Shown here one piece after another: positions 1 to 64,000 of a DNA stretch of 64,000 nucleotides. Positions within the stretch are counted from its first letter, which is position 1. Each line of letters starts with the position of its first letter. Where the stretch lies: assembly GCF_029223545.1 (NCBI RefSeq), contig NZ_CP097870.1, positions 3,782,001-3,846,000 on the forward strand, written 5' to 3'. The position numbers and the translations under genes are program-made. This DNA is from Thauera sp. GDN1 (GTDB taxonomy: Bacteria > Pseudomonadota > Gammaproteobacteria > Burkholderiales > Rhodocyclaceae). The notes under the pieces were generated by a model that was given only the letters and a program-made list of their open reading frames with translations, was not told the origin of the DNA and made no database searches.

Positions 1-753
1 GAACACCAGCCCGAACTGCTCCGGGCTGACGAAACCGATCCAGTGCGCATAGAGCGCACCAGCCAGCCCGGACAGCGCGCCACCGACGACGAAGGCCTGC
101 ATCTTCACCGCGGCGGGGGCGATGCCGCAGGCGGCGGCGGCCACCTCGTCGTCGCGCACCGCGCGCCAGGCGCGGCCGTGGCGCGAGCGCAGCAGGCGAC
201 GGCAGGCGAAGGCGGCGGCGGCGAAGGCGAGCACGCTCACCAGCGCCTGTGCCAGGGTCGAACCCGCACGCCAGCCGAAGATCGAGAACGCCCCCACCGT
301 CATCCCCGCGGCGCCGTGCGTCCACGCCTCGGCGCGCACCAGGGCCTCCTCGACGATCAGCGCGAAGGCGAGCGTGCTCATGCCGAAGTAGAGCCCGCCC
401 AGCCGGCGCGCGGGCAAGCTCGCCAGCGCGCCGCCGAGCGCACCCGCCGCCACTCCGGCCGGCAGCGCCAGCAGCGGCGGCAGGCCACGGGCCACGAGCA
501 CGGCCTGGGCATAGGCGCCGAGCGCCACCAGCGCCGCCTGGCCGAGCGCGATCTGCCCCGCCTGGCCTACCACGATCACCACGCCGAGGCCGGCGATCGC
601 GTAGGTCGCCACCAGGGTCGCCTTGCCGAGCGCGTAATCGGCGCCGAGCACGGCGACGGCGAGCGCCAGGATCAGCGCCCAAGGCAGCAGGCTGCGCAGC
701 GCACCCGGCAGCCTTGCGCCAGCCGCCTTGCCCTCACCCGGCAACCCGATCAT
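1..753 (-). CDS. livM: Branched-chain amino acid ABC transporter permease LivM (3' end outside window)
   Basis: Inner-membrane permease of an ABC importer for branched-chain or related amino acids. The visible 251 codons start at ATG 753 and run off the left edge, so the C-terminus is missing. Hydrophobic helices follow a short basic N-terminus, and the stretch VVGQAGQIALGQAALVALG is the typical LivM/BPD_transp_2 signature. A later segment with WRAVRDDEVAAAACGI matches the cytoplasmic coupling loop of the family. The start overlaps the livH stop (ATGA), so the two permeases are translationally coupled. The ATPases and the binding protein are presumably beyond the left edge. The exact substrate (Leu/Ile/Val, or amide/urea in relatives) cannot be decided from the sequence. 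Confidence 0.88.
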   Translation of the reverse strand, partial: MIGLPGEGKAAGARLPGALRSLLPWALILALAVAVLGADYALGKATLVATYAIAGLGVVIVVGQAGQIALGQAALVALGAYAQAVLVARGLPPLLALPAGVAAGALGGALASLPARRLGGLYFGMSTLAFALIVEEALVRAEAWTHGAAGMTVGAFSIFGWRAGSTLAQALVSVLAFAAAAFACRRLLRSRHGRAWRAVRDDEVAAAACGIAPAAVKMQAFVVGGALSGLAGALYAHWIGFVSPEQFGLVF

Positions 754-1625
754 GCCCCGCTCCGCCCGCCGCGACGCGCGCCCAGGCCCTGCGGGAAGAG
801 CAGCAGCGCCGCCATCAGCAGCGCATAGGGCACGACGTCCTTGACGCCTTCGGGCAGCGCCAGGCCGGCGAGGGCCTCGATGACGCCGAGCAGCACCCCC
901 GCCAGCAGCGCCCCCGGCAGGCTGGTGAGCCCGCCCAGCACCGCGGCAGGAAAGGCCTTCAGCGCGATCAGGCCCATGTTCAGATGCACGAAGGTCACCG
1001 GCGCCAGCAGCAGCCCGGCACAGGCCGCGAGCGCGGCGCCGAGCGCCCACGCCAGCGTGTGCATGCGCGCCACCGGCACGCCCATCAGCGCGGCGACGCG
1101 CGCGTCTTCGGAGCAGGCGCGCAGGGCGAGTCCGACGCGGGTGTAGCGGAAGAAGGCGGCGAGCAGCGCGGCGAGCACCACCGTCGCCAGCGTCACCCAC
1201 AGATGGCTGGCGGCCAGCACCAGCGGCCCGAGGGCGATGGTGTCCGCGGCGAAGGGCAGCCGGTGCACCTCCTGCGCCGCGGCGGGCACCGAGGCGACGC
1301 CGCCGCGCATCATCATCCCCAGGCCGAAGGTCAGCAGCACCGCGACCAGGTGCGGCTGGCCGAGCGCGCGGCGCAGCACCGCGCGTTCCAGTCCGGCGCC
1401 GAGCACGCCGACCGCCACCACCGCGACCGCGGCGGCGGCCAGCAGCGGCATCCCCACCTGCAGGTGCAGGCCGAGCGCGGCAAAGGCGCCCACCATCAGC
1501 AGGTCGCCCTGCATGAAGCTGACCGTCTCGGTGGCCTTGTAGATCAGCACGAAGGACAGCGCGACCAGGCCGTAGACACAGCCGGTCGCGACGCCACTGA
1601 GCAGGACCTGAAGGACGGAAAGCAT
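750..1625 (-). CDS. livH: Branched-chain amino acid ABC transporter permease LivH
   Basis: Second inner-membrane permease of the same importer, 291 aa and mostly transmembrane. The N-terminus MLSVLQVLLSGVATGCVYG followed by FVLIYKATETVSFMQGD is the classic LivH opening. I chose ATG 1625 because this motif normally begins at the first residues; an upstream in-frame start would add 19 residues of non-homologous, Pro-rich sequence. The stop overlaps the livM start by four bases. A strong 13-bp stem-loop lies 67 bases upstream of the start. It may separate this unit from the EF-hand gene further upstream on the same strand. Confidence 0.9.
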   Translation of the reverse strand: MLSVLQVLLSGVATGCVYGLVALSFVLIYKATETVSFMQGDLLMVGAFAALGLHLQVGMPLLAAAAVAVVAVGVLGAGLERAVLRRALGQPHLVAVLLTFGLGMMMRGGVASVPAAAQEVHRLPFAADTIALGPLVLAASHLWVTLATVVLAALLAAFFRYTRVGLALRACSEDARVAALMGVPVARMHTLAWALGAALAACAGLLLAPVTFVHLNMGLIALKAFPAAVLGGLTSLPGALLAGVLLGVIEALAGLALPEGVKDVVPYALLMAALLLFPQGLGARRGGRSGA

Positions 1626-1692
1626 AGGGGCGCAAGGATAGCCGATCGCGCTCCGGGGCGGCCCCGGGGGCGTTCCGGACACACATGAAGAA

Positions 1693-1741
1693 GGGCCGGT
1701 TCGCGAGCAGGAGGCGAATGCCCCTGTCCGCGAACCGGCCC
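1693..1741 (-). terminator. 13-bp perfect stem-loop, likely terminator of the EF-hand gene
   Basis: Bases 1693-1705 (gggccggttcgcg) are perfectly complementary to 1729-1741, with an additional cagg/cctg pairing inside the 23-nt loop. On the minus strand the stem is followed by a short pyrimidine run (CTTCTTC). It lies 36 bases after the stop of the 721-aa gene and before livH, where a terminator is expected. The T-tract is weak, so it could instead be a REP-like element. Confidence 0.5.
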
Positions 1742-1776
1742 CCGTACCGACCGGGAATCGGCCCGGCGCCCTGCGC

Positions 1777-3942
1777 TCAGCCGAGGAAACGGTCGAGGAA
1801 GCCCTGCCGCCACAGCACGACGGCGATCACGACCACGATCAGCAGGAACAGCCAGGTCCCCCAGGGGGTTTCCTTCTCCGCGTACGGGTCGGACAGCGAA
1901 CGCGCCGCGCCGGGCGGCAGCGCGGCCACACCGGTGAGCGCGCCGCCGAAGGGGATATTGATGCGCGCACGGGTATTCACCGCCCAGCCGTTGGCGTCGA
2001 GCAGCGGACCGAGGTTGCGCTGGCGCAGCTTGAGCCAGGCGAGCAGCATCGACGGGCCGGAGATCAGCACCACGATGCCGACGATGACCAGCGGCATCTG
2101 CCAGGCCGGCAGCGACAGGAAGCCCGACACCACGGCCGCCAGCGCGGTGCCCAATGCGCCGAGGGCGAGGCCGATGGCGGCGAAGATACCGGCGAACTTG
2201 GCGATGTCGAAAGGTGCCGCGGGTGCCGTAGCCGCGGCGGCGGGGGCTTCGACCTTGGCACCGGCATCGGCCACGCCGGCCGCGGCCTTGGCGTCGACCG
2301 CCTGGTCGCGCGCGGCAGCGAACTTGTGGATCTGGTCGCCGATCATGCGGCCGATGCGCTTGTACGGCGACCAGAAGGCCTGCCGTACGCTGATCGGCGC
2401 TTCCACGACCTTGACCACGCTGGCGTTCCAGTCGCGACCCAAGCGGTCGTAGAACACGCCGTTGCGGCCCGGGACCATCATCTCGTCGGCGTCACCGCCG
2501 GTCATCGCGGCGACGATGGTCATCGGCGCCTCGCCCTGGCGCGCGCACTCGCAATACACCAGGTAGGTGCCCGACAGCGGTGCGAGCGCGGCGTGGCGAC
2601 CCATGTCGGCCACCCGCAGGCAGAGCTCGCAGCTGCGCTGGTCGAGGTAGAGGGTGCCGGCCTGGAAGATGGCCTTCTCGTGACGGCCGTAGAAATCGCT
2701 GAGGGTGACGAAGTTGCGCAACAGCTTCACGAGGTCGCGGTTGTAGCGCGTCAGGCGCTCGAGCGCATCGACCTGGTCGGCTGCGGTTTCCGCGCCCAGA
2801 TCCTGCTGGATCAGGGCCTCGAGCGCGGCACGGGTGCCGCCGGAGAGCAGCGCGCGCAGCTCGGCGATGTCCGTCGCGGCGAGCGGGTTGGCCGGCTTGG
2901 TCCCCATCCAGGCGCGGTAGGCGGCGAAGCGCGCGGCGAGATCCTGCCACTCGGCATGGGAGAGTTCGTCGCGCTCGCCGAGGACGGGCCTGACCACCTC
3001 GTCGCGCAGCGCAGCGATCCCTGCTTCCCAGGCCGGATTGAGGCCGGCGCGCAAGGGCAGGCCACGGCCGGCGCCGACCAGGGCCAGCGGCAGCGCGGCG
3101 ACGCCCTCGGCATCGGTGCCGAGCGCCTGCACCGCCAGGCCGGCATAGGTGGTGTCGGCCGGATTCAGGGCGGCCGCGGCGCGCTCGTCGAAGGCCGCCA
3201 GGCGGCAGCGGGTGAAGTAGTCATCGACCTTGGCGCTCACCGCGTCGAACACGGCCGCGGCGGCCGCGGTGCCCGCGCCCAGCGGCAGCACGGTGGCGGC
3301 GTCGGCCTCGGCCTGGGCGTACCAGTCGGAGATGGCCTGGGCGGCGGCGAAGAAGGCGGTCACCCGCTCCTGGTCCACGCCGGGCTTGCCGCTGCGGTCC
3401 TCGGCGGCGCCGAAGCCGTCGATGATGAGCGCGATCGTGCGCGCGAGCTCGGCGTCGGTGGCGAGCTCGGCGGGGACGATCCCGTCGCCGTTGAAGTGCT
3501 CGGGCGCGAACAGGCGGGTAGTGTCGGCGACATCGGCGACGCCGACCGCGTCCGCATCCGCCTTGCCGACGTAGTCGAGCACCTTCCTCGCGGTCGCCAG
3601 CAGCTTCGCGCCTTCCGGGTGATCGGCGTCGATCGCGGCCAGCGGCAGGCCGTCGACGCCGCGGAACAGCACCTCGGGATCCTTGAGCACCGCGCACGCC
3701 CACTGCGTCGCGGCGAGGATCTCGGGCACACGGATGCGGCCGTCACCGTCGCCGTCGAGCAGCTGCAGCGTGCGGGTGTCGAACTCCAGGCCGGAGGTCG
3801 GGCAGGCGAGCACCGACCACAGCTTCTGGTCCAGTTCGCCAAGGTGGCGGAGGTCATCGACGGTCTCGATGCGGACCTGGTCGAAGCCCCCCGAGCGGAA
3901 GAACCGCCACTGGTAGCCCTTCTTGTTCTTCTCGCTGTTCAT
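1777..3942 (-). CDS. Large EF-hand-containing membrane protein of unknown function
   Basis: A 721-aa protein with no function I can name. It begins MNSEKNKKGYQW. Residues 63-74 form a textbook 12-residue EF-hand loop (D63, D65, D67, R69, I70, E74), suggesting calcium binding, and a second weaker acidic FNGDG motif lies near residue 170. The middle is a long helical, Ala-rich region with a Cys pair (SCELCLR). After an Ala/Pro linker come two adjacent transmembrane helices, a soluble stretch, and a final helix (WLFLLIVVVIAVVLW) close to the C-terminus. The start at ATG 3942 has AGGGAG upstream; a longer frame would add 17 residues without a ribosome site. It appears monocistronic, with a stem-loop after its stop. 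Confidence 0.75.
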   Translation of the reverse strand: MNSEKNKKGYQWRFFRSGGFDQVRIETVDDLRHLGELDQKLWSVLACPTSGLEFDTRTLQLLDGDGDGRIRVPEILAATQWACAVLKDPEVLFRGVDGLPLAAIDADHPEGAKLLATARKVLDYVGKADADAVGVADVADTTRLFAPEHFNGDGIVPAELATDAELARTIALIIDGFGAAEDRSGKPGVDQERVTAFFAAAQAISDWYAQAEADAATVLPLGAGTAAAAAVFDAVSAKVDDYFTRCRLAAFDERAAAALNPADTTYAGLAVQALGTDAEGVAALPLALVGAGRGLPLRAGLNPAWEAGIAALRDEVVRPVLGERDELSHAEWQDLAARFAAYRAWMGTKPANPLAATDIAELRALLSGGTRAALEALIQQDLGAETAADQVDALERLTRYNRDLVKLLRNFVTLSDFYGRHEKAIFQAGTLYLDQRSCELCLRVADMGRHAALAPLSGTYLVYCECARQGEAPMTIVAAMTGGDADEMMVPGRNGVFYDRLGRDWNASVVKVVEAPISVRQAFWSPYKRIGRMIGDQIHKFAAARDQAVDAKAAAGVADAGAKVEAPAAAATAPAAPFDIAKFAGIFAAIGLALGALGTALAAVVSGFLSLPAWQMPLVIVGIVVLISGPSMLLAWLKLRQRNLGPLLDANGWAVNTRARINIPFGGALTGVAALPPGAARSLSDPYAEKETPWGTWLFLLIVVVIAVVLWRQGFLDRFLG

Positions 3943-4066
3943 TGCATGCTCCCTGTCTGAAAAACCCCCGCACGCACGGGCATCGGCACTCACTCGGGAA
4001 TATTGCGCCGGAATCGGACGGGGAACAATCGTCGGCCCGGCGAAGTTGCCGATGACGGCCAGCCGC

Positions 4067-4708
4067 TCAGCCGTAGGCGCCGACGAAGGGGTTGCTGTCG
4101 CGCTCCTCGCCGAAGGTCGAGGTGGGGCCGTGGCCGGGGATGAAGGTGATGTCGTCGCCGAGCGGGAACAGCTTCTCGCGGATCGAGCGGATCAGGGTCT
4201 GGTGGTCGCCGCGCGGGAAGTCGGTGCGGCCGATGGAGCCGGCGAACAGCACGTCGCCGACGATCGCCAGGCGCGCCGCCTCATCGAAGAAGACGACGTG
4301 GCCGGGGGTGTGGCCGGGGGTGTGGATGACCTTCAGCACGACCTCGCCGACCGTCACCGTGTCGCCGTCGTGCAGCCAGCGGTCGGGCTCGAAGGACTCG
4401 ACGTCGGGGAAGCCGAACATCTTGCTCTGCTGCGGCATGCCCTCGATCCAGAAGCGGTCTTCCTCCTGCGGTCCCTCGACCGGCACGCCGAGCGCGCGCG
4501 CCAGCTTCGCGGTGCCGCCGGCGTGGTCGATGTGGCCGTGGGTGATCAGGATCTTCTCCACGCTCACGCCCAGCTCCGCCACCGCGGCGAGGATGCGCTC
4601 GACGTCGCCGCCGGGATCGACCACGGCGGCCTTCTTCGTGCGCTCGCACCACAGGATGCTGCAGTTCTGCTGGAAGGGGGTGACGGGGACGATGGTGGCC
4701 TGGATCAT
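4067..4708 (-). CDS. MBL-fold metallo-hydrolase (YcbL / glyoxalase II-like)
   Basis: A 213-aa metallo-beta-lactamase-fold hydrolase. The metal-binding signature HGHIDHAGG (HxHxDH) is near residue 57. Further metal ligands follow in HTPGHTPGH, the VGDVLFAGSIGRTDFPRGD block and the final HGPTST. The short length, without the C-terminal HAGH domain of classical glyoxalase II, matches the YcbL/GloB2 group of zinc hydrolases that can act on S-lactoylglutathione-type thioesters; the substrate is inferred. ATG 4708 is the start because MIQATIVPVTPFQQNC is the standard family N-terminus and AGGAG lies upstream. It is read in the same direction as gdhA but is separated from it by a repeat. Confidence 0.87.
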   Translation of the reverse strand: MIQATIVPVTPFQQNCSILWCERTKKAAVVDPGGDVERILAAVAELGVSVEKILITHGHIDHAGGTAKLARALGVPVEGPQEEDRFWIEGMPQQSKMFGFPDVESFEPDRWLHDGDTVTVGEVVLKVIHTPGHTPGHVVFFDEAARLAIVGDVLFAGSIGRTDFPRGDHQTLIRSIREKLFPLGDDITFIPGHGPTSTFGEERDSNPFVGAYG

Positions 4709-4781
4709 CGGAAGCGCTCCTGAGGATGTGGATTCGGCGCGCAGTTTAGCCGACGGGCGGATACCCGTCCGGCGCGTGAAC

Positions 4782-4849
4782 GTGGAAGCGGGCTTGCCCG
4801 CGAAGCAGCGCTCGATCAGAGGCCGATTCGCGGGCAAGCCCGCTTCCAC
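4782..4849. repeat. REP-like extragenic palindrome between gdhA and the MBL hydrolase
   Basis: A perfect 23-bp inverted repeat. Arm 4782-4804 pairs with arm 4827-4849 across a 22-nt spacer. Each arm itself contains the small palindrome gcgggcttgcccgc. The core resembles the REP units of pseudomonads and related proteobacteria. It may fold into a long hairpin in the gdhA 3' UTR and act as a transcript-stabilising or terminating element. Confidence 0.8.
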
Positions 4850-4871
4850 TGCTGCTACCGACGAAGAGCGA

Positions 4872-6215
4872 TCAGACCACGCCCTGGGCCAGCATGGCCT
4901 CGGCGACCTTGACGAAGCCGGCGACGTTGGCACCGTCGGCGTAGCTGACGCTGCCGTCCTCGCGCTGGCCGTACTTCAGGCAGGCGGCGTGGATGCCGAG
5001 CATGATCTCCTTCAGACGGGCATCGACCTCGTCGCGGGTCCACGACATGCGCATCGCGTTCTGGCTCATCTCCAGGCCGGAGGTGGCCACGCCACCGGCG
5101 TTGGAGGCCTTGCCCGGCGCGTACAGCACGCCGTTGTGCTCGAAGATCTTCACGGCTTCGGCGGTGCTCGGCATGTTGGCGCCCTCGGCCACGGCGATCA
5201 CGCCGTTCTTGACCAGGGTGGCGGCGTCGTTGCCGTCGAGTTCGTTCTGGGTCGCGCACGGCAGGGCGACGTCGACCGGCACGTGCCACGGGCGCACGCC
5301 CGGCTCGAAGCGGGCGCCGACGCGCTCGGCGTACTCGGAGACGCGGCCGTAGTAGTGGTTCTTGATCTCCATGAGGAGGGCGAGCTTCTCGGGGGTGAAG
5401 CCGGCCTCGTCGATCACGGTGCCGCTCGAGTCCGAGCAGGTGATCGGCTTGGCGCCGAGCTGCATCAGCTTCTCGATCGCGAACTGGGCGACGTTGCCCG
5501 AACCCGACACGGAGACGCGCAGGCCCTTGAAGTCGCGGCCGGCGTGCTCGAGCATCGCGTTGGCGAAGTAGACGGTGCCGTAGCCGGTCGATTCCGGACG
5601 GATCAGCGAACCGCCGAAGGACAGGCCCTTGCCTGTGAACACGCAGGCGGCGTTGTTCGACAGCTTCTTCATCATGCCGGCCATGAAGCCGACCTCGCGG
5701 CCGCCCACGCCGATGTCGCCGGCGGGCACGTCGGTGTCGGGACCGACGTGGCGATAGAGCTCGCTGATGAAGGCCTGGCAGAAGCGCATCACTTCACCCG
5801 GGCTGCGGCCCTTGGGATCGAAGTCGGAACCGCCCTTGCCGCCGCCCATCGGCAGCGTGGTGAGCGCGTTCTTGAAGGTCTGCTCGAAGGCGAGGAACTT
5901 CAGGATCGACAGGTTCACCGAGGGATGGAAGCGCAGGCCGCCCTTGTAGGGGCCGATCGCCGAGCTGTGCTGGATGCGGTAGCCGCGGTTGACCTGGACA
6001 TCACCCTTGTCGTCGACCCAGGACACGCGGAACATGATCACGCGTTCGGGTTCGATCAGTCGGTCGAGGAGCGCATTCTCGGCGTAGCGTTTGTTGGCCG
6101 AAATGAAGGGCCACAGGCTCTCCATGACCTCGCTGACCGCCTGCAGAAACTCGGGCTGGCCAGGATTGCGTTGTTCGACGTAGGCCAGAAACTCCTCGAG
6201 GGACTGATATTTCAT
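4872..6215 (-). CDS. gdhA: NADP-type glutamate dehydrogenase GdhA
   Basis: A 447-aa hexameric-type glutamate dehydrogenase that reductively aminates 2-oxoglutarate to glutamate for ammonium assimilation. The length equals that of the E. coli enzyme. Clear motifs are the substrate-binding Lys region KGGLRFHPSVN, the catalytic Lys segment LPMGGGKGGSDFDPKG, the PAGDIGVGGRE loop and the Rossmann motif SGSGNVAQ followed by CSDSSG. ATG 6215 (MKYQSLEEF) is chosen because it gives the family length; upstream in-frame codons would add 18 atypical residues. No strong ribosome site is visible. A 16-bp stem-loop lies about 50 bases upstream in the leader. Confidence 0.96.
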   Translation of the reverse strand: MKYQSLEEFLAYVEQRNPGQPEFLQAVSEVMESLWPFISANKRYAENALLDRLIEPERVIMFRVSWVDDKGDVQVNRGYRIQHSSAIGPYKGGLRFHPSVNLSILKFLAFEQTFKNALTTLPMGGGKGGSDFDPKGRSPGEVMRFCQAFISELYRHVGPDTDVPAGDIGVGGREVGFMAGMMKKLSNNAACVFTGKGLSFGGSLIRPESTGYGTVYFANAMLEHAGRDFKGLRVSVSGSGNVAQFAIEKLMQLGAKPITCSDSSGTVIDEAGFTPEKLALLMEIKNHYYGRVSEYAERVGARFEPGVRPWHVPVDVALPCATQNELDGNDAATLVKNGVIAVAEGANMPSTAEAVKIFEHNGVLYAPGKASNAGGVATSGLEMSQNAMRMSWTRDEVDARLKEIMLGIHAACLKYGQREDGSVSYADGANVAGFVKVAEAMLAQGVV

Positions 6216-6266
6216 GATGTTGGACCCATGGATTGATTGACGACAAGAAAAGTGAGCACACGCGCG

Positions 6267-6304
6267 CACGCGATGGCCTCGGGATTAACCGAGGCCATCG
6301 CGTG
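6267..6304. promoter_or_regulatory. Perfect 16-bp inverted repeat in the gdhA / LysM divergent promoter region
   Basis: Bases 6267-6282 (cacgcgatggcctcgg) pair perfectly with 6289-6304 around a 6-nt loop (gattaa). It sits between two divergent genes, 51 bases upstream of the gdhA ATG and about 200 bases upstream of the LysM gene. It cannot therefore be a 3' terminator of either one. It may be an operator or a leader hairpin of the gdhA mRNA. No T-tract follows on either side. Confidence 0.6.
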
Positions 6305-6509
6305 ATTGCGCATAATTGTGCATCAGATTCACCGTTCCGGTGCATGATTTTCGGCAAAACCATCCGCACCATGACAAGCACCTAAGCGCGCACTAATTCC
6401 GTGCCTGCTGACACCGGGGAACGAGGCCGGCGCCGCGCCCCGGGCGCATGGACCGCACCGACGCAAGCGTTTATGCTGGACGCGAGATTTCACACGACAG
6501 GAGGTTCAG

Positions 6510-6980
6510 ATGGGTCTGTTCGCATTCATCAAGGAAGCCGGCGAAAAGCTCTTCGGCACAGGCGAAGCCAAGGCTGCCGACCCGGCGACCGCCAACGCGA
6601 CGGCCGCGGAAGCGATCCACAACTACATCGTCGCCCTCAAGCTCGCGCCGCCCGACCTCGGTGTCAGCTTCGACGGCGCCCGCTCGCTGGTCACCGTTAC
6701 CGGCACCGCGCCGGACCAGGCCACGCGCGAGAAGATCCTGCTCGCCGCCGGCAACGTCGCCGGCGTCGCCGAGGTGGAGAACAAGCTGTCGGTCGCCCGC
6801 AAAGAACCGGAGGCGCAGTTCCACACCGTGGTGCGCGGCGACACCCTGTCGGCGATCGCGAAGAAGTTCTACGGCGACGCCAACAAGTACCCGGCGATCT
6901 TCGAGGCCAACAAGCCGATGCTGAGCCACCCGGACAAGATCTATCCGGGACAGGTGCTGCGCATTCCGTCGCAAGGCTGA
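6510..6980 (+). CDS. kbp: BON-LysM protein, Kbp (YgaU)-like
   Basis: A 156-aa soluble protein with a BON domain (about residues 30-95) and a C-terminal LysM domain (about 104-154, starting FHTVVRGDTLSAIAKKFYG and ending IYPGQVLRIP). This order and length match E. coli Kbp/YgaU, a potassium-binding protein; LysM domains in general bind peptidoglycan-like glycans. No signal peptide is visible, as in Kbp. The start has a strong GGAGG six bases upstream. An intrinsic terminator follows 24 bases after the stop, so the gene is probably monocistronic. The name rests on domain architecture. Confidence 0.83.
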   Translation: MGLFAFIKEAGEKLFGTGEAKAADPATANATAAEAIHNYIVALKLAPPDLGVSFDGARSLVTVTGTAPDQATREKILLAAGNVAGVAEVENKLSVARKEPEAQFHTVVRGDTLSAIAKKFYGDANKYPAIFEANKPMLSHPDKIYPGQVLRIPSQG

Positions 6981-7004
6981 GCGGCACGCGGCTTGCCCCC
7001 TGCA

Positions 7005-7036
7005 GGCCCGGGCTATTACGCTCGGGCCTTTCCTTT
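7005..7036 (+). terminator. Intrinsic terminator after the LysM gene
   Basis: Stem ggcccgggc (7005-7013) pairs with gctcgggcc (7020-7028), one mismatch, with a 6-nt loop. It is followed by the T-rich run tttccttttc. It lies between the LysM stop and the thioesterase start. Confidence 0.8.
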
Positions 7037-7067
7037 TCTCAAGCCCGCGCTCGACGCCGCCCTGCCC

Positions 7068-7490
7068 ATGGCCCGCATCAGGATCGACCTGCCCGAACGC
7101 TTCGCCTTCAGCACCGCCATCCCGCTGCTGATCTCCCACATCAACTACGGCAACCACCTCGACAACGCGCAGCTGCTGGGCGTGGTGTCCGAGGCCCGCC
7201 TGCGCTTCCTGAAGTCGATGGGCTACTCCGAGCTCGACGTCGAGGGCGTAGGCATCATCGTCGCCGATGCCGCCCTGCAATACCGCTCGGAGGCCTTCCA
7301 CGGCGAGAGCATGAAGGTCGACATGGCGGCCACCGACTTCGGCGAGTTCGGCTGCGACCTGGTGTGGCGCATGGCGGAGGCCGACAGCGGCCGCGAAGTC
7401 GCCCGCGGCAAGACCGGCATCGTGTTCTTCGACTACCGCGAACGGCGCAAGGTGCCGGTGCCGGCAGGTTTTCGTGCGCGCTTCGGCTGA
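7068..7490 (+). CDS. Acyl-CoA thioesterase, hotdog fold (4HBT family)
   Basis: A 140-aa single hotdog-domain protein. The segment SHINYGNHLDNAQLLGVVSEARLRFL carries the Asn/Asp/Glu pattern of 4-hydroxybenzoyl-CoA thioesterase-like enzymes, and FHGESMKVDM with RGKTGIVFFDY completes the fold. It likely hydrolyses an acyl-CoA in the cytoplasm; the acyl chain is unknown. The start at ATG 7068 (MARIRIDLPER) is preferred because an upstream TTG would place the preceding terminator inside the coding region. Its 3' end overlaps the next gene by 17 bases. Confidence 0.8.
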   Translation: MARIRIDLPERFAFSTAIPLLISHINYGNHLDNAQLLGVVSEARLRFLKSMGYSELDVEGVGIIVADAALQYRSEAFHGESMKVDMAATDFGEFGCDLVWRMAEADSGREVARGKTGIVFFDYRERRKVPVPAGFRARFG

Positions 7491-8817
7491 GCCCGCCGAC
7501 ACGGCGCAGGCCTGCGTGATCGGCGGCGGCCCCGCCGGCCTGATGGCGGCGGAGGTGCTCGCCGCAGCCGGGCTGCGGGTCACCGTGTTCGACGCCATGC
7601 CTTCGGTCGGGCGCAAGTTCCTGCTCGCCGGCCGCGGCGGACTCAACCTGACCCACAGCGAGGCGCGCGAGGCCTTCCTCGGCCGCTACGGCGCCCGCCG
7701 CCCGCAACTCGCACCGATGCTCGCGGCCTTCGGGCCCGAGGGCCTGCGCGAGTGGGCGCACGGGCTCGGCATCGAGACCTTCGTCGGCAGCTCCAGCCGG
7801 GTCTTTCCCACCGAGATGAAGGCCGCGCCGCTGCTGCGCGCCTGGCTCGCGCGCCTGCGTGCGGCGGGGGTGCAGTTCGCCGTGCGCCATCGCTGGCGCG
7901 GCTGGGCGTCGCCGCCGCAGTCCGCAGGCGGCCACGCACTGCTGTTCGACACCCCCGCCGGCGAACGCATCGTGCATGCCGACGCGGTAGTGCTGGCGCT
8001 CGGCGGCGGCAGCTGGGCGAAGCTCGGCTCCGATGGGGCCTGGGTGCCGCTGCTGCGCGCGGCAGGCATCGAGGTCGCCGAGCTGTTGCCGGCGAACTGC
8101 GGCTTCGACGTCGGCCGCCGCGCGGACGATGGGCAGGGCGCGCGCCTCCCCGGCTGGAGCGCCCACTTCGCCGAGCGCTTCCGCGGCCAGCCGCTGAAGT
8201 CGGTCCTCGCCCGCTTCACCGCCGCCGACGGCACGGTGCACGAGCGCGCCGGCGAATGCCTGATCTCGGCCACCGGCATCGAAGGCGGCCTGATCTATGC
8301 ACTTTCGGCGCCGCTGCGCGACACGATCGTGGCTCAGGGCACTGCCACCCTGCATCTCGACCTCGCCCCGGGGCGCAACCTGGAGCGCCTCGCCGCCGAA
8401 CTCGCCCGTCCGCGCGGCAGCCGTTCGCTGGCCAGCCACCTGCAGAGCCAGGCCGGGATCAAGGGCGTCAAGGCCGGACTGCTGCGCGAATGCCTGGCGA
8501 AGGCCGACTTCGCCGACCCCGCCCGCCTCGCCGCCGGGATCAAGTCCCTGCCGCTGACCCTGGTCGCCACCCGGCCGCTGGACGAGGCGATCAGCAGCGC
8601 CGGCGGGGTGCGCTTCGCGGCGGTGGACGCGCACCTGATGCTGCGCGCGCGCCCGGGCGTATTCATCGCCGGCGAGATGCTCGACTGGGAAGCACCCACC
8701 GGCGGCTACCTGCTCACCGCCTGCTTCGCCAGCGGCCTTGCCGCCGGCCGCGGCGCGCTGCACTGGCTGGGCGATGCACCGCTCACACCTGCGGCGGCAG
8801 GTACAGGCTCTCCTTGA
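7474..8817 (+). CDS. HI0933-family flavoprotein (YhiN/TIGR03862-like NAD(P)/FAD oxidoreductase)
   Basis: A 447-aa cytoplasmic flavoprotein. The FAD-binding dinucleotide motif is VIGGGPAGLMAAEVLAAAG at residues 15-33. The family block GRKFLLAGRGGLNLTHSE and the late FIAGEMLDWEAPTGGYLL, where FAD contacts close the fold, identify the HI0933/YhiN family; the reaction of this family is unknown. It begins with GTG 7474 inside the thioesterase end, with GGCAGG upstream. The next Met lies within the Rossmann motif and cannot be the start. The last 35 bases overlap the convergent lrp gene. Confidence 0.85.
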   Translation: MRASAEPADTAQACVIGGGPAGLMAAEVLAAAGLRVTVFDAMPSVGRKFLLAGRGGLNLTHSEAREAFLGRYGARRPQLAPMLAAFGPEGLREWAHGLGIETFVGSSSRVFPTEMKAAPLLRAWLARLRAAGVQFAVRHRWRGWASPPQSAGGHALLFDTPAGERIVHADAVVLALGGGSWAKLGSDGAWVPLLRAAGIEVAELLPANCGFDVGRRADDGQGARLPGWSAHFAERFRGQPLKSVLARFTAADGTVHERAGECLISATGIEGGLIYALSAPLRDTIVAQGTATLHLDLAPGRNLERLAAELARPRGSRSLASHLQSQAGIKGVKAGLLRECLAKADFADPARLAAGIKSLPLTLVATRPLDEAISSAGGVRFAAVDAHLMLRARPGVFIAGEMLDWEAPTGGYLLTACFASGLAAGRGALHWLGDAPLTPAAAGTGSP

Positions 8818-9250
8818 CCTCCTCCATCACCACGTAGCTGCGCGACTCGGTCGCCGACGGCAGCTTGAGCAGGATGTTGCCGAGCAGGCGCCGGTAGTCG
8901 CTCATCTCGGAGATGCGCGCCTTGATCAGGTAGTCGAAGTCGCCGGACACCAGGTGGCATTCCATGACCTCGGGCACGAAGGCGAGCTCCTTCTTGACGC
9001 GCTCGAAGGTGTCGTTCGACTTCGCAGCCAGCTTCAACTCCACGAACACCAGCAGCGGCCGGCCGAGCGCGCGCGGATCGACCCGCGCGTGATAGCCGGT
9101 GATCACCCCCTCGCGCTCCAGGCGGCGCACGCGCTCGGTACACGGCGTCGCCGACAGGCCGATGCGCTGGGCGAGCTCGGTCATCGACAGGCGCCCGTCC
9201 TTCTGCAGGAAATCGAGGATCTTCAGGTCGATACGGTCGAGTTCGCGCAT
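8783..9250 (-). CDS. Lrp/AsnC family transcriptional regulator, probable regulator of dadA
   Basis: A 155-aa Lrp-type regulator. The N-terminal helix-turn-helix is LSMTELAQRIGLSATPCTERV (about residues 20-41), followed by the RAM/AsnC ligand-binding domain with GDFDYLIKAR. It is divergently transcribed from dadA with 133 AT-rich bases between them, the usual arrangement for an amino acid-responsive activator such as DadR. The alanine link is inferred from position. The C-terminus overlaps the end of the convergent flavoprotein gene. Confidence 0.87.
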   Translation of the reverse strand: MRELDRIDLKILDFLQKDGRLSMTELAQRIGLSATPCTERVRRLEREGVITGYHARVDPRALGRPLLVFVELKLAAKSNDTFERVKKELAFVPEVMECHLVSGDFDYLIKARISEMSDYRRLLGNILLKLPSATESRSYVVMEEVKESLYLPPQV

Positions 9251-9383
9251 TTCACTACGCTCCGGGCAAGGCAGCAGACAAAGAAGTATTTTTCACTATC
9301 TGACAGCTTTAACTAAGTGAAAACGCCTGCTGATTGATCAATAAACTGCCGCAATTCCATCGCATTTTACCCGGAGACCTGAA

Positions 9384-10715
9384 ATGCACGTGATCGTACT
9401 CGGCAGCGGCGTGATCGGCACCACCACGGCCTGGTATCTGGCCCGGCGCGGCGCGCAAGTGACCGTGATCGACCGCCAGCCCGGCGCGGCGCTGGAAACG
9501 AGCTACGCCAACGCCGGCCAGGTCTCCCCCGGCTACTCGACGCCCTGGGCCGCGCCCGGCATCCCGCTCAAGGCACTGAAGTGGCTGTTCCAGCGCCATG
9601 CGCCGCTCGCCATCCGCGCCGACGGCAGCCTGTACCAGCTGCGCTGGATGGCGCAGATGCTGGCCAACTGCACCAGCGCGCGCTACATGGTCAACAAGGA
9701 GCGCATGATGCGCGTCTCCGAGTACGCCCGCGACTGCCTGCGCGCACTGCGCGCCGAGACCGGCATCGGCTACGAGGAGCGCAGCCGCGGCACTCTGCAG
9801 CTGTTCCGCACCCAGGCCCAGCTCGACGCCGCCGCACGCGACATCGCGGTGCTGGAGGAATGCGGCGTACCCTACGAGCTTCTGACCGGCGAGGCGCTGG
9901 CACGCGCCGAACCGGCGCTCGCCCGCCGCCCCGGCACGCTCGCCGGCGGCCTGCGCCTGCCCAACGACGAGACCGGCGACTGCCAGCTGTTCACCACCCG
10001 CCTCGCCGAACTCGCCCGCGCCGCGGGCGTGGAGTTCCGCTTCGACGTCCAGGTGCGCGAGCTGCTGCGCAGCGGCGGCCACATCGGCGGCGTGCGCATC
10101 GCAGGCAAGACTCCCGCTGTGGCGGACGAGGTGCTGACGGCCGATCGTTACGTGCTCGCCTTCGGCAGCTACTCGCGCCCGATGGCGGCCAGCCTCGGAC
10201 TGGACCTGCCGGTGTATCCGGTCAAGGGTTACTCGCTGACCGTGCCCCTGGTCGATGCCGATGCGGCACCGGTGTCCACCGTGCTCGACGAGACCTACAA
10301 GGTCGCGGTGACACGCTTCGACGACCGCATCCGCGTCGGCGGCATGGCCGAGCTGGCCGGCTTCGACCTGCGCCTCGACCCGCGCCGGCGCGAGACCCTG
10401 GAAATGGTGGTCGGCGACCTCTTCCCCGGCGGCGGCGACCTCGAACGCGCCGAGTTCTGGACCGGTCTGCGCCCGATGACGCCCGATTCCACCCCGATCA
10501 TCGGCGCCACGCCCTACCCCGAGCTGTTCCTCAACACCGGCCACGGCACCCTGGGCTGGACCATGTCCTGCGGCGCCGGCCAGCTCGTCGCCGACCTGGT
10601 GACCGGCCACCCGCCGGCGATCCGCCACGACGATCTCGGCCTGGTGCGCTACGCGCGCGCGGCCACCGTGTCGACGCGGGCACCTGTCCGCCAGCAGCCG
10701 CTCGGCACGGCCTGA
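9384..10715 (+). CDS. dadA: D-amino acid dehydrogenase DadA (small subunit type)
   Basis: A 443-aa FAD enzyme that oxidises D-alanine and other D-amino acids to 2-oxo acids, passing electrons to the membrane quinone pool. The N-terminal FAD motif is [41 protein letters not shown] is the DadA fingerprint, and [14 protein letters not shown] with [11 protein letters not shown] forms the C-terminal FAD contact. GGAGA precedes the ATG. Together with the next gene (alanine racemase) and the divergent Lrp gene it forms a catabolic alanine unit: L-Ala to D-Ala to pyruvate. Confidence 0.95.
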
Positions 10716-10733
10716 GGGCCGGGCATCCACAAG

Positions 10734-10765
10734 CCCCGCGGCGCCTCGCGAGTTGCGGCGCGGGG
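10734..10765 (+). other. GC-rich stem-loop between dadA and the racemase
   Basis: Bases 10734-10744 (ccccgcggcgc) pair with 10755-10765 with one mismatch. There is no T-tract, so readthrough into the racemase gene is likely. It could be an attenuator or RNA-processing hairpin inside a dadAX-type transcript. Confidence 0.35.
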
Positions 10766-10878
10766 AGATCCCGGGACGCCCCGCGCCCAGGCCGCGGAAA
10801 CGCGCGCCGCGCCCGCGCGCATTGCAGCCGCGGCGCTTTCGCCGCACCATTTCGCCTCCCCGTTTTCCGGACATCGCC

Positions 10879-11940
10879 ATGCGTCCCGCCCGTGCCCTGA
10901 TCGACCTCGCCGCCCTGCGCCACAACTACCGTCTCGCCCGCCGGCTGCACGGCGGCCGCGCGCTGGCGGTGGTCAAGGCCAATGCCTACGGCCACGGTGC
11001 GGTGCGCTGCGCGCAGGCGCTCGCCGGGGAGGCCGACGGCTTCGCGGTGGCCTTCCTGGAGGAAGCGCTCGAGCTGCGCGCCGCCGGCCTGCGGCAGCCG
11101 ATCCTGCTGCTCGAAGGCGTGTTCGCGGCCGAGGAGCTGGCCGAGGTCGCCCGCCACGGGCTATGGACCGTGATCCATCACGAGGCGCAGATCGAGATGC
11201 TCGAGCGTACCCCGCTCGCGGCACCGATCCACGTCTGGCTGAAGATCAACAGCGGCATGAACCGCGCCGGCTTCCTGCCTGCCGCGGTGGAGCCCGTCTG
11301 GCAGCGCCTGCAGGCGAGCGGCAAGGTCGCCGACATCACGCTGATGACCCACTTCGCGCGCGCCGACGAGCCGCAGGTGATCACCACCGAAGAACAGGTG
11401 GCGCGCTTCGACGCCGCCACCGCGCACCTGCCCGGTGCACGCAGTCTCTCCAACTCGGGCGCGATCCTCGGCTGGCCGCGGGCGCACCGCGACTGGGCGC
11501 GACCGGGCATCCTGCTCTACGGCGCCGATCCGATGCCGGAGGAGAAGCACGTGCTGCAGCCGGTGATGACGCTGGAGAGCGCGGTGATGGCGGTGCGCGA
11601 GATCGGCACCGGCGAGGCGCTGGGCTACGGCGGGCGCTTCGTCGCCGGGCGCCCGACCCGCGTCGGCCTGGTGGCGATGGGCTATGCCGACGGCTATCCG
11701 CGCGTGGTGCCGGACGGCACGCCGGTCGCTGTGGATGGACGGCCGGCGCGCATCATCGGCCGGGTGTCGATGGACATGCTGACGGTGGACCTCAGCGAGC
11801 TGCCGGACGCGGGCATCGGCAGCCGCGTCGAGCTGTGGGGGCGGCAGGTGGCGGTGAACCGGGTGGCGCAGGCCGCGGGCACGATCGCCTACGAACTGCT
11901 GTGCAACGTCAAGCGGGTGCGCTTCAGCTACAGCGACTGA
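10879..11940 (+). CDS. dadX: Alanine racemase (catabolic DadX type by context)
   Basis: A 353-aa PLP-dependent racemase interconverting L- and D-alanine. The PLP Lys is K33 in AVVKANAYGHG. The C-terminal block with GYADGYPR, VSMDMLTVDL and the final GTIAYELLCNVKRVR is standard for Alr/DadX. The start ATG 10879 (MRPARALIDLAALRHNY) fits the family N-terminus. Lying 163 bases after dadA on the same strand, it most likely supplies D-alanine to DadA, hence DadX rather than the biosynthetic Alr. A single racemase could serve both roles. Confidence 0.92.
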   Translation: MRPARALIDLAALRHNYRLARRLHGGRALAVVKANAYGHGAVRCAQALAGEADGFAVAFLEEALELRAAGLRQPILLLEGVFAAEELAEVARHGLWTVIHHEAQIEMLERTPLAAPIHVWLKINSGMNRAGFLPAAVEPVWQRLQASGKVADITLMTHFARADEPQVITTEEQVARFDAATAHLPGARSLSNSGAILGWPRAHRDWARPGILLYGADPMPEEKHVLQPVMTLESAVMAVREIGTGEALGYGGRFVAGRPTRVGLVAMGYADGYPRVVPDGTPVAVDGRPARIIGRVSMDMLTVDLSELPDAGIGSRVELWGRQVAVNRVAQAAGTIAYELLCNVKRVRFSYSD

Positions 11941-12063
11941 GAGCTGCCGCGCGCAGCGGAAACGGACGGCGAAGCCCGCTCGGCGGCCTCCGCCCCCGGC
12001 GTACGACGGCACTGACCGCCACCGGATCACGCTGACCCCGGGCGGACGAGCCTGCAGGCGTCC

Positions 12064-13290
12064 TCAGTCGCGGACGCGGTCGATGACCAGTTTCACCCCG
12101 CTGGCGTCGGCGGCCACCGGCACACTCGCGCCTTCGAGGTCACCCGCACGTGCGCTGGCGTCCCCACCCTTGGCGACGCGGGCGGCGATCACCACGCGCT
12201 CCGGCACCGGCGCGTCACCCATCATCATCGTCGCGCCGCTGAAGCTGAAGTCCAGCGGCAGCTCGCTGCCCTTGAAGCGCAGCGCCGCCAGCGGCGGGCC
12301 GCCGGCCTCGCCGCGCACGAACACGAACACCGCATCTTCCGCCGCGACCTTGGGGCCGAGGGCGGCATCGACTTCGAGCCGGCCGGACACGGTCAGCGCC
12401 TTGGAGGCCGCCACCGGCGCAGCGCCCTCGCCGTCGGCGAGCGGCGGCATGCCGGCCTTCGCGCGCGCGTCGTTGATGCTGGCGCGCACGCCTTGCGCGA
12501 CCTGGTCGCCAGGCGGGATCTGGGCGAGGATGCGCTCCCACAGCGCGGCGGCGGCGGCGAAGTCGTCGCGCTGGTAGGCCGCGGTCCCCGCCAGCGCGAG
12601 CGCCTTGGGATGGGTGGGGGCGGCTTCGAGCGCGCGCTTGGCCAGCGCCTCGGCCTCGCCGACCACCGAGTCGTGGATCGCGGCGGTCGCATCGGCCCAG
12701 TCGGAGAGCACGTCCGGGTCGTTCGGCGTCAGCTTGTCGAGGCGCGCGTAGGCGGCGGCAGCCTTGGGGTAGTCCTGCAGCACCATGTAGGTGCGCGCGA
12801 GCATGGTCCAGCCCTCGGCGTTTTCGGGCTCCTGCTCCAGGCGCTGGACCAGGGTGCCGACCATCTCCTCGACCTGCTCGCGGGTGAAGCCCTGCTGGCC
12901 CTCGATGTTCTTCGGGTCGAGCGCATCCGGCTCGCCGATCATCAGGTAGCCGGCGATGGCCAGCGCCGGCACGGTCAGCACCATGCCGACCGCCCATCCG
13001 CGGCTGGGGCGCACGTCGGCCGCTTCGGCGGCCTCGGCGGCGGCCTCGCCCTCCTCGAGCGCGCGCCGTTCCAGCTCCTCGCGGCTCTTGGCGTGGCTCG
13101 CGGCGTCGATCTGCCCGGAGGCGAGTTCGGCGTCGAGTTCGGCGAGCTGCTCGCGCAGCACGGTCAGCGCCATCGTGCTCTGCCGTGCCGCCTCGCGCCG
13201 GCGGCGGGCGCCCACGCCGAGCAACGGCGGCAGGATCAATAGCAGGGCACCGGCCAGCAGCAGGCCGGCAAAAATGATGAACGCGGTCAC
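12064..13290 (-). CDS. ccmI: Cytochrome c maturation protein CcmI
   Basis: A 408-aa apocytochrome c chaperone of the Ccm system I pathway. The N-terminus has a transmembrane helix, a cytoplasmic leucine/glutamate-rich coiled coil (LTVLREQLAELDAELASGQ), and a second helix near residue 100. TPR repeats then follow in the periplasm (NAEGWTMLARTYMVLQDY and FAAAAALWERILAQIP), and a C-terminal beta-rich domain binds the apocytochrome tail. Its start overlaps the ccmH stop (ATGA). It is the last gene of the nap-ccm block and is convergent with the racemase. Confidence 0.9.
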   Translation of the reverse strand: MTAFIIFAGLLLAGALLLILPPLLGVGARRRREAARQSTMALTVLREQLAELDAELASGQIDAASHAKSREELERRALEEGEAAAEAAEAADVRPSRGWAVGMVLTVPALAIAGYLMIGEPDALDPKNIEGQQGFTREQVEEMVGTLVQRLEQEPENAEGWTMLARTYMVLQDYPKAAAAYARLDKLTPNDPDVLSDWADATAAIHDSVVGEAEALAKRALEAAPTHPKALALAGTAAYQRDDFAAAAALWERILAQIPPGDQVAQGVRASINDARAKAGMPPLADGEGAAPVAASKALTVSGRLEVDAALGPKVAAEDAVFVFVRGEAGGPPLAALRFKGSELPLDFSFSGATMMMGDAPVPERVVIAARVAKGGDASARAGDLEGASVPVAADASGVKLVIDRVRD

Positions 13291-13847
13291 GAACGAGACT
13301 CCGGAGATTCAGATTGGGCAGCGCCCGCGGCGCCACCTTCGAGCAGGGCACGGGCACGGGCGCGGTCGGCTGCCGACAGGCCCTGCTCCGCAGCCGCTTC
13401 CTCGCGCCGGCGGCGCAGGCGGAAGGCGAGCCAGGCTGCGCCGCCCACCAGCAGGGCGACCGGGCCCAGCCACAGCAGCACGGTGACGGCCTTGAACGGC
13501 GGCTCGTAGAGGACGAAATCGCCGTAGCGATCGACCAGGTAGTCGATCACGTCGTCCTTGGTCTTGCCCGCGGCCAGCTGCTCGCGCACCTGGTTGCGCA
13601 GATCAACCGCCAGCGGGGCGTTGGATTCGGCGATCGACTGGTTCTGGCACACCAGGCAGCGCAGCTTGTGCGCCAGCTCCATGGTGTCGGCCTCGAGCGC
13701 GGGGTTGGCGGCGACGGTGGGGGCGAGCGCGGGATCGGCAGCGGGCGCGGTGTCCGCCCAGGCCGGACCGCCGAGGGCGACACTCGCCGCCACGGCGCCC
13801 GTGAGCGCCGCACGGCGCAGCATTGCGAGCGGAGCATCAACCGGCAC
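13287..13847 (-). CDS. ccmH: Cytochrome c maturation protein CcmH
   Basis: A 186-aa membrane-anchored thioredox protein that reduces or presents the apocytochrome CXXCH motif for haem ligation. The family LRCLVCQNQS motif carries the redox pair C64/C67. A signal sequence opens the protein and a transmembrane helix (AVTVLLWLGPVALLVGGAAWLA region) lies near residue 130, followed by a basic tail. I take GTG 13847 as the start because GAGGAG stands seven bases before it, inside the ccmG 3' end. An ATG eight codons later has no ribosome site. Confidence 0.92.
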   Translation of the reverse strand: MPVDAPLAMLRRAALTGAVAASVALGGPAWADTAPAADPALAPTVAANPALEADTMELAHKLRCLVCQNQSIAESNAPLAVDLRNQVREQLAAGKTKDDVIDYLVDRYGDFVLYEPPFKAVTVLLWLGPVALLVGGAAWLAFRLRRRREEAAAEQGLSAADRARARALLEGGAAGAAQSESPESRS

Positions 13848-14430
13848 GGCGCAGCTCCTCGATCTTGGGAATCAGCACGTCCTTCAGCGCCTCGGGCGTG
13901 ATCGGGCCGATGTGCTTGTAGCGGATGCGGCCGTCGCGGTCGATCAGGAAGGTCTCGGGCACGCCATACACGCCGAAGTCGATGCCGACCCGGCCGTCGA
14001 TGTCGAGCACCGACAGCACGTAGGGGTCGCCATGGTCGGTGAGCCAGCGGCGCGCGCGCTCGATCGCCATCGCGGTCTCGGCCTCGAGCGCCATGCCACG
14101 GGCGTTGATCGCGCCGTCACCGCGCACTTCCTTGTAGTTGAGGCCCACCACCGGAACGATCTTCTGCTTGGCCATCTGCACCAGCAGCGGATGCTCCTGG
14201 CGGCAGGCCACGCACCACGAGGCCCACACGTTGAGCATCCACACCTGGCCCTGCATCTCTTTCAGCGCGAAGCTCTGCTCGGGCTGGTCGAGGCGGGCCA
14301 GGCTGAAGTCCGGCGCCGGCTTGTCGATCAGCGGCGAGGGCACCTCGCGCGGATTGAGGGTCAGGCCGAAGGCGAGGAAACCCGCCAGGCCGAAGAACAG
14401 CAGCAGGGGAACGAGAAACTTTGCTTTCAT
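13837..14430 (-). CDS. ccmG: Thiol:disulfide interchange protein CcmG (DsbE)
   Basis: A 197-aa periplasmic thioredoxin-like protein tethered by one N-terminal helix. It keeps apocytochrome cysteines reduced for haem attachment. The active site is WASWCVACRQEHP (C73/C76). The GVYGVPETFLID cis-Pro loop and the ResA/DsbE domain cover residues 35-185. The 3' end overlaps ccmH by 11 bases, and the gene follows ccmF by 27 bases. Confidence 0.94.
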   Translation of the reverse strand: MKAKFLVPLLLFFGLAGFLAFGLTLNPREVPSPLIDKPAPDFSLARLDQPEQSFALKEMQGQVWMLNVWASWCVACRQEHPLLVQMAKQKIVPVVGLNYKEVRGDGAINARGMALEAETAMAIERARRWLTDHGDPYVLSVLDIDGRVGIDFGVYGVPETFLIDRDGRIRYKHIGPITPEALKDVLIPKIEELRRAG

Positions 14431-14457
14431 GACTTTCCTTGCCCGGGCGAGCGGCGA

Positions 14458-16437
14458 TCAGGCCGAGGCCGCCACGCGCTGGCCGGCACCCGCCGCCTCG
14501 CGGGCGGCAAGTCGGCGGTAACGACGGTCGGCGGCGGCGCAGATGCCACCCAGACCCATCAGGACGCACCCCATCCAGATCCAGCTGATGAAGGGCTTGT
14601 AGTACAGGCTGACGATCCAGGCGCCGTCCTCGAGCTGCTCGCCGAGCGAGACATAGACGTCGCGGAACACGCCGATGTCGAGCGAGGCCTCGGTCATCGG
14701 CATGCCCTGGGCGCGATAGATTCGCTTCTCAGGGGTCAGGGTGCCGAGGACCCGGCCGTCGCGGCTCAGTTCGATGTTGCCGCGCGCGGCGTCGTAGTTC
14801 GGGCCATCGGCATCGACCGCGCCGTGGAACACGAAGCTGTAGCCGGCGAGTTCGGCGCGCTGCCCCTCCTTCATCTTGACGTCCAGACTCTGGTCCAGGC
14901 TGCCGACCAGGGTGACGCCGATGATGAACACGCCGATGCCGAGATGGGCGAGCCACATGCCCCACCACGACGCGGTGATCGAGCGCAGGCGTGAGCCCGC
15001 CGAGGCGCCGGCGCGTTCCTTCAGCCGGCCCGCCAGCAGCTGGATGCTGGCCAGCACCACCCAGGCGGCCAGGGTCAGCCCCAGCACCGTGCGCCAGGTG
15101 ACGTGGTCCACCGCCCACGCCGCACCGAAACCGATCAGCACGCTGGCGATGAAGGCCGGCGCCACCTTGCGCACGGCAGCGACGAGGTCGTCGTCCTTCC
15201 AGCGCAGGAAGGGGCCGAACATCATCAGCACCACCACCGGCGTCATCAGCGGCACGAACACCGCCTGGAAGTACGGCGGGCCGACCGAGATCTTGCCGAG
15301 GTTGAGCGCGTCGAGGAACAGCGGATAGAGCGTGCCGAGCAGGACCGAGGCCGAGGCCACGGTCAGCAGCACGTTGTTGGCCAGCAGCGAGGTCTCGCGC
15401 GACACCAGCGCGAAGCTGCCGCCGCCCATCAGCTTGTTGGCACGCATCGCGTACAGCAGCAGCGAGGCGCCGATCACGATCACCAGCAGGGCGAGGATGT
15501 AGAGGCCGCGCTTGGGGTCGGTGGCGAAGGCGTGCACGCTGGTGATGACGCCCGAGCGCACGAGGAAGGTGCCGAGCAGCGACAGCGAGAAGGCGCCGAT
15601 CGCCAGCAGCACGGTCCAGCTGCGGAAGGCGCCGCGCTTCTCGGTGACCGCCAGCGAGTGCATCAGCGCGGTGCCGAGCAGCCAGGGCATGAAGGAGGCG
15701 TTCTCCACCGGATCCCAGAACCACCAGCCGCCCCAGCCGAGCTCGTAGTAGGCCCAGCCCGAGCCCACCGCGATGCCGGCGGTCAGGAACACCCAGGCGA
15801 TCGTGGTCCACGGCCGCGACCAGCGCGCCCAGGCCGCGTCCAGCCGGCCCGACATCAGCGCCGCGATCGCGAACGCGAACGCCACCGAGAAGCCGACGTA
15901 GCCCATGTACAGCAGCGGCGGATGGATGATCATCCCCGGGTCCTGCAGCAGCGGGTTGAGGTCGCGGCCGTCGCCGACCGCCGGCAGCAGGCGCTCGAAG
16001 GGGTTGGAGGTGACCAGCGTGAACGAGATGAAGCCGGCGCTGACCAGACCGAGCACGCCGAGCACGCGGGCGAGGAATGCATCCGGCAGGTGGCGCGAGA
16101 ACACCGTCACCGCCACCGTCCACAGCGACAGCGACATCGCCCACAGCAGCAGCGAACCCTCGTGGTTGCCCCACACGCCGGTGATCTTGTACATGATCGG
16201 CGTCGCGCTGTGCGAGTTGGTGGCGGCGAGCTGGACCGAGAAGTCGCTGGTGACGAAGGCCCAGGTCAGGCACACGTAGCTGAAGACGATGAAGAAGAAC
16301 TGCCCCTGCGCCGCCGGGCGGCCGACCGCCATCAGCGCCATGCTGTTGCGCTGTGCGCCCACCAGGGGCACAACCGCCTGCACCAGCGACAGGACGAGGG
16401 CGAGGATGAGGGAGAAATGTCCGAGTTCGGGGATCAT
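14458..16437 (-). CDS. ccmF: Haem lyase subunit CcmF
   Basis: A 659-aa polytopic inner-membrane protein, the core of the system I haem lyase. It takes haem from CcmE and joins it to apocytochrome c. The WWD domain is obvious at GWGGWWFWDPVENASFMPW, and many helices and conserved His residues surround it. A periplasmic domain lies near the C-terminus (about residues 530-620) before the last helix. The length is normal for the family. It is four bases from ccmE and clearly co-transcribed. Confidence 0.95.
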   Translation of the reverse strand: MIPELGHFSLILALVLSLVQAVVPLVGAQRNSMALMAVGRPAAQGQFFFIVFSYVCLTWAFVTSDFSVQLAATNSHSATPIMYKITGVWGNHEGSLLLWAMSLSLWTVAVTVFSRHLPDAFLARVLGVLGLVSAGFISFTLVTSNPFERLLPAVGDGRDLNPLLQDPGMIIHPPLLYMGYVGFSVAFAFAIAALMSGRLDAAWARWSRPWTTIAWVFLTAGIAVGSGWAYYELGWGGWWFWDPVENASFMPWLLGTALMHSLAVTEKRGAFRSWTVLLAIGAFSLSLLGTFLVRSGVITSVHAFATDPKRGLYILALLVIVIGASLLLYAMRANKLMGGGSFALVSRETSLLANNVLLTVASASVLLGTLYPLFLDALNLGKISVGPPYFQAVFVPLMTPVVVLMMFGPFLRWKDDDLVAAVRKVAPAFIASVLIGFGAAWAVDHVTWRTVLGLTLAAWVVLASIQLLAGRLKERAGASAGSRLRSITASWWGMWLAHLGIGVFIIGVTLVGSLDQSLDVKMKEGQRAELAGYSFVFHGAVDADGPNYDAARGNIELSRDGRVLGTLTPEKRIYRAQGMPMTEASLDIGVFRDVYVSLGEQLEDGAWIVSLYYKPFISWIWMGCVLMGLGGICAAADRRYRRLAAREAAGAGQRVAASA

Positions 16438-16441
16438 GGCG

Positions 16442-16885
16442 TCACTGGCTCAGCGTGGTGGCGGCTTTCTGCGCCTGCTCGACGGCGTGGGCGGCCTCGG
16501 GCGGCATGTAGTTCTCGTCGTGCTTGGCGAGCACCTCGGTGGCCTGGAACACGCCACCCTCCAGCTTGCCCTGCACCACCGCGCCCTTGCCTTCCTTGAA
16601 CAGGTCGGGGAGCGTGCCCTTGTAGGTGACCGGGATGATCTTCGCGGTGTCGGTGATCGCGAAGCGCACGGTGACGCCGTCGGCCTCGCGCTTGATCGAG
16701 CCCTCCTCCACCATGCCGCCGACGCGGAAGGTCTTGCCGGTGGGGGCCTTGCCCTCGGCGACCTCGGAGGGCGTATGGAAGAACACCAGGTTCTGCTGGA
16801 AGGCGCTCAACACCAGTGCCACCGCGGCGAACAGCAGGACGACCCCGCCACCGACCAGCATCAGACGCTTGCTACGGGCTTTCAT
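16442..16885 (-). CDS. ccmE: Haem chaperone CcmE
   Basis: A 147-aa periplasmic haem carrier with one N-terminal membrane helix (residues 8-28) and an OB-fold domain. The covalent haem-binding His is H122, in the C-terminal motif [10 protein letters not shown] with the conserved Tyr Y126, matching the HxxxY type. Its start overlaps the ccmD stop by four bases. It receives haem through CcmABCD and delivers it to CcmF. Confidence 0.94.
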
Positions 16886-17112
16886 TGTTCAGACTCCATG
16901 GCGGGCGCGAAGCCGTCGCCGTTGCGCTTGCTCGAATCCTTGCCGACCGCCCGCCGCCAGCGCAGCAGACGGCGAACCGTGTCCTTCCGACGCTGGAACA
17001 CGAGCACGAGTTCCAGCACGATCAATGCGAAGCTGAGGCCGTAGCTGCCCCACACGAAAAAGGCGGCGCCGCCCATGTCCCAGAACGCGGACCAGCTCTC
17101 CCACTGCGACAT
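16882..17112 (-). CDS. ccmD: Haem exporter accessory protein CcmD
   Basis: A 76-aa single-pass membrane protein ([21 protein letters not shown]), with a basic cytoplasmic segment RRLLRWRR. In system I it helps release holo-CcmE from the CcmABC complex. It overlaps ccmC by one base and ccmE by four. Its identity rests on size, topology and position. Confidence 0.88.
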
Positions 17113-17897
17113 CAGGCACGCCCTCCGGCAGCTTGCGAAATCCCTGCTTCACGCTCGAGCTCGGCGCCCACCCACTCGGTATGGCGCTCGCGCTCGAGGA
17201 TCATCGGCCGCACCCGCCAGAACACCACCGCAAGGGTGTAGGCCCAGGACGCGAAAGCCATCACCAGCATGCCGGCGAGCATGGTGGCCGCCATCGACGG
17301 CGCCTTGTCCAGGCTCACCGAGGCGCCCTGGTGCAGCGTGTTCCACCATTGCACCGAGAAATAGATGATCGGCACGTTGACCGCACCGACCAGCGCGATG
17401 ATGGCGCCGGCGCGATCGGCACGACGCGGATCCTCGATCGCACGGGTGAGCGCGATGAAGCCGAAGTACAGGAAGAGCAGCAGCAGCTGCGAGGTCAAGC
17501 GGGCATCCCATACCCAGTACGCACCCCAGGTCGGCTTGCCCCACAGCGCACCCGTCCACAGCGCGACGAAGCAGAACATCGCCCCGGTGGGGGCCAGCGC
17601 CTGGCTCATCACGAAGGACAGGCGGGTGTTCATGATCAGGCCGACCGCCGACCAGAAGGCCATCACCAGGTAGATGAACATCGACATCCAGGCTGCCGGC
17701 ACGTGGATGAAAATCACGCGGTACACCTGGCCCTGGGTGGCGTCGGTCGGCGCCACGAAGAAGCCGAGCCACAGGCCGATCACGGTGAGGACGACGGCGA
17801 TGGCGGCGAACCAGGGAGCGAGACGGCCGGCGAGAGGGTAGAAATGCTGCGGCGAGGCGAACCTCAGGAGGCTGCGACGGCGTTCGGGATTCGTCAT
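17112..17897 (-). CDS. ccmC: Haem ABC transporter permease CcmC
   Basis: A 261-aa six-helix inner-membrane protein that places haem onto CcmE. The WWD-like motif WGKPTWGAYWVWDARLTSQ is present, with conserved His residues in flanking periplasmic loops (IFIHVPAAW). Followed by ccmD with a one-base overlap and preceded by ccmB at 54 bases. Confidence 0.95.
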   Translation of the reverse strand: MTNPERRRSLLRFASPQHFYPLAGRLAPWFAAIAVVLTVIGLWLGFFVAPTDATQGQVYRVIFIHVPAAWMSMFIYLVMAFWSAVGLIMNTRLSFVMSQALAPTGAMFCFVALWTGALWGKPTWGAYWVWDARLTSQLLLLFLYFGFIALTRAIEDPRRADRAGAIIALVGAVNVPIIYFSVQWWNTLHQGASVSLDKAPSMAATMLAGMLVMAFASWAYTLAVVFWRVRPMILERERHTEWVGAELEREAGISQAAGGRA

Positions 17898-17951
17898 GCT
17901 TGAAGAGTCGGTTCTCGCTCGGCCACGCCCGCACGGGGCATGGCAGCAGGG

Positions 17952-18620
17952 TCAATCGGTCGAAATTCTCAGCGCCGCGGCACAGGCCACCGGAGCCAGC
18001 GCCAGCGCCCCCGCCAGTCCGCCGCTCAGCAGCAGCAGGTGGGCGACGGCGCCCGAGCCGGACAGCTCCGCCTCCACCGCCCCGGCGCCGAAGATCAGCA
18101 CCGGCACGAACAGGGGCAGCACCAGCAGCGCGAGCAGCATGCCGCCGCCACGCAGGCCCAGCGTCAGCGCCGCGCCCACCGCGCCCAGCAATGCCAGGAT
18201 CGGCGTGCCGAGCGCCAAACTTAGTACCAGCACCGGCAGCCCACCTTGCTCCAGGTCAAGCAGCAGGGCCATGGCCGGCGCGATCGCAACCACCGGCAAT
18301 CCGGTGCTGATCCAGAACGCCAGCACCTTGGCCATCACCCACAGCGCGGCCGGTTCCCTGGACAGCAGCAACTGCTCCAGAGTTCCGTCCGCGTAGTCCT
18401 GGGCGAACAGTCGGTGCAGCGACAGCAGGCAGGCCAGCAGGGCGGCGACCCACAGCACGCCGGGGGCGATCGCACGCAGCTGGTTGGGCTCGGCGCCGAC
18501 GCCGAAGGGGAACAGGCAGACGACGATGATGAAGAAGGCGAGCGTGACCAGCACGTCGGCGCGGCCGCGCCAGGCCAGCAGCAGGTCGCGGCGCAGCACC
18601 GCGAAGAAGGTGCTCAGCAT
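17952..18620 (-). CDS. ccmB: Haem exporter permease CcmB
   Basis: A 222-aa permease with six predicted helices, the membrane partner of the CcmA ATPase. LTLAFFIIVVCLFPFGVGAEPNQ-type sequence near the first helix and the loop YADGTLEQLLLSR are CcmB hallmarks. ATG 18620 (MLSTFFAVLRRDLLLAW) is the start; a longer frame would only read through ccmA. It overlaps the ccmA end by seven bases. Confidence 0.93.
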   Translation of the reverse strand: MLSTFFAVLRRDLLLAWRGRADVLVTLAFFIIVVCLFPFGVGAEPNQLRAIAPGVLWVAALLACLLSLHRLFAQDYADGTLEQLLLSREPAALWVMAKVLAFWISTGLPVVAIAPAMALLLDLEQGGLPVLVLSLALGTPILALLGAVGAALTLGLRGGGMLLALLVLPLFVPVLIFGAGAVEAELSGSGAVAHLLLLSGGLAGALALAPVACAAALRISTD

Positions 18621-19240
18621 GCGAAGGCTCCCACGTCGAGGACCTCGGGCGGTCGCCTGAAGGGCGCGTCCTGGTGGGTGGTCAGCATGACCATGCCGCC
18701 GGCCTCGCAGTGATCGGACAGGGTCGCGGCGAGGTCGGCGACCGCATGCACGTCGAGCGCGGTGAAGGGCTCGTCCAGCACCCACAGCGGGCGGCTCGCG
18801 GACAGGAACAGGCGCGCCAGCCCGACGCGGCGGCGCTGGCCCTGGGACAGCACGCGCGCCGGCAGGTCGAGCTGGTTGGCGAGTCCGATGCGGACCAGCG
18901 CGTCCACGCAGGCCTGCTCGTCGATCGCGTCGCCGGCGGCCGAACAGGCGAAGCGCAGGTTCTCGAGCGGGGTGAGGAGGTCGTTGAGCGCGGGGGCGTG
19001 GCCGAGGTAGAGCAGCTCGCCGTGGAAGGCCTCGCGCTCGCGCCGGATCGAGTGCCCGCGCCAGCGCACCTCGCCCGCCTCGGGCATGGCGAGCCCGGTC
19101 ACCAGGCGCAGCAGGCTGGTCTTGCCGACGCCGTTGGGGCCGGCGACGCGCAGCAGACCACCCGCCTGCAGGCGGAAGGCGAGGTCGCGGAAAAGCAGGC
19201 GATCGCCCTTCAGGCAGGCGAGTTCTTGGACTTCGAGCAT
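18614..19240 (-). CDS. ccmA: Haem exporter ATP-binding protein CcmA
   Basis: A 208-aa ABC ATPase driving release of holo-CcmE. Walker A is GPNGVGKTSLLRL, the signature is LSQGQRRRVGLARL, and Walker B is LWVLDEPFTALD. ATG 19240 (MLEVQELACLKGDRLLFRDL) is chosen because it matches the family start; the upstream 20 codons look non-coding. A strong hairpin separates it from napC. Confidence 0.93.
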   Translation of the reverse strand: MLEVQELACLKGDRLLFRDLAFRLQAGGLLRVAGPNGVGKTSLLRLVTGLAMPEAGEVRWRGHSIRREREAFHGELLYLGHAPALNDLLTPLENLRFACSAAGDAIDEQACVDALVRIGLANQLDLPARVLSQGQRRRVGLARLFLSASRPLWVLDEPFTALDVHAVADLAATLSDHCEAGGMVMLTTHQDAPFRRPPEVLDVGAFAC

Positions 19241-19301
19241 GGGGACGGATTGAACCACAGCCGCGGCACGGAGCGCCATCCCGGCGCAGCGGGAAAGCAC
19301 G

Positions 19302-19341
19302 GGCCCCGCGGCACGCCGAGCGGATCGGCGGGCGCGGGGCC
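19302..19341 (-). other. Two-step hairpin between napC and ccmA
   Basis: Outer arms 19302-19310 and 19333-19341 (ggccccgcg / cgcggggcc) pair perfectly. Inner arms cgccga (19314-19319) and tcggcg (19325-19330) extend the stem. No T-tract follows on the minus strand. It may partly attenuate or process the nap transcript ahead of ccmA. Confidence 0.55.
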
Positions 19342-19374
19342 GGCTTCAGTCAGGGCGACCGCGTCGTGCGCGGG

Positions 19375-19995
19375 TCAATTCTTCTGGACCGGCGGATGCA
19401 GCACCTCGGGCGCGACACCTTCACGCGGGACGCCGATGTCCTGGACGACCGGCGGCAGCGAGTGGGCGATGCCCTTGTGGCAGTCGATGCAGGTCTTGCC
19501 TTCGGCGAAGCCGGCCTGGTGCATCTGGTTCGAGCGACGGCCCTGCACCGAGTAGTCGAAGTACTCGTAGTTGTGGCAGTTGCGGCACTCCTGCGAGTTG
19601 TTCGCCTTCATCCGGCCCCACTCGTTCTGCGCCAGGCGCAGGCGTTCGGCGGCAAACTTCTCGGGCGTGCTGATCGTGCCCATGATCTTGCCGTACACCT
19701 CGCGCGAAGCCTTGATCTTGCGGATCATCTTCGGCCCCCACTCCTTGGGCACGTGGCAGTCCGGGCAGGTCGCGCGCACGCCGGTGCGGTTCTGGTAGTG
19801 GATGGTATTGCGGTATTCCTTGAAGACGTTTTCCTCCATCTCATGGCAGGAAATGCAGAACTTCTCGGTATTGGTCATTTCCAGGGCCCAGTTGAAGCCA
19901 CCCCAGAAGATCACGCCCAAGGCGAAGAGCAGCACGATCGCGCCCCAGCCGGCACCGCGGATGCGCTGCATCAGGCTCTTGTTGTTGTCGGTCAT
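19375..19995 (-). CDS. napC: Tetrahaem c-type cytochrome NapC (NapC/NirT family)
   Basis: A 206-aa membrane-anchored quinol dehydrogenase that passes electrons from quinol to NapAB in the periplasm. One N-terminal helix (about residues 17-38) is followed by four CXXCH haem motifs: CISCH (C47-H51), CPDCH, CRNCH and CIDCH. The length and spacing are those of NapC. The mature protein depends on the adjacent ccm genes for haem attachment. Confidence 0.95.
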
Positions 19996-20018
19996 GACAT
20001 TCCCCGTTTATTGACGCC

Positions 20019-20471
20019 TCAGCGCAGGCCTTCCGCGCGCTGGAACTTGTTCGCCACCAGCGGTTTGGCGTCGGTCTGCGGCACGTGGCACTGCATGCAG
20101 AAGTAGCGCCGCGGCGAGATGTTCGACAGCTCGCCGCCGTCGCGATCCTTGAAGTGCGTCAGGCTCACCTTGGTCGCGCCGGACTCCTTGTAGCGGCTCC
20201 AGGCGTGGCAGTCCATGCACTTGTTGAAGTTGATCGTGACCTCGTAGCCCTCGACCTTGTGCGGGATCAGCGGCGGCTGCTGCACGTAGTCGCGCTCGAT
20301 CGGGGGCTGGTCCGGAATCGGCTTGTAGTTGCCGACCTGCAGTTCCTGATCGGCGACGTCGGCGCCGCGAATGCTCTTGACCGCCTGCGCCATCGCCGCG
20401 GGTGGCACGATTGCACCGAAGCCGACGGCGGCGACGAGTGCGAGCACCAGATTTCGGGTTTGCTTCTTCAT
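20019..20471 (-). CDS. napB: Periplasmic nitrate reductase dihaem subunit NapB
   Basis: A 150-aa periplasmic cytochrome with a Sec signal ([19 protein letters not shown], cleavage near AMAQA) and two haem motifs, CMDCH and CMQCH. The YVQQPPLIPHKVEGYEV segment is a NapB fingerprint. ATG 20471 has AGGAG upstream and overlaps the napH stop. It shuttles electrons from NapC to NapA. Confidence 0.95.
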   Translation of the reverse strand: MKKQTRNLVLALVAAVGFGAIVPPAAMAQAVKSIRGADVADQELQVGNYKPIPDQPPIERDYVQQPPLIPHKVEGYEVTINFNKCMDCHAWSRYKESGATKVSLTHFKDRDGGELSNISPRRYFCMQCHVPQTDAKPLVANKFQRAEGLR

Positions 20472-21403
20472 GACTCGCTCCTGTTGAATCGGGTCGTAAT
20501 ACGGAAAACGTCCTTGCCGCACACATCCACGCAGCGTCCGCAGGTGGTGCAGTCGGCATCCAGAATGAGGGGGTGGTCCTGGCCCACGCCCTTGAGCGCG
20601 GGGCGGATGACCTGCGGCTCGGGACAGACGGCGAAGCAGTCCATGCAGTCGTTGCAGGCGCTGCGCCTGGCGGCCGACACCCTGACGACCGATGCGCGTC
20701 CGAGCAGCGCGTAGAAGGCGCCCTGCGGGCACAGGTGGCCACACCAGCCGCGCGGGGCGATCAGCAGGTCGTAGAAGAAGATGCCGCCGACGATGCCCCA
20801 GGCCAGGCCGAAGCCGAAGATCAGCCCGCGATGGAACATCGACACCGGATTCACCCACTCCCAGGCCAGCGCACCGGTCGCCGCCGCGATCACCAGCACG
20901 AAGCCGAGCAGCCAGTAGCGCGTGCTACCGGCCGGCGCCTTGCCGCCCTTCAGGCCCAGGCGGCGGCGCAACCACGCGGCGGCGTCGGTGACGAGGTTCA
21001 CCGGACACACCCATGAGCAGAACAGCCGCCCGCCGAACAGCAGGTAGAAGGCGAGCACGATGCCGCCGCCGAGCAGCGCCTCGCGGTAGGGCCAGTGGCC
21101 GGCCGCGAGCTGCTGGACGATGAGGAAGGGGTCGGTCAGCGGCAGCACGCCCAGCGTCAGGCTCGAGGACAGGTTGCCCTTGACGATCCACCACCCGAAC
21201 CACGGCCCGAGCAGGAACAGCGCGAGGATGCCGAGCTGCGACGCGCGCCGCAGCAGCAGCCACTTGTGGGCGCGCAGCCAGCCCTTGGCCTCGACCGCCT
21301 CCTGTCCCGGCCTCGCCACCACGCCGCGCATCGCCGCGCCGCGCACGCTGGTGGGCGGGACCTTGCGCTCCGCCACACCGCCGGTCGTCGTCTGCACGCT
21401 CAT
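20468..21403 (-). CDS. napH: Ferredoxin-type quinol dehydrogenase component NapH
   Basis: A 311-aa membrane iron-sulfur protein with four or more helices. Two polyferredoxin-like motifs lie at helix ends (CSWVCPVN and WCGHLCPQG), and two 4Fe-4S motifs are near the C-terminus ([12 protein letters not shown] and [12 protein letters not shown]). With NapG it forms an alternative quinol-oxidising route to NapB/NapA. ATG 21403 overlaps the napG stop (ATGA); a GTG three codons earlier is less likely. Confidence 0.94.
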
Positions 21404-22278
21404 GGCTTCCACCCCGAATCGAGACCGCCACCTGTAGGCTGGGCGGGTTTGTAATCGGGCACCTGCGGACTTTCACCCGGACCGACGCGGGTGTCGCCGT
21501 AGGCCTTGTCCTCCAGGCCACGCACCGGCAGCTCGACCTGGTCGCCGATCAGTGACTTTCCTGCGGCTTCCTTCTCCTCCCAGCCGCGCAGGTAGTGCTC
21601 GGCCTTCGAGCCCTGCGCCAGCCTGATCGGCAGCACCTTGATCGCCGACTCGCCGGGCAGCACGCAGGCCTTCTCGCACTTGCCGCAGCCGGTACAGTGC
21701 TCGGAATGCACGGTCGGCAGCAGCATCGCGTGGCGGTCCGAGCGCGGGTTGTGGATGCGCTCGAGCGTGATCGCCTTGTCGATGACCGGGCACACCCGGT
21801 AGCACACGTCGCAGCGCAGGCCGAGGAAGTTGAGGCAGTTCTCCTGGTCGATGAGCACGGCCAGCCCCATCCTGGCCTTGCCGATGTCGGTGAGCGCCCG
21901 ATCGAGCGCACCGGTCGGACAGGCGACCACGCAGGGGATGTCCTCGCACATCTCGCAGGGGATGTCGCGGGCCTCGAAATACGGCGTACCGGTGGCCACC
22001 CCGTCGCCGAGCTCGGCCAGCTTCAGGGTCTTGTACGGGCAGTCGCGCACGCACAGGCCGCAGCGCACGCAGGCCGCGAGGAAGTCGTCTTCGGGGAGCG
22101 CGCCGGGGGGGCGGATCGCGGTCGCCGGCAGCGCCGACGCCTGCTTCGCGTACATGCCGGCACCGAGCGCGAGCAGGCCCGCGCCGCCGGCGACACCCGC
22201 CGCATCCTTGAGGAAGCGGCGGCGCGGCGACGGGGCGCTGGCTGCAGCACGTCCGGTTGCTTGCACCTTGTCGTTCAT
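21400..22278 (-). CDS. napG: Ferredoxin-type protein NapG
   Basis: A 292-aa periplasmic iron-sulfur protein with a Tat-type signal ([10 protein letters not shown] then a hydrophobic stretch). It has four 4Fe-4S cysteine groups, among them [35 protein letters not shown] and [12 protein letters not shown]. It pairs with NapH in electron delivery. ATG 22278 is chosen; a GTG two codons upstream is possible. A 69-base gap follows napA, and the stop overlaps napH. Confidence 0.93.
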
Positions 22279-22347
22279 GATCACCGCAAGCCCGCACCCG
22301 CTACCGTCCCCCCGGTCGGCGGGGCGCGGAACTCGCGCCTCCTGTCC

Positions 22348-24891
22348 TTAAGCCTTCAGCACCTTGACCGCACACTTCTTGTAGTCGGTCTCTTTCGAGA
22401 TCGGGCAGGTGGCGTCGAGCGTGAGCTTGTTCACCAGCCGGCCTTCATCGAAGAAGGGCACGAAGATCAGCCCGACCGGCGGCTTGTTGCGACCGCGGGT
22501 CTCGAGACGGGCAACGATCTCGCCGCGCCGCGACACCACCTTCACCGCCATGCCGCGCTGCAGGCCACGCTTCTGCGCGTCGTCCGGGTGCATGAAGATC
22601 TGCGCCTCGGGGACCGAACGGTGCAGCTCGGGCACGCGGCGGGTCATCGAGCCGGTGTGCCAGTGCTCCAGCACGCGGCCGGTGCACAGCCACATGTCGA
22701 ACTCGGCGTCCGGCATCTCGGGCGGATCCTGGTAGGGCAGCGCGAACACCACCGCCTTGTTGTCCTTGTGGCCGTAGAACTTCACGCCCTCGCCCGCCTT
22801 CACGTACGGGTCATAGCCCTCGCGGAAGCGCCACAGCGTTTCCTTGTTGTCGACCACCGGCCAGCGCAGGCCGCGCGCCTTGTGATAGACGTCGAAGTCC
22901 GCAAGGTCGTGACCGTGGCCGCGACCGAAGGCGGCGTACTCCTCGAACAGGCCCTTCTGCAGGTAGAAGCCGAGCTCCTTCGACTCGTCGTTCATGTAGC
23001 CGGGGATCGCATGGGCGTTGGCCTTGTCGACGTCCGCCAGCGGGAACTTGTTGACCTGGCCGTTGGCGTAGAGCACGTCGTACAGGGTCTTGCCGCGGTA
23101 CTCCGGCTTCTTCGCGAGCAGCTCCTCGGGCCACACTTCCTCGACCTTGAAGCGCTTGGCGAACTGGATGTACTGCCACAGGTCGGACCTGGCCTCGCCC
23201 GGCGCCGACACCTGCTGGCGCCAGAACTGGGTGCGGCGCTCGGCGTTGCCGAAGGCGCCCTCCTTCTCGGCCCACATCGCGCACGGCAGGATCAGGTCGG
23301 CCGACAGCGCGGACACGGTCGGATAGACGTCGGACACCACCACGAAGGCTTCCGGATTGCGCCAGCCCGGGTAGATCTCGTCATTGACGTTCGGACCCGC
23401 CTGCATGTTGTTGGTGGTGGACGTCCAGTAGCACTTGATCTTGCCGTCCTTCAACGCGCGGCTCTGCGCCACCGCGTGGTAGCCGATCTTCGCCGGAATG
23501 GTGCCCTCGGGCAGCTTCCAGATCTCCTCGGTCAGCGCCCGGTGCATCGGGTTGGTGACGACCATGTCGGCCGGCAGGCGGTGGGCGAAGGTGCCGACCT
23601 CGCGTGCGGTGCCGCAGGCCGAGGGCTGGCCGGTGAGCGAGAACGGGCTGTTGCCGGGTTCGCTGATCTTGCCCACCAGCAGGTGGACGTTGTAGATCAT
23701 GTTGTTCACCCAGGTGCCGCGGGTGTGCTGGTTGAAGCCCATGGTCCAGAACGACACCACCTTGCGGCTCGGGTCGGCATAGACCTCGGCCAGCTTCTTC
23801 AGGCGGTCCTCCGGCACGCCCGACAGCTTGGACACCTTCTCGACCGTGTACTCGGACACGAACTTGGCGAATTCGTCGAAGCTGATGTCCTTGGCCGCGC
23901 CGGTGTCGCCCTTCGGCTTGCCGTCGGCGCCGGGATAGCCGTTGCTGGTCGCGCTGGCCTCGAGGGTGTGGTTCGGGCGCAGGCCGAAGCCGATGTCGGT
24001 CTCGCCCATCTTGAACTTGACGTTGCGATTGACGAACTCGGTGTTGACGCGCTTGGTCTGGATGATGTGGTTGCAGATGTAGTTCAGGATCGCCAGATCG
24101 GTCTGCGGCACGAAGATCATCGGGTTGTCGGCGAGCTCGTACGAGCGGTGCTCGAAGGTCGACAGCACGTGGACCTGGCAGCCCTCCTTGGACAGGCGAC
24201 GGTCGGTGATGCGGCTCCACAGGATGGGGTGCATCTCGGCCATGTTCGAGCCCCACAACACGAAGGTGTCGGTGTTCTCGATGTCGTCGTAGCAGCCCAT
24301 CGGCTCGTCGATGCCGAAGGTGCGCATGAAGCCGGCCACGGCCGAGGCCATGCAGTGGCGCGCGTTGGGGTCGATGTTGTTGGTGCGGAAGCCGGCCTTG
24401 TACAGCTTGGAGGCGGCATAGCCTTCCCACACCGTCCACTGGCCGGAGCCGAACATGGCGATGGAATCGGGGCCGTGCTCCTTGATGGCCTTCTTCCACT
24501 TCTGCTCCATGATGTCGAAGGCCTGGTCCCAGGAGATCGGCGTGAATTCGCCGTTCTTGTCGTACTGGCCGTTCTTCATGCGCAGCAGCGGCTTGGTCAG
24601 ACGGTCCTCGCCGTACATGATCTTGGACAGGAAGTAGCCCTTGATGCAGTTCAGGCCGCGGTTGACCGGCGAATCGGGGTCGCCCTGGGTGGCGACGATG
24701 CGGCCGTTCTGCACGCCGACCAGCACCGAGCAGCCGGTACCGCAGAAGCGGCAGGCGGCCTTGTCCCAGCGCACCTTGGTGCTGGGCGTCGCTTCCTGCG
24801 CCTGGGTCACGACCGGGATGCCGATGCCTGCCGTGGCAGCCGCAGCGGCAATCGCGTTGTTCTTGATGAATTCGCGTCGATTCATGCTCAT
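22348..24891 (-). CDS. napA: Periplasmic nitrate reductase catalytic subunit NapA
   Basis: An 847-aa Mo-bisMGD enzyme reducing nitrate to nitrite in the periplasm. The Tat signal is [16 protein letters not shown]. The 4Fe-4S motif is [12 protein letters not shown], with the fourth Cys and the Mo-ligand region in [11 protein letters not shown]. The molybdopterin dinucleotide domain contains [17 protein letters not shown] and [12 protein letters not shown]. The C-terminal [21 protein letters not shown] is the typical Nap/Fdh cap. The length is normal. One base separates it from napD. Confidence 0.97.
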
Positions 24892-24892
24892 T

Positions 24893-25147
24893 TCAGACCT
24901 CCGTCAATTCCAGACCAGCATCGGTGTATTCGTAGGCGACCGTCAGTCCCTGGACCTTCGGGGCGAGATTCACCGCCAGGATCGAGTCGGTGACCGACCA
25001 GCCCGCACCATCCTCGATGGTGATGACGATGCTGCCCTTCTCAGTCGACGACCCGTGCAGCTCGACCCCGGGAATCTTCTTCAGGGCCTCGATCACCTCG
25101 GGGAAATCGGCGGGGAACGCCCGCACGACCAGACTCGCAATATTCAT
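24893..25147 (-). CDS. napD: NapA signal-peptide chaperone NapD
   Basis: An 84-aa ferredoxin-like-fold protein that binds the NapA Tat signal during cofactor insertion. It begins [22 protein letters not shown] and contains [18 protein letters not shown], the family core. The start overlaps the napF stop (ATGA), and napA begins one base after the napD stop. Confidence 0.93.
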
Positions 25148-25680
25148 GCTTCCCTCTCCGTGGGAATGTTGTTGTCCGAGCGCATGGCGATCGCCCGTGT
25201 CGGACAGGGACCGATGCACGCGCCGCAGCCGGTGCAGCCGCTCGCATCCAGCACCGGCTGGGCAACGCCGCCCAGTTGCAGACGAAAACGGATTGCGGCT
25301 TCGGGACAGGATTCGCCGCAGACGCGGCATTCGACGCCGCGCACGGCCAGGCAGGCCTCGCCGATGGTCGCCACGATGGCCCACGGCGCCGCATCGGCAT
25401 CGCGCCGCAACAGCGCCTGCGGCTCGCAGCTGCTCACGCAGTCGGCGCAGAAGGTGCACTCGCCGCGGCTGAAATCCACGCCGGGGAAGCCGCCGTCCAT
25501 GCGGACCAGGATGCGGGTGGGACAGGCCTCGATGCAGCGGTCGCAGCGGGTGCAGCGGTCGATGAACAGCGCCTCCTCCAGCGCCCAGGGCGGACGCCGG
25601 GCAGGCGCGAGTGTCGGCCGTCCCATGCGCAGGAAACCCCTGCGGGAAGGCACAACAAGAGAGGACGACTCGGCAACCAC
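25144..25680 (-). CDS. napF: Ferredoxin-type protein NapF
   Basis: A 178-aa cytoplasmic iron-sulfur protein with four cysteine clusters: CTRCDRCIEACP, CTFCADCVSSCEP, CRVCGESCPE and CTGCGACIGPCP. NapF is thought to help assemble or activate NapA. The N-terminus contains SRRGFLRMG, which looks Tat-like but belongs to NapF. I choose GTG 25680: AGGA stands seven bases upstream. The predicted transcription start at about 25703 would coincide with the other in-frame GTG (25704) and so excludes it. First gene of the nap operon. Confidence 0.85.
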   Translation of the reverse strand: MVAESSSLVVPSRRGFLRMGRPTLAPARRPPWALEEALFIDRCTRCDRCIEACPTRILVRMDGGFPGVDFSRGECTFCADCVSSCEPQALLRRDADAAPWAIVATIGEACLAVRGVECRVCGESCPEAAIRFRLQLGGVAQPVLDASGCTGCGACIGPCPTRAIAMRSDNNIPTEREA

Positions 25681-25709
25681 GACGATTTCCTGAAGGAATG
25701 GCACTCGGG

Positions 25710-25715
25710 ATTAGA
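25710..25715 (-). promoter_or_regulatory. Predicted -10 element of the nap operon
   Basis: TCTAAT on the minus strand, one mismatch to TATAAT. It lies exactly where a -10 should be if the FNR-type box at 25738-25751 is centred at -41.5. This predicts transcription start at about 25703 and a 23-nt leader before the napF GTG. Confidence 0.6.
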
Positions 25716-25737
25716 GCCCACTCCAGCGTCCGGGTTA

Positions 25738-25751
25738 TTGACTCTGATCAA
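25738..25751 (-). promoter_or_regulatory. FNR/DNR-type binding site upstream of napF
   Basis: TTGATCAGAGTCAA on the minus strand. The consensus is TTGAT-N4-ATCAA and only one base differs. Its centre is 29.5 bases upstream of the first base of the -10 hexamer, the class II activator spacing. The Crp/Fnr-type protein encoded at 28635-29333 is the nearest candidate to bind here. Confidence 0.75.
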
Positions 25752-25778
25752 CTTGCGAACAACTCGCAAATCGACAGA

Positions 25779-25790
25779 ATCGGTACCGAT
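25779..25790. promoter_or_regulatory. Palindromic NarL/NarP-like heptamers upstream of the nap promoter
   Basis: ATCGGTACCGAT is a perfect 12-bp palindrome. TACCGAT fits the NarL heptamer consensus TACYNMT on both strands, the two copies overlapping at the centre. It lies about 76-87 bases upstream of the predicted start site. A heptamer match this short can occur by chance. Confidence 0.4.
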
Positions 25791-25820
25791 CGAGCACAGC
25801 CGGCGCGGCGCCGGCGTCCT

Positions 25821-26465
25821 TCAGCCGCGCATGCGCTCCACCGCCCACACCGCCGCCTCGACCCGCGAGCGCAGGTCGAGCTTGCGCAGGATGTGCTTCA
25901 CGTGCACCTTCACCGTGCCCTCGGCGATGTCGAGTTCGCGCCCGATCTGCTTGTTCGACAGGCCCTCGGCGATCTTCTCCAGGATGCGCGTCTCCTGCTC
26001 GGTGAGGCCGGCCGCCCCCACCGACTGCGGCCGCGACTCGCTGCGCAGCGCGGCGGCGAGCAGGTTGTTGAGCTGCTCGGGGATCACCGTGCGCCCGGCG
26101 GCGACGGCCTGCAGCGCCTCGAGCATGGCCTCGGGCTCCATGTCCTTGAGCAGGTAGCCGTCGACACCGCCGCGCAGCGCCGACACCACGTCCTCGCCCG
26201 AGTCCGACACGGTGACCATGACCACCCGCATGTCGAGACGCGCGGCGCGCAAGCCGCGCAGCACCTCGAGGCCGCTCATGTCGCGCATGTTGAGGTCGAG
26301 CAGGATCAGGTCCGGACGCAGCTCGCGGGCGAGCATCAGCCCCTCCGCCCCGCCAGCCGCCTCGCCGACGAGCTGGAAGCCCGGGATCATCTGCAGCAGC
26401 TGCACCATCCCGCGGCGGAACAGCGGATGGTCATCGACGATGAGCACGCGTTGCGTTTCGGTCAT
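25821..26465 (-). CDS. narL: Nitrate/nitrite response regulator NarL
   Basis: A 214-aa response regulator. The receiver domain (about 1-125) has the acidic pair in VLIVDDHPL and the phospho-acceptor Asp in DLILLDLNMRDMSG. The LuxR-type HTH is LSNKQIGRELDIAEGTVKVHV (about 170-190). The start overlaps the narX stop (ATGA). With NarX it should report nitrate to the adjacent nap promoter. NarP-type naming is equally possible; NarL is used because NarX is its partner. Confidence 0.92.
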   Translation of the reverse strand: MTETQRVLIVDDHPLFRRGMVQLLQMIPGFQLVGEAAGGAEGLMLARELRPDLILLDLNMRDMSGLEVLRGLRAARLDMRVVMVTVSDSGEDVVSALRGGVDGYLLKDMEPEAMLEALQAVAAGRTVIPEQLNNLLAAALRSESRPQSVGAAGLTEQETRILEKIAEGLSNKQIGRELDIAEGTVKVHVKHILRKLDLRSRVEAAVWAVERMRG

Positions 26466-28378
26466 GCGCTGGCTTCTCCCTGTGCGCTGCGGGCGTCCGT
26501 CGCCGACGCCGCACCCCCGGTGGCGGCCCGGAAGCGGACGCAGACCCGGGTTCCGCCGCGGTCCATGGGGGCGATCTCGATCTCCCCGCCCATGCTGTGC
26601 GCACGCTCGCGCATGATGGTCAGGCCGTGGTGGTTGTGCGCATCGGCCGGCGGACCGCCGATGCCGTCACCGTCGTCCTCGACGCTGAGGCAGACCGATC
26701 CGTCCGCCGCCCCGTGCAGTGCCACCCGCGCCGTGCGCGCCCCGGCGTGGCGCACCATGTTCGACAGCGCCTCGCGCACGATCTGCAGCACGTGCACCTC
26801 CTGGTTGGGGCTGAGCTGGCAGTGCCCCAGGTCGACGTCGAGCGCGATGTCGACGCCACCGCGGGTGCCGTACTCGCGCACCGCGTCCTGGATCAGCGTG
26901 GCGAGGTCGGCGGACAGCCCGAGGCGGAAGGACACCAGCAGCTCGCGCAACTGGCGGTAGGCGGCGTTGATGCCCTCGCGCAGGTCGGCGATGATGGGCG
27001 CGGCCTGGGCGTTGCAGGCCGGATCGGCCACCACCGGCTGCAGCAGGCTGACCTGGATCTTCATGTACGACAGCGCCTGCGCCAGCGAATCGTGCAGTTC
27101 GCGCGCGATCGCCGAGCGCTCCTCCTGCAGCGCCAGCAGGCGCTCCTGTTCGCTGCGCCGCGCCGCGCCGAGCGCCATGCCCATGTGGCGCGACAAGGCC
27201 TCGATGAGCTGGCGCTGCCAGTCCGCCAGGCGTACGCCGTCGGCCAGCGCCAGGCGCAGCATCCCGTAGTGGTGTTCGCGGTCGCGCAGCGGAAAGCGCA
27301 GCAGGCCCGGATTGTGCAGCGCCAGGCCGTCGCCGCCGGACGCGGCGCGGCAGGCGCCGCAGGCCTCGTCGCCGCGCGCCAGGCGGTCCGGACAGGGGCC
27401 GATCGACGACGCGATCACCGTCGCCGGCCCGCCCTGGGGCGGCTCGATGCACACGAAGCTGCCCTCCAGCCCGGCTACGCGGTCGATGTCGCGCAGCGTG
27501 GCCTCGTAGGCCTCGGCCGCGGTCGGGGTCTGATACAGGCGCGCGATAGCGTGGTACAGCAGCTCGAGCGAGCGGTTGCTGCGCTGCAGCTCCGCGGTCT
27601 TGTCGGCGACACGCTGCTCGAGCGTGCGGTAGTGCTCCTCGAGCTTGTCGGTCATCAGGTTGAACGCTCGCCCGACCCGGCCCAGCTCGTCCTCGCCGCT
27701 GTAGCTCACGCGCACGCCGAAATCGCCGTCGGCGATGCGCCGCGCCGCATCGAGCAGGCCGCGCAACGGCCGCAGCAGCGCGCGATGAAGCATGAACAGC
27801 GCGATCAGGACCACCAGGATGGTCACACCGATGGCGACGCCGAGGATGAAGCGCAGGTCCTGGATGCGGGTCTCGGTGTCGTGCTCGAGCACGGCCACCA
27901 GGGTGTTGAGCTGCTCGACGAAGGCATCCACCTCGGTCAGCAGCAGCTCCACCTGCTCCGCCGGCGGCGGTGGCGAGCGGCTGCCGAGCGCCTCGATGCG
28001 CGGCTTCAGGCTCATGTGCCAGGAGGCGTGCACGCCGCGGTAGGTGGCGGCGAACAGGTCGCCGGGCGCGCGCTCGATGAAGCGCAGCAGCGCCGGATGC
28101 TCGAGCTGGCGCTCGAAGTCGACCACCGCATCCGCGACCCGCGCGGTCTGGAAGCGACCGTTGAGGGAGTCGACGGCGATCAGGTTGGCCACCCGGTGGG
28201 TGTAGCGGCGCAGGCTGCCGGCGATGTTGATCGCGCTCGCACTGCCGCGCGTGCTCTCGACGACCACCACCGAAGCGCTCATGCCCGCCAGGCTGATCAG
28301 CGTGAGCGCGAGCATCGCCACCGATACCAAGAGCATGATCGAGCGCCGGACCAGCAGGCGCGGAATCGCGAATTGCAT
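26462..28378 (-). CDS. narX: Nitrate/nitrite sensor histidine kinase NarX
   Basis: A 638-aa membrane sensor kinase. After the first helix the periplasmic part opens with a P-box-like segment rich in Ser/Ala and Arg (ESTRGSASAINIAGSLRRYTHR), the nitrate-binding region of NarX. A second helix precedes a HAMP domain (LLDAARRIADGDFGVRVSYS) and a GAF-like central module with several Cys residues. The HisKA_3 motif ARELHDSLAQALSY carries the phospho-accepting His, and the HATPase domain has DDGDGIGG. Two adjacent ATGs exist; the second, 28378, has AGGAGG six bases upstream. Confidence 0.92.
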   Translation of the reverse strand: MQFAIPRLLVRRSIMLLVSVAMLALTLISLAGMSASVVVVESTRGSASAINIAGSLRRYTHRVANLIAVDSLNGRFQTARVADAVVDFERQLEHPALLRFIERAPGDLFAATYRGVHASWHMSLKPRIEALGSRSPPPPAEQVELLLTEVDAFVEQLNTLVAVLEHDTETRIQDLRFILGVAIGVTILVVLIALFMLHRALLRPLRGLLDAARRIADGDFGVRVSYSGEDELGRVGRAFNLMTDKLEEHYRTLEQRVADKTAELQRSNRSLELLYHAIARLYQTPTAAEAYEATLRDIDRVAGLEGSFVCIEPPQGGPATVIASSIGPCPDRLARGDEACGACRAASGGDGLALHNPGLLRFPLRDREHHYGMLRLALADGVRLADWQRQLIEALSRHMGMALGAARRSEQERLLALQEERSAIARELHDSLAQALSYMKIQVSLLQPVVADPACNAQAAPIIADLREGINAAYRQLRELLVSFRLGLSADLATLIQDAVREYGTRGGVDIALDVDLGHCQLSPNQEVHVLQIVREALSNMVRHAGARTARVALHGAADGSVCLSVEDDGDGIGGPPADAHNHHGLTIMRERAHSMGGEIEIAPMDRGGTRVCVRFRAATGGAASATDARSAQGEASA

Positions 28379-28508
28379 CATCGGCCTCCTTGCGGGCCTT
28401 CACCCCGCCGGCAACGTGGACGTATCCCTTCCACGCCGTTTCCTCCATCGAGACACCGCAATGCTTTCATTTTCTCTTCATTATCAATGTCTTGAAAAAG
28501 TTCCCAAC

Positions 28509-28524
28509 TACCTCTTTCGAGGTA
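28509..28524. promoter_or_regulatory. NarL-type 7-2-7 site between narX and the Fnr-type gene
   Basis: TACCTCT-TT-CGAGGTA. The left heptamer matches TACYYMT fully and the right arm matches its inverse at six of seven positions, with the characteristic two-base spacer. It stands 130 bases upstream of narX and 110 bases upstream of the divergent regulator gene, so it could control either or both. Confidence 0.6.
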
Positions 28525-28634
28525 TGCGCACCTACTCCGCCGCGCCCTCCGCCAGGGCGGTGCAGCATGCACGCAGCACTCGAGCGGCTAGTCTACAGCC
28601 CGATCGCCATAGTTGGCGTCAGCAGGAGAGTCGC

Positions 28635-29333
28635 ATGAGCAGCCACAAGCCCCCCGCCGTCGATACCCAGGACTTTCTGGCCCGCTTCGCGCCGTTCAAC
28701 ATGCTCGACGACAGGGAGCGCGCCCGCATCCAGGCCGGCGCCCGCCCGATCCACGCCGCGCGCGGGGAACTGCTGCTGCAGCAGGACGACTGTCCGCGCG
28801 GGGTCTATCTGGTGCTGTCCGGGCGGGTGAAATGCTTCGTGCTGTCGCCCTCGGGCGGCGAGAAGATCGTGAATCTGGGCGAACCGGGCGGCTTCTTCGG
28901 CGAGGACGCGGCCCTGCTCAACCGTCCCCACATCGTCAATGCGCAGGCGATGTGCGCCAGCGAGCTGCTGCTGGTGCCGACCGTCATCCTGCGCGAGACC
29001 ATGGTGAGCTCGCCGGCGTTTTCGGTGTCGATGGCGATGCGCCTGGCGATGGCCAACTACGACCTGCTGGCGACGATGCAGATGCAGCTGCAGATGAGCG
29101 GCACGCAGCGCGTGGCACATTACCTCACCCGCCTGGCCCCGGACGATGCCGAGCGCTGCGAGATCCGCCTCGACATCGACAAGCAGACCATCGCCGCCCA
29201 GCTCAACCTCACCCCCGAGACCCTGTCGCGCATCCTGTCGCAGCTCACCCGCGAGGGCATGATCCAGCCCCGCGGCCGGCGCGGCATCGTGCTCAGCAAG
29301 CTGTCCGAGCTGCGCAGCTGCGCAGCGCACTGA
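28635..29333 (+). CDS. Crp/Fnr family regulator (DNR/NarR-like, no iron-sulfur cysteines)
   Basis: A 232-aa regulator with an N-terminal cyclic-nucleotide-like beta-barrel (GVYLVLSGRVKCFVLSPSGG through GGFFGEDAALLN), a long dimer helix rich in Met/Gln, and a C-terminal HTH with the FNR-type recognition pattern TPETLSRILSQL (E and SR contact TTGAT half-sites). It lacks the N-terminal Cys cluster of FNR, so DNR/Nnr-type haem/NO sensing is more likely; this is inferred. ATG 28635 has AGGAG upstream; in-frame codons before it are non-coding. It is divergent from narX, and the nap promoter carries a matching box. Confidence 0.88.
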   Translation: MSSHKPPAVDTQDFLARFAPFNMLDDRERARIQAGARPIHAARGELLLQQDDCPRGVYLVLSGRVKCFVLSPSGGEKIVNLGEPGGFFGEDAALLNRPHIVNAQAMCASELLLVPTVILRETMVSSPAFSVSMAMRLAMANYDLLATMQMQLQMSGTQRVAHYLTRLAPDDAERCEIRLDIDKQTIAAQLNLTPETLSRILSQLTREGMIQPRGRRGIVLSKLSELRSCAAH

Positions 29334-29373
29334 ACAACGGCGCACGCGCGCATCCATCTGCGCGCGGCAGGTT

Positions 29374-30810
29374 TCAGGCCTCGCCCCCAGCCAGGGGCAG
29401 GATGTGCTGCAGGTGCGCCGGAACGGCGAGCCAGCGGCTGAAGATGCGCCAGATGTCGGCGTCGAAGGCACGCACCGCGGTCGTCGCCAGCTCCCGCGCC
29501 ACACCCGCGTCGGCCACACTCCCCAGGTAGCACCAGCGGTCGAAGACGTGGACGCGGGTGAAAGGACTCGCCGGATGATGCTCGGCGACGCCCACCGCGC
29601 CCGGCCACGGCCAGGGCTTCGTCCCCACGCCGGCAAGCGCCGCGGCCAGACGCGCATCGTGCTCGGCCGCCGACTCGCGGCCGGCGCACACGCCGGCGCA
29701 GCGCCGGGCGGCATGGGCCGAGCACGCCCCGCTGCCGCCCTCCAGGCCGAGGCGGCGCGGACACAGGCGATACAGCATGGCCAGCTCGCGCAGCAGGTTG
29801 TCGGCCTCGCGGCGGTTGCGGAACACGCCGTACAGGCCCGCCCAGCCGGCCGGATCGGTGCCCGCGATCGGCACCGCCTCGTGCATCGGCGCCCGCCGCC
29901 GGTTGGCCAGCAGGCGCAGCGCGAAGGCGCCGTCGGCGGGCTCCTGCGGGCGGTTGAAGGGCGGGCGCAGGTCGCGCAGCAGCACGAGTTCCTGCAGCGA
30001 GGTGTCGAGCTCGCCCGCGGTCTCGATCCACTCCACGCGCTTGACCTTCGCCACCAGCTCGGCATCGCGCCCCTTGCGCACGTTGGGCGCGAAATGTTCG
30101 CGCACCCGCGCGCGCAGGCTCTGCGCACGGCCGACGAACAGCGGCTGCTCGCGCCGCCCGTCGACAGGCGGCTCCTCGGCGGCGTGGAAGAGATAGAGGC
30201 CGGGCACGTCGGGCACCGCCTCGAGCATGCCCTCGGGCAGGCCGGGCGGCAGCGCCGGCGCCTTCATCGCGCGCTCGGCGGCGCGCGCCAGGACCTCGGG
30301 GGCGAACGCCGCCTCCACCTGGCGCACGAACTGCCAGAGGACGTCGACGTCGCCCATCGCACGATGGCGTGCCTCGCAGACCAGGCCGTGGCGCTCGATC
30401 AGCGCATCGAGGCCGTGACGGTGATGCTCGGGGAACAACGCACGCGACAGCTTGACGGTGCACAGCACCGGCGCATCGAACTCGCGGCCGATGCGGGTGA
30501 AGGCGTTCTTGATGAACCCGAAGTCGAAGCGCGCGCTGTGGGCGACGAACACGCAGCCTTCGAGCAGCGCGGCGACGGTGTCGGCGAGCGCCTCGAAGGC
30601 CGGCGCGTCGGCGACCATGGCGTCGGAGATGCCGGTGACCTGCTCGATCAGCGGCGGAATGGGCTGGCCGGGCGCGACCAGGCTCTCCCAGCGCGCGACC
30701 ACCTCGCCGTCCTCGATGCGCAGGATGGCGATCTCGGTGATGCGGTCGCGCACCGGATGCGCCCCGGTGCTCTCGACATCGATGATGGCCAGTCGGCGCG
30801 GCAGGCTCAT
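29374..30810 (-). CDS. Fusion of DnaQ-type 3'-5' exonuclease and UvrC/Cho-type GIY-YIG endonuclease
   Basis: A 478-aa cytoplasmic nuclease. Residues 1-170 are a DEDDh exonuclease: DVESTG (Exo I), HSARFDFGFIKNAF (Exo II) and HRAMGDVDVLW (Exo III). From about residue 200 a GIY-YIG domain follows (VPGLYLFHAAEE then LFVGRAQSLRARVREHF). A Cys-rich patch (CPRRLGLEGGSGACSAHAARRC) resembles the UvrC/Cho cluster. Such fusions occur in many bacteria and are presumed to act in DNA repair. The gene is convergent with the Fnr-type gene; 40 bases separate the stops. Confidence 0.9.
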   Translation of the reverse strand: MSLPRRLAIIDVESTGAHPVRDRITEIAILRIEDGEVVARWESLVAPGQPIPPLIEQVTGISDAMVADAPAFEALADTVAALLEGCVFVAHSARFDFGFIKNAFTRIGREFDAPVLCTVKLSRALFPEHHRHGLDALIERHGLVCEARHRAMGDVDVLWQFVRQVEAAFAPEVLARAAERAMKAPALPPGLPEGMLEAVPDVPGLYLFHAAEEPPVDGRREQPLFVGRAQSLRARVREHFAPNVRKGRDAELVAKVKRVEWIETAGELDTSLQELVLLRDLRPPFNRPQEPADGAFALRLLANRRRAPMHEAVPIAGTDPAGWAGLYGVFRNRREADNLLRELAMLYRLCPRRLGLEGGSGACSAHAARRCAGVCAGRESAAEHDARLAAALAGVGTKPWPWPGAVGVAEHHPASPFTRVHVFDRWCYLGSVADAGVARELATTAVRAFDADIWRIFSRWLAVPAHLQHILPLAGGEA

Positions 30811-30919
30811 GCCGGCCCGCCGCGCAGGATGGGGACCGCGCTCACGAATGGCCGCCGGCGCACGCGGCGCACTGGCGTGCGGGCAGGCGCTGCCGGCTCA
30901 GCGCGAAATGCGCGCAGGC

Positions 30920-31108
30920 TCAGCGGTTCGCGTCGTAGTAATAGGGCTTGACCGGCACGCGCGCGGTGGCGAGACGCTCCTGCTCGTCGACGCGCTGCGG
31001 CTTGTCCCACCACAGGGCGCGGCCCTTCTTCTGCTCGTCGCGCTGCTCCGGATGCTTCTCCATCCACTCGCGCATGAACTTCGTGTGATCGGATTCGTAC
31101 ATCGCCAT
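30920..31108 (-). CDS. DUF3460 family small protein
   Basis: A 62-aa hydrophilic protein. The pattern YESDHTKFMREWMEKHPE, then KKGRALWWDKPQ and a C-terminal VPVKPYYYD is the DUF3460 signature, known mainly from betaproteobacteria. Function unknown. AGGGG lies before the ATG. It is 75 bases downstream of spoT on the same strand and may be at the tail of that operon. Confidence 0.85.
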   Translation of the reverse strand: MAMYESDHTKFMREWMEKHPEQRDEQKKGRALWWDKPQRVDEQERLATARVPVKPYYYDANR

Positions 31109-31183
31109 GTCGGGCCCCTGTTGATGTGATTGCGGCGCGCATTGCGCTGCGGTCGGCCCGCATTCTACCAGCGCCGGCGCCGC

Positions 31184-33391
31184 TCAGCCCACGCGTCCGT
31201 CGGCCTTCACCCGGCCGATGCGGACGACTTCCTGCACCCGGCGCACCGCGCGCATGACCCGCGCCAGATGCATGCGGTCATGCACCTGCAGGGTGAAGCT
31301 GAGCGCGGTGTAGTCGCCCTGCTCGCTTTCCATACTGACGCTCTGGATGTTGCAGTCTTCCTCGGCGATCGCGCTCGCCACCCGCGCCAGCACCCCGCGC
31401 AAGTTGCGGCTGAGCACGCGGATGCCGACGTCGAACATGCGCTCGTCGACCACGTGCTCCCATTCCACGTCCACCCAGCGCCCACGGTCGCCGCGCAGCT
31501 TGGCCACGTTGGGACAGTCGTGGGTATGCACCTCCAGCCCCTGGCCCTTGCGCAGCGTGCCGATGATCGGGTCGCCGGGGATCGGGTGGCAGCAACGCGC
31601 GAGCTGCACCGCCACGCCTTCCGAGCCGCGGATGGTGATCGCGCCCGCGGGCTTGGGCTTGACCACGTCGGGGCGGCCGGACTCCAGGTCCTGGGCCTCG
31701 GCCACGCGGCGGGCGACGATCACCGGCAGGCGCTTGCCCAGCCCGATGTCGGCGAACACGTCCTTCTTGTTGCGCACCCCGCGGTCGCGCAGGAAGCGGT
31801 CCCAGGCGAAGGTGGAGATCTGCCCCAGGGTGAGCCCGTGCGGGCGCAGGGCCTGGTTGAGCAGGCGCTCGCCGAGCGCGACCGATTCGTCCTGCTGCGC
31901 GTTCTTGAGGAAATGGCGGATCTGCGAGCGCGCCTTGCCGGTGCGCGCGTAGGACAGCCAGGCCGGATTGGGGTTGGCGTGCGCGGCGGTGATGATCTCC
32001 ACCTGGTCGCCGTTGCGCAGTTCGCTGCGCAGCGGCATCAGGTCGCCGTTGATGCGGCAGGCCACGCAGCGGTTGCCGACGTCGGTGTGCACCGCATAGG
32101 CGAAGTCCACCGGGGTCGAGCCCTTGGGCATGGAGAAGATCTTGCCCATCGGCGAGAACACATAGACCTCGCCGGGGAAGAGGTCGATCTTGACGTGCTC
32201 GAGGAACTCGGTGGCCTCGCCCGAGGTGGATTGCAGCTCGAGCAGCGACTGCAGCCAGGAGTGCGTCTTCTGCTGCAGCTCGGTCAGCGTCTTCTCGTCT
32301 TCCTTGTACAGCCAGTGCGAGGCCACCCCGGTCTCGGCGATGTGGTGCATCTCGCGGGTGCGGATCTGCACCTCGACCGGCATGCCGAAGGGCCCGATCA
32401 GCGTGGTGTGCAGGCTCTGGTAGCCGTTGGCCTTGGGGATCGCCAGGTAGTCCTTGAACTTGCCCGGCACCGGCTTGTACATCGAGTGCAGCGCGCCGAG
32501 CGCGAGGTAGCAGCTCGGCACGTCCTTGACGATGACGCGAAAGCCGTAGATGTCGAGCACCTGCGAGAAGGACAGGCGCTTCTCGACCATCTTGCGGTAG
32601 ATGCCGTAGAGGTGCTTCTCGCGGCCCTGCACCTCGGCGGCGATGCCCCACTGCGGCAGGCGCTCCTCGATGCTGGCGAGGATCTTGCCGACCACCTCGC
32701 GGCGGTTGCCGCGCGCCGAGCGGATCGCCTTCGACAACACCTCGAAGCGCAGCGGGTACTTGTTGCGGAAGGACAGCTCCTGCAGCTCGCGGAACAGGTC
32801 GTTGAGGCCGAGGCGGTTGGCGATCGGGGCGTAGATCTCCAGCGTCTCGTTGGCGATGCGGCGGCGCTTGGCCGGACGCATGTGGTCCAGCGTGCGCATG
32901 TTGTGCAGGCGGTCGGCGAGCTTGATCAGGATGACGCGCAGGTCGCTCGCCATCGCCAGCAGCATCTTGCGGAAGTTCTCCGCCTGCGCCTCTTCCTGCG
33001 AGCGGAACTCGATCTTGTCGAGCCTGGACAGGCCATCGACCAGCTCGGCCGATACCCTGCCGAAGCGCTCGGCGATCTCCGCCTTGGAGATGTGGGTGTC
33101 CTCCATCACGTCGTGGAGGAGCGCGGCGATCAGCGCCTGGGGGTCGAGATGCCAGTCGGCGACCAGCGAGCACACCGCCACCGGATGGCTGACGTAGGGC
33201 TCGCCACTGACGCGGAACTGCCCGGCGTGGGCATCGGCGGAGAAATGGTAGGCCGCCTCGACGCGGCCCACGTCCTCGGGCTTGAGGTAGGTCTGGAGCT
33301 TGGCCTTGAGCTGCTGGAAGTCGAGCGACAGCACGCTCGACACCGGCGGGCGGAAAGGCTGGGGGGCTGGGCCCGCTTCTGCGGTGTTCAT
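31184..33391 (-). CDS. spoT: Bifunctional (p)ppGpp synthetase/hydrolase SpoT
   Basis: A 735-aa Rel/Spo protein. An N-terminal HD hydrolase domain (SHPVAVCSLVADWH and ALLHDVMEDT) is intact, followed by a RelA-type synthetase domain (YGIYRKMVEKR, NGYQSLHTTLIGPFG), a TGS domain (VDFAYAVHTDVGNRC), a zinc-finger/helical region (ARCCHPIPGDPIIG) and a C-terminal ACT domain. The intact HD motif together with the rpoZ neighbour supports SpoT rather than RelA. It follows rpoZ by 17 bases in a gmk-rpoZ-spoT operon. Confidence 0.95.
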   Translation of the reverse strand: MNTAEAGPAPQPFRPPVSSVLSLDFQQLKAKLQTYLKPEDVGRVEAAYHFSADAHAGQFRVSGEPYVSHPVAVCSLVADWHLDPQALIAALLHDVMEDTHISKAEIAERFGRVSAELVDGLSRLDKIEFRSQEEAQAENFRKMLLAMASDLRVILIKLADRLHNMRTLDHMRPAKRRRIANETLEIYAPIANRLGLNDLFRELQELSFRNKYPLRFEVLSKAIRSARGNRREVVGKILASIEERLPQWGIAAEVQGREKHLYGIYRKMVEKRLSFSQVLDIYGFRVIVKDVPSCYLALGALHSMYKPVPGKFKDYLAIPKANGYQSLHTTLIGPFGMPVEVQIRTREMHHIAETGVASHWLYKEDEKTLTELQQKTHSWLQSLLELQSTSGEATEFLEHVKIDLFPGEVYVFSPMGKIFSMPKGSTPVDFAYAVHTDVGNRCVACRINGDLMPLRSELRNGDQVEIITAAHANPNPAWLSYARTGKARSQIRHFLKNAQQDESVALGERLLNQALRPHGLTLGQISTFAWDRFLRDRGVRNKKDVFADIGLGKRLPVIVARRVAEAQDLESGRPDVVKPKPAGAITIRGSEGVAVQLARCCHPIPGDPIIGTLRKGQGLEVHTHDCPNVAKLRGDRGRWVDVEWEHVVDERMFDVGIRVLSRNLRGVLARVASAIAEEDCNIQSVSMESEQGDYTALSFTLQVHDRMHLARVMRAVRRVQEVVRIGRVKADGRVG

Positions 33392-33408
33392 GCAACCCCC
33401 GGGCGGGA

Positions 33409-33624
33409 TCAGGCCTGGCCGCGGTTCAGCATCTCGAGACCGACCTTGCCCGCCTCGATCTCGCGCAGCGCGATCACGGTGGGCTTGTCCCGGTCCAGCG
33501 GGTCGACGTCGATCTGTGCGGTGCCGCCGGCAGTGAGCTGGCGCGCGCGATAGGTGGCGGCCAGGGTGAGCTGGAAGCGGTTCGGAATCCTTTTCAGGCA
33601 GTCTTCGACGGTGATGCGGGCCAT
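33409..33624 (-). CDS. rpoZ: RNA polymerase omega subunit RpoZ
   Basis: A 71-aa omega subunit that helps assemble RNA polymerase and is part of one ppGpp site. It begins [19 protein letters not shown] and contains [15 protein letters not shown], both diagnostic. The gene follows gmk by two bases and precedes spoT, a common proteobacterial order. Confidence 0.95.
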
Positions 33625-33626
33625 GT

Positions 33627-34241
33627 TCAATCCTGTTCGAGAAAGGCGAAATATTCGGGATGCCGCTGGTGCTGGTTGGCGCAACGCAAACGCGCAGCCC
33701 GCACTACGGCGACCAGGTCGTCGAGCGCGGCATCGATTTCGTCGTTGATTATAACGTAGTCGAATTCGGCGACATGGCGCATTTCCCCGCGCGCGCCGAG
33801 CAGGCGGCGGCTGATGACCTCGTCGCTGTCGGTGTTGCGGCCGCGCAGGCGGGACTCGAGCGCCTCCATCGACGGCGGCAGGATGAACACGCCCACCGCA
33901 CCCGGGAAGTGCTTGCGCACCTGCTGCGCGCCCTGCCAGTCGATCTCGAGCAGGGTATCGCGGCCGGCCTCGATCTGCGCCTTGAGCCAGACCCTGGAGG
34001 TGGCGTAGTAGTTGCCGTGCACCTCCGCCCACTCCAGGAACTCGCCGCGATCGCGCAGGCTGCGGAAGGTGGCCACGTCGACGAAGTGGTACTCGCGCCC
34101 GTCCTGCTCGCCGGGGCGCGGGGCGCGGGTGGTGTAGGAGATCGACAGCTGCACGCGGGGATCGCGCTGCAGCAGGCCGCGCACCAGGGTGGTCTTGCCG
34201 GCGCCCGAAGGCGCGGTGACGATGAAGAGGGTTCCGGGCAT
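33627..34241 (-). CDS. gmk: Guanylate kinase Gmk
   Basis: A 204-aa nucleotide kinase converting GMP and ATP to GDP and ADP. The P-loop is [14 protein letters not shown]. The GMP-binding segment [21 protein letters not shown] and the lid region with [11 protein letters not shown] are standard. It leads the gmk-rpoZ-spoT unit, and the yicC stop lies 30 bases upstream. Confidence 0.95.
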
Positions 34242-34271
34242 CGGCCTGCTTTCCTTTGGGTTCTTGGTTCT

Positions 34272-35138
34272 CTATTCGAGGTTCTGCACCTGCTCGCGCA
34301 TCTGCTCGATCAGCACCTTCATCTCCATGGCGATGCCGGTGATGTCGGTCGCGGGCGACTTGGAGGCGAGGGTGTTGGCCTCGCGGTTGAGTTCCTGCAT
34401 CAGGAAGTCGAGCCGCTTGCCGGCCGCGCCGCCGGCCTTGAGGATGCGCTCGACCTCGTCGAGGTGGGTGACGAGCCGGGTCAGCTCCTCGTCCACGTCG
34501 ATGCGCTGGGCGTAGAGCGCCACTTCCTGGCGGATGCGGTCCTCGTCCAGGCCGGCGACGGCGTCGCGCAGCTTGGCGGTCAGGCGCTCCTGGTATTCGA
34601 TCACCACCGCGGGCATGCGCGGCGTCGCGGTGGCGACCAGCTCGCGCATGCGCGCGACGCGCTCGCGGATCATGTCGGCAAGCTTCTCGCCCTCGCGGCG
34701 GCGGGTCTCGACCAGGTCGTCGAGCGCGGCGTTGGCGAGCTCGACGATCGCCGGCAGCATCTCGTCGAAGCCGAGGCTGTCGTCGGCGAGCATGCCGGGC
34801 CAGCGCAGCAGCTCATTGACCGACAGCGGCGCGGCGTCGGCGAAACGGGCGCGCAGCGTGGCCTGGGCATCGGCGAGCTGGTCGAGCAGCGCGGCGTTCA
34901 GCGCCATGTTGCGCGGCGCGGCGTGGCCGGCCTGCAGATTCAGGCGGCACTCGACCTTGCCGCGCCCGAGGCGGGCCGAGATGCGCTCGCGGATCGCCGG
35001 CTCGGCCGCGCGCAGGTCGTCCACGATGCGGAAACCGAGGTCGAGATAGCGCGAATTCACGCTGCGCAGCTCGAGGTGGAGGCTGACACTGCCCAGGTCT
35101 CGCGTCTGGACTGCGAAACCCGTCATGCTTTGAACCAT
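34272..35138 (-). CDS. yicC: YicC family endoribonuclease
   Basis: A 288-aa protein starting [16 protein letters not shown], the YicC N-terminal signature, with [15 protein letters not shown] shortly after and the C-terminal DUF1732 block ([19 protein letters not shown]). E. coli YicC is an RNase acting on small RNAs. ATG 35138 is chosen because GGAG lies eight bases upstream; the MTGF Met has no ribosome site. Divergent from the Ser/Thr kinase. Confidence 0.9.
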
Positions 35139-35232
35139 ATAGGCGCTCCGGGAACCCTGTCCCATCGATTAGACTGCAGGGTCCGATCAGGTCTGAAAAA
35201 CCGCGAAAGCAGCGATTCTAGCGCTCCCGAAG

Positions 35233-36183
35233 ATGCCGTCTCAAGCCAACTGCGCCCTGCCACAGGGCTTTCAGCTCGACCAGTACCGCATCGAGCGGCA
35301 GCTGTCGCTGGGCGGCTTCTCGATCGTCTACCTGGCCTACGACGCCCAGGACACCCCGGTCGCGATCAAGGAATACCTGCCCAACGCGCTCGCGCTGCGC
35401 CGCGAGGGCCAGACCGAGCCGCAGGTGCCGGAAGAGCATAGCCTCGCCTTCCGCTACGGCATGAAGTGCTTCTTCGAGGAAGGACGCGCGCTCGCCAAGC
35501 TGATGCACCCCAACGTGGTGCGCGTGCTCAACTTCTTCCGCGCCAACGGCACCGTGTACATGGTCATGCAGTTCGAGCGCGGGCGCACCCTGCACGAGCA
35601 CATCCGCAAGCACCAGGGCGGGCTCGGCGAGATGCCGATCCGCGCGGTGTTCGCGCGCCTGCTCAACGGCCTGCGCGAGGTGCATTCGCACCGGCTGCTG
35701 CACCTCGACATCAAGCCCTCGAACATCTACCTGCGCACCGACGGCACGCCGGTGCTGCTCGACTTCGGCGCCGCCCGCCACGCCAAGTCGCCCGAGGACC
35801 AGCCGGCACTGAAGCCGATGTACACCCCCGGCTACGCCGCGCCCGAGCAGTACGAGAAGCGCGAGCGGCTCGGTCCATGGACCGACATCTACAGCGTCGG
35901 CGCCAGCCTCCATGCGAGCGTGACCGGCCGCGCCCCGCCGCGGGCGGACGAGCGCCTGAAGGCCGACACGCTGCAGCCGCTGGCGCGCACCCACGCCGGG
36001 CGCTACGACGCCCAGCTGCTGGAACTGATCGACTGGTGCCTGCAGCTCGACCCGCTCGACCGGCCGCAGAGCGTGTATGCGCTGCAGAAGGCCCTGATCC
36101 ACCGCCATGCCGCGGCCGATCGGCCCGAGCACTGGTTCACCGACCTCGGCAGCCGCCTGAAGTCCTTCATCGGCCGCAGCTGA
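35233..36183 (+). CDS. Ser/Thr protein kinase (Hanks type)
   Basis: A 316-aa kinase without transmembrane helix. The glycine loop is LSLGGFSIVYLAYD, the ATP Lys is K46 in VAIKEYLP, the catalytic loop is HLDIKPSN (D159), the metal loop DFG begins at D177, and the APE motif is YAAPEQY. All key residues are present, so it should be active. The C-terminal tail beyond the kinase lobe is short. Twelve bases downstream begins a PP2C phosphatase, giving a kinase-phosphatase pair like those of type VI secretion or envelope signalling; no secretion genes are nearby. Confidence 0.9.
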   Translation: MPSQANCALPQGFQLDQYRIERQLSLGGFSIVYLAYDAQDTPVAIKEYLPNALALRREGQTEPQVPEEHSLAFRYGMKCFFEEGRALAKLMHPNVVRVLNFFRANGTVYMVMQFERGRTLHEHIRKHQGGLGEMPIRAVFARLLNGLREVHSHRLLHLDIKPSNIYLRTDGTPVLLDFGAARHAKSPEDQPALKPMYTPGYAAPEQYEKRERLGPWTDIYSVGASLHASVTGRAPPRADERLKADTLQPLARTHAGRYDAQLLELIDWCLQLDPLDRPQSVYALQKALIHRHAAADRPEHWFTDLGSRLKSFIGRS

Positions 36184-36194
36184 AAAGGCACGCC

Positions 36195-37118
36195 ATGCGT
36201 TTCACGATCTACCAGGAAAGCCGCGTCGGCTGCCGCAGCAACAACCAGGACCGCATCGCCCACTGCTATTCGCGCGAGGCCTTGCTGATGGTGGTCGCCG
36301 ACGGCATGGGCGGTCACCAGCACGGCGAACTCGCCGCCCAGCTCGCCGTCCGCCACATCGCCCAGGCCTTCCGGAACGAGGCGCGGCCGCGGCTGGTCGA
36401 TCCGGGGCTGTTCCTGTCGCGCACGCTGACCGGCGCGCACCATGCGATCCTCGACGACGCGCTCGACCGCATGCTGCCGGAAGCGCCGCGCACCACCATC
36501 GTCGCCTGCGTGGTGCAGGACGGCGCAGCGCACTGGGCGCATGCCGGCGATTCGCGCCTGTACCTGATGCGCGGCGGCTACATCGTCGCCCGCACCCGCG
36601 ACCATTCGCGCGCGCAGTTGCTGGTGGACCAGGGCGTGCTGCAGCCCGACGAAGCCCTCCTGCACCCCGGCCGCAACCGGCTGTACTCCTGCCTCGGCGG
36701 CAACCAGCCGCCGCAGGTCGAGCACTCGCCGCGCACGCCGCTGCGCGACGGCGACATCCTCGCGCTGTGCAGCGACGGCGCCTGGGGCCCGGCCAGCGAC
36801 GAGAGCATGCTGATCCACCTCACCGCCATGCCCCTGAACCGCGGCGTGCCGGGCCTGCTCGACGAGTCCGAACGCCGCGCCGGCACCACCGCCGACAACC
36901 TGTCGATGGTGGCCATGTGCTGGCACGACGAGGACAATACCGGTGCCGCGAGCGCGCAGGCGATCTCCACCCGCAGCATGGCGCTCGACGACTTCACCAC
37001 CCGGCTCGACATGACGAGCATGGGTGCGGAAGCCGCCGTCGGCCTCGACGAGGACGAGATCGAGCGCGCCATCCGCGAGATCAACGCCACCATCCGCAAA
37101 TTCGACCAGAACCGATAG
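36195..37118 (+). CDS. PP2C-type Ser/Thr protein phosphatase
   Basis: A 307-aa metal-dependent phosphatase. Motifs in order are SRVGCRSNNQDR, VVADGMGGHQHGE (metal Asp), AHAGDSRLYLMRGG, LALCSDGAW and TTADNLSMVAMCW. An acidic C-terminal extension of about 70 residues with many Asp/Thr follows the domain and ends in a short helix (IERAIREINATIRKF). It likely reverses the adjacent kinase. Nine bases separate it from rph, so the three may be co-transcribed. Confidence 0.9.
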   Translation: MRFTIYQESRVGCRSNNQDRIAHCYSREALLMVVADGMGGHQHGELAAQLAVRHIAQAFRNEARPRLVDPGLFLSRTLTGAHHAILDDALDRMLPEAPRTTIVACVVQDGAAHWAHAGDSRLYLMRGGYIVARTRDHSRAQLLVDQGVLQPDEALLHPGRNRLYSCLGGNQPPQVEHSPRTPLRDGDILALCSDGAWGPASDESMLIHLTAMPLNRGVPGLLDESERRAGTTADNLSMVAMCWHDEDNTGAASAQAISTRSMALDDFTTRLDMTSMGAEAAVGLDEDEIERAIREINATIRKFDQNR

Positions 37119-37127
37119 GACACCCCG

Positions 37128-37859
<732 letters not shown>

Positions 37860-37896
37860 CTTCGGCCGACGCCCCTGCTTTCGCTCCCCGGCCCCC

Positions 37897-37920
37897 GTGG
37901 GAGCGGCGGCAGCCGCGACA
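37897..37920 (+). repeat. REP-like unit between rph and rdgB
   Basis: 24 bases (gtgggagcggcggcagccgc followed by gaca) holding the palindrome gcggcggcagccgc-type core. A copy with a single mismatch occurs inside azlC at 57655-57678. Confidence 0.55.
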
Positions 37921-37965
37921 CCCACGCACCGAACGCAGCGCCACCGCCCCCAGGAGCCCCGAATC

Positions 37966-38571
37966 ATGAGCAAACGACTCGTCCTCGCCAGCAACAACGC
38001 CAAGAAGGCCGCCGAGATGCAGGCCCTGCTCGCCCCGCTCGGCATCGAGGTCATCCCGCAATCGGTGTTCGGCGTGAGTGAAGCCGAGGAACCGCACCCG
38101 AGCTTCGTCGAGAACGCGCTCGCCAAGGCCCGCCACGCCTCCGCCGCCACCGGCCTGCCCGCGGTCGCCGACGACTCCGGCCTGTGCGTGGAAGCGCTCG
38201 ACGGCGCCCCAGGCGTGATCTCCGCCCGCTTCGCCGGCGAACCGAAGTCCGACGCGCGCAACAACGCGCTGCTGCTGGAGAAGCTCGCCCACCTCGGCGA
38301 ACCGGCGAAGCGCCGCGCGTATTTCTACTCCGCCGTGGTGCTGGTGCGCCACGCCGACGACCCGCGCCCGCTGATCGCCGACGGCGAATGGCACGGCGAA
38401 ATCCTCACCGCCGCGCGCGGCGAGGGCGGCTTCGGCTACGACCCGCTGTTCTGGGTCCCCGAGCTGGAGCAGACCGCGGCCGAACTCGACGCCACGCTCA
38501 AGAACACCCTCAGCCACCGCGGCGCCGCGATGCGCCACCTGCTCGCCCGCCTCGCCTCGCATCCGCTGTAA
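37966..38571 (+). CDS. rdgB: XTP/dITP diphosphatase RdgB (Ham1 family)
   Basis: A 201-aa house-cleaning pyrophosphatase hydrolysing non-canonical purine nucleotides (XTP, dITP) to prevent their incorporation in DNA. SKRLVLASNNAKKAAEM at the start, VADDSGLCVEALDGAPGV in the middle and GEGGFGYDPLFW near the end are the three Ham1 blocks. AGGAG precedes ATG 37966. Confidence 0.95.
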   Translation: MSKRLVLASNNAKKAAEMQALLAPLGIEVIPQSVFGVSEAEEPHPSFVENALAKARHASAATGLPAVADDSGLCVEALDGAPGVISARFAGEPKSDARNNALLLEKLAHLGEPAKRRAYFYSAVVLVRHADDPRPLIADGEWHGEILTAARGEGGFGYDPLFWVPELEQTAAELDATLKNTLSHRGAAMRHLLARLASHPL

Positions 38572-38600
38572 GCCACAGCGCACCGGAACCACCACCCGCC

Positions 38601-39824
38601 GTGACCACCCGCCGCATCATCCCGCTGACCCCCGCCACGATCCCTGCGCGCGCCCTGCCGCTGCCCGAACGTCCGCAGCTCGAAACCCCGCCGCCGCTGT
38701 CCCTGTACGTGCATTTCCCGTGGTGCGTGAAGAAGTGCCCCTACTGCGACTTCAACTCCCACGCCCCGCGCGAGGGCGGCATCCCCGAGCAGGCCTGGGT
38801 GGACGCGGTGCTCGCCGACCTCCAGCACGCCCTGCCCCAGGTCTGGGGCCGGCGGGTGCACAGCGTCTTCATCGGCGGTGGCACGCCCAGCCTGATGTCG
38901 GCGGCCACGCTCGATGCGCTCCTCACCGGCATCCGCATGCTGCTGCCGCTCGACCCGCTCGCCGAGGTCACGCTCGAGGCCAACCCGGGCACGGTGGAGG
39001 CCGGGCGCTTCCGCGACTACCGCGCCGCCGGCGTCAATCGCCTGTCGCTCGGCATCCAGAGCTTCGACGACGTCATGCTGGCGAAGATCGGTCGCATCCA
39101 CGGCGGCGACGAGGCCCGGCGCGCGATCGACGCCGCACGCACGCACTTCGAGCGCGTGAACCTCGACCTGATGTACGCGCTGCCCGGCCAGACCCTGGAC
39201 ATGGCGCTCGCCGACCTGGAGACGGCCATCGGCTTCGGCGTGCAGCACCTGTCCTGCTACCACCTCACGCTCGAGCCCAACACCCCCTTCGCGCACGACC
39301 CGCCGCCGCTGCCCGACGACGACAGCGCCGCCGACATGCAGGACGCGATCGAGGCCCGCCTGGCCGCGGCCGGCTTCGCGCACTACGAGACCTCCGCCTT
39401 CGCCCGCCCGCACGAGCAGAGCCGCCATAACCTCAACTACTGGACCTTCGGCGACTACCTCGGCATCGGCCCCGGCGCCCACGGCAAGCTCTCCAGCCAC
39501 GAGGGCATCCGCCGCGAGATGCGCCACAAGCATCCGACGCGTTATCTGGAAGGCGCGGCGCGCGGCGACTTCATCCAGGAAGCGCGCGAGGTGTCGGTGG
39601 CGGAACTGCCCTTCGAGTTCATGATGAACGCGCTGCGCCTGACCGAAGGCGTGCCGGCGAAGCTGTTCGCCGCGCGCACCGGGGTGCCGATCGAGTCCAT
39701 CACCGACGAGCTGGCGCAGGCGCGCGAGCGCGGGCTGCTCGATACGGCGGACGGCCAGCTGCGGCCGACCGCGCAGGGTCGTCGCTTCCTGAACGAGTTG
39801 CTGCAGGTGTTTCTGCGCGATTGA
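38601..39824 (+). CDS. hemW: HemW, radical SAM haem chaperone (HemN-like)
   Basis: A 407-aa radical SAM protein. The cluster motif CVKKCPYCDFNSH (CxxxCxxC) lies at about residues 41-53, and the GGGTPSLM and NPGT motifs bind SAM. The CPYCDFNSH form, the length and the rdgB neighbour indicate HemW, which transfers haem to respiratory enzymes, rather than coproporphyrinogen dehydrogenase HemN. GTG 38601 is the start, 29 bases after the rdgB stop. A haem chaperone suits a nitrate-respiring cell. Confidence 0.9.
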   Translation: MTTRRIIPLTPATIPARALPLPERPQLETPPPLSLYVHFPWCVKKCPYCDFNSHAPREGGIPEQAWVDAVLADLQHALPQVWGRRVHSVFIGGGTPSLMSAATLDALLTGIRMLLPLDPLAEVTLEANPGTVEAGRFRDYRAAGVNRLSLGIQSFDDVMLAKIGRIHGGDEARRAIDAARTHFERVNLDLMYALPGQTLDMALADLETAIGFGVQHLSCYHLTLEPNTPFAHDPPPLPDDDSAADMQDAIEARLAAAGFAHYETSAFARPHEQSRHNLNYWTFGDYLGIGPGAHGKLSSHEGIRREMRHKHPTRYLEGAARGDFIQEAREVSVAELPFEFMMNALRLTEGVPAKLFAARTGVPIESITDELAQARERGLLDTADGQLRPTAQGRRFLNELLQVFLRD

Positions 39825-39882
39825 GCCGCCCGGGCGGGTGGAAAGCGGGGAACAGGGCGGCGCCAGTGCCGGCACCTGATTC

Positions 39883-41343
39883 ATGACCAACAGGACTATC
39901 GTGCGCACCTCGACTACCTGCATTTCGATCCGGCCAAGCGCGGGCCCGTCGGGCGAGCCGCAGACCGGGCTCGTTCGACGTTCCCCGCCTGCGTGGCGCG
40001 CCCTGCGCCGCCTCGCCCTGCCCTGGCTGCTGCTGGCGCTGCACGCGGCCGGCACCAGCGCGGCCACCCTGGCCGGCGGCCCGATGGCCGGTCCGGCGAC
40101 GGCCGAACGCGTCGGCGTATGGCTGATGACCGACGCCCCCGCTCAGGTGCGGCTGGAGTACTGGCCGCACGGGCAGCCCGACGCGGTACAGCGCAGCACG
40201 CCGGTCGCCGCCAGCCCCGAGCGCGGCCTCACCGCGCGCGTCGAGCTCGACGGCCTGCAGGCCGCCACCCGCTACGCCTACCGCGTGCTGCTCGACGGCA
40301 CCCCGGTCGAACTCGGCGAGGCGCCCGCGTTCACCACCGCCCCCGCGGATCCGGCCGCGCCGCGCGAGCTGCTCATCGCCACCGCCTCGTGCACCTACGT
40401 CCCCGACCCGCCTTACGAGGTCACGAAGGACTCTTTCGGCGCCGGCTTCGAGATCTTCGACACCGTCGCCGCACGGCGACCCGACGTGATGCTGTGGCTC
40501 GGCGACAACATCTACTACCGCGACAGCGACTTCGAGCGCGCGGACGAGGCCGCCGCGCGCATGCACCGGCGCTGGGCGGCCACGCGCAGCTTCGCGCCGC
40601 TGCAGCGGCTGCTGCGCACCGGCCAGCACGTCGCCATCTGGGACGACCACGACTACGGCCCGAACAACGCCAACCGCGACTTCGCGCTCAAGGCGACGGC
40701 GCTGGCGCATTTCAAGGACTACTGGGCGAATCCCGGCTACGGCCTGCCCGACGTGGCCGGCACCTTTACCCGCGTGCCGCTCGGCGACGTCGAGCTCTTC
40801 CTGCTCGACGACCGCTACCACCGCGACGACGACGCCAGCGAAGACCCGGCGCGGACCATGCTCGGCACGGCCCAGCTCGAGTGGCTCAAGGGCGCGCTGC
40901 GCGACTCGCGCGCCACCTTCAAGCTGGTCGCCAACGGCAGCCGCATGCTCAGCGACCGCCCCTCGCCCGAGCAGCGCGGCGGCGAGGGCTGGCACAACTT
41001 CCCGGCCGAGCGCCAGGCCTTCATCGACTGGCTCACGGCGCAGCGCATCGACGGCGTGTTCTTCGTCTCCGGCGACATCCACTACACCCACCTGACCGAG
41101 CGCGAGCGACCCGGCACCTACCCGCTGACCGAGCTGACCTGCTCGCCGCTGACCGCGCGCGTGCATCCCCGGCCCTTCCCGGTGCGCGAGGTGCCCGGGA
41201 CGCTGGTCACGCAGCGCAACTTCTGCACGCTGGCGTTCTCCGGGCCGGCCGGCGCGCGCCTGCTGCGCGTCTCCGCGTGGGACGCCGCTGGCACGCGCCT
41301 GTGGCAGGCGGAATTTCCGGCCGCGCGGCTGCGCACGCCGTGA
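39883..41343 (+). CDS. PhoD-like alkaline phosphatase / metallophosphoesterase
   Basis: A 486-aa probably exported phosphoesterase. A basic stretch and hydrophobic segment (RRLALPWLLLALHAAGTSA) near residue 50 act as a late signal sequence; there is no clear twin-arginine motif. A fibronectin-like N-terminal domain precedes the catalytic PhoD domain with LLIATASC, MLWLGDNIYYRDSD, IWDDHDYGPNNANRD, VANGSRM and VSGDIHYTHLTE (metal ligands). It hydrolyses phosphodiesters or monoesters; the true substrate is unknown. The start codon is uncertain because no ribosome site is seen. Confidence 0.85.
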   Translation: MTNRTIVRTSTTCISIRPSAGPSGEPQTGLVRRSPPAWRALRRLALPWLLLALHAAGTSAATLAGGPMAGPATAERVGVWLMTDAPAQVRLEYWPHGQPDAVQRSTPVAASPERGLTARVELDGLQAATRYAYRVLLDGTPVELGEAPAFTTAPADPAAPRELLIATASCTYVPDPPYEVTKDSFGAGFEIFDTVAARRPDVMLWLGDNIYYRDSDFERADEAAARMHRRWAATRSFAPLQRLLRTGQHVAIWDDHDYGPNNANRDFALKATALAHFKDYWANPGYGLPDVAGTFTRVPLGDVELFLLDDRYHRDDDASEDPARTMLGTAQLEWLKGALRDSRATFKLVANGSRMLSDRPSPEQRGGEGWHNFPAERQAFIDWLTAQRIDGVFFVSGDIHYTHLTERERPGTYPLTELTCSPLTARVHPRPFPVREVPGTLVTQRNFCTLAFSGPAGARLLRVSAWDAAGTRLWQAEFPAARLRTP

Positions 41344-41447
41344 GCGCGCCGGTCCGGCACGGGCCATGTCAAAAACCCGGGGGCAATCAAATGCAGCACC
41401 CGACCCCACTCACCCTTTCATTACATGTAAAAGCACGAGATCGACGC

Positions 41448-41795
41448 ATGAGACTCCACATGAAGCACATGGCGGCCGCATTGATCGGTCTTTGTGTCCT
41501 CCTTTCGAGCGGCGCGGCCGTGGCCGCAACACCTCAAGAGGGAAAGGCAAGGGCTGAGGTGCAAACGCACGACAGGCAAGACAAGCAAAGCCCGGGGGCG
41601 GAGTCGCTAGAACAAGATCCCGGCAATCGCGCTTCACTGCTTTCGCTGATTCTGGTTGGCGGCGTGATGGTCGTGGCTGTAAAGCTCGCCGTTGCTTTCG
41701 CGAAAAAGAAGATGGAAGAAGACATCAGGATCGCGCAAGCGAAAGCCGATTCCGAGAAGCAGCAAAACGGATCGCGAACGAACCTGCTTCGCTGA
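41448..41795 (+). CDS. Small exported or membrane protein, unknown
   Basis: A 115-aa protein not recognised. The N-terminus (HMAAALIGLCVLLSSGAAVAA) looks like a Sec signal. It is followed by a charged linker rich in Gln/Lys/Asp, a single hydrophobic helix (LLSLILVGGVMVVAVKLAVA) and a Lys/Glu coiled tail. It starts the stretch with reduced GC, and codon use is less G/C-biased than in the genes to its left. Starts at 41391, 41448 or 41460 are possible; I prefer 41448 or 41460 because they put the signal helix at the front. Confidence 0.5.
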   Translation: MRLHMKHMAAALIGLCVLLSSGAAVAATPQEGKARAEVQTHDRQDKQSPGAESLEQDPGNRASLLSLILVGGVMVVAVKLAVAFAKKKMEEDIRIAQAKADSEKQQNGSRTNLLR

Positions 41796-41836
41796 TCACC
41801 TCATGCTCGAGCTTCGCGCCCCAGCGCGTCAGGACT

Positions 41837-42280
41837 TCACGATCCGGTCGTATCGCTCGCACTTCCTGCATCTCCACCTCCTCCTTTGTCAGCACTCGGG
41901 GATGCGGACGCGGCAAGCAGCGCGGCCTCGAGGATCAGCTGCTCCGGAATCGCCTCGAAGCTCACCCTTCCGACCTCCAGTGTCCGGCACTCCGCGCCGC
42001 CGCAGGCCGAGCAGCAGGTGCTTTTGCCGACGCCCGCGCCCAGCCAATCCTCGATCGAACGCCCGGCGATCCAGATCCGGTTCGATTCCGAGGGCATGCC
42101 CTTGAACGCGTCGAGCGCGATCTCCCGCGTTTCCAGAACGGGCTCGATGCCAAGCGGCCGCAACGCCTCCCGAAGCTTGGGGATGGCCTGGACGATGGCG
42201 TCGTACGTGCCGCCGCAGCGCTCGCAGGTCTCCCCTTCAGGCGTGACGAGTCGCTGCCACAGGATGTTCAGGGTCTTCAT
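41837..42280 (-). CDS. DUF2703 cysteine-rich protein
   Basis: A 147-aa protein starting MKTLNILWQRLVTPEGETC. Two cysteine groups, CERCGGTYD near residue 20 and STCCSACGGAECRTLEV near residue 88, with the thioredoxin-like spacing between them, match the DUF2703 family of unknown function. The cysteines suggest metal or thiol chemistry; this is inference. The start follows family length; a longer frame would add 46 residues of poor composition. A palindrome lies upstream at 42403-42419. Confidence 0.7.
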   Translation of the reverse strand: MKTLNILWQRLVTPEGETCERCGGTYDAIVQAIPKLREALRPLGIEPVLETREIALDAFKGMPSESNRIWIAGRSIEDWLGAGVGKSTCCSACGGAECRTLEVGRVSFEAIPEQLILEAALLAASASPSADKGGGGDAGSASDTTGS

Positions 42281-42402
42281 CTTGATCGAAGTCCTCGTGA
42301 GCCAGACGCCAAGCTGAAACGATCTGGCGGCCTGGGATCCGTTCACTGGGGAACGCTGGCGGCCGATGCTGTCAGCCTCGCACGACCTCACTATCGTAAA
42401 GC

Positions 42403-42419
42403 TTTGACCCGCCGTCAAA
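42403..42419. promoter_or_regulatory. Operator-like inverted repeat upstream of the DUF2703 gene
   Basis: TTTGAC-N5-GTCAAA, a perfect 6-bp inverted repeat 122 bases upstream of the DUF2703 start codon. Its size suits a dimeric repressor. No matching regulator gene is adjacent. Between this site and 42586 I see no convincing gene. Confidence 0.4.
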
Positions 42420-42586
42420 AGGCTTGTTGCTCGTCGGGCAGGCGACAGGAGACGGGTCCGGCATCGAATCCCTCAACCCGCTTCGCACCTCATGTCTCGG
42501 ACACGATTGCTGGAGCTGAAGGCCTACGTGATCGGGGCAGGCGGTTTTCGACCCAGAGCAGCCGTAGAGCCTTTGGGAAAGCTGTC

Positions 42587-42655
42587 GTTCAACGTTGGAG
42601 CTAAGCGGCGGATTTGGCGAAGCCAAAGACGTCCGACTTGAGCGAATTGTTAGCG
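42587..42655 (-). repeat. Integron attC site (69 bp)
   Basis: Read on the minus strand it starts CGCTAACAATTCGCTCAAG and ends CTTAGCTCCAACGTTGAAC. That gives an R'' box CGCTAAC, an R' box GTTGAAC (exact GTTRRRY), L''/L' arms that are imperfectly complementary, and a central hairpin TTTGGC-TTCG-CCAAA minus its outermost base (plus strand 42613-42627). This is the full architecture of a cassette recombination site and closely resembles the class 1-type consensus. It follows, on the minus strand, the small membrane ORF at 42732-42968. Confidence 0.8.
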
Positions 42656-42731
42656 GGTGAACCCGCCAACGGGAATTGGTGCGGAGGGGAGGAATTTAAC
42701 CTCCCGCGTTCTCTCCTGGAAGGCAGCATAT

Positions 42732-42968
42732 TTAGGCGCATATGTATCCCTCGTCTGGGTTGGAGCTTTTACCGACAGGCCTCCGCAGGAACGCTGCTCC
42801 GCACCAAACACTAACCACGCAACTAATAACAAGGGTGATTGAGTCAAACATCTTTACCTCCATCGCGCTGAAATAGACCGCGGATATCGACAGCAAAAAC
42901 ACCAACCCAAACGAGATATCAATACTTGCTTCTATATGAGCCTTGAACTCCAAGACTTTTAGGGCCAA
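42732..42968 (-). CDS. Cassette-borne small membrane protein, unknown
   Basis: Up to 78 aa from a TTG at 42968, unrecognised. Two hydrophobic segments (FGLVFLLSISAVYFSA and ITLVISCVVSVWCGAAFL) are separated by a short charged loop. The base composition is far below that of the chromosome. It begins four bases after the end of one attC-like site and ends 76 bases before the next, the normal position of a cassette gene. A second TTG at 42953 could also be the start. Coding status is moderate. Confidence 0.45.
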   Translation of the reverse strand: MALKVLEFKAHIEASIDISFGLVFLLSISAVYFSAMEVKMFDSITLVISCVVSVWCGAAFLRRPVGKSSNPDEGYICA

Positions 42969-42972
42969 AGCC

Positions 42973-43029
42973 CGCTAATGTCAAATTTGAACGGCGCCGG
43001 AGGCGCCCATGTCGAACGAAATATTAGCC
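42973..43029 (-). repeat. attC-like site (57 bp), somewhat degenerate
   Basis: Read on the minus strand it opens GGCTAATATTTCGTTCGACA and closes with GACATTAGCG, around the hairpin GGCGCC-TCC-GGCGCC. The end boxes GGCTAAT and ATTAGCG are mutually complementary over GCTAAT, but the usual AAC/GTT core reads AAT/ATT. The stop codon of the HEPN-like gene lies inside the R'' box, as in typical gene cassettes. Confidence 0.6.
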
Positions 43030-43626
43030 ATGTTTTATTTCAGGGTGGCGCTCTTCTAAGTACAGCTTTAAGCGTCTCTCAAAGCGCTCCTGAGTGGAAA
43101 GTTCCCTACGCTCCGAGGCTCGCGCTCCGGACAAAGTTTCGACAGCCATTTGGTTTGCAACGTGTGATTCCGCTTTACGGATACACAGTCGTTCGTGAGC
43201 CACCACGATATTGACGAATCCAACTGCAAAGAGAGTCTCTAGCACTTCACGTGGCTCTTGTTCATCTTTAAATTCGTCAGGAACAACAGGAGCTGACCTT
43301 GAAAGGAGGACGTTCTTTGCATCGAGGCCGTCCTTAACTGAGAATTCGGTATAGGGATTGTGAGCAAATCGATTTCGAATCGTGTTAATCAAATTGAATA
43401 CAGGGCGCAGATCTCTCCTTAAGATGCCTAGTCCTGTTGCGAAATCAACTTTCAGCAAGAAAGCAACGCGTTCAATTTCAATTGCATCCGCCTTCGGCAA
43501 CGCCTCCAGCAGTGCTATGTTCAATAGCTGATCTATAGAATAGTGCGCCTTAACAACCAATGACAAAAGATCCGGCGCGTCTTTCAATAGCCCTTCGAAT
43601 TGTGATTCTCTACTGACAGCGACCAT
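43024..43626 (-). CDS. HEPN/MltR-like protein in a low-GC cassette
   Basis: A 200-aa mostly helical protein. The segment NTIRNRFAHNPY contains an R-x4-H motif (R84, H89), the catalytic signature of HEPN ribonucleases. The surrounding pattern also resembles MltR-type and abortive-infection HEPN proteins. The C-terminal third is rich in Arg/Glu (ERRELSTQERFERRLKLYLEERH). AAGGA stands before ATG 43626. Base composition is very unlike the flanks, and the stop sits in an attC-like site, so it is probably a captured cassette gene. No antitoxin-like MNT partner is adjacent. Confidence 0.65.
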   Translation of the reverse strand: MVAVSRESQFEGLLKDAPDLLSLVVKAHYSIDQLLNIALLEALPKADAIEIERVAFLLKVDFATGLGILRRDLRPVFNLINTIRNRFAHNPYTEFSVKDGLDAKNVLLSRSAPVVPDEFKDEQEPREVLETLFAVGFVNIVVAHERLCIRKAESHVANQMAVETLSGARASERRELSTQERFERRLKLYLEERHPEIKHG

Positions 43627-43776
43627 CAAAGTCTATTCCTTACGCTTTCGTCAACCTTTTTCTGGCGACAGTTTTTCCGCATAACATCTGAACGCCGAAT
43701 AAAATGTCCTGCGAGTTACTATTTAAATGTAGGAACCACGCTCAAGGCAAGACAACAAGACAGGAATCGCAGCAGC

Positions 43777-43920
43777 CTACAGCTTAGTGGGCTGATGCCC
43801 CATCTGGCGCATAGGCAGAGAGCATACCGCCTCGTCCAGATGGCCGCTATCCGGATCGGGTGGCGACTGGCTGTTTGTGGCCGCATCCAGCCAAACGTCC
43901 AGTAATTCTCCCGGCCCCAA
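43777..43920 (-). CDS. Possible small ORF directly after, and in frame with, the NYN gene
   Basis: After the NYN stop codon the same frame stays open for 48 codons to a TAG at 43777. A TTG six bases after the NYN stop, with AAGG before it, could start a 47-aa peptide (with LLDVWLDAATNSQSPPDPDS and ending MRQMGHQPTKL). The composition looks protein-like. It may instead be a C-terminal part of the NYN protein cut off by a stop, or a remnant of another gene. The rest of 43627-43776 shows nothing I can name. Confidence 0.3.
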   Translation of the reverse strand: MGPGELLDVWLDAATNSQSPPDPDSGHLDEAVCSLPMRQMGHQPTKL

Positions 43921-43923
43921 CCC

Positions 43924-44739
43924 TTAACGTTTCTTCTTCGCCCGAATATAGAGCACCTTGCTGGTTCCACCCGGCGCAACCCGCTCCTCGGTGAGGAACA
44001 GATCATCCCGACCCCGCACCAGATCAGAAAGCTTCTTGAAACCATGAAGCCGTGAATCGAAATCGGGCTGGATCTTCTGCAGATAACTGCCGAAGGTGCC
44101 GAGATGAGCCCAACCGGAATCATCAGCGGATTTTTCCAGGGCCTCCATCAGGAAGTCGGTGGGAAAGGCCGGGCGCGCCAGCGTGGGTGCGGACGCGGGC
44201 GTCGCCTCGGGCGCCTCGATGGCAGGCGATGATCCGTTCGCCGACGCGGTCGGTTCAACCGCGGCAGCCGGCTTGCGCAGCACTTCCGTGAAGATGAACT
44301 TGTGGCAGGCGTTGCGGAATGCCTCGGGAGTCTTCTGCTCACCGAATCCATACACCAGCAGCCCTTCTTCCCGCAGTCGCACGGCCAGGCCGGTGAAGTC
44401 GCTGTCGCTGGTGACCAGGCAGTAGCCATCGAAGCGGCGGGTGTAGAGCAGATCCATCGCGTCGATGATCATGGTGCTGTCGGTCGCATTCTTGCCGCTG
44501 GTGTAGGCGAACTGCTGGACAGGCTTGATCGAGTAGCGGTTGAGGACCTTCTTCCAGGATGCGCTGTTGGGCGAGGTGAAGTCGCCGTAGATCCGCCGCA
44601 CCGTGGCTTCGCCGAAGCGGGCGACCTCCTCGAGCAGGCCCTCGATGACGCCGGCCTGGGCATTGTCCGCGTCGATGAGGACGGCGAGACGCTTGGCGGG
44701 TTCTTCCGCTTCGACACGGACCACAGTCTTCGGCTGCAT
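43924..44739 (-). CDS. NYN domain ribonuclease-like protein with C-terminal OST-HTH/LOTUS domain
   Basis: A 271-aa cytoplasmic protein. The PIN-like NYN domain (about 15-150) has the acidic motifs AVLIDADNAQ, SGKNATDSTMIIDAMDLLY and CLVTSDSDFTGLAVRLREEG, as in LabA/DUF88 proteins and presumed metal-dependent RNases. A Pro/Ala linker leads to a C-terminal OST-HTH domain (DDSGWAHLGTFGSYLQKIQPDF), an RNA-binding module. It has a normal chromosomal GC content. It is likely an RNA-processing enzyme; the target is unknown. Confidence 0.85.
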   Translation of the reverse strand: MQPKTVVRVEAEEPAKRLAVLIDADNAQAGVIEGLLEEVARFGEATVRRIYGDFTSPNSASWKKVLNRYSIKPVQQFAYTSGKNATDSTMIIDAMDLLYTRRFDGYCLVTSDSDFTGLAVRLREEGLLVYGFGEQKTPEAFRNACHKFIFTEVLRKPAAAVEPTASANGSSPAIEAPEATPASAPTLARPAFPTDFLMEALEKSADDSGWAHLGTFGSYLQKIQPDFDSRLHGFKKLSDLVRGRDDLFLTEERVAPGGTSKVLYIRAKKKR

Positions 44740-44856
44740 GTAGCACCTATGGAATTCGACTATGCACCGAGTATAGCCGCTAGGCTCCCAAAGGTATCGA
44801 GGCTTGGCGCACGGTCAGGTACGCCCTGCCGCGACGCGCCATGCTTGGGGGCGAGG

Positions 44857-46041
44857 TCATGCCCCCGGGCCGTGGCGCCCCGCACCAGCCGCGCCGGACG
44901 GCGGCGCTTCCTCATTCGCGCGGCTCCCCTCGTCCATCCGCCGGATCGCCTCCTGGCCCTGGCGGGCGAGACCGGCGAGGCGGTCGATCTGGGCGTCGAG
45001 CCTGGGCAGCGCATCGCGGCGGTAGCGCGCCAGGTCGTCGATGGCGCCGAGCACGTCGGCGAAGGCCTGTTCGAGCTGGCCCATGTCGAGCATGGCGGAC
45101 GAGGCGCGCGTCTGGATGTCCACGCCCTGGGTGCGCAGCGCCTGCGCGGTGCCGGCGATGAGCGCGGAGGTGGTCTGGTTGAGCGCGGCGACGCGGTCGA
45201 GCACCAGACGCTGGTTGGCCAGGCCGAGGGCGACGGTGACGGCGACGTTGAGCGCCGACACGGTGACGTTGATGGCGCGATCGACGCCGCGGATCAGCTC
45301 GCGGTTGTTGCGGATCACGACCTCGAGCGCGAGCACGCCCTGCTGGCTCACCGCGACCTGCTGCTGCAGGTCGATGATGCGCTGGCGCAGCGGGAACAGG
45401 AGCTCTTCCTCGACGAAGGCGCGCCGCGGCGCGGGCAGCGTGGCGGAGGCGGCCTCGCGGGCGAGGCGGCGGTCGATCATGCGGCCGAGTTCGACCTGGC
45501 GTTCGAGCTGGGCGAGGATGGCGCGCAGGGATTGCTGGTCGTCGGCCAGGGTCAGGTTGTCGCGGCGCAGCATGTCGGCGCCGGACTGCAGGTCGCGGAT
45601 GATGGCGTCGAGCGCGTCCTGCGCCTTCTCGTACTTCTGGAAGTAGCGCTGCATCGGCTTGCCGACGCCGGGGATGAAGGACAGCGCGCGCGACAGGCCC
45701 TCGCCGCTCAGCTTCTGGCGCGCGGGGTCGAGGTCCTGCATCTTGTCGCGCAACGCGAGCAGGGCCTGCGCCACCGGACCGCCCTCGTCGCCCTGGTGGG
45801 CGAGCTTGCGAATCGGCGCCTGCAGCATCTCGCTGCGCCACGCCGCCTGGCGCTGCAGCTCGATGCCCATGGTGTCGACGGCCTCGCGCTGACGGTGGAG
45901 CTCGGCCTCGGCGGTGGCGAGCGCGTCGCGCACGAAGGCGTCGGCGGTGGCGGCGAGTTCGGGGTCTTCGGGCGCGTCCGCGGGCTGCGGCGGAACCGCC
46001 TGGCGCGCGATGTCCTCGATCGGGGGCAGTGACAAGCTCAT
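44857..46041 (-). CDS. telA: Toxic anion resistance protein TelA
   Basis: A 394-aa soluble TelA/KlaA family protein, mostly helical. It has the family core FIPGVGKPMQRYFQKYEKAQD and long coiled coils; the regions DNLTLADDQQSLRAIL and DLQQQVAVSQQGVLALE are typical. Members are linked to tellurite, colicin or antibiotic tolerance, the mechanism being unknown. ATG 46041 has GAGGAG upstream; the preceding in-frame codons belong to another gene's frame. It follows an uncharacterised membrane protein by 16 bases. Confidence 0.88.
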   Translation of the reverse strand: MSLSLPPIEDIARQAVPPQPADAPEDPELAATADAFVRDALATAEAELHRQREAVDTMGIELQRQAAWRSEMLQAPIRKLAHQGDEGGPVAQALLALRDKMQDLDPARQKLSGEGLSRALSFIPGVGKPMQRYFQKYEKAQDALDAIIRDLQSGADMLRRDNLTLADDQQSLRAILAQLERQVELGRMIDRRLAREAASATLPAPRRAFVEEELLFPLRQRIIDLQQQVAVSQQGVLALEVVIRNNRELIRGVDRAINVTVSALNVAVTVALGLANQRLVLDRVAALNQTTSALIAGTAQALRTQGVDIQTRASSAMLDMGQLEQAFADVLGAIDDLARYRRDALPRLDAQIDRLAGLARQGQEAIRRMDEGSRANEEAPPSGAAGAGRHGPGA

Positions 46042-46057
46042 TGCAGCACTCCTCGGT

Positions 46058-46993
46058 TCAGGGCTTGCGGCCGTACAGGCCGGCGCGCTCGGCGAAGCGG
46101 CGCAGTTCCTGCAGCGCCTGCTCCATGTTGCCCGCCGCGGCGCCCTGGCTGCGGCCGGTGTCGATGCGCGCCACGGCAACCGCGACGTCGTCGAGCGCGG
46201 TCAGCGCGGCCTCGTTGCCGGCGGCGATCTCGGCCAGCCGGCGCTCGGTCTCGTCGGCGATCGCCAGCCGGCGGCGCAGGGCCTCGCGCTCGGTGGGGTT
46301 GAGGCGCGCGCCTTCGCGTTCCAGCCGTTCGCGCACGAAATCGGCATCCAGCCCGGCGCTGCCGTGCACCAGCTCGACCATCGCCCCCAGCCCGGCGGCG
46401 GCCTCACGGCCGACCTCGCCGACCAGGCCGCGGGCGCGCTCGTAGGTGACTTCGCGCGCGTCGAACTTGTCGTCGAGCACGTCGAGCGCACGGTGGTAGC
46501 GGGTGAACAGGCGGTCGGCCTGCACTGCGAGATCGGGCCGGCGCAGGTCGACGAGCTCGCGCTTGACCTCCCACAGCTGCAGCACCACCGCGTCGGCATC
46601 GGTGGGGGCGAAGCCGGGATCGAGTGTGAGCAGGTCGCGCTCGCGGCGCGCATTCGCCTGTTCGCTGCGCTGGCGTTCGCGGGCCGCGGCGCGTTCGCGT
46701 CCGGCGCGTGACGCACGCCAGCGCCGCCAGCGTTTCTCGATGAAGAGCTCCACCGGCACCGCGGCCAGCCCGGCGAGCCAGCCGCCGAGGCTGGCGCCGA
46801 AGCCGCCCCACAGCGAGGTCAGCAGCAGCAGCATCGCCACCGAGGGCATCGCCACCGCGTAGCGCAGGATCACCTGCCAGCGCGAGGCCACCTCCTCCGG
46901 CACGACCAGGCGCGGCTCGTACAGCCCGGCCAGGAACCAGGGCATGAAGGTGGTCAGCAGGCCGAAGGCGAAGCCCTGCAGGAAATCGAACAT
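46058..46993 (-). CDS. TelA-associated membrane protein (XpaC-like), unknown
   Basis: A 311-aa protein. Two or three hydrophobic helices in the first 85 residues (FGLLTTFMPWFLAGLY, AMPSVAMLLLLTSLWGGFG) are followed by a basic stretch and long charged helices. In Firmicutes the XpaC protein, also with N-terminal helices and a helical tail, is encoded beside TelA; the pairing here suggests an analogous partner, though I cannot confirm homology. The start overlaps the PEBP stop by one base (TAATG). Confidence 0.6.
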   Translation of the reverse strand: MFDFLQGFAFGLLTTFMPWFLAGLYEPRLVVPEEVASRWQVILRYAVAMPSVAMLLLLTSLWGGFGASLGGWLAGLAAVPVELFIEKRWRRWRASRAGRERAAARERQRSEQANARRERDLLTLDPGFAPTDADAVVLQLWEVKRELVDLRRPDLAVQADRLFTRYHRALDVLDDKFDAREVTYERARGLVGEVGREAAAGLGAMVELVHGSAGLDADFVRERLEREGARLNPTEREALRRRLAIADETERRLAEIAAGNEAALTALDDVAVAVARIDTGRSQGAAAGNMEQALQELRRFAERAGLYGRKP

Positions 46994-47625
46994 TACGCGG
47001 CGCCGAGCGCCGGGTTGAGGGTGTAGGTTCCGGTGATCTTCGCTTCGGCGAGCACATGGCCGGCGATCGCGGCGCGCACGTCCTGGCCGCTGAAGCGGCC
47101 TTCCACCGCGCAGCGCGGCACGTCGAGCGCATACAGCGTGAACACGTAGCGATGCACGATCTCGTCGTTCCACGGCGGGCAGGGGCCGTCGTAGCCGTGG
47201 TAGTCGCCCTTCATCGACTCGTCGCCGGCAAACCAGGCGGTGTAGTCGTTGACGCCGTGGCGGGCGCCGAGCGCGGTCTCGGGGCCGGGCTTGCCGCCGG
47301 GGGTGACTTCGCCGGAGAAGTGGCCGGCGTCGATCGCGCGCAGCTCGGCGGGCAGGTCCACCACCACCCAGTGGAAGAAATCCACCCGCGGCAGGCTGGC
47401 CGGCACCGTGCGGCCTTCCTTGTTCACGTCGTCGCCCCTGCTCGGCACGTCGGGGTCGTGGCAGATCAGCGCGAAGGATTTCGTGCCCGCGGGCACGTCG
47501 GACCACGCCAGCTGCGGATTGCGGTTGGCGCCGAGGCAGACGTGACCCTCGTCGGCCGGAATGCAGAAGGCGAATTCGCCCGGGATGCGGGCGCCGTCGG
47601 TGAAGCTCTGGCTGGTGAGTTTCAA
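46993..47625 (-). CDS. YbhB/YbcL family Raf-kinase-inhibitor-like protein (PEBP)
   Basis: A 210-aa phosphatidylethanolamine-binding-protein fold. SFALICHDPDVPSRGDDVN, the HWVVVDLP strand and YDGPCPPWNDEIVHRY form the anion-binding pocket. The start is TTG 47625: GAGGAG lies seven bases upstream, and the nearby ATG at 47630 is out of frame and stops at once. It leads the unit PEBP-membrane protein-telA. Function in bacteria is unknown. Confidence 0.87.
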   Translation of the reverse strand: MKLTSQSFTDGARIPGEFAFCIPADEGHVCLGANRNPQLAWSDVPAGTKSFALICHDPDVPSRGDDVNKEGRTVPASLPRVDFFHWVVVDLPAELRAIDAGHFSGEVTPGGKPGPETALGARHGVNDYTAWFAGDESMKGDYHGYDGPCPPWNDEIVHRYVFTLYALDVPRCAVEGRFSGQDVRAAIAGHVLAEAKITGTYTLNPALGAA

Positions 47626-47680
47626 GGCATTCTCCTCGCGGGTTGAAGTGGTGGCTGCAGGCCGGCGCCAGGACGCCGGG

Positions 47681-49522
47681 TCAGGGCGTCTCGCACAGGC
47701 AATGGAGGTACAGGTGGCGCGGATCGTTCCAGCGCAGAAGCTCGGCGGTCGAGCGCTGCACCTCGCCGAGCAGCGCGCCCAGCGGGCCGCTCGCCAGGCC
47801 GCCGCCGACCAGATCGAGGCCGAGGTCCTCGCCGGTGCTCAGCAGGCGGCGCAGCATGCGCTGCTCGAAGGAATCCACCGCCTCCGGCCACACCAGCTCG
47901 TACTCGCTGATCCCGGCGCGCGCGGCCGCCGCGGCGATCGCGTCCTGCAGGCCGCCGAGCTTGTCCACCAGGCCGAGCCCGCTGGCAGCCTCGCCGGTCC
48001 ATACCCGGCCGCGGGCGACCGCATCGACCTCGCCGGTCGTCATCTTGCGCGCCTGCGCCACCACGTCGAGGAAGCGGCGGTAGCCGTGCTCGATGCTGAG
48101 CTGCATGGCCGCGGCCGCGTCCTCGTCGAGCGGGCGGCGCGGGTCGAGCGCGCCGGCGAGCGGCGCGGTGGCCACGCCATCGACGCCGATGCCGAGCCGG
48201 CGCAGCGGTTCGGAGAACTCCGGGAACAGGCCGAAGATGCCGATCGAGCCGGTGACCGTGGCCGGCGCGGCCCAGATCTCGTCGGCGCCGGAAGCGATCC
48301 AGTAGCCGCCCGAGGCCGCCACCGAGCTCATCGACGCGATCACCGGCTTGCCGGCCTGGCGGGTGAGCTCCAGCTCGCGGCGGATCAGCTCGGAGGCCCA
48401 GGCGCTGCCGCCCGGGCTGTCGATGCGCAGCACCACCGCCTTGACGCTGTCGTCCTCGCGCGCCTCGCGGATCAGGCGCGCGAAGGTGTCGCCGGCGACC
48501 ACGCCGGTGGGCTCCATGCCGTCGACGATCGTGCCCTGGGCGACGATCACCGCGATGCTGTCGGAGGCGCCCTCGCCCTGGCGACCGACCACCGCCAGAT
48601 AGCCTTCGACGTCGATGCTGCGCGCCTCGTTGCTGTCGGCCGCCTTGCCCGCGGTCTCGATCAGGCGCGCGCGCCACTCGTCGCGGGTGCTGAAGCGATC
48701 GACCAGCCCGGCCTTCAGCGCGGCCTGCGCGGCGTCGCCGCCGCTGGCCTCCAGCGCCTGGCGGATGCCGGCCACATGGGCGTCGACCGCGTCCGGCGTC
48801 AGCTTGCGGCTGGCGGCGATGTCGTCGCGCATGATCCGCCACAGGCCGTCGAGCAGGTCGCGGGTGGATTCGCGGTCCTCCGCGGACATGTCGTTGCGGG
48901 TGAAGGGTTCGGAGAAGGACTTGTACTCGCCGACGCGGAACACGTGCACCTTGACGCCGAGCCTGTCGAGCGCGTCCTTGAAGTAGGTGCCGTAACGCGC
49001 CAGGCCGCGCAGCAGCACGAAGCCGTCGGGCGACAGATGCACCTCGTCGGCCACCGAAGCGAGGTAGTACTGCGACTGGGTGAAGCGCTCGCCGCGCGCC
49101 AGGACCGGCTTGCCCGAGGTCTTGAAATGCTCGATCGCGGCGCGCAACTCGGCGAGCTTGGACAGGCCGCCGCCGACCAGCTCGTCGGTCTCGATCACCA
49201 GTACGGCGATGCGATCGTCGTCGCGCGCGCGGCGCACCGCCTCGGTCAGGTCGGCCAGGCGCACCTGCCCGGCCGGCGCGCCGCCGGCACGTAGCAGCGC
49301 GAGCGGGGGCTCCAGCTCGGCCTGCTCGACGATGGTGCCCACCGGCCGCAGCACCAGCGCGGAGCCGGCCGGCACGTCCGGCTCGGGATGGAAGAAGAAG
49401 GCCACCAGCACGCCGATGCCGAAGATCAGCAGCGCGTAGAACACGCCGCGCACGATCAGGTCGAGCAGGCGCACGAACATGCGCAGCACGTTGTAGATGA
49501 AGCGGAACAGGCCTCGAATCAC
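47681..49522 (-). CDS. sppA: Signal peptide peptidase SppA, 67-kDa type
   Basis: A 613-aa membrane-anchored serine protease that degrades remnant signal peptides. One N-terminal helix (about residues 26-45) and tandem SppA domains. The catalytic pair is K201 in RVGEYKSFSEPF and S404 in VAASGGYW; both positions match the E. coli enzyme (K209/S409). The oxyanion region DSPGGSAWASE is present. The start is GTG 49522 with weak AGGA upstream. Full length. Confidence 0.94.
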   Translation of the reverse strand: MIRGLFRFIYNVLRMFVRLLDLIVRGVFYALLIFGIGVLVAFFFHPEPDVPAGSALVLRPVGTIVEQAELEPPLALLRAGGAPAGQVRLADLTEAVRRARDDDRIAVLVIETDELVGGGLSKLAELRAAIEHFKTSGKPVLARGERFTQSQYYLASVADEVHLSPDGFVLLRGLARYGTYFKDALDRLGVKVHVFRVGEYKSFSEPFTRNDMSAEDRESTRDLLDGLWRIMRDDIAASRKLTPDAVDAHVAGIRQALEASGGDAAQAALKAGLVDRFSTRDEWRARLIETAGKAADSNEARSIDVEGYLAVVGRQGEGASDSIAVIVAQGTIVDGMEPTGVVAGDTFARLIREAREDDSVKAVVLRIDSPGGSAWASELIRRELELTRQAGKPVIASMSSVAASGGYWIASGADEIWAAPATVTGSIGIFGLFPEFSEPLRRLGIGVDGVATAPLAGALDPRRPLDEDAAAAMQLSIEHGYRRFLDVVAQARKMTTGEVDAVARGRVWTGEAASGLGLVDKLGGLQDAIAAAAARAGISEYELVWPEAVDSFEQRMLRRLLSTGEDLGLDLVGGGLASGPLGALLGEVQRSTAELLRWNDPRHLYLHCLCETP

Positions 49523-49562
49523 GCCCTCGGGTCCTCGATCGGTACGGGTTGGTCGGCTCGGA

Positions 49563-50372
49563 TCAGTCGGCGCGGCGGCGGAACACCAGGTCCCACACGC
49601 CGTGACCCAGCTTCAGACCGCGGTTTTCGAATTTCGTCAGCGGCCGGTAGTCGGGACGCGGCGCGAAGCCGTCGGCGGTGTTCTGCAGCAGCGGCTCGGC
49701 GGAGACGACTTCCAGCATCCAGTGCGCGTAGTCCTCCCAGTCGGTGGCGCAGTGCAGGTAGCCGCCGGGGGCGAGCTTCTGCGCGATCAGCGCGACGAAA
49801 TCGGACTGGATGATGCGGCGCTTGAAGTGGCGCTTCTTGCGCCACGGGTCGGGGAAGAACACATGCACGCCGGCGAGTGCGCCGTCGGCGATCATGTCGC
49901 GCATCACCTCGACCGCGTCGTGCTGCATGATGCGCAGGTTGCTCAGCCCGCCCTCGGCGATCAGCTTGCACAGCGCGCCGACGCCCGGCGTATGCACCTC
50001 GATGCCGAGGAAGTCGTGATCCGGCATCGCCGCGGCGATCCGCGCCGTGGTCTCGCCCATGCCGAAGCCGATCTCGAGGATCTTCGGCGCCTTGCGGCCG
50101 AAGGCGGCATCGAGGTCGAGCGGCGCGACGCGGTAGTCCATGCCGATCTTCGGCAGCATGTCGTCGAGATAGCGCTGCTGCGCCTCGGACATGCGGCCCT
50201 GGCGCAGCACGAAGCTGCGGATGCTGCGGCTGGAGAAACGGTGCTCGGGACTGTCGCGGCCGATGATCTCGACCCCGGCGACCGGCGCCATCCCGTCATG
50301 CTTCTGCGCTGCCGACGCGCCGCCGGCCTGCCCCTGCTCGGGCATGGCCGCCTTGTTGCCGATCTCGCTCAT
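49563..50372 (-). CDS. trmB: tRNA (guanine-N7-)-methyltransferase TrmB
   Basis: A 269-aa SAM enzyme that makes m7G46 in t[19 protein letters not shown] binds [21 protein letters not shown] carries the family signature, and the C-terminal [18 protein letters not shown] closes the fold. The first 45 residues are an unusual Ala/Gly-rich extension. The start overlaps the thiG stop (ATGA). Confidence 0.94.
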
Positions 50373-51154
50373 GAACCGATCAGCCCCTGGGTCGGCGAGC
50401 TCGGGTCGGCCGAGTAGAACTTGCGCGGCATGCGCCCGGCGAGGAAGGCCTCGCGCCCGGCCTCGACCGCCTTCCGCATCGCGCTCGCCATCAGCACCGG
50501 CTTGCCGGCGGCGGCGATCGCGGTGTTCATCAGCACGCCGTCGCAGCCCAGCTCCATCGCGATCGCGGCGTCCGAGGCGGTGCCCACGCCGGCATCGACC
50601 AGCACCGGCACCTTGGCGTTGTCGATGATCAGGCGCAGGTTCCACGGGTTCAGGATGCCCATGCCGGAGCCGATCAGCGAGGCCAGCGGCATGATCGCGC
50701 AGCAGCCGATGTCTTCCAGCATCTTCGCCTGGATGGGGTCGTCGGCGCAGTAGACCATGACGTCGAAGCCGTCCTTGACCAGGGTCTCGGCGGCCTTCAG
50801 GGTCTCGGGCATGTTGGGGAACAGGGACTTCGGATCGCCGAGCACCTCGAGCTTGACCAGCGCGTGGCCGTCGAGCAGCTCGCGCGCCAGGCGCAGCGTG
50901 CGCACCGCATCGTCCGCGGTGTAGCAGCCGGCGGTGTTGGGCAGGATGGTGAATCGTTCCGGCGGCAGCACGTCGAGCAGGTTGGGCTCGCCCGGGTTCT
51001 GGCCGATGTTGGTGCGGCGGATGGCGACGGTGACGATCTCGGCGCCGCTGGCGTCGATGGCTTCGCGGGTCTCGGCGAAGTCCTTGTACTTTCCGGTGCC
51101 GACGAGCAGGCGCGAGTTGTAGGCCTTGCCGGCGATGACCAGGGGGTCGTTCAT
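50369..51154 (-). CDS. thiG: Thiazole synthase ThiG
   Basis: A 261-aa TIM-barrel enzyme of thiamine biosynthesis, combining deoxyxylulose phosphate, dehydroglycine and sulfur from ThiS. Key blocks are [13 protein letters not shown], the Schiff-base Lys in [20 protein letters not shown] and [20 protein letters not shown]. It follows thiS by 68 bases; the source of dehydroglycine (ThiO or ThiH) is not in the window. Confidence 0.95.
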
Positions 51155-51222
51155 GTTCTGAGCCTGTGCTGTTCTGGGTGTGGAGGAAGGTGCCGAGGCA
51201 CCGGACGCGGGTCGGCGCGGGA

Positions 51223-51426
51223 TCAGCCGCCGCCGACCGCGACCACGATTTCGAGCTTGTCGCCGTCGGCGAGTTTCACCTCGGCGTGGCGGGCCTTGGG
51301 GACGATCTCGCCGTTGCGCTCGACCGCGAGGCGCTTGCCGACGAGGCCGCGCGCCTCGAGCAGCGCGAGCACGGTGAGATCGGGTGCCAGCGTCTCGGGC
51401 TGGCCATTGAGGATGACCTGGATCAT
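51223..51426 (-). CDS. thiS: Sulfur carrier protein ThiS
   Basis: A 67-aa ubiquitin-like sulfur carrier ending in the required Gly-Gly (AVGGG), which is thiocarboxylated for thiazole formation. It begins [13 protein letters not shown] and has the [10 protein letters not shown] strand before the tail. First gene of thiSG-trmB, divergent from the metX leader. No TPP riboswitch is visible in the 85 bases upstream. Confidence 0.94.
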
Positions 51427-51511
51427 GGCGTTCTGGGGTGTCCGGAAGCGAAAAATCTTATCACGCCGGCGGGTTTGACTTTTGGCCGGCCCGGCGCTAA
51501 CTTCCAGCCAC

Positions 51512-51567
51512 CTAGCGCCGATTTGATCAACAGCTTGCGGGCGCTCAACAAATACGGCTAAAGCGAG
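51512..51567 (+). ncRNA. SAM-II riboswitch upstream of metX
   Basis: The aptamer has P1 agcgcc (51514-51519) pairing perfectly with ggcgct (51540-51545). The loop begins gatttgatcaacagcttgcg. The 3' part caacaaatacggctaaagcg contains the conserved AAA and GCTAAA segments that form the SAM-II pseudoknot. It stands directly before a homoserine acyltransferase gene, the classic SAM-II target. SAM binding should lower metX expression. Confidence 0.85.
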
Positions 51568-51570
51568 GGC

Positions 51571-51606
51571 ACCCAGTCCGCGTTTGCAGCCGGCTGGGTT
51601 TTTTGT
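51571..51606 (+). terminator. Intrinsic terminator in the metX leader
   Basis: Stem acccag-ccg pairs with cgg-ctgggt (51571-51600), followed by TTTTTTG. It starts four bases after the aptamer and ends eight bases before the metX ATG. Such a position suggests riboswitch-controlled transcription termination. Confidence 0.8.
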
Positions 51607-51613
51607 TTTGCAC

Positions 51614-52750
51614 ATGACGAAAATGATCGCTCCCCAATCGGTCGGCGTGGTCGCGCCGCAGCGGGCCGAGTTCACCGAACCGCTCGCGCTGCGCAGCGGC
51701 GGCACGCTGGACAACTACCACCTCGTCTTTGAAACCTACGGCACGCTCAACGCCGAGCGCAGCAACGCGGTGCTGGTGTGCCACGCGCTGTCGGGCTCGC
51801 ACCACGTCGCCGGCACCTACGCCGACGCGCCGCACAACGTCGGCTGGTGGGACAACCTGGTCGGCCCGGGCAAGCCGCTGGATACGCGCAAGTTCTTCGT
51901 GATCGGGGTGAACAACCTGGGCGGCTGCTACGGCTCCTCCGGTCCCAGCCAGATCAACCCCGCCACCGGCAGGCTGTGGGGCGCGGACTTCCCCTTCGTC
52001 ACCGTGGAGGACTGGGTGGAATCGCAGGCGCGCCTGGCCGACCGGCTCGGCATCGAGCGCTTCGCCGCGGTGGTCGGTGGCAGCCTCGGCGGCATGCAGG
52101 CGCTGTCGTGGGCGCTGCAGTACCCCGAGCGCGTCGGCCAGGTCGCGGTGATCGCCGCCGCGCCCAAGCTCACCGCGCAGAACATCGCCTTCAACGAGGT
52201 CGCCCGCCAGGCCATCCTGACCGATCCCGAGTTCCACGGCGGCCACTACTACGAACACGGCGTGGTGCCGGCGCGCGGGCTCAAGCTGGCGCGCATGGTC
52301 GGCCACATCACCTACCTCTCCGACGACTCGATGGCGGAGAAATTCGGCCGCAGCCTGCGCCACGGCCGCAACACCTACAGCTACGACGTCGAATTCGAGA
52401 TCGAGTCCTACCTGCGCTACCAGGGCGACAAGTTCGCCGGCTACTTCGACGCCAACACCTACCTGCTGACCACCAAGGCGCTCGACTACTTCGACCCCGC
52501 CTTCGAATACGGCGGCAACCTGGCCGCGGCGCTGGCGCGCGCGACCGCGAACTTCCTGGTGGTGTCCTTCACCACCGACTGGCGCTTCTCGCCCGAGCGT
52601 TCGCGCGAGATCGTCTACGCGCTGCTGCACAACCGCCGCAACGTCAGCTACGCCGAGATCGACTGTCCGGCCGGCCACGACTCCTTCCTGCTCGACGAGC
52701 CGCGCTACCACAAGCTGCTGTCGGCCTGGTTCGACCGCATCGAGGTGTGA
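51614..52750 (+). CDS. metX: Homoserine O-acyltransferase MetX
   Basis: A 378-aa alpha/beta-hydrolase-fold enzyme acylating homoserine (acetyl- or succinyl-CoA) as the first committed step to methionine. The nucleophile elbow is [27 protein letters not shown] is the family signature, and the distal Asp/His lie in [11 protein letters not shown] and [13 protein letters not shown] take ATG 51614; another ATG is three codons later, and a TTG ten codons earlier lies inside the terminator. No Shine-Dalgarno is visible because the terminator T-tract directly precedes the start. Acyl specificity cannot be read with certainty. Confidence 0.94.
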
Positions 52751-52751
52751 G

Positions 52752-53342
52752 ATGACTGCCTACCGCTACGACTACGACGTGATCACCCAGTGGATCGAAC
52801 CCGGCGAGAAGGTGCTCGACCTCGGCTGCGGCGACGGCGAACTGCTGCGCCACCTGATGGACGTGCGCCAGGTGCAGGGCTACGGCGTCGAGAACGATCC
52901 GGACAAGCTGCTCGGCAGCGTCAACAACGGCGTCAACGTGATCCAGATGGACCTGGAGAAGGGCCTCGTCGGCCTCGAGGACGGCTTCTTCGACCATGTG
53001 ATCATGAGCCTGTCGCTGCAGGCCATGCACAACACCCAGGGCATCCTCGCCGAGATGCTGCGCGTGGGCCGCGAGGCGGTGGTGAGCTTCCCCAACTTCG
53101 GCTACTGGCGCCACCGCCAGAGCATCCTCAACGGCCGCATGCCGGTGTCCGAGAGCCTGCCGCACCAGTGGTTCAACACCCCCAACGTGCGCTTCTTCAC
53201 CATCGCCGACTTCGACGCGCTGTGCGAGATGAACGGCATCGCGGTGCGCGAGCGCCTGGCCTTCGACGAGGGCAAGCTGGTGCTCGACGAGCCCAACTTC
53301 CTCGCCAGCGTGGCTGTTTACCGGCTCGGGCGCAACGGCTGA
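52752..53342 (+). CDS. metW: MetW, methyltransferase-like protein of methionine biosynthesis
   Basis: A 196-aa class I SAM-binding fold ([15 protein letters not shown]) with the MetW features [28 protein letters not shown] region and [13 protein letters not shown]. It begins one base after the metX stop and partners MetX in many proteobacteria. Controlled by the same SAM-II leader. Confidence 0.94.
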
Positions 53343-53348
53343 GGACGC

Positions 53349-53378
53349 GCGGCGCCCGCCAGCCCGGCCGGGCGCCGC
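53349..53378 (+). terminator. GC-only stem-loop after metW
   Basis: Perfect 10-bp stem (gcggcgcccg / cgggcgccgc) with a 10-nt loop, starting seven bases after the metW stop. It lacks a T-tract, so it may be a weak terminator or an mRNA 3' stabiliser. A TATACT hexamer (53401-53406) downstream could be the -10 of the next gene. Confidence 0.5.
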
Positions 53379-53456
53379 CCACGACCCGCAGCGCGCCTCC
53401 TATACTGGATTGCGATCCGGCCCGGTGAGGGCCGGCGCCCACAGGAGCGCGCGGCG

Positions 53457-55241
53457 ATGCAAGAAGGCAATCCGGCAATCCTCATCGCAACCGGCGCGCT
53501 GCCTTCGCTGATCCTGGTCGCCGCGGTGCTGACGCTGCCGGTGTGCCTCGCGCTGCTGGCGATCTACCGGCGCGCGGTGCTGCGCTCGATGGCGCACACC
53601 AGTCCGGCGGCGGGCGAGGAAACCGGGAGGCTAGGCGGGGGCGTCGCCGCACCCGACGACGCCGGGCCGGCAGTGCTCGCGCCCGCAGAGCCGCCGTCCC
53701 CGGCGCTGCAACTCGAGGTGCTGGCCGCGGACAGCCCCGCGCTCGCCGCCGCCCATCCCCTGCATGCCGCGATGCGGCGATCCCTGCAGGCGCTGAGCCT
53801 GATCCATGTGGTGGCCGGCCTGGTCTACGCGCTGGTGCTCACCAGCGCCTGGATGCGCTTCAGCTGGGACGAAGGCGGCTTCGTGCTGGTCCGCTTCCTG
53901 TGGCTGCTGTCGTGCTACGCCTGGCCAACGGCGCTCACCGTCGGCCTGGTGGTGGCGACCACCACCCGCCAGCGCCTGACCGTGGGCCTGGTCTACCTGC
54001 TGATGCTGTTCGCGTTCGCGGGCTGGGGCCTGGTGCGCAACCCGAGCCTGTCCGCGCTCGACATCGCGCGCTTCTGGGCGATCACCAACCTGCCCGCCAC
54101 CGTGCTGCTGCTCGCCTTCCTGCACCGCCGCATCCGCGCGGTCGGGCCGCTGGTGCTCGCCTTCATGGTGGTCGCGCTCACCGGCTCGGTGATCGCCATC
54201 AACCTGGGCGGGCAAAGCGAGACGACGCTGCGCGCGGTGATCACGGTGGGTAATGCGCTTGGTCTCGACGGCTTGCAGACCTTCTGGGCCGTGATGCTCG
54301 CCGGTGCCGCCGTCTCCGGCGTGATCGGCTGGCAGCTGCTGAAGTGGCTGGGTCGTCGTCATGCCGCCCGCCGCAGCAGCGACCAGACGCTCACGCTGGA
54401 GGCGATGTGGCTGCTGTTCGCCGTGGTGCAGACGGTGAGCTTCGCCTTCGAGGGCCTGGCGTGGATGGCGAGCGGGGTGGCCGCGTTCGCGGCGTGGAAG
54501 CTGGTCACGGCCGCCGGCTTCCGGCTGGCCGGGCTCGGGCGGCGCCCTCCCGTCGTCGCACGCCATGAAGCGGCGGACGCGCAGGCACCGGCGCTGCTGC
54601 TGTTGCGCGTGTTCGCGCTCGGCGCACGCAGCGAGCGCCTGTTCGATGCGCTCGGCAAGCGCTGGCTGCGCATCGGCAACATCGACATGATCGCCGGGCC
54701 CGACCTCGCCACCACGGCGGTGGAACCGCACGAGTTCCTCGATTTCGTCGGCGGCCGGCTGTCACGCCAGTTCGTGCGCGACGAGGCCGACCTGGCGCGG
54801 CGCTTCGCCGCGCGTGCGCTCGGGCCCGACCCGGACGGGCGTCACCGGGTGAACGAATTCTTCTGCCACGACGACACCTGGCGGCCGACGATGCTGCGCC
54901 TGGCCCAGGCCGCCGACGTGGTGCTGATGGATCTGCGCGGCTTCTCGCCGCAGAACCAGGGCTGTCGCTACGAGCTGCAGCAGCTGCTGGATTTCGTGCC
55001 GCTGGCGCGCGTGCTCGTGCTGATCGACGCCGACGCGCCGCGTGATTTCATCGATGGAACGCTGCAGACGCTGTGGCGGGCGAGCCGGCCCGATTCGCCC
55101 AACCGTGCCGCCACGCCACCGCGACTGAAGCTGCTGGAGGACCGCGGCGAAACGACGGTGACGCGGCTGGTCGACACCCTCATCGGCGCGCTCGACGGAC
55201 CGCGGACGCAGCACGCGCCGGCCCGCGCGCCGCAGGCCTGA
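53457..55241 (+). CDS. Polytopic membrane protein with cytoplasmic C-terminal Rossmann/TIR-like domain, unknown
   Basis: A 594-aa protein I do not recognise. One helix at the N-terminus is followed by a Pro/Ala linker, then about seven helices between residues 115 and 350. From about residue 375 a soluble domain begins LLLLRVFALGARSERLFDAL and continues NIDMIAGPDLA, HRVNEFFCHDDTW and ADVVLMDLRGFSPQNQGC before YELQQLL. Alternating hydrophobic strands and helices, and the C-x2-E-L pattern (Glu near residue 506), recall TIR or nucleoside-deoxyribosyltransferase folds; this is inference. The gene ends flush against the convergent 105-aa gene. Confidence 0.7.
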   Translation: MQEGNPAILIATGALPSLILVAAVLTLPVCLALLAIYRRAVLRSMAHTSPAAGEETGRLGGGVAAPDDAGPAVLAPAEPPSPALQLEVLAADSPALAAAHPLHAAMRRSLQALSLIHVVAGLVYALVLTSAWMRFSWDEGGFVLVRFLWLLSCYAWPTALTVGLVVATTTRQRLTVGLVYLLMLFAFAGWGLVRNPSLSALDIARFWAITNLPATVLLLAFLHRRIRAVGPLVLAFMVVALTGSVIAINLGGQSETTLRAVITVGNALGLDGLQTFWAVMLAGAAVSGVIGWQLLKWLGRRHAARRSSDQTLTLEAMWLLFAVVQTVSFAFEGLAWMASGVAAFAAWKLVTAAGFRLAGLGRRPPVVARHEAADAQAPALLLLRVFALGARSERLFDALGKRWLRIGNIDMIAGPDLATTAVEPHEFLDFVGGRLSRQFVRDEADLARRFAARALGPDPDGRHRVNEFFCHDDTWRPTMLRLAQAADVVLMDLRGFSPQNQGCRYELQQLLDFVPLARVLVLIDADAPRDFIDGTLQTLWRASRPDSPNRAATPPRLKLLEDRGETTVTRLVDTLIGALDGPRTQHAPARAPQA

Positions 55242-55559
55242 TCAGCCGACGATGAAGGACGCGACGTCGACGCGCACGGCCGGACGATCGAGGGCGGCCG
55301 CGGTGACCACCGCGAACTTCTTCGCCCACTCGCCCCCCTGTTCGAAACGGCCCTCGCCACCGTACTTGGCGACGTTGAGGATCATGTCGAGCACCAGCAC
55401 CTTACCCATCGGGTTGGACGGGGTGCATTCGAGATCTTCGAACTCGCGCGCGAGCCAGCTGCGCGCCTGATCCTTGGTGGTCGAGGCCACCTCGGCGTCG
55501 TGCAACGCAAACTCGTACTCGCGATCGCCACCGAAGACCACGGTCACTGTGTAGGACAT
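55242..55559 (-). CDS. Conserved small protein, unknown
   Basis: A 105-aa acidic soluble protein starting MSYTVTVVFGGDREYEFAL, with no motif I can assign. AGGAGG is nine bases before ATG 55559, which fixes the start and supports translation. It converges on the membrane-protein gene with no base between the two stops (shared TGATCA), and is divergent from ampG. Confidence 0.7.
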   Translation of the reverse strand: MSYTVTVVFGGDREYEFALHDAEVASTTKDQARSWLAREFEDLECTPSNPMGKVLVLDMILNVAKYGGEGRFEQGGEWAKKFAVVTAAALDRPAVRVDVASFIVG

Positions 55560-55710
55560 GAAAAACGACCTCCTCGAATCGGGGATTTTGGCTTTGCCGG
55601 CATTGTTGGCGCAGAGCGGGCCGGACGCAAGCAAAGTATCGAATTGTGTAAACCTGGGGGGCCGGGATGATCTGCGATAATGCGCGGCCCTGCAACGTCC
55701 CGCCGCCCCC

Positions 55711-57240
55711 TTGTCTTCCTCCCCCTCCTTTGCCCTCGCCCGCGTCTGGCGCCTGTCCGCCATCCTGGTGCTCGGCTTCGCCTCCGGCCTGCCGCTGGCG
55801 CTGACCGGGCAGGCGATGCAGGCCTGGCTGACGGTCGATGGCGTGGACCTCGCCACCATCGGCTTCTTCGGCCTGGTCGGCGTGCCCTACACCTTCAAGT
55901 TCCTGTGGGCGCCGCTGATGGACCGCTTCGAGCCGCCCTGGCTCGGCCGCCGCCGCGGCTGGCTGGCGCTGACCCAGCTCGCGCTCGCCGCATTGCTGTG
56001 GTGGATGGCGACGCTGTCGCCGACCGCCACCCCCGGCCTGTTCGCCGCGGCCGCGGTGGCGATCGCCTTCCTGTCGGCCTCGCAGGACGTGGTCGTCGAC
56101 GCCTACCGCACCGACCTGCTGCCCGAACAGGAGCGCGGCCTCGGCGCCTCGGTCCATGTCTTCGCCTACCGCCTGGCGATGATCCTGTCCGGCGGCATCG
56201 CGCTGATCTGGGCCGGGCAATGGGCGTCGTGGCCGCGGGTGTACGAGACCATGGCGCTGATCATGGCGGCCTGCGGGGTGGTGTCGCTGCTGGCGCTGCC
56301 GCGGGTGTCCGCGGCGCTGAAGCCGCTCGCCTCCGACCCGAAGCGCGAGCTGGTCGGCTTCGCCGCGATGCTCGCCGGCGTCGCCGCAGGCTACTGGATC
56401 GCGCGCCAGGCCCTGATCCTGATCGGCCTCGACCCGAACGACGCGAACCGCTGGATCCAGCTCGTCTTCATCCTCGCCGAGATCGCACTCGCGCTGCCGC
56501 TGGCGTGGTGGGCGGCGCAGCGCGCCGGCTTCGAGACGCTCAACCGCTCGCTGTCGAGCTACTTCGCGCAGCAGGGCGCAGCCGCCTTCCTGGCGCTGAT
56601 CATCCTCTACAAGCTCGGCGACGCCTTCGCCGGCAGCCTGACCACGCCCTTCCTGATCAAGGGCATGGGCTTCTCGCAGGAAGAGGTCGGCATCGCCAAC
56701 AAGGTCATCGGCATCTGGCTGACCATCCTCGGCGCCTTCATCGGCGGGCTGATCATGACCCGGCTGGCGCTGTACCGCTCGCTGCTGCTGTTCGGCGTGC
56801 TGCAGCTGGTGTCCAACTTCGGCTTCTACCTGCTCGCCCAGCTCGGCAAGGGCGCCTGGGGCGCGGTCATGGTGCCGGCCTTCGACTGGGGCTTCGTGGC
56901 GATCGACACGCCGGCGGCGCTCGACGGGCTGCTGCTGACGGTCATCGCCGGCGAGAACATCAGCGGCGGCATGGGCACCGTGGCCTTCGTCGCGCTGCTG
57001 ATGGGGCTGTGCAACCAGCACTTCACCGCCACCCACTACGCCATGCTGTCGGCCTTCGCCGCGGTCGGGCGGATCTACGTCAGCCCGCTGTCGGGCGTGC
57101 TGTCGCAATCGATCGGCTGGCCGGCCTTCTTCATCTTCTCCATCGTCGTCGCCGTGCCCGGGGTGGTGATGGTGTGGTGGCTGCGCGACGCGCTGGCGCG
57201 CCTCGGCCGGCCGCAGACCGACGGCGCAGTGGACGACTGA
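55711..57240 (+). CDS. ampG: AmpG-like MFS permease (muropeptide transporter family)
   Basis: A 509-aa transporter with about 12-14 helices. AILVLGFASGLPLALTGQAMQAWL and FFGLVGVPYTFKFLWAPLMDR followed by ASQDVVVDAYRTDLL are AmpG signatures. It probably imports anhydromuropeptides for cell-wall recycling. The start is TTG 55711, as no ATG is in frame before the first helix. The stop overlaps the azlC start (TGATG). Confidence 0.9.
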   Translation: MSSSPSFALARVWRLSAILVLGFASGLPLALTGQAMQAWLTVDGVDLATIGFFGLVGVPYTFKFLWAPLMDRFEPPWLGRRRGWLALTQLALAALLWWMATLSPTATPGLFAAAAVAIAFLSASQDVVVDAYRTDLLPEQERGLGASVHVFAYRLAMILSGGIALIWAGQWASWPRVYETMALIMAACGVVSLLALPRVSAALKPLASDPKRELVGFAAMLAGVAAGYWIARQALILIGLDPNDANRWIQLVFILAEIALALPLAWWAAQRAGFETLNRSLSSYFAQQGAAAFLALIILYKLGDAFAGSLTTPFLIKGMGFSQEEVGIANKVIGIWLTILGAFIGGLIMTRLALYRSLLLFGVLQLVSNFGFYLLAQLGKGAWGAVMVPAFDWGFVAIDTPAALDGLLLTVIAGENISGGMGTVAFVALLMGLCNQHFTATHYAMLSAFAAVGRIYVSPLSGVLSQSIGWPAFFIFSIVVAVPGVVMVWWLRDALARLGRPQTDGAVDD

Positions 57241-58007
57241 TGGCGCGCACCGGCACGAGCGCGGGCGGCGAATTCCTCGCCGGCTGCCGCGACGAGGCGC
57301 CGCTGCTGCTCGGCGTCGCCCCCTTCGGCATGATCTACGGCATCGCCGCGCTCGCCGCCGGCGTGCCCGCCTGGCTGGCGCAGCTGGCCTCGGCGGTGGT
57401 GTTCGCCGGCGCCGCGCAGCTGGTGATCGTGCAGATGCTGGCGGCGGGCGCGGGCTTCGTGCCGATCGCGCTCACCTCCGGGCTGCTCAACCTGCGCCAC
57501 GTGCTGTACAGCGCGTCGATGGCCGAATACGTGCGCCACCTGCCGCGGCGCTGGCGCCTGCTGCTGGCCTATGTGCTGACCGACGAGGCCTATGCGGTGG
57601 CGGTGCTGCGCTACCAGCGCCGCGAGCCGGCGCCGCCCGCCGTCGACCGGGGCAGTGGGCGCGGCGGCAGCCGCGACACGCCCGCGCACGAGGACCTGCG
57701 CCACTGGTACTTCCTCGGCGCCGGCTTCACCTTGTGGGCGGGCTGGCAGCTGTCCACCGCCGCCGGCCTGCTGTTCGGCGCCACCATCCCGGCGGAGTGG
57801 GAGCTCGACTTCGCGGTGCCGCTGACCTTCATCGCCCTGCTCACCCTGCTGCTGCGCGAACGCGCCGGCCAGGCCGCGGCGCTGGTCGCCGGCCTCGGCG
57901 CGCTGGCCTTCGCCGCCCTGCCCTACAAGCTCGGCCTGGTAGCGGCGATCGTGCTCGGCCTGCTCGCCGGGGCGTGGACCGTGCGCCGCCTGGAGCGTGC
58001 GCGATGA
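57240..58007 (+). CDS. azlC: Branched-chain amino acid exporter large subunit AzlC
   Basis: A 255-aa membrane protein. APFGMIYGIAALAAGVP and SGLLNLRHVLYSASMAEY are AzlC family blocks, and LTDEAYAVAVLRYQ follows. With AzlD it exports branched-chain amino acids or analogues. About residues 135-150 (DRGSGRGGSRDTPAHED) form a hydrophilic loop that coincides with a REP-like DNA unit (57655-57678), so the loop may be an insertion. Overlaps ampG and azlD. Confidence 0.9.
   Translation: MARTGTSAGGEFLAGCRDEAPLLLGVAPFGMIYGIAALAAGVPAWLAQLASAVVFAGAAQLVIVQMLAAGAGFVPIALTSGLLNLRHVLYSASMAEYVRHLPRRWRLLLAYVLTDEAYAVAVLRYQRREPAPPAVDRGSGRGGSRDTPAHEDLRHWYFLGAGFTLWAGWQLSTAAGLLFGATIPAEWELDFAVPLTFIALLTLLLRERAGQAAALVAGLGALAFAALPYKLGLVAAIVLGLLAGAWTVRRLERAR
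57655..57678 (+). repeat. REP-like unit inside azlC
   Basis: 24 bases differing at a single position from 37897-37920. Translated in frame they give part of a Gly/Ser/Arg-rich loop between two membrane helices of AzlC. Confidence 0.55.
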
Positions 58008-58327
58008 GCACGACGAGCCTGGTCCTGCTGCTGGTGCTGGTCGGCGTGCTGACCTACCTCTACCGCTACGCGATGATCGGCCTCTTCGCCAGCCGCAGCC
58101 TGCCCGCCTGGCTGCATGCGCTGTGCCGCCACATCGCGCCGGCGAGCTTCGCGGCGCTGACCGCGAGCGCGTTGTTCGTCGCCGGCGGCGAGGTGCAGTT
58201 CGCCTTCGACACGCCGCGTCCCTGGGCTGCGCTGGTCGCGGTGCTGGTGGCCTGGCGCACGCGCAAGGTGCTCGCCACCATAGTCGCCGGCATGGCCGCG
58301 CTCCATCTCTTCAAGCTCCTGTTCTGA
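58004..58327 (+). CDS. azlD: Branched-chain amino acid exporter small subunit AzlD
   Basis: A 107-aa protein with three to four helices, typical AzlD size. GVLTYLYRYAMIGLFASR and the C-terminal VLVAWRTRKVLATIVAGM match the family. It overlaps azlC by ATGA; the two subunits act together. Confidence 0.92.
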   Translation: MSTTSLVLLLVLVGVLTYLYRYAMIGLFASRSLPAWLHALCRHIAPASFAALTASALFVAGGEVQFAFDTPRPWAALVAVLVAWRTRKVLATIVAGMAALHLFKLLF

Positions 58328-58330
58328 CCG

Positions 58331-59053
58331 ATGACCGCACAGACCCTGATCGACGCCGCCCGCGAACTCTCCGCCGCGGTGGATGCGCTGCCCTTCGCCG
58401 CGCCCGTCACCCACGTCTACAACCCGCTCGACTACGCCTGGGAAGTGCATCGCCGCTACCTGGAAACCTACGGCGCCGGACGCAAACGGGTGGTGTTCGT
58501 GGGCATGAACCCCGGCCCCTTCGGCATGGCGCAGATCGGCGTGCCCTTCGGCGAGATCGCCAGCGCGCGCGACTGGCTGGGCCTCGAAGGCCCGGTCGGG
58601 CAGCCGCGCGTCAGCAACCCGAAGCGTCCGGTGGAAGGCTTCGCCTGCGCGCGCTCCGAGGTCAGCGGCCAGCGCCTGTGGGGCCTGTTCCGCGCCCGCT
58701 TCGGCACGCCCGAGGCCTTCTTCGCCGGGCATTTCGTCGCCAATTACTGCCCGCTGGTGTTCTTCGAGGGCGGGCGCAACCTCACCCCCGACAAGCTGCC
58801 GATGGCCGAGCAGCGCCCGCTGCTGGCGGCCTGCGACGCGCACCTGCGCACGGTGATCGATGCGCTCGAACCGGAATGGGTGATCGGCGTCGGCAACTGG
58901 GCGGAAAAGCGCGCCACCGAGGCGCTCGCCGGCCTGCCCGGGCTGAAGTTCGGCCGCGTGCTGCATCCCAGCCCCGCCAGCCCCGCCGCCAACCGCGGCT
59001 GGGCCGAGGCGGCGACGAAGCAGCTGGCGGATCTGGGGATCTGGCGGGACTGA
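58331..59053 (+). CDS. SMUG1-type single-strand-selective uracil-DNA glycosylase
   Basis: A 240-aa DNA repair glycosylase. The catalytic-water motif GMNPGPFGMAQIGVPFGE and the intercalation motif HPSPASPAANRGW are those of SMUG1-like enzymes. It excises uracil and some oxidised pyrimidines, beginning base excision repair. Three bases separate it from azlD. Confidence 0.93.
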   Translation: MTAQTLIDAARELSAAVDALPFAAPVTHVYNPLDYAWEVHRRYLETYGAGRKRVVFVGMNPGPFGMAQIGVPFGEIASARDWLGLEGPVGQPRVSNPKRPVEGFACARSEVSGQRLWGLFRARFGTPEAFFAGHFVANYCPLVFFEGGRNLTPDKLPMAEQRPLLAACDAHLRTVIDALEPEWVIGVGNWAEKRATEALAGLPGLKFGRVLHPSPASPAANRGWAEAATKQLADLGIWRD

Positions 59054-59110
59054 ATCCCGCCCGCTCGCGCCGCGACGGGGCGTGCGTCCGGCGCGGCGCG
59101 GTGTTCGGGC

Positions 59111-59944
59111 TCAGTGCCCGAACACGTCCGAGTCCAGCATCTCCGGATCGGGGCGGTCGAGCGCGCTGATCGCCGCCAGTTCCTCGGGCGTGAGCTCGAA
59201 ATCGAACACGTCGAGGTTCTCGGCCAGGCGCTGCGGATTCGAGGACTTCGGCACCGGGACGTAGCCGAGCTGGGTATGCCAGCGCAGGACGACCTGCGCC
59301 GGCGCGCGCCCGCAGCGCGTGGCCACATCGACGATCGCCGGGTCCTGCAGCATGGCGTTGGCGCGGCCGAGCGGACTCCAGGACTCGGTGACGATGCCGT
59401 GCGCCTCATGGGCCTCGACGTGGTCGGCGCGCGCATGCCAGGGGTCGAGGTGGATCTGGTTCACCTGCGGGCACAGGCCGGCATCGAACAGCTTCTGCAG
59501 GTGGGTGGGCTTGAAGTTGGAGGTGCCGATCGCGCGCACCAGGCCCGCCTCCTGCAGCTTCACCAGGCCCTCGAAGGCCTCGACGTAGCGGCCCTGGTCG
59601 GGGTTCGGCCAATGCACCAGGAAGAGATCGATGTAGTCCAGGCCGAGGCGCTCGAGGCTGGCCTCGCAGGCCTGGCGCGCACCCTCGACGCTGTGCCACT
59701 TGCGGTTGAACTTGGTGGTGACGAAGACCTCCTCGCGCCTCACGCCCGAGCGCCGGATGCCTTCGCCGACGCCGCGCTCGTTCTCGTAGTTCTCGGCGGT
59801 GTCGATCAGGCGGTAGCCGATGTCGAGCGCCAGCGCGACGGTTTCGGCGGCTTCGGCGTCGTTCATCGGCCAGGTGCCGAGCCCGAGCCGGGGCATCTCG
59901 ATACCGTTGGAAAGCGTGACCAGGGGGGCGGGAGCGATCTTCAT
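59111..59944 (-). CDS. Aldo/keto reductase (DkgA/DkgB type)
   Basis: A 277-aa NADPH-dependent TIM-barrel oxidoreductase. The tetrad is visible: D and Y in LIDTAENYENE, K in VTTKFNRKW, H in FLVHWPNPDQ. The cofactor site is PVPKSSNPQRLAENLDVFDF. Substrates of such enzymes are sugars, methylglyoxal or other aldehydes; not assignable here. It stands alone and is convergent with the SMUG1 gene. Confidence 0.9.
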   Translation of the reverse strand: MKIAPAPLVTLSNGIEMPRLGLGTWPMNDAEAAETVALALDIGYRLIDTAENYENERGVGEGIRRSGVRREEVFVTTKFNRKWHSVEGARQACEASLERLGLDYIDLFLVHWPNPDQGRYVEAFEGLVKLQEAGLVRAIGTSNFKPTHLQKLFDAGLCPQVNQIHLDPWHARADHVEAHEAHGIVTESWSPLGRANAMLQDPAIVDVATRCGRAPAQVVLRWHTQLGYVPVPKSSNPQRLAENLDVFDFELTPEELAAISALDRPDPEMLDSDVFGH

Positions 59945-60018
59945 TGGAATCTCGATAAAACAGTGAAGGATCGACAGGATTCCACATTCACGCCGCTCCG
60001 TCACCCTGTGGCCGGCGC

Positions 60019-60723
60019 TCACTCGATCGACCGCCCCTCGCCCGCCTCCTCGTCCGTGCGCCCGTCGCGGATATGGTAGATGCGGCGGAAGGTGGGAATG
60101 ATCTTCTCGTCGTGGGTGACGACGACGATCGCGGTGTCGTACTCGCGCGCCATGCGGTTGAGGATGCGGATGACGCCGAGTGCGCGCTCGCTGTCGAGCG
60201 GTGCGGTGGGCTCGTCGGCGAGGATCACCGGCGGGCGGCTCACCAGCGCACGCGCGATCGCCACCCGCTGCTGCTCGCCGCCGGAGAGCTGCGACGGCAT
60301 CGCACGGGCGCGATGGGCGACGTCGAGGGCATCGAGCAGCTCCAGCGCGCGCCGCCGGGCCTCGGCGTTGGGGCGCCCGGCCAGCATCGGCAGCAGGGCG
60401 ACGTTGTCGAGCACGTCGAGGAAGGGAATCAGGTAGGGCGCCTGGAACACGAAGCCGATGCGGTCGCGGCGCAGCGCGCGCAGGTCGCGGATCTTCCAGC
60501 CCTGGTCGTAGATCGTCTCCCCGCCCAGGGTCATGCGCCCGGCGCTGGGTTCGATGACCGCGCCCAGGCACTTCAGCAGCGTGCTCTTGCCCGAGCCCGA
60601 GGGCCCGATCAGGCCGACGACCTCGCCCGGCGCCACCGCCATGTCCACGTGCTTGAGCGCGTCGACCGCGGTGTCGCCGCTGCCGTAGCGCTTGCGCAGG
60701 CCCTCGATGCGGATGCCGCTCAT
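60019..60723 (-). CDS. ABC transporter ATP-binding protein (MacB/DevA type)
   Basis: A 234-aa ATPase. Walker A GPSGSGKSTLLKCLG, signature LSGGEQQRVAIARAL, Walker B VILADEPTAPLDSE. The close fit to MacB/LolD-type ATPases and the neighbours (permease and adaptor) indicate a tripartite exporter. Its ATG stands one base after the permease stop. Confidence 0.93.
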   Translation of the reverse strand: MSGIRIEGLRKRYGSGDTAVDALKHVDMAVAPGEVVGLIGPSGSGKSTLLKCLGAVIEPSAGRMTLGGETIYDQGWKIRDLRALRRDRIGFVFQAPYLIPFLDVLDNVALLPMLAGRPNAEARRRALELLDALDVAHRARAMPSQLSGGEQQRVAIARALVSRPPVILADEPTAPLDSERALGVIRILNRMAREYDTAIVVVTHDEKIIPTFRRIYHIRDGRTDEEAGEGRSIE

Positions 60724-60724
60724 C

Positions 60725-61936
60725 TCAGCCCCCGATCGCCTCGGCCGGATCCACTCGCAGCGCGGCGCGGATCGCGAGCACGCTGGCGAGCACGCAGATC
60801 GCCACCACCGCGACCAGCGCGCGCACGGTGTCGCCGGTCTCGAGCAGCACGTACTTGGGGAAGGCCGGCGCCCAGAAGGTGGCCGCGATCTTGCCGACGA
60901 CGAATCCGATCAGGCCCAGCCCGACCGCCTGCTGCAGGATCATCGCCGCGATCGTGCGGTTGCGCGTGCCGATCAGCTTCAGCACCGCGATCTCGCGGAT
61001 CTTGCCCAGGGTCAGCGTGTAGATGATGAAGGCGACGATCGCCGCGCTGACCACGGCGAGGATCACCAGGAACATCGCGATCTGGCGCGCCGAGGTGGCG
61101 ATCAGCTTGGCGACCAGGATCTCCTCCATCTGCGCGCGGGTGTAGACGGTGAGCCGCAGCCAGCGCCGGATCGGCTCGGCCACGCGCTCGGGGTCGTAGC
61201 CGGGGGCGAGCTGCACCAGCACCGCGTTCACATAGGGATTGGTGCTCTGCGAGGCGATCACCGCATCGAGCAGGCCGGGCACGCCGGGGCGGTTGAGCGC
61301 CGGGTTCTGCGCGGTGCGCGCGCGCTGGCGCACGATGGCGTCGTTGTCCTTGAGGAACTGCGCCTCCTGCGCGTCCTTGAGCGGGATGAACACCATCGGG
61401 TCGCCGCCCGAGGACACCATGCGCCGGGTCAGCCCGACCACGGTGTAGTCGTTGCGGCGGATGCGGATGCGCTCGCCGATGGCGAAGCCGGTGGCGACGT
61501 CGGCCACCGCCTCGTAGTGGCCGCGGGTCAGATGGCGGCCGGCGAGCAGATGCACCGGCTGGCCGGGGTGGCCGGGCCCGTCGGGCGTCACCCCGACCAC
61601 CATGGCGCGCACGTCGCGCGCGCCGGGGCCGGTCTGGCGCACCTGCATGGTCAGGTAGGTGACGTTGGCCGCGCGCGCCACGCCCTCGATGCCGGCGATG
61701 CTGCGCCACACGTCGTCATGGACGCTGGACGACTCCGCGTAGGGCCCGAGGGTGTCCTGCTGCACCACCCACAGCTCGGCGCCGCTGTTGTCGAGCAGCG
61801 CGCGGGCGTCGTCGACCATGCCGCGATAGACGCCGGCCATGGTCAGCGTGACCCCGATCAGCAGCCCGAGGCCGAGGCCGGTGAATACGAACTTGCCCCA
61901 GCCATGCAGGATGTCGCGCCCGGCCAGGCTGATCAC
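60725..61936 (-). CDS. ABC transporter permease (FtsX/MacB-like, DevC type)
   Basis: A 403-aa permease with one N-terminal helix, a large periplasmic domain (about 45-265) and three helices near the C-terminus, the FtsX-like layout (TLGKIREIAVLKLIGTRNRTI). GTG 61936 overlaps the adaptor stop. In cyanobacterial DevBCA and related systems such permeases export lipids, peptides or drugs across both membranes with TolC. Confidence 0.9.
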   Translation of the reverse strand: MISLAGRDILHGWGKFVFTGLGLGLLIGVTLTMAGVYRGMVDDARALLDNSGAELWVVQQDTLGPYAESSSVHDDVWRSIAGIEGVARAANVTYLTMQVRQTGPGARDVRAMVVGVTPDGPGHPGQPVHLLAGRHLTRGHYEAVADVATGFAIGERIRIRRNDYTVVGLTRRMVSSGGDPMVFIPLKDAQEAQFLKDNDAIVRQRARTAQNPALNRPGVPGLLDAVIASQSTNPYVNAVLVQLAPGYDPERVAEPIRRWLRLTVYTRAQMEEILVAKLIATSARQIAMFLVILAVVSAAIVAFIIYTLTLGKIREIAVLKLIGTRNRTIAAMILQQAVGLGLIGFVVGKIAATFWAPAFPKYVLLETGDTVRALVAVVAICVLASVLAIRAALRVDPAEAIGG

Positions 61937-63132
61937 GACGCCACCCCGGGGATGCGTTCGACCAGCTCGATGCGGCTGCTCGCCTTCAGCGGCTTCTGGC
62001 TGTAGACCACCACCCGCTCGCCGCCCTGCAGCCCTTCGAGCACCTGCACGCGCCCGGCGAGGTCGGACGCGCCGAGGCGCAGCGGCACGAAGCGCAGTTC
62101 GCGCGCGCCCTCGACCACCCACGCGCCGAGCCGGCCCTCGACCCGCTGCACCGCCGCGTTCGGCACCACCGGCCGCGCGGGCAGCGCCGGCAGGGCGACC
62201 GTGATCTCGGCGAGCTCGCCGAGCGGCGGCAGGCGCGCGGGCGGCTGGGCAAAGCCGACCTTGGCGACCACCTCCTCGGTGACCGCATCGGCCTGCGGCT
62301 CGACGCGCAGCACGGTGCCGGCGAGCGCCTCGCCGGCGCGCGAGCGCAGCGCGATCCGCGCCGGCAGCTCCGCACCCAGCCCGGTGGCGCGCTGCTGGTC
62401 GAAGCGGGCGTGGATCCACACGCTCGCCGGCTCGACGATGTCCACCACCGCCTGGCCGGCCACCACCGTGGTCCCGGGATCGGCGTCGCGGCGCACCACG
62501 AGGCCATCCACCGGCGCCACCAGGCGCAGGTTGGCGCGCTGCAGGCGCAGCGCGTCGCGCTCGGCGCGCAGGCGGACGAGGTCCTGGCGTGCGGCCTCGA
62601 TGCCGGCGGTGGCGGCCTGCTGCGCGGCCGCTGCGGCGTCGGCCTCCTGGCGCCTGGCGGCGGCCGCCTCCGTGCTGACGCTGTTCGCCTGCAGCAGGCG
62701 GGCATAGCGGCTCGCCTGCGCATCGGCGAAGCTGCGCCGCGCGCCGACCTCGCGCGCCTGCGCCTGGGCGGCGAGCACATTGGCCTCGGCACGACGCAGC
62801 GCGGCGTCCTGCGCGGCGAGGCGCTCGTCGAGATCGACCGGGTCCATCTCGCCCACGACCTGGCCGGCACGCACCGTGTCGCCCGGCTGCACCGACACCG
62901 TCGCCACGCGGCCGGCGAAGGTCGGGCCGATGCGATGGCTGTAGCGCGCCTCGACCGTGCCGATGCCGAACAGCTCCGGCGCCAGCGCCAGGGATTCCAC
63001 CGTCGCCACCGTCACCGGCACCGCGGCCAGCGGGCCGGTGCGCAGCGCGACGAAGACGAGCAGCGCGAGGAGCGGCAGCAGCACCGCGAGCAGGCCGAAC
63101 AGGCGCCGCTTGGTCGCAAGCCAGGTCTTCAT
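61933..63132 (-). CDS. HlyD/MFP periplasmic adaptor subunit of the exporter
   Basis: A 399-aa membrane-fusion protein. One N-terminal helix, a biotinyl-lipoyl-like half (RIGPTFAGRVATVSVQPGDTV), a long Ala-rich coiled-coil hairpin (residues 105-205), the second lipoyl half (LRLVAPVDGLVVRRDADPG) and beta-barrel domains. It connects the permease to an outer-membrane channel, which is not in the window. Overlaps both neighbours by four bases. Confidence 0.92.
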   Translation of the reverse strand: MKTWLATKRRLFGLLAVLLPLLALLVFVALRTGPLAAVPVTVATVESLALAPELFGIGTVEARYSHRIGPTFAGRVATVSVQPGDTVRAGQVVGEMDPVDLDERLAAQDAALRRAEANVLAAQAQAREVGARRSFADAQASRYARLLQANSVSTEAAAARRQEADAAAAAQQAATAGIEAARQDLVRLRAERDALRLQRANLRLVAPVDGLVVRRDADPGTTVVAGQAVVDIVEPASVWIHARFDQQRATGLGAELPARIALRSRAGEALAGTVLRVEPQADAVTEEVVAKVGFAQPPARLPPLGELAEITVALPALPARPVVPNAAVQRVEGRLGAWVVEGARELRFVPLRLGASDLAGRVQVLEGLQGGERVVVYSQKPLKASSRIELVERIPGVAS

Positions 63133-63731
63133 GGCTGCCTCCGGATGCCGCGCAGGTAGAGCTCGAGCACCGCCGGCGCCTCGCGCCGGATGCGTTCGGG
63201 GTCGCCGGCGAGCAGCGACTGCATCACCAGGCCCTGGATGGTGCCGATGAACAGGGTCGCCGCGGCGTCGAGGTCGATGTCGGTGGCGATCTCACCGCCC
63301 GCCTGGCCGGCTTCGAGCAGGGCGCGCACGCGTTCGCCGTAGCGCCGGATCAGGGTCTGCGCCATGCGCTTGGGCCCGCTCGCCTCGGCGCGCTGCAGTT
63401 CGCCGAACATCATGCGCGGCACGCCCGGATGCTCGACGACGAAGGCGACGTGGGCGAGGAACATGCTGCGCAGCGCCGCGAGCGGACCGGGCGCCTCGCC
63501 GACGGCGCGTTCGATGCGCTGCATCAGGCGCTCCGCCACCCACTCCATCACCGCGGTCCACAGCGCTTCCTTGGTCGGGAAATGGCGGAACAGCGCCCCC
63601 TGGGTCAGCCGCATGCGGCCGGCGATGGCGGCGGTGGTGATCTCGCTCGGGTTCTGCTCGGCGGCGAGGGCCAGCACCGTCTCAACGGTGACGTTGCGGC
63701 GTTCGTCGGCGGGGAGATGGCGGGCAGGCAT
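63129..63731 (-). CDS. TetR family repressor of the exporter operon
   Basis: A 200-aa regulator. The N-terminal HTH is ITTAAIAGRMRLTQGALFRHFPTK (about 30-53). The remainder is a helical ligand-binding domain. It is the first gene of the exporter operon and overlaps the adaptor start. A perfect inverted repeat 30 bases upstream is the probable autoregulatory operator; the inducer is unknown. Confidence 0.92.
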   Translation of the reverse strand: MPARHLPADERRNVTVETVLALAAEQNPSEITTAAIAGRMRLTQGALFRHFPTKEALWTAVMEWVAERLMQRIERAVGEAPGPLAALRSMFLAHVAFVVEHPGVPRMMFGELQRAEASGPKRMAQTLIRRYGERVRALLEAGQAGGEIATDIDLDAAATLFIGTIQGLVMQSLLAGDPERIRREAPAVLELYLRGIRRQP

Positions 63732-63760
63732 GGGAGGCGATCCTGTGATCGTGAGAAGTG

Positions 63761-63778
63761 AGTGAGTATTTACTCACT
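63761..63778. promoter_or_regulatory. Probable TetR operator upstream of the exporter operon
   Basis: AGTGAGTA-TT-TACTCACT, 8-bp perfect arms with a two-base spacer. It stands 30 bases upstream of the tetR ATG. AT content rises locally. Such sites are typical of AcrR-type repressors. Confidence 0.7.
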
Positions 63779-63888
63779 TTTAGTCCACGGATTCAAGGCC
63801 GGCAAGGCGCGCGAGCGCGCGTGGGCGACCGAACGTGCCCGGGACCCGCATTCCGGATCCGGGCGAGGCGTCCCTCGCGCGTCGGTGC

Positions 63889-64000
63889 TCAGCGCGCCAG
63901 CGGCAGCTCCAGCACCGCGCGCAGGCCGCCCAGCGGCGAAGCCTCCAGGCGCGCATCGCCACCATAGAGGCGGGCGAGTTCGCGCACGATGGACAGGCCC
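63889..64000 (-). CDS. Sensor histidine kinase, C-terminal fragment
   Basis: The last 36 codons of a gene entering from the right edge. GLSIVRELARLYGGDARLEAS is the G2 box and final strand of a HATPase_c domain, ending ELPLAR. The rest of the kinase lies outside the window. Confidence 0.8.
   Translation of the reverse strand, partial: GLSIVRELARLYGGDARLEASPLGGLRAVLELPLAR

Follow-up and report, generated by a model that had tools for sequence, protein, structure and literature searches.

How should an array of integron cassettes be read when the genome around it appears to hold no integron integrase? The question is raised by a chromosomal stretch of Thauera sp. GDN1 (NZ_CP097870.1, positions 3,782,001 to 3,846,000 of the forward strand). 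This 64,000-nucleotide stretch was analysed as a whole; it is called the window, and positions without a contig name refer to it. A first-pass annotation had described two attC-like sites bounding low-GC genes with no intI gene nearby, and had proposed an integrase-less attC cluster (CALIN).

Two attC-like sites and two low-GC cassettes

The two sites, annotated as 69 and 57 bp long and in the same orientation, are present at these lengths on the minus strand. Site 1 (42587..42655, 69 bp) has the R''/R' pair CGCTAAC/GTTGAAC and site 2 (42973..43029, 57 bp) the pair GGCTAAT/ATTAGCG; R boxes, L arms and a central hairpin are found at both, as had been described. The core consensus is GTTRRRY/RYYYAAC, and the label attI1 is used below in its usual sense. 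Fifteen training sites at other loci went into an attC covariance model, both window sites being excluded; the model gave two matches in the 64-kb window. Site 1 ranked first (44.2 bits, E=4.5e-8) and was also the top of two matches in the 3.87-Mb genome (E=2.7e-6). Site 2 came second (15.8 bits, E=0.23; E=0.0049 in an unfiltered search limited to the element). Covariance scoring therefore places site 1 far above chance and leaves site 2 borderline. When the bottom strands were folded as single-stranded DNA, site 1 formed an arm of the expected kind, its unpaired bases all on one side (z -1.73 against shuffles), and site 2 took the expected shape too (z -0.83, weaker than site 1). Both fold energies, however, are weak against shuffles, that of site 1 being unexceptional. 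The region 42530-42660 matches 147 plasmid records at E<=1e-5 and, among the 60 listed, most matches cover the attC part only. The integron cassette reading is supported for site 1 and its cassette, and the same reading is plausible for site 2. Decay of site 2, which had been suspected from its AAT/ATT cores, is compatible with these cores and with the low score, and we regard it as probable.

Cassette A extends from the attI core (see below) to R' of site 2 (42979..43654, minus strand) and carries a 201-aa gene (43024..43629, minus strand; 200 aa counting from the ATG at 43626). The TAA of this frame lies within the GGCTAAT of site 2, as annotated. Cassette B extends from R' of site 2 to R' of site 1 (42593..42978, minus strand) and contains a candidate gene of 78 aa with a TTG start (42732..42968, minus strand). 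The low GC content ascribed to the cassettes is evident, with 46.9% for A and 51.3% for B against 69.5% for the window.

The annotation reported no intI gene within 20 kb on either side, and this absence extends to the whole genome. Searched with the TIGR02249 profile, the genome of this strain gave no match over the cut-off and none at E<=1e-30; its best two matches are XerD- and XerC-like, and the third is a recombinase below every cut-off shown. Since no intI was found in the genome, the array is presumably frozen now. Under its defaults, IntegronFinder 2 is described as calling a CALIN from at least two attC sites (PMC9024848). The absence of an integrase near attC agrees with such a call; for the count of two, site 2 stands at E=0.23 over the window with our own covariance model, not that of IntegronFinder.

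The genome-wide search for further attC sites yielded one more, a lone attC-like site at G000:C1:1863457-1863528 (L140:1501-1572; 26.3 bits, E=0.046). Its neighbours are a Trypco2-like gene (below the Pfam cut-off) on one side and a gene for a trypsin-like peptidase on the other.

A left unit conserved up to an integron core

Two sequences framing the cassettes had been overlooked in the first-pass annotation, namely an attI-like unit at 43658-43883 and a terminal unit at 42549-42593. With them, the whole element, as delimited by the left and right unit profiles, covers 42549..43883 on the minus strand (its top strand). It is 1,335 bp long with a GC content of 49.6%, and runs from CGGCCA (43883) to GGGTCG (42549). 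The left unit (43658..43883, minus strand, 226 bp) has the terminal repeat CGGCCACAAACAGCC at its outer end and is followed by the core GTTGACG (43649..43655, minus strand), which was read from the sequence and from the alignment of family copies. The crossover point would lie between 43655 and 43654.

The left-unit region was found, at dispersed positions, in 20 of the 29 Thauera genomes at E<=1e-3, and a sequence model of the unit matched 57 of 395 genomes of the taxonomic family, from 16 of 68 genera, at E<=1e-6; the strain's own genome is counted in both figures and some of the model matches are partial. In a search beyond the family, over 369 genomes drawn from the class, only the own genome was matched; the model matches it once. 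A search with flanking DNA matched 43658-43892 in plasmids of Thauera, Pseudomonas and Enterobacter; in three of the four records the match adjoins cassette genes in the stretches shown, and the fourth record is a partial match.

Twenty copies of the left unit can be aligned end to end. In the 48 left units that reach the end of the model, conservation extends beyond it, at 85-100% per column through AAAACAAAG. The next TT is conserved at 79% and 90%, and from 11 bases on the values are mostly 27-58%. GTT stands at the core position in 33 of these 48 copies, the full GTTRRRY in 17. A unit that is constant up to the core and is then followed by a variable cassette behaves as an attI site. Its last ~50 bp moreover resemble attI1 of intI1-bearing Thauera loci, through weak profile matches (E=0.00095 to 0.027; L082, L074, L076 and L084). 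Assignment to the attI sites thus relies on family-level conservation up to the core, the window core itself being degenerate both against the consensus GTTRRRY and against the family's AAAACAAAGTT. As this core is degenerate and the full GTTRRRY is found in only 17 of 48 copies, the window copy may not work as an attI site. A crude scan of the left unit detected no sigma-70-like promoter.

In some copies the left unit gives way to other sequence at an inner GTT that lies ~45-50 bases earlier. Three of them (L100:7343-8488, L103 and L057) are cut at this inner GTT core and continue with the same sequence in each. The cut unit of L100 is followed by a ~300-aa phage-integrase-type gene, as if another recombinase targeted the attI-like unit.

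A right unit and a recurrent frame around cassettes

The right unit (42549..42593, minus strand, 45 bp, GTTGAAC...GGGTCG) leads from the R' core of the last attC to the right terminal repeat. In a comparison of 37 copies, the attC arm is conserved at 35-73%, the base just ahead of the core at 89%, and GTTGA at 97-100%. The right unit of the window is identical at 44 of 45 positions to a string in two plasmid records (L209 and L038), and it matches the right-unit profile at E=9.9e-13 with the window among the profile seeds. Because both the left and the right profile were seeded with the window, its own matches are no test; the other copies are.

The profile match extends to position 180 or further in 63 left units, and the 51 of these with at least 3 kb downstream were used for array counts. 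One duplicate, L102 (the same as L178), was left out of the array count, and the attC counts omit site 2 of the window and four weak matches (three below 22 bits, one at 22.1 bits). A same-strand attC lies within 6 kb downstream of 39 of the 51 units, an opposite-strand attC in the case of two. A right unit follows 37 of them, and a same-strand attC and/or a right unit within 6 kb follows 43, leaving eight with neither. When loci that had supplied training attC sites were excluded, attC was present at 25 of 34 second-batch left units. Thirty-four left/right pairs, the window included, span 0.84-5.6 kb; one right end is common to two of them, and in two right ends GGGTCG is altered by one or two letters.

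Together, these results show that the window holds a real cassette array, for which a mini-integron is a better reading than a plain CALIN. The CALIN label was correct as far as attC-bounded cassettes without an integrase are concerned, a feature that the window element has in common with CALINs. It says too little because the array has an attI-like start and a conserved 45-bp end, and other cassettes are found within the same frame (43 of 51 units). Unlike a CALIN, the element has retained an attI-like site together with two conserved ends, and copies with this one frame are dispersed. It is one member of a family found here and there in Thauera and its relatives.

In plasmid pTha01 (L036:8004-10484), a module of attI-like unit, gene and attC occurs twice in tandem, with a separate left unit each time. 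Only one attI is present in a canonical integron.

Cassette cargo

The 201-aa protein of cassette A has no confirmed relative in the genome contigs, the plasmids or the 368 other genomes of the class, and neither this protein nor the 78-aa candidate matches a family over the curated cut-off. An AlphaFold model of the 201-aa protein, computed from the single sequence, has a mean pLDDT of 44.5 and is unusable. JetB was considered as an identity for this protein from a weak resemblance of ~50 residues (PADLOC E=0.014; PDB E=0.76), and we do not believe it. The 78-aa product of cassette B looks, by eye, like a small membrane protein. Elsewhere in the element family, 30 cassette-region proteins were chosen from 102 listed ORFs, and 13 of them had a Pfam match at E<=1e-4 (including GmrSD, ABC-3C, HNH, GTPase, methyltransferase and one transposase). 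PADLOC matched four of ten cassette proteins, three of these to type IV restriction and to Lamassu LmuA/LmuB. Cassettes elsewhere in the family include anti-phage genes, namely GmrSD type IV restriction and Lamassu LmuA/LmuB.

Genomic neighbourhood, terminal repeats and target preference

The interval of ~39.8-44.9 kb is variable among the Thauera genomes compared, and the array of the window was not found in these relatives; the annotation's refuting condition, orthologous genomes showing ancient conserved sequence, was thus not borne out. Three genomes (G004, G008 and G013) carry attI-like units in the same interval with different left flanks, which we read as a hotspot or as turnover rather than as a single inherited insertion. 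The element lies between a DUF2703 gene and a NYN-LOTUS gene (41837-42418 and 43924-44739). No tni gene was seen beside it, and an Rfam search around the locus gave two sub-threshold matches only.

The ends of the element are imperfect inverted repeats, CGGCCA... and CGACCC..., alike at 11 of 20 consensus positions (letter-shuffle p=0.008). Information profiles of 51 left and 38 right ends match each other, and both ends are nearly invariant at CGRCCM. In the outer flanks (41 left and 28 right, thinned for likeness), position -9 is G in 76% of the left and 71% of the right flanks, and position -7 is C in 68% and 82%, respectively. The preference outside the element is the same on both sides, that is, the target is mirror-symmetric.

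No target site duplication was evident by eye in the 34 left/right pairs. A search of 23 genomes from a single genus for the empty sites of seven elements at other loci found none, a result that says little since each species is represented by one genome. One candidate, an 82% match across the joined L152 junction, was rejected: the left flank of L152 carries another right unit, so that the match is the L152 element's own right end. No phage record matches the element.

Of the 65 sequences scanned, six contain a frame for a tyrosine recombinase, and in five of these six it lies within ~100 bases of the left unit or overlaps it. This ~200-aa recombinase is a possible candidate for the enzyme acting on the element ends. 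The frame stands beside or overlaps the left unit in L098, L101, L108, L178 and L150. Some of the recombinase-adjacent left units have the recurrent flank ..TACTAT|CGGCCA.

Ends common to class 1 integrons and Tn402-type contexts

Class 1 integrons are platforms that spread antibiotic resistance, and their boundaries may, reportedly, be described in work by Gillings from 2008. Eight intI1-bearing loci of Thauera start at C|GGCCA, the left end of the window element. Both ends are present in five of the eight, with the right unit at the end of the cassettes; two others reach contig ends and one has no right unit within 13 kb. The IntI proteins of such loci are 94-100% identical over 91-95 aa to the C-terminus of IntI1 from an E. 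coli plasmid record. All nine intI1-type left ends, one of which lies beside a broken intI1, share flank clusters with mini elements, the clusters being built by loose single linkage. The window element accordingly has the outer boundaries C|GGCCA and GGGTCG, while no intI1 was found in the genome. It has in common with class 1 integrons, whether chromosomal in Thauera or borne by Tn402, the left end, the GGGTCG right unit, the attI type of the last ~50 bp and the attC cassettes. It differs in having no intI1 and in the remainder of its 226-bp left unit, which is of another, conserved sequence.

In the E. coli plasmid record, a Tn402-type left arm directly joins CGGCCATCAGCGGACGCAGGG, which is followed by intI1. 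In a second plasmid record, ...GGGTCG joins ACACCGG, followed by a recombinase gene taken for tniR. Plasmid pMRCP1333 (AP025276.1) has a mini element between Tn402-type inverted repeats with an annotated TniR, and no intI is annotated in the 11,257 bases shown. This element belongs to the same family, and its right unit differs from that of the window at 1 of 45 positions; the window copy, in contrast, is chromosomal, has no tni gene seen beside it and holds different cassettes. The outer flanks of L159 and L161 also match the Tn402-type slot context. A joined query for this slot was matched in halves only, with no record covering 80% of it among the best 5000. There are plasmid records in which resistance cassettes follow a left unit and the stretches shown contain no annotated intI; these records suggest that uptake by Tn402 happened with the mini form too.

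A mini element of a genome of the family (L159:1526-5808) lies between Tn402-type flanks and has an erythromycin-esterase-like cassette.

IntI1-like genes are weakly and not significantly associated with mini elements across genomes (7/7 vs 13/22, p=0.066); for any IntI over the cut-off, the figures are 9/12 vs 11/17 (p=0.69).

Discussion

We consider it likely that the stretch is a conserved, integrase-less mini-integron with its own attI-like site, loaded in trans by IntI1. The inner end of the 226-bp unit would serve as an attI-type docking site and its outer end would bear one terminal repeat; the 45-bp unit, starting from the last attC core, would bear the other. Two exchangeable cassettes would lie between them, one with the 201-aa gene and one with a gene whose 78-aa product is probably a small membrane protein, and an attC would follow each. 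The element encodes no recombinase. Circular cassettes would at some time have been joined to its attI in trans, most likely by an IntI1-type integrase that a class 1 integron provided in the same cell. The family may have dispersed as a mobile element, and its cassettes may be expressed. What the sequences themselves show is the anatomy of the element, the limits of conservation at the core, the return of the frame around other cassettes and the ends in common with intI1-bearing integrons. Several results speak against the mini-integron reading: eight of the 51 units have neither an attC nor a right unit, the attI core of the window is degenerate, site 2 is marginal, this genome gave no IntI over the cut-off, and mini elements are only weakly associated with IntI1-like genes.

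The same ends could also belong to a decayed class 1 integron, that is, an intI1-attI1 platform that lost intI1 by deletion and kept its cassettes. The ends are indeed those of intI1-bearing integrons, site 2 and the attI core look decayed, and loss of intI is among the origins proposed for CALINs in the literature (PMC8618304). A recent deletion, however, would leave pieces of intI1 or of its flanks, whereas the left unit is like the intI1 platform chiefly in its terminal repeat and its attI end and is otherwise a conserved sequence of its own, known from 16 of 68 genera and alignable end to end in 20 copies. Because of this conservation a recent deletion is disfavoured, and we regard this explanation as unlikely. 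An ancient single deletion of intI1 that then spread is possible and comes close to the mini-integron reading.

The left unit might instead be chiefly a mobile promoter, or a target repeat of another recombinase such as the small tyrosine recombinase, with cassette capture being incidental. The proximity of the tyrosine-recombinase frame to the left unit in five of the six sequences that have it, and the ~300-aa integrase after the left unit ending at the inner GTT core in L100, would fit such a role. As the small recombinase is found in 6 of 65 sequences only, and several other left flanks recur besides its own, we judge this quite improbable. That an IntI encoded elsewhere placed the cassettes at chance sites, leaving a plain CALIN beside unrelated intergenic repeats, is another origin proposed for CALINs (PMC8618304) and would suit the lone attC-like site at C1:1863457-1863528, where no left unit is found, but it is very improbable here because a common frame surrounds unrelated cassettes: left-unit conservation stops at the integron core, the right unit begins at the R' core, and a correctly oriented array or right end accompanies 43 of 51 units.

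The mini-integron reading invites comparison with MITEs and other non-autonomous elements. The family resembles them in being short and dispersed, in having terminal inverted repeats that are imperfect, in encoding no enzyme for itself and in having a larger relative with the same ends; it differs in the lack of a visible target site duplication and in its variable cassette cargo. Class 1 integrons and mini-integrons might be a single mobile element in an autonomous and a non-autonomous form, its ends being CGRCCM...KGGYCG and its targets mirror-symmetric. The mini form would then be a mobile docking pad loaded in trans, and end-to-end mobility would have put both forms in the same Tn402 slot. 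We put this wider proposal forward tentatively, as a possibility that we rate somewhat below even. The clinical class 1 integrons are considered to have arisen through uptake into Tn402-type transposons (PMC8618304), and the common ends give a testable account of how chromosomal class 1 integrons were taken up by Tn402.

Descriptions of attI sites outside class 1 integrons are reported to be poor, and IntegronFinder no longer looks for attI1 by default, according to the description of its second version (PMC9024848); arrays of this kind would therefore pass as plain CALINs. If many CALINs are docking pads, integrase-less would not mean dead, and one IntI1 could load several dispersed sites.
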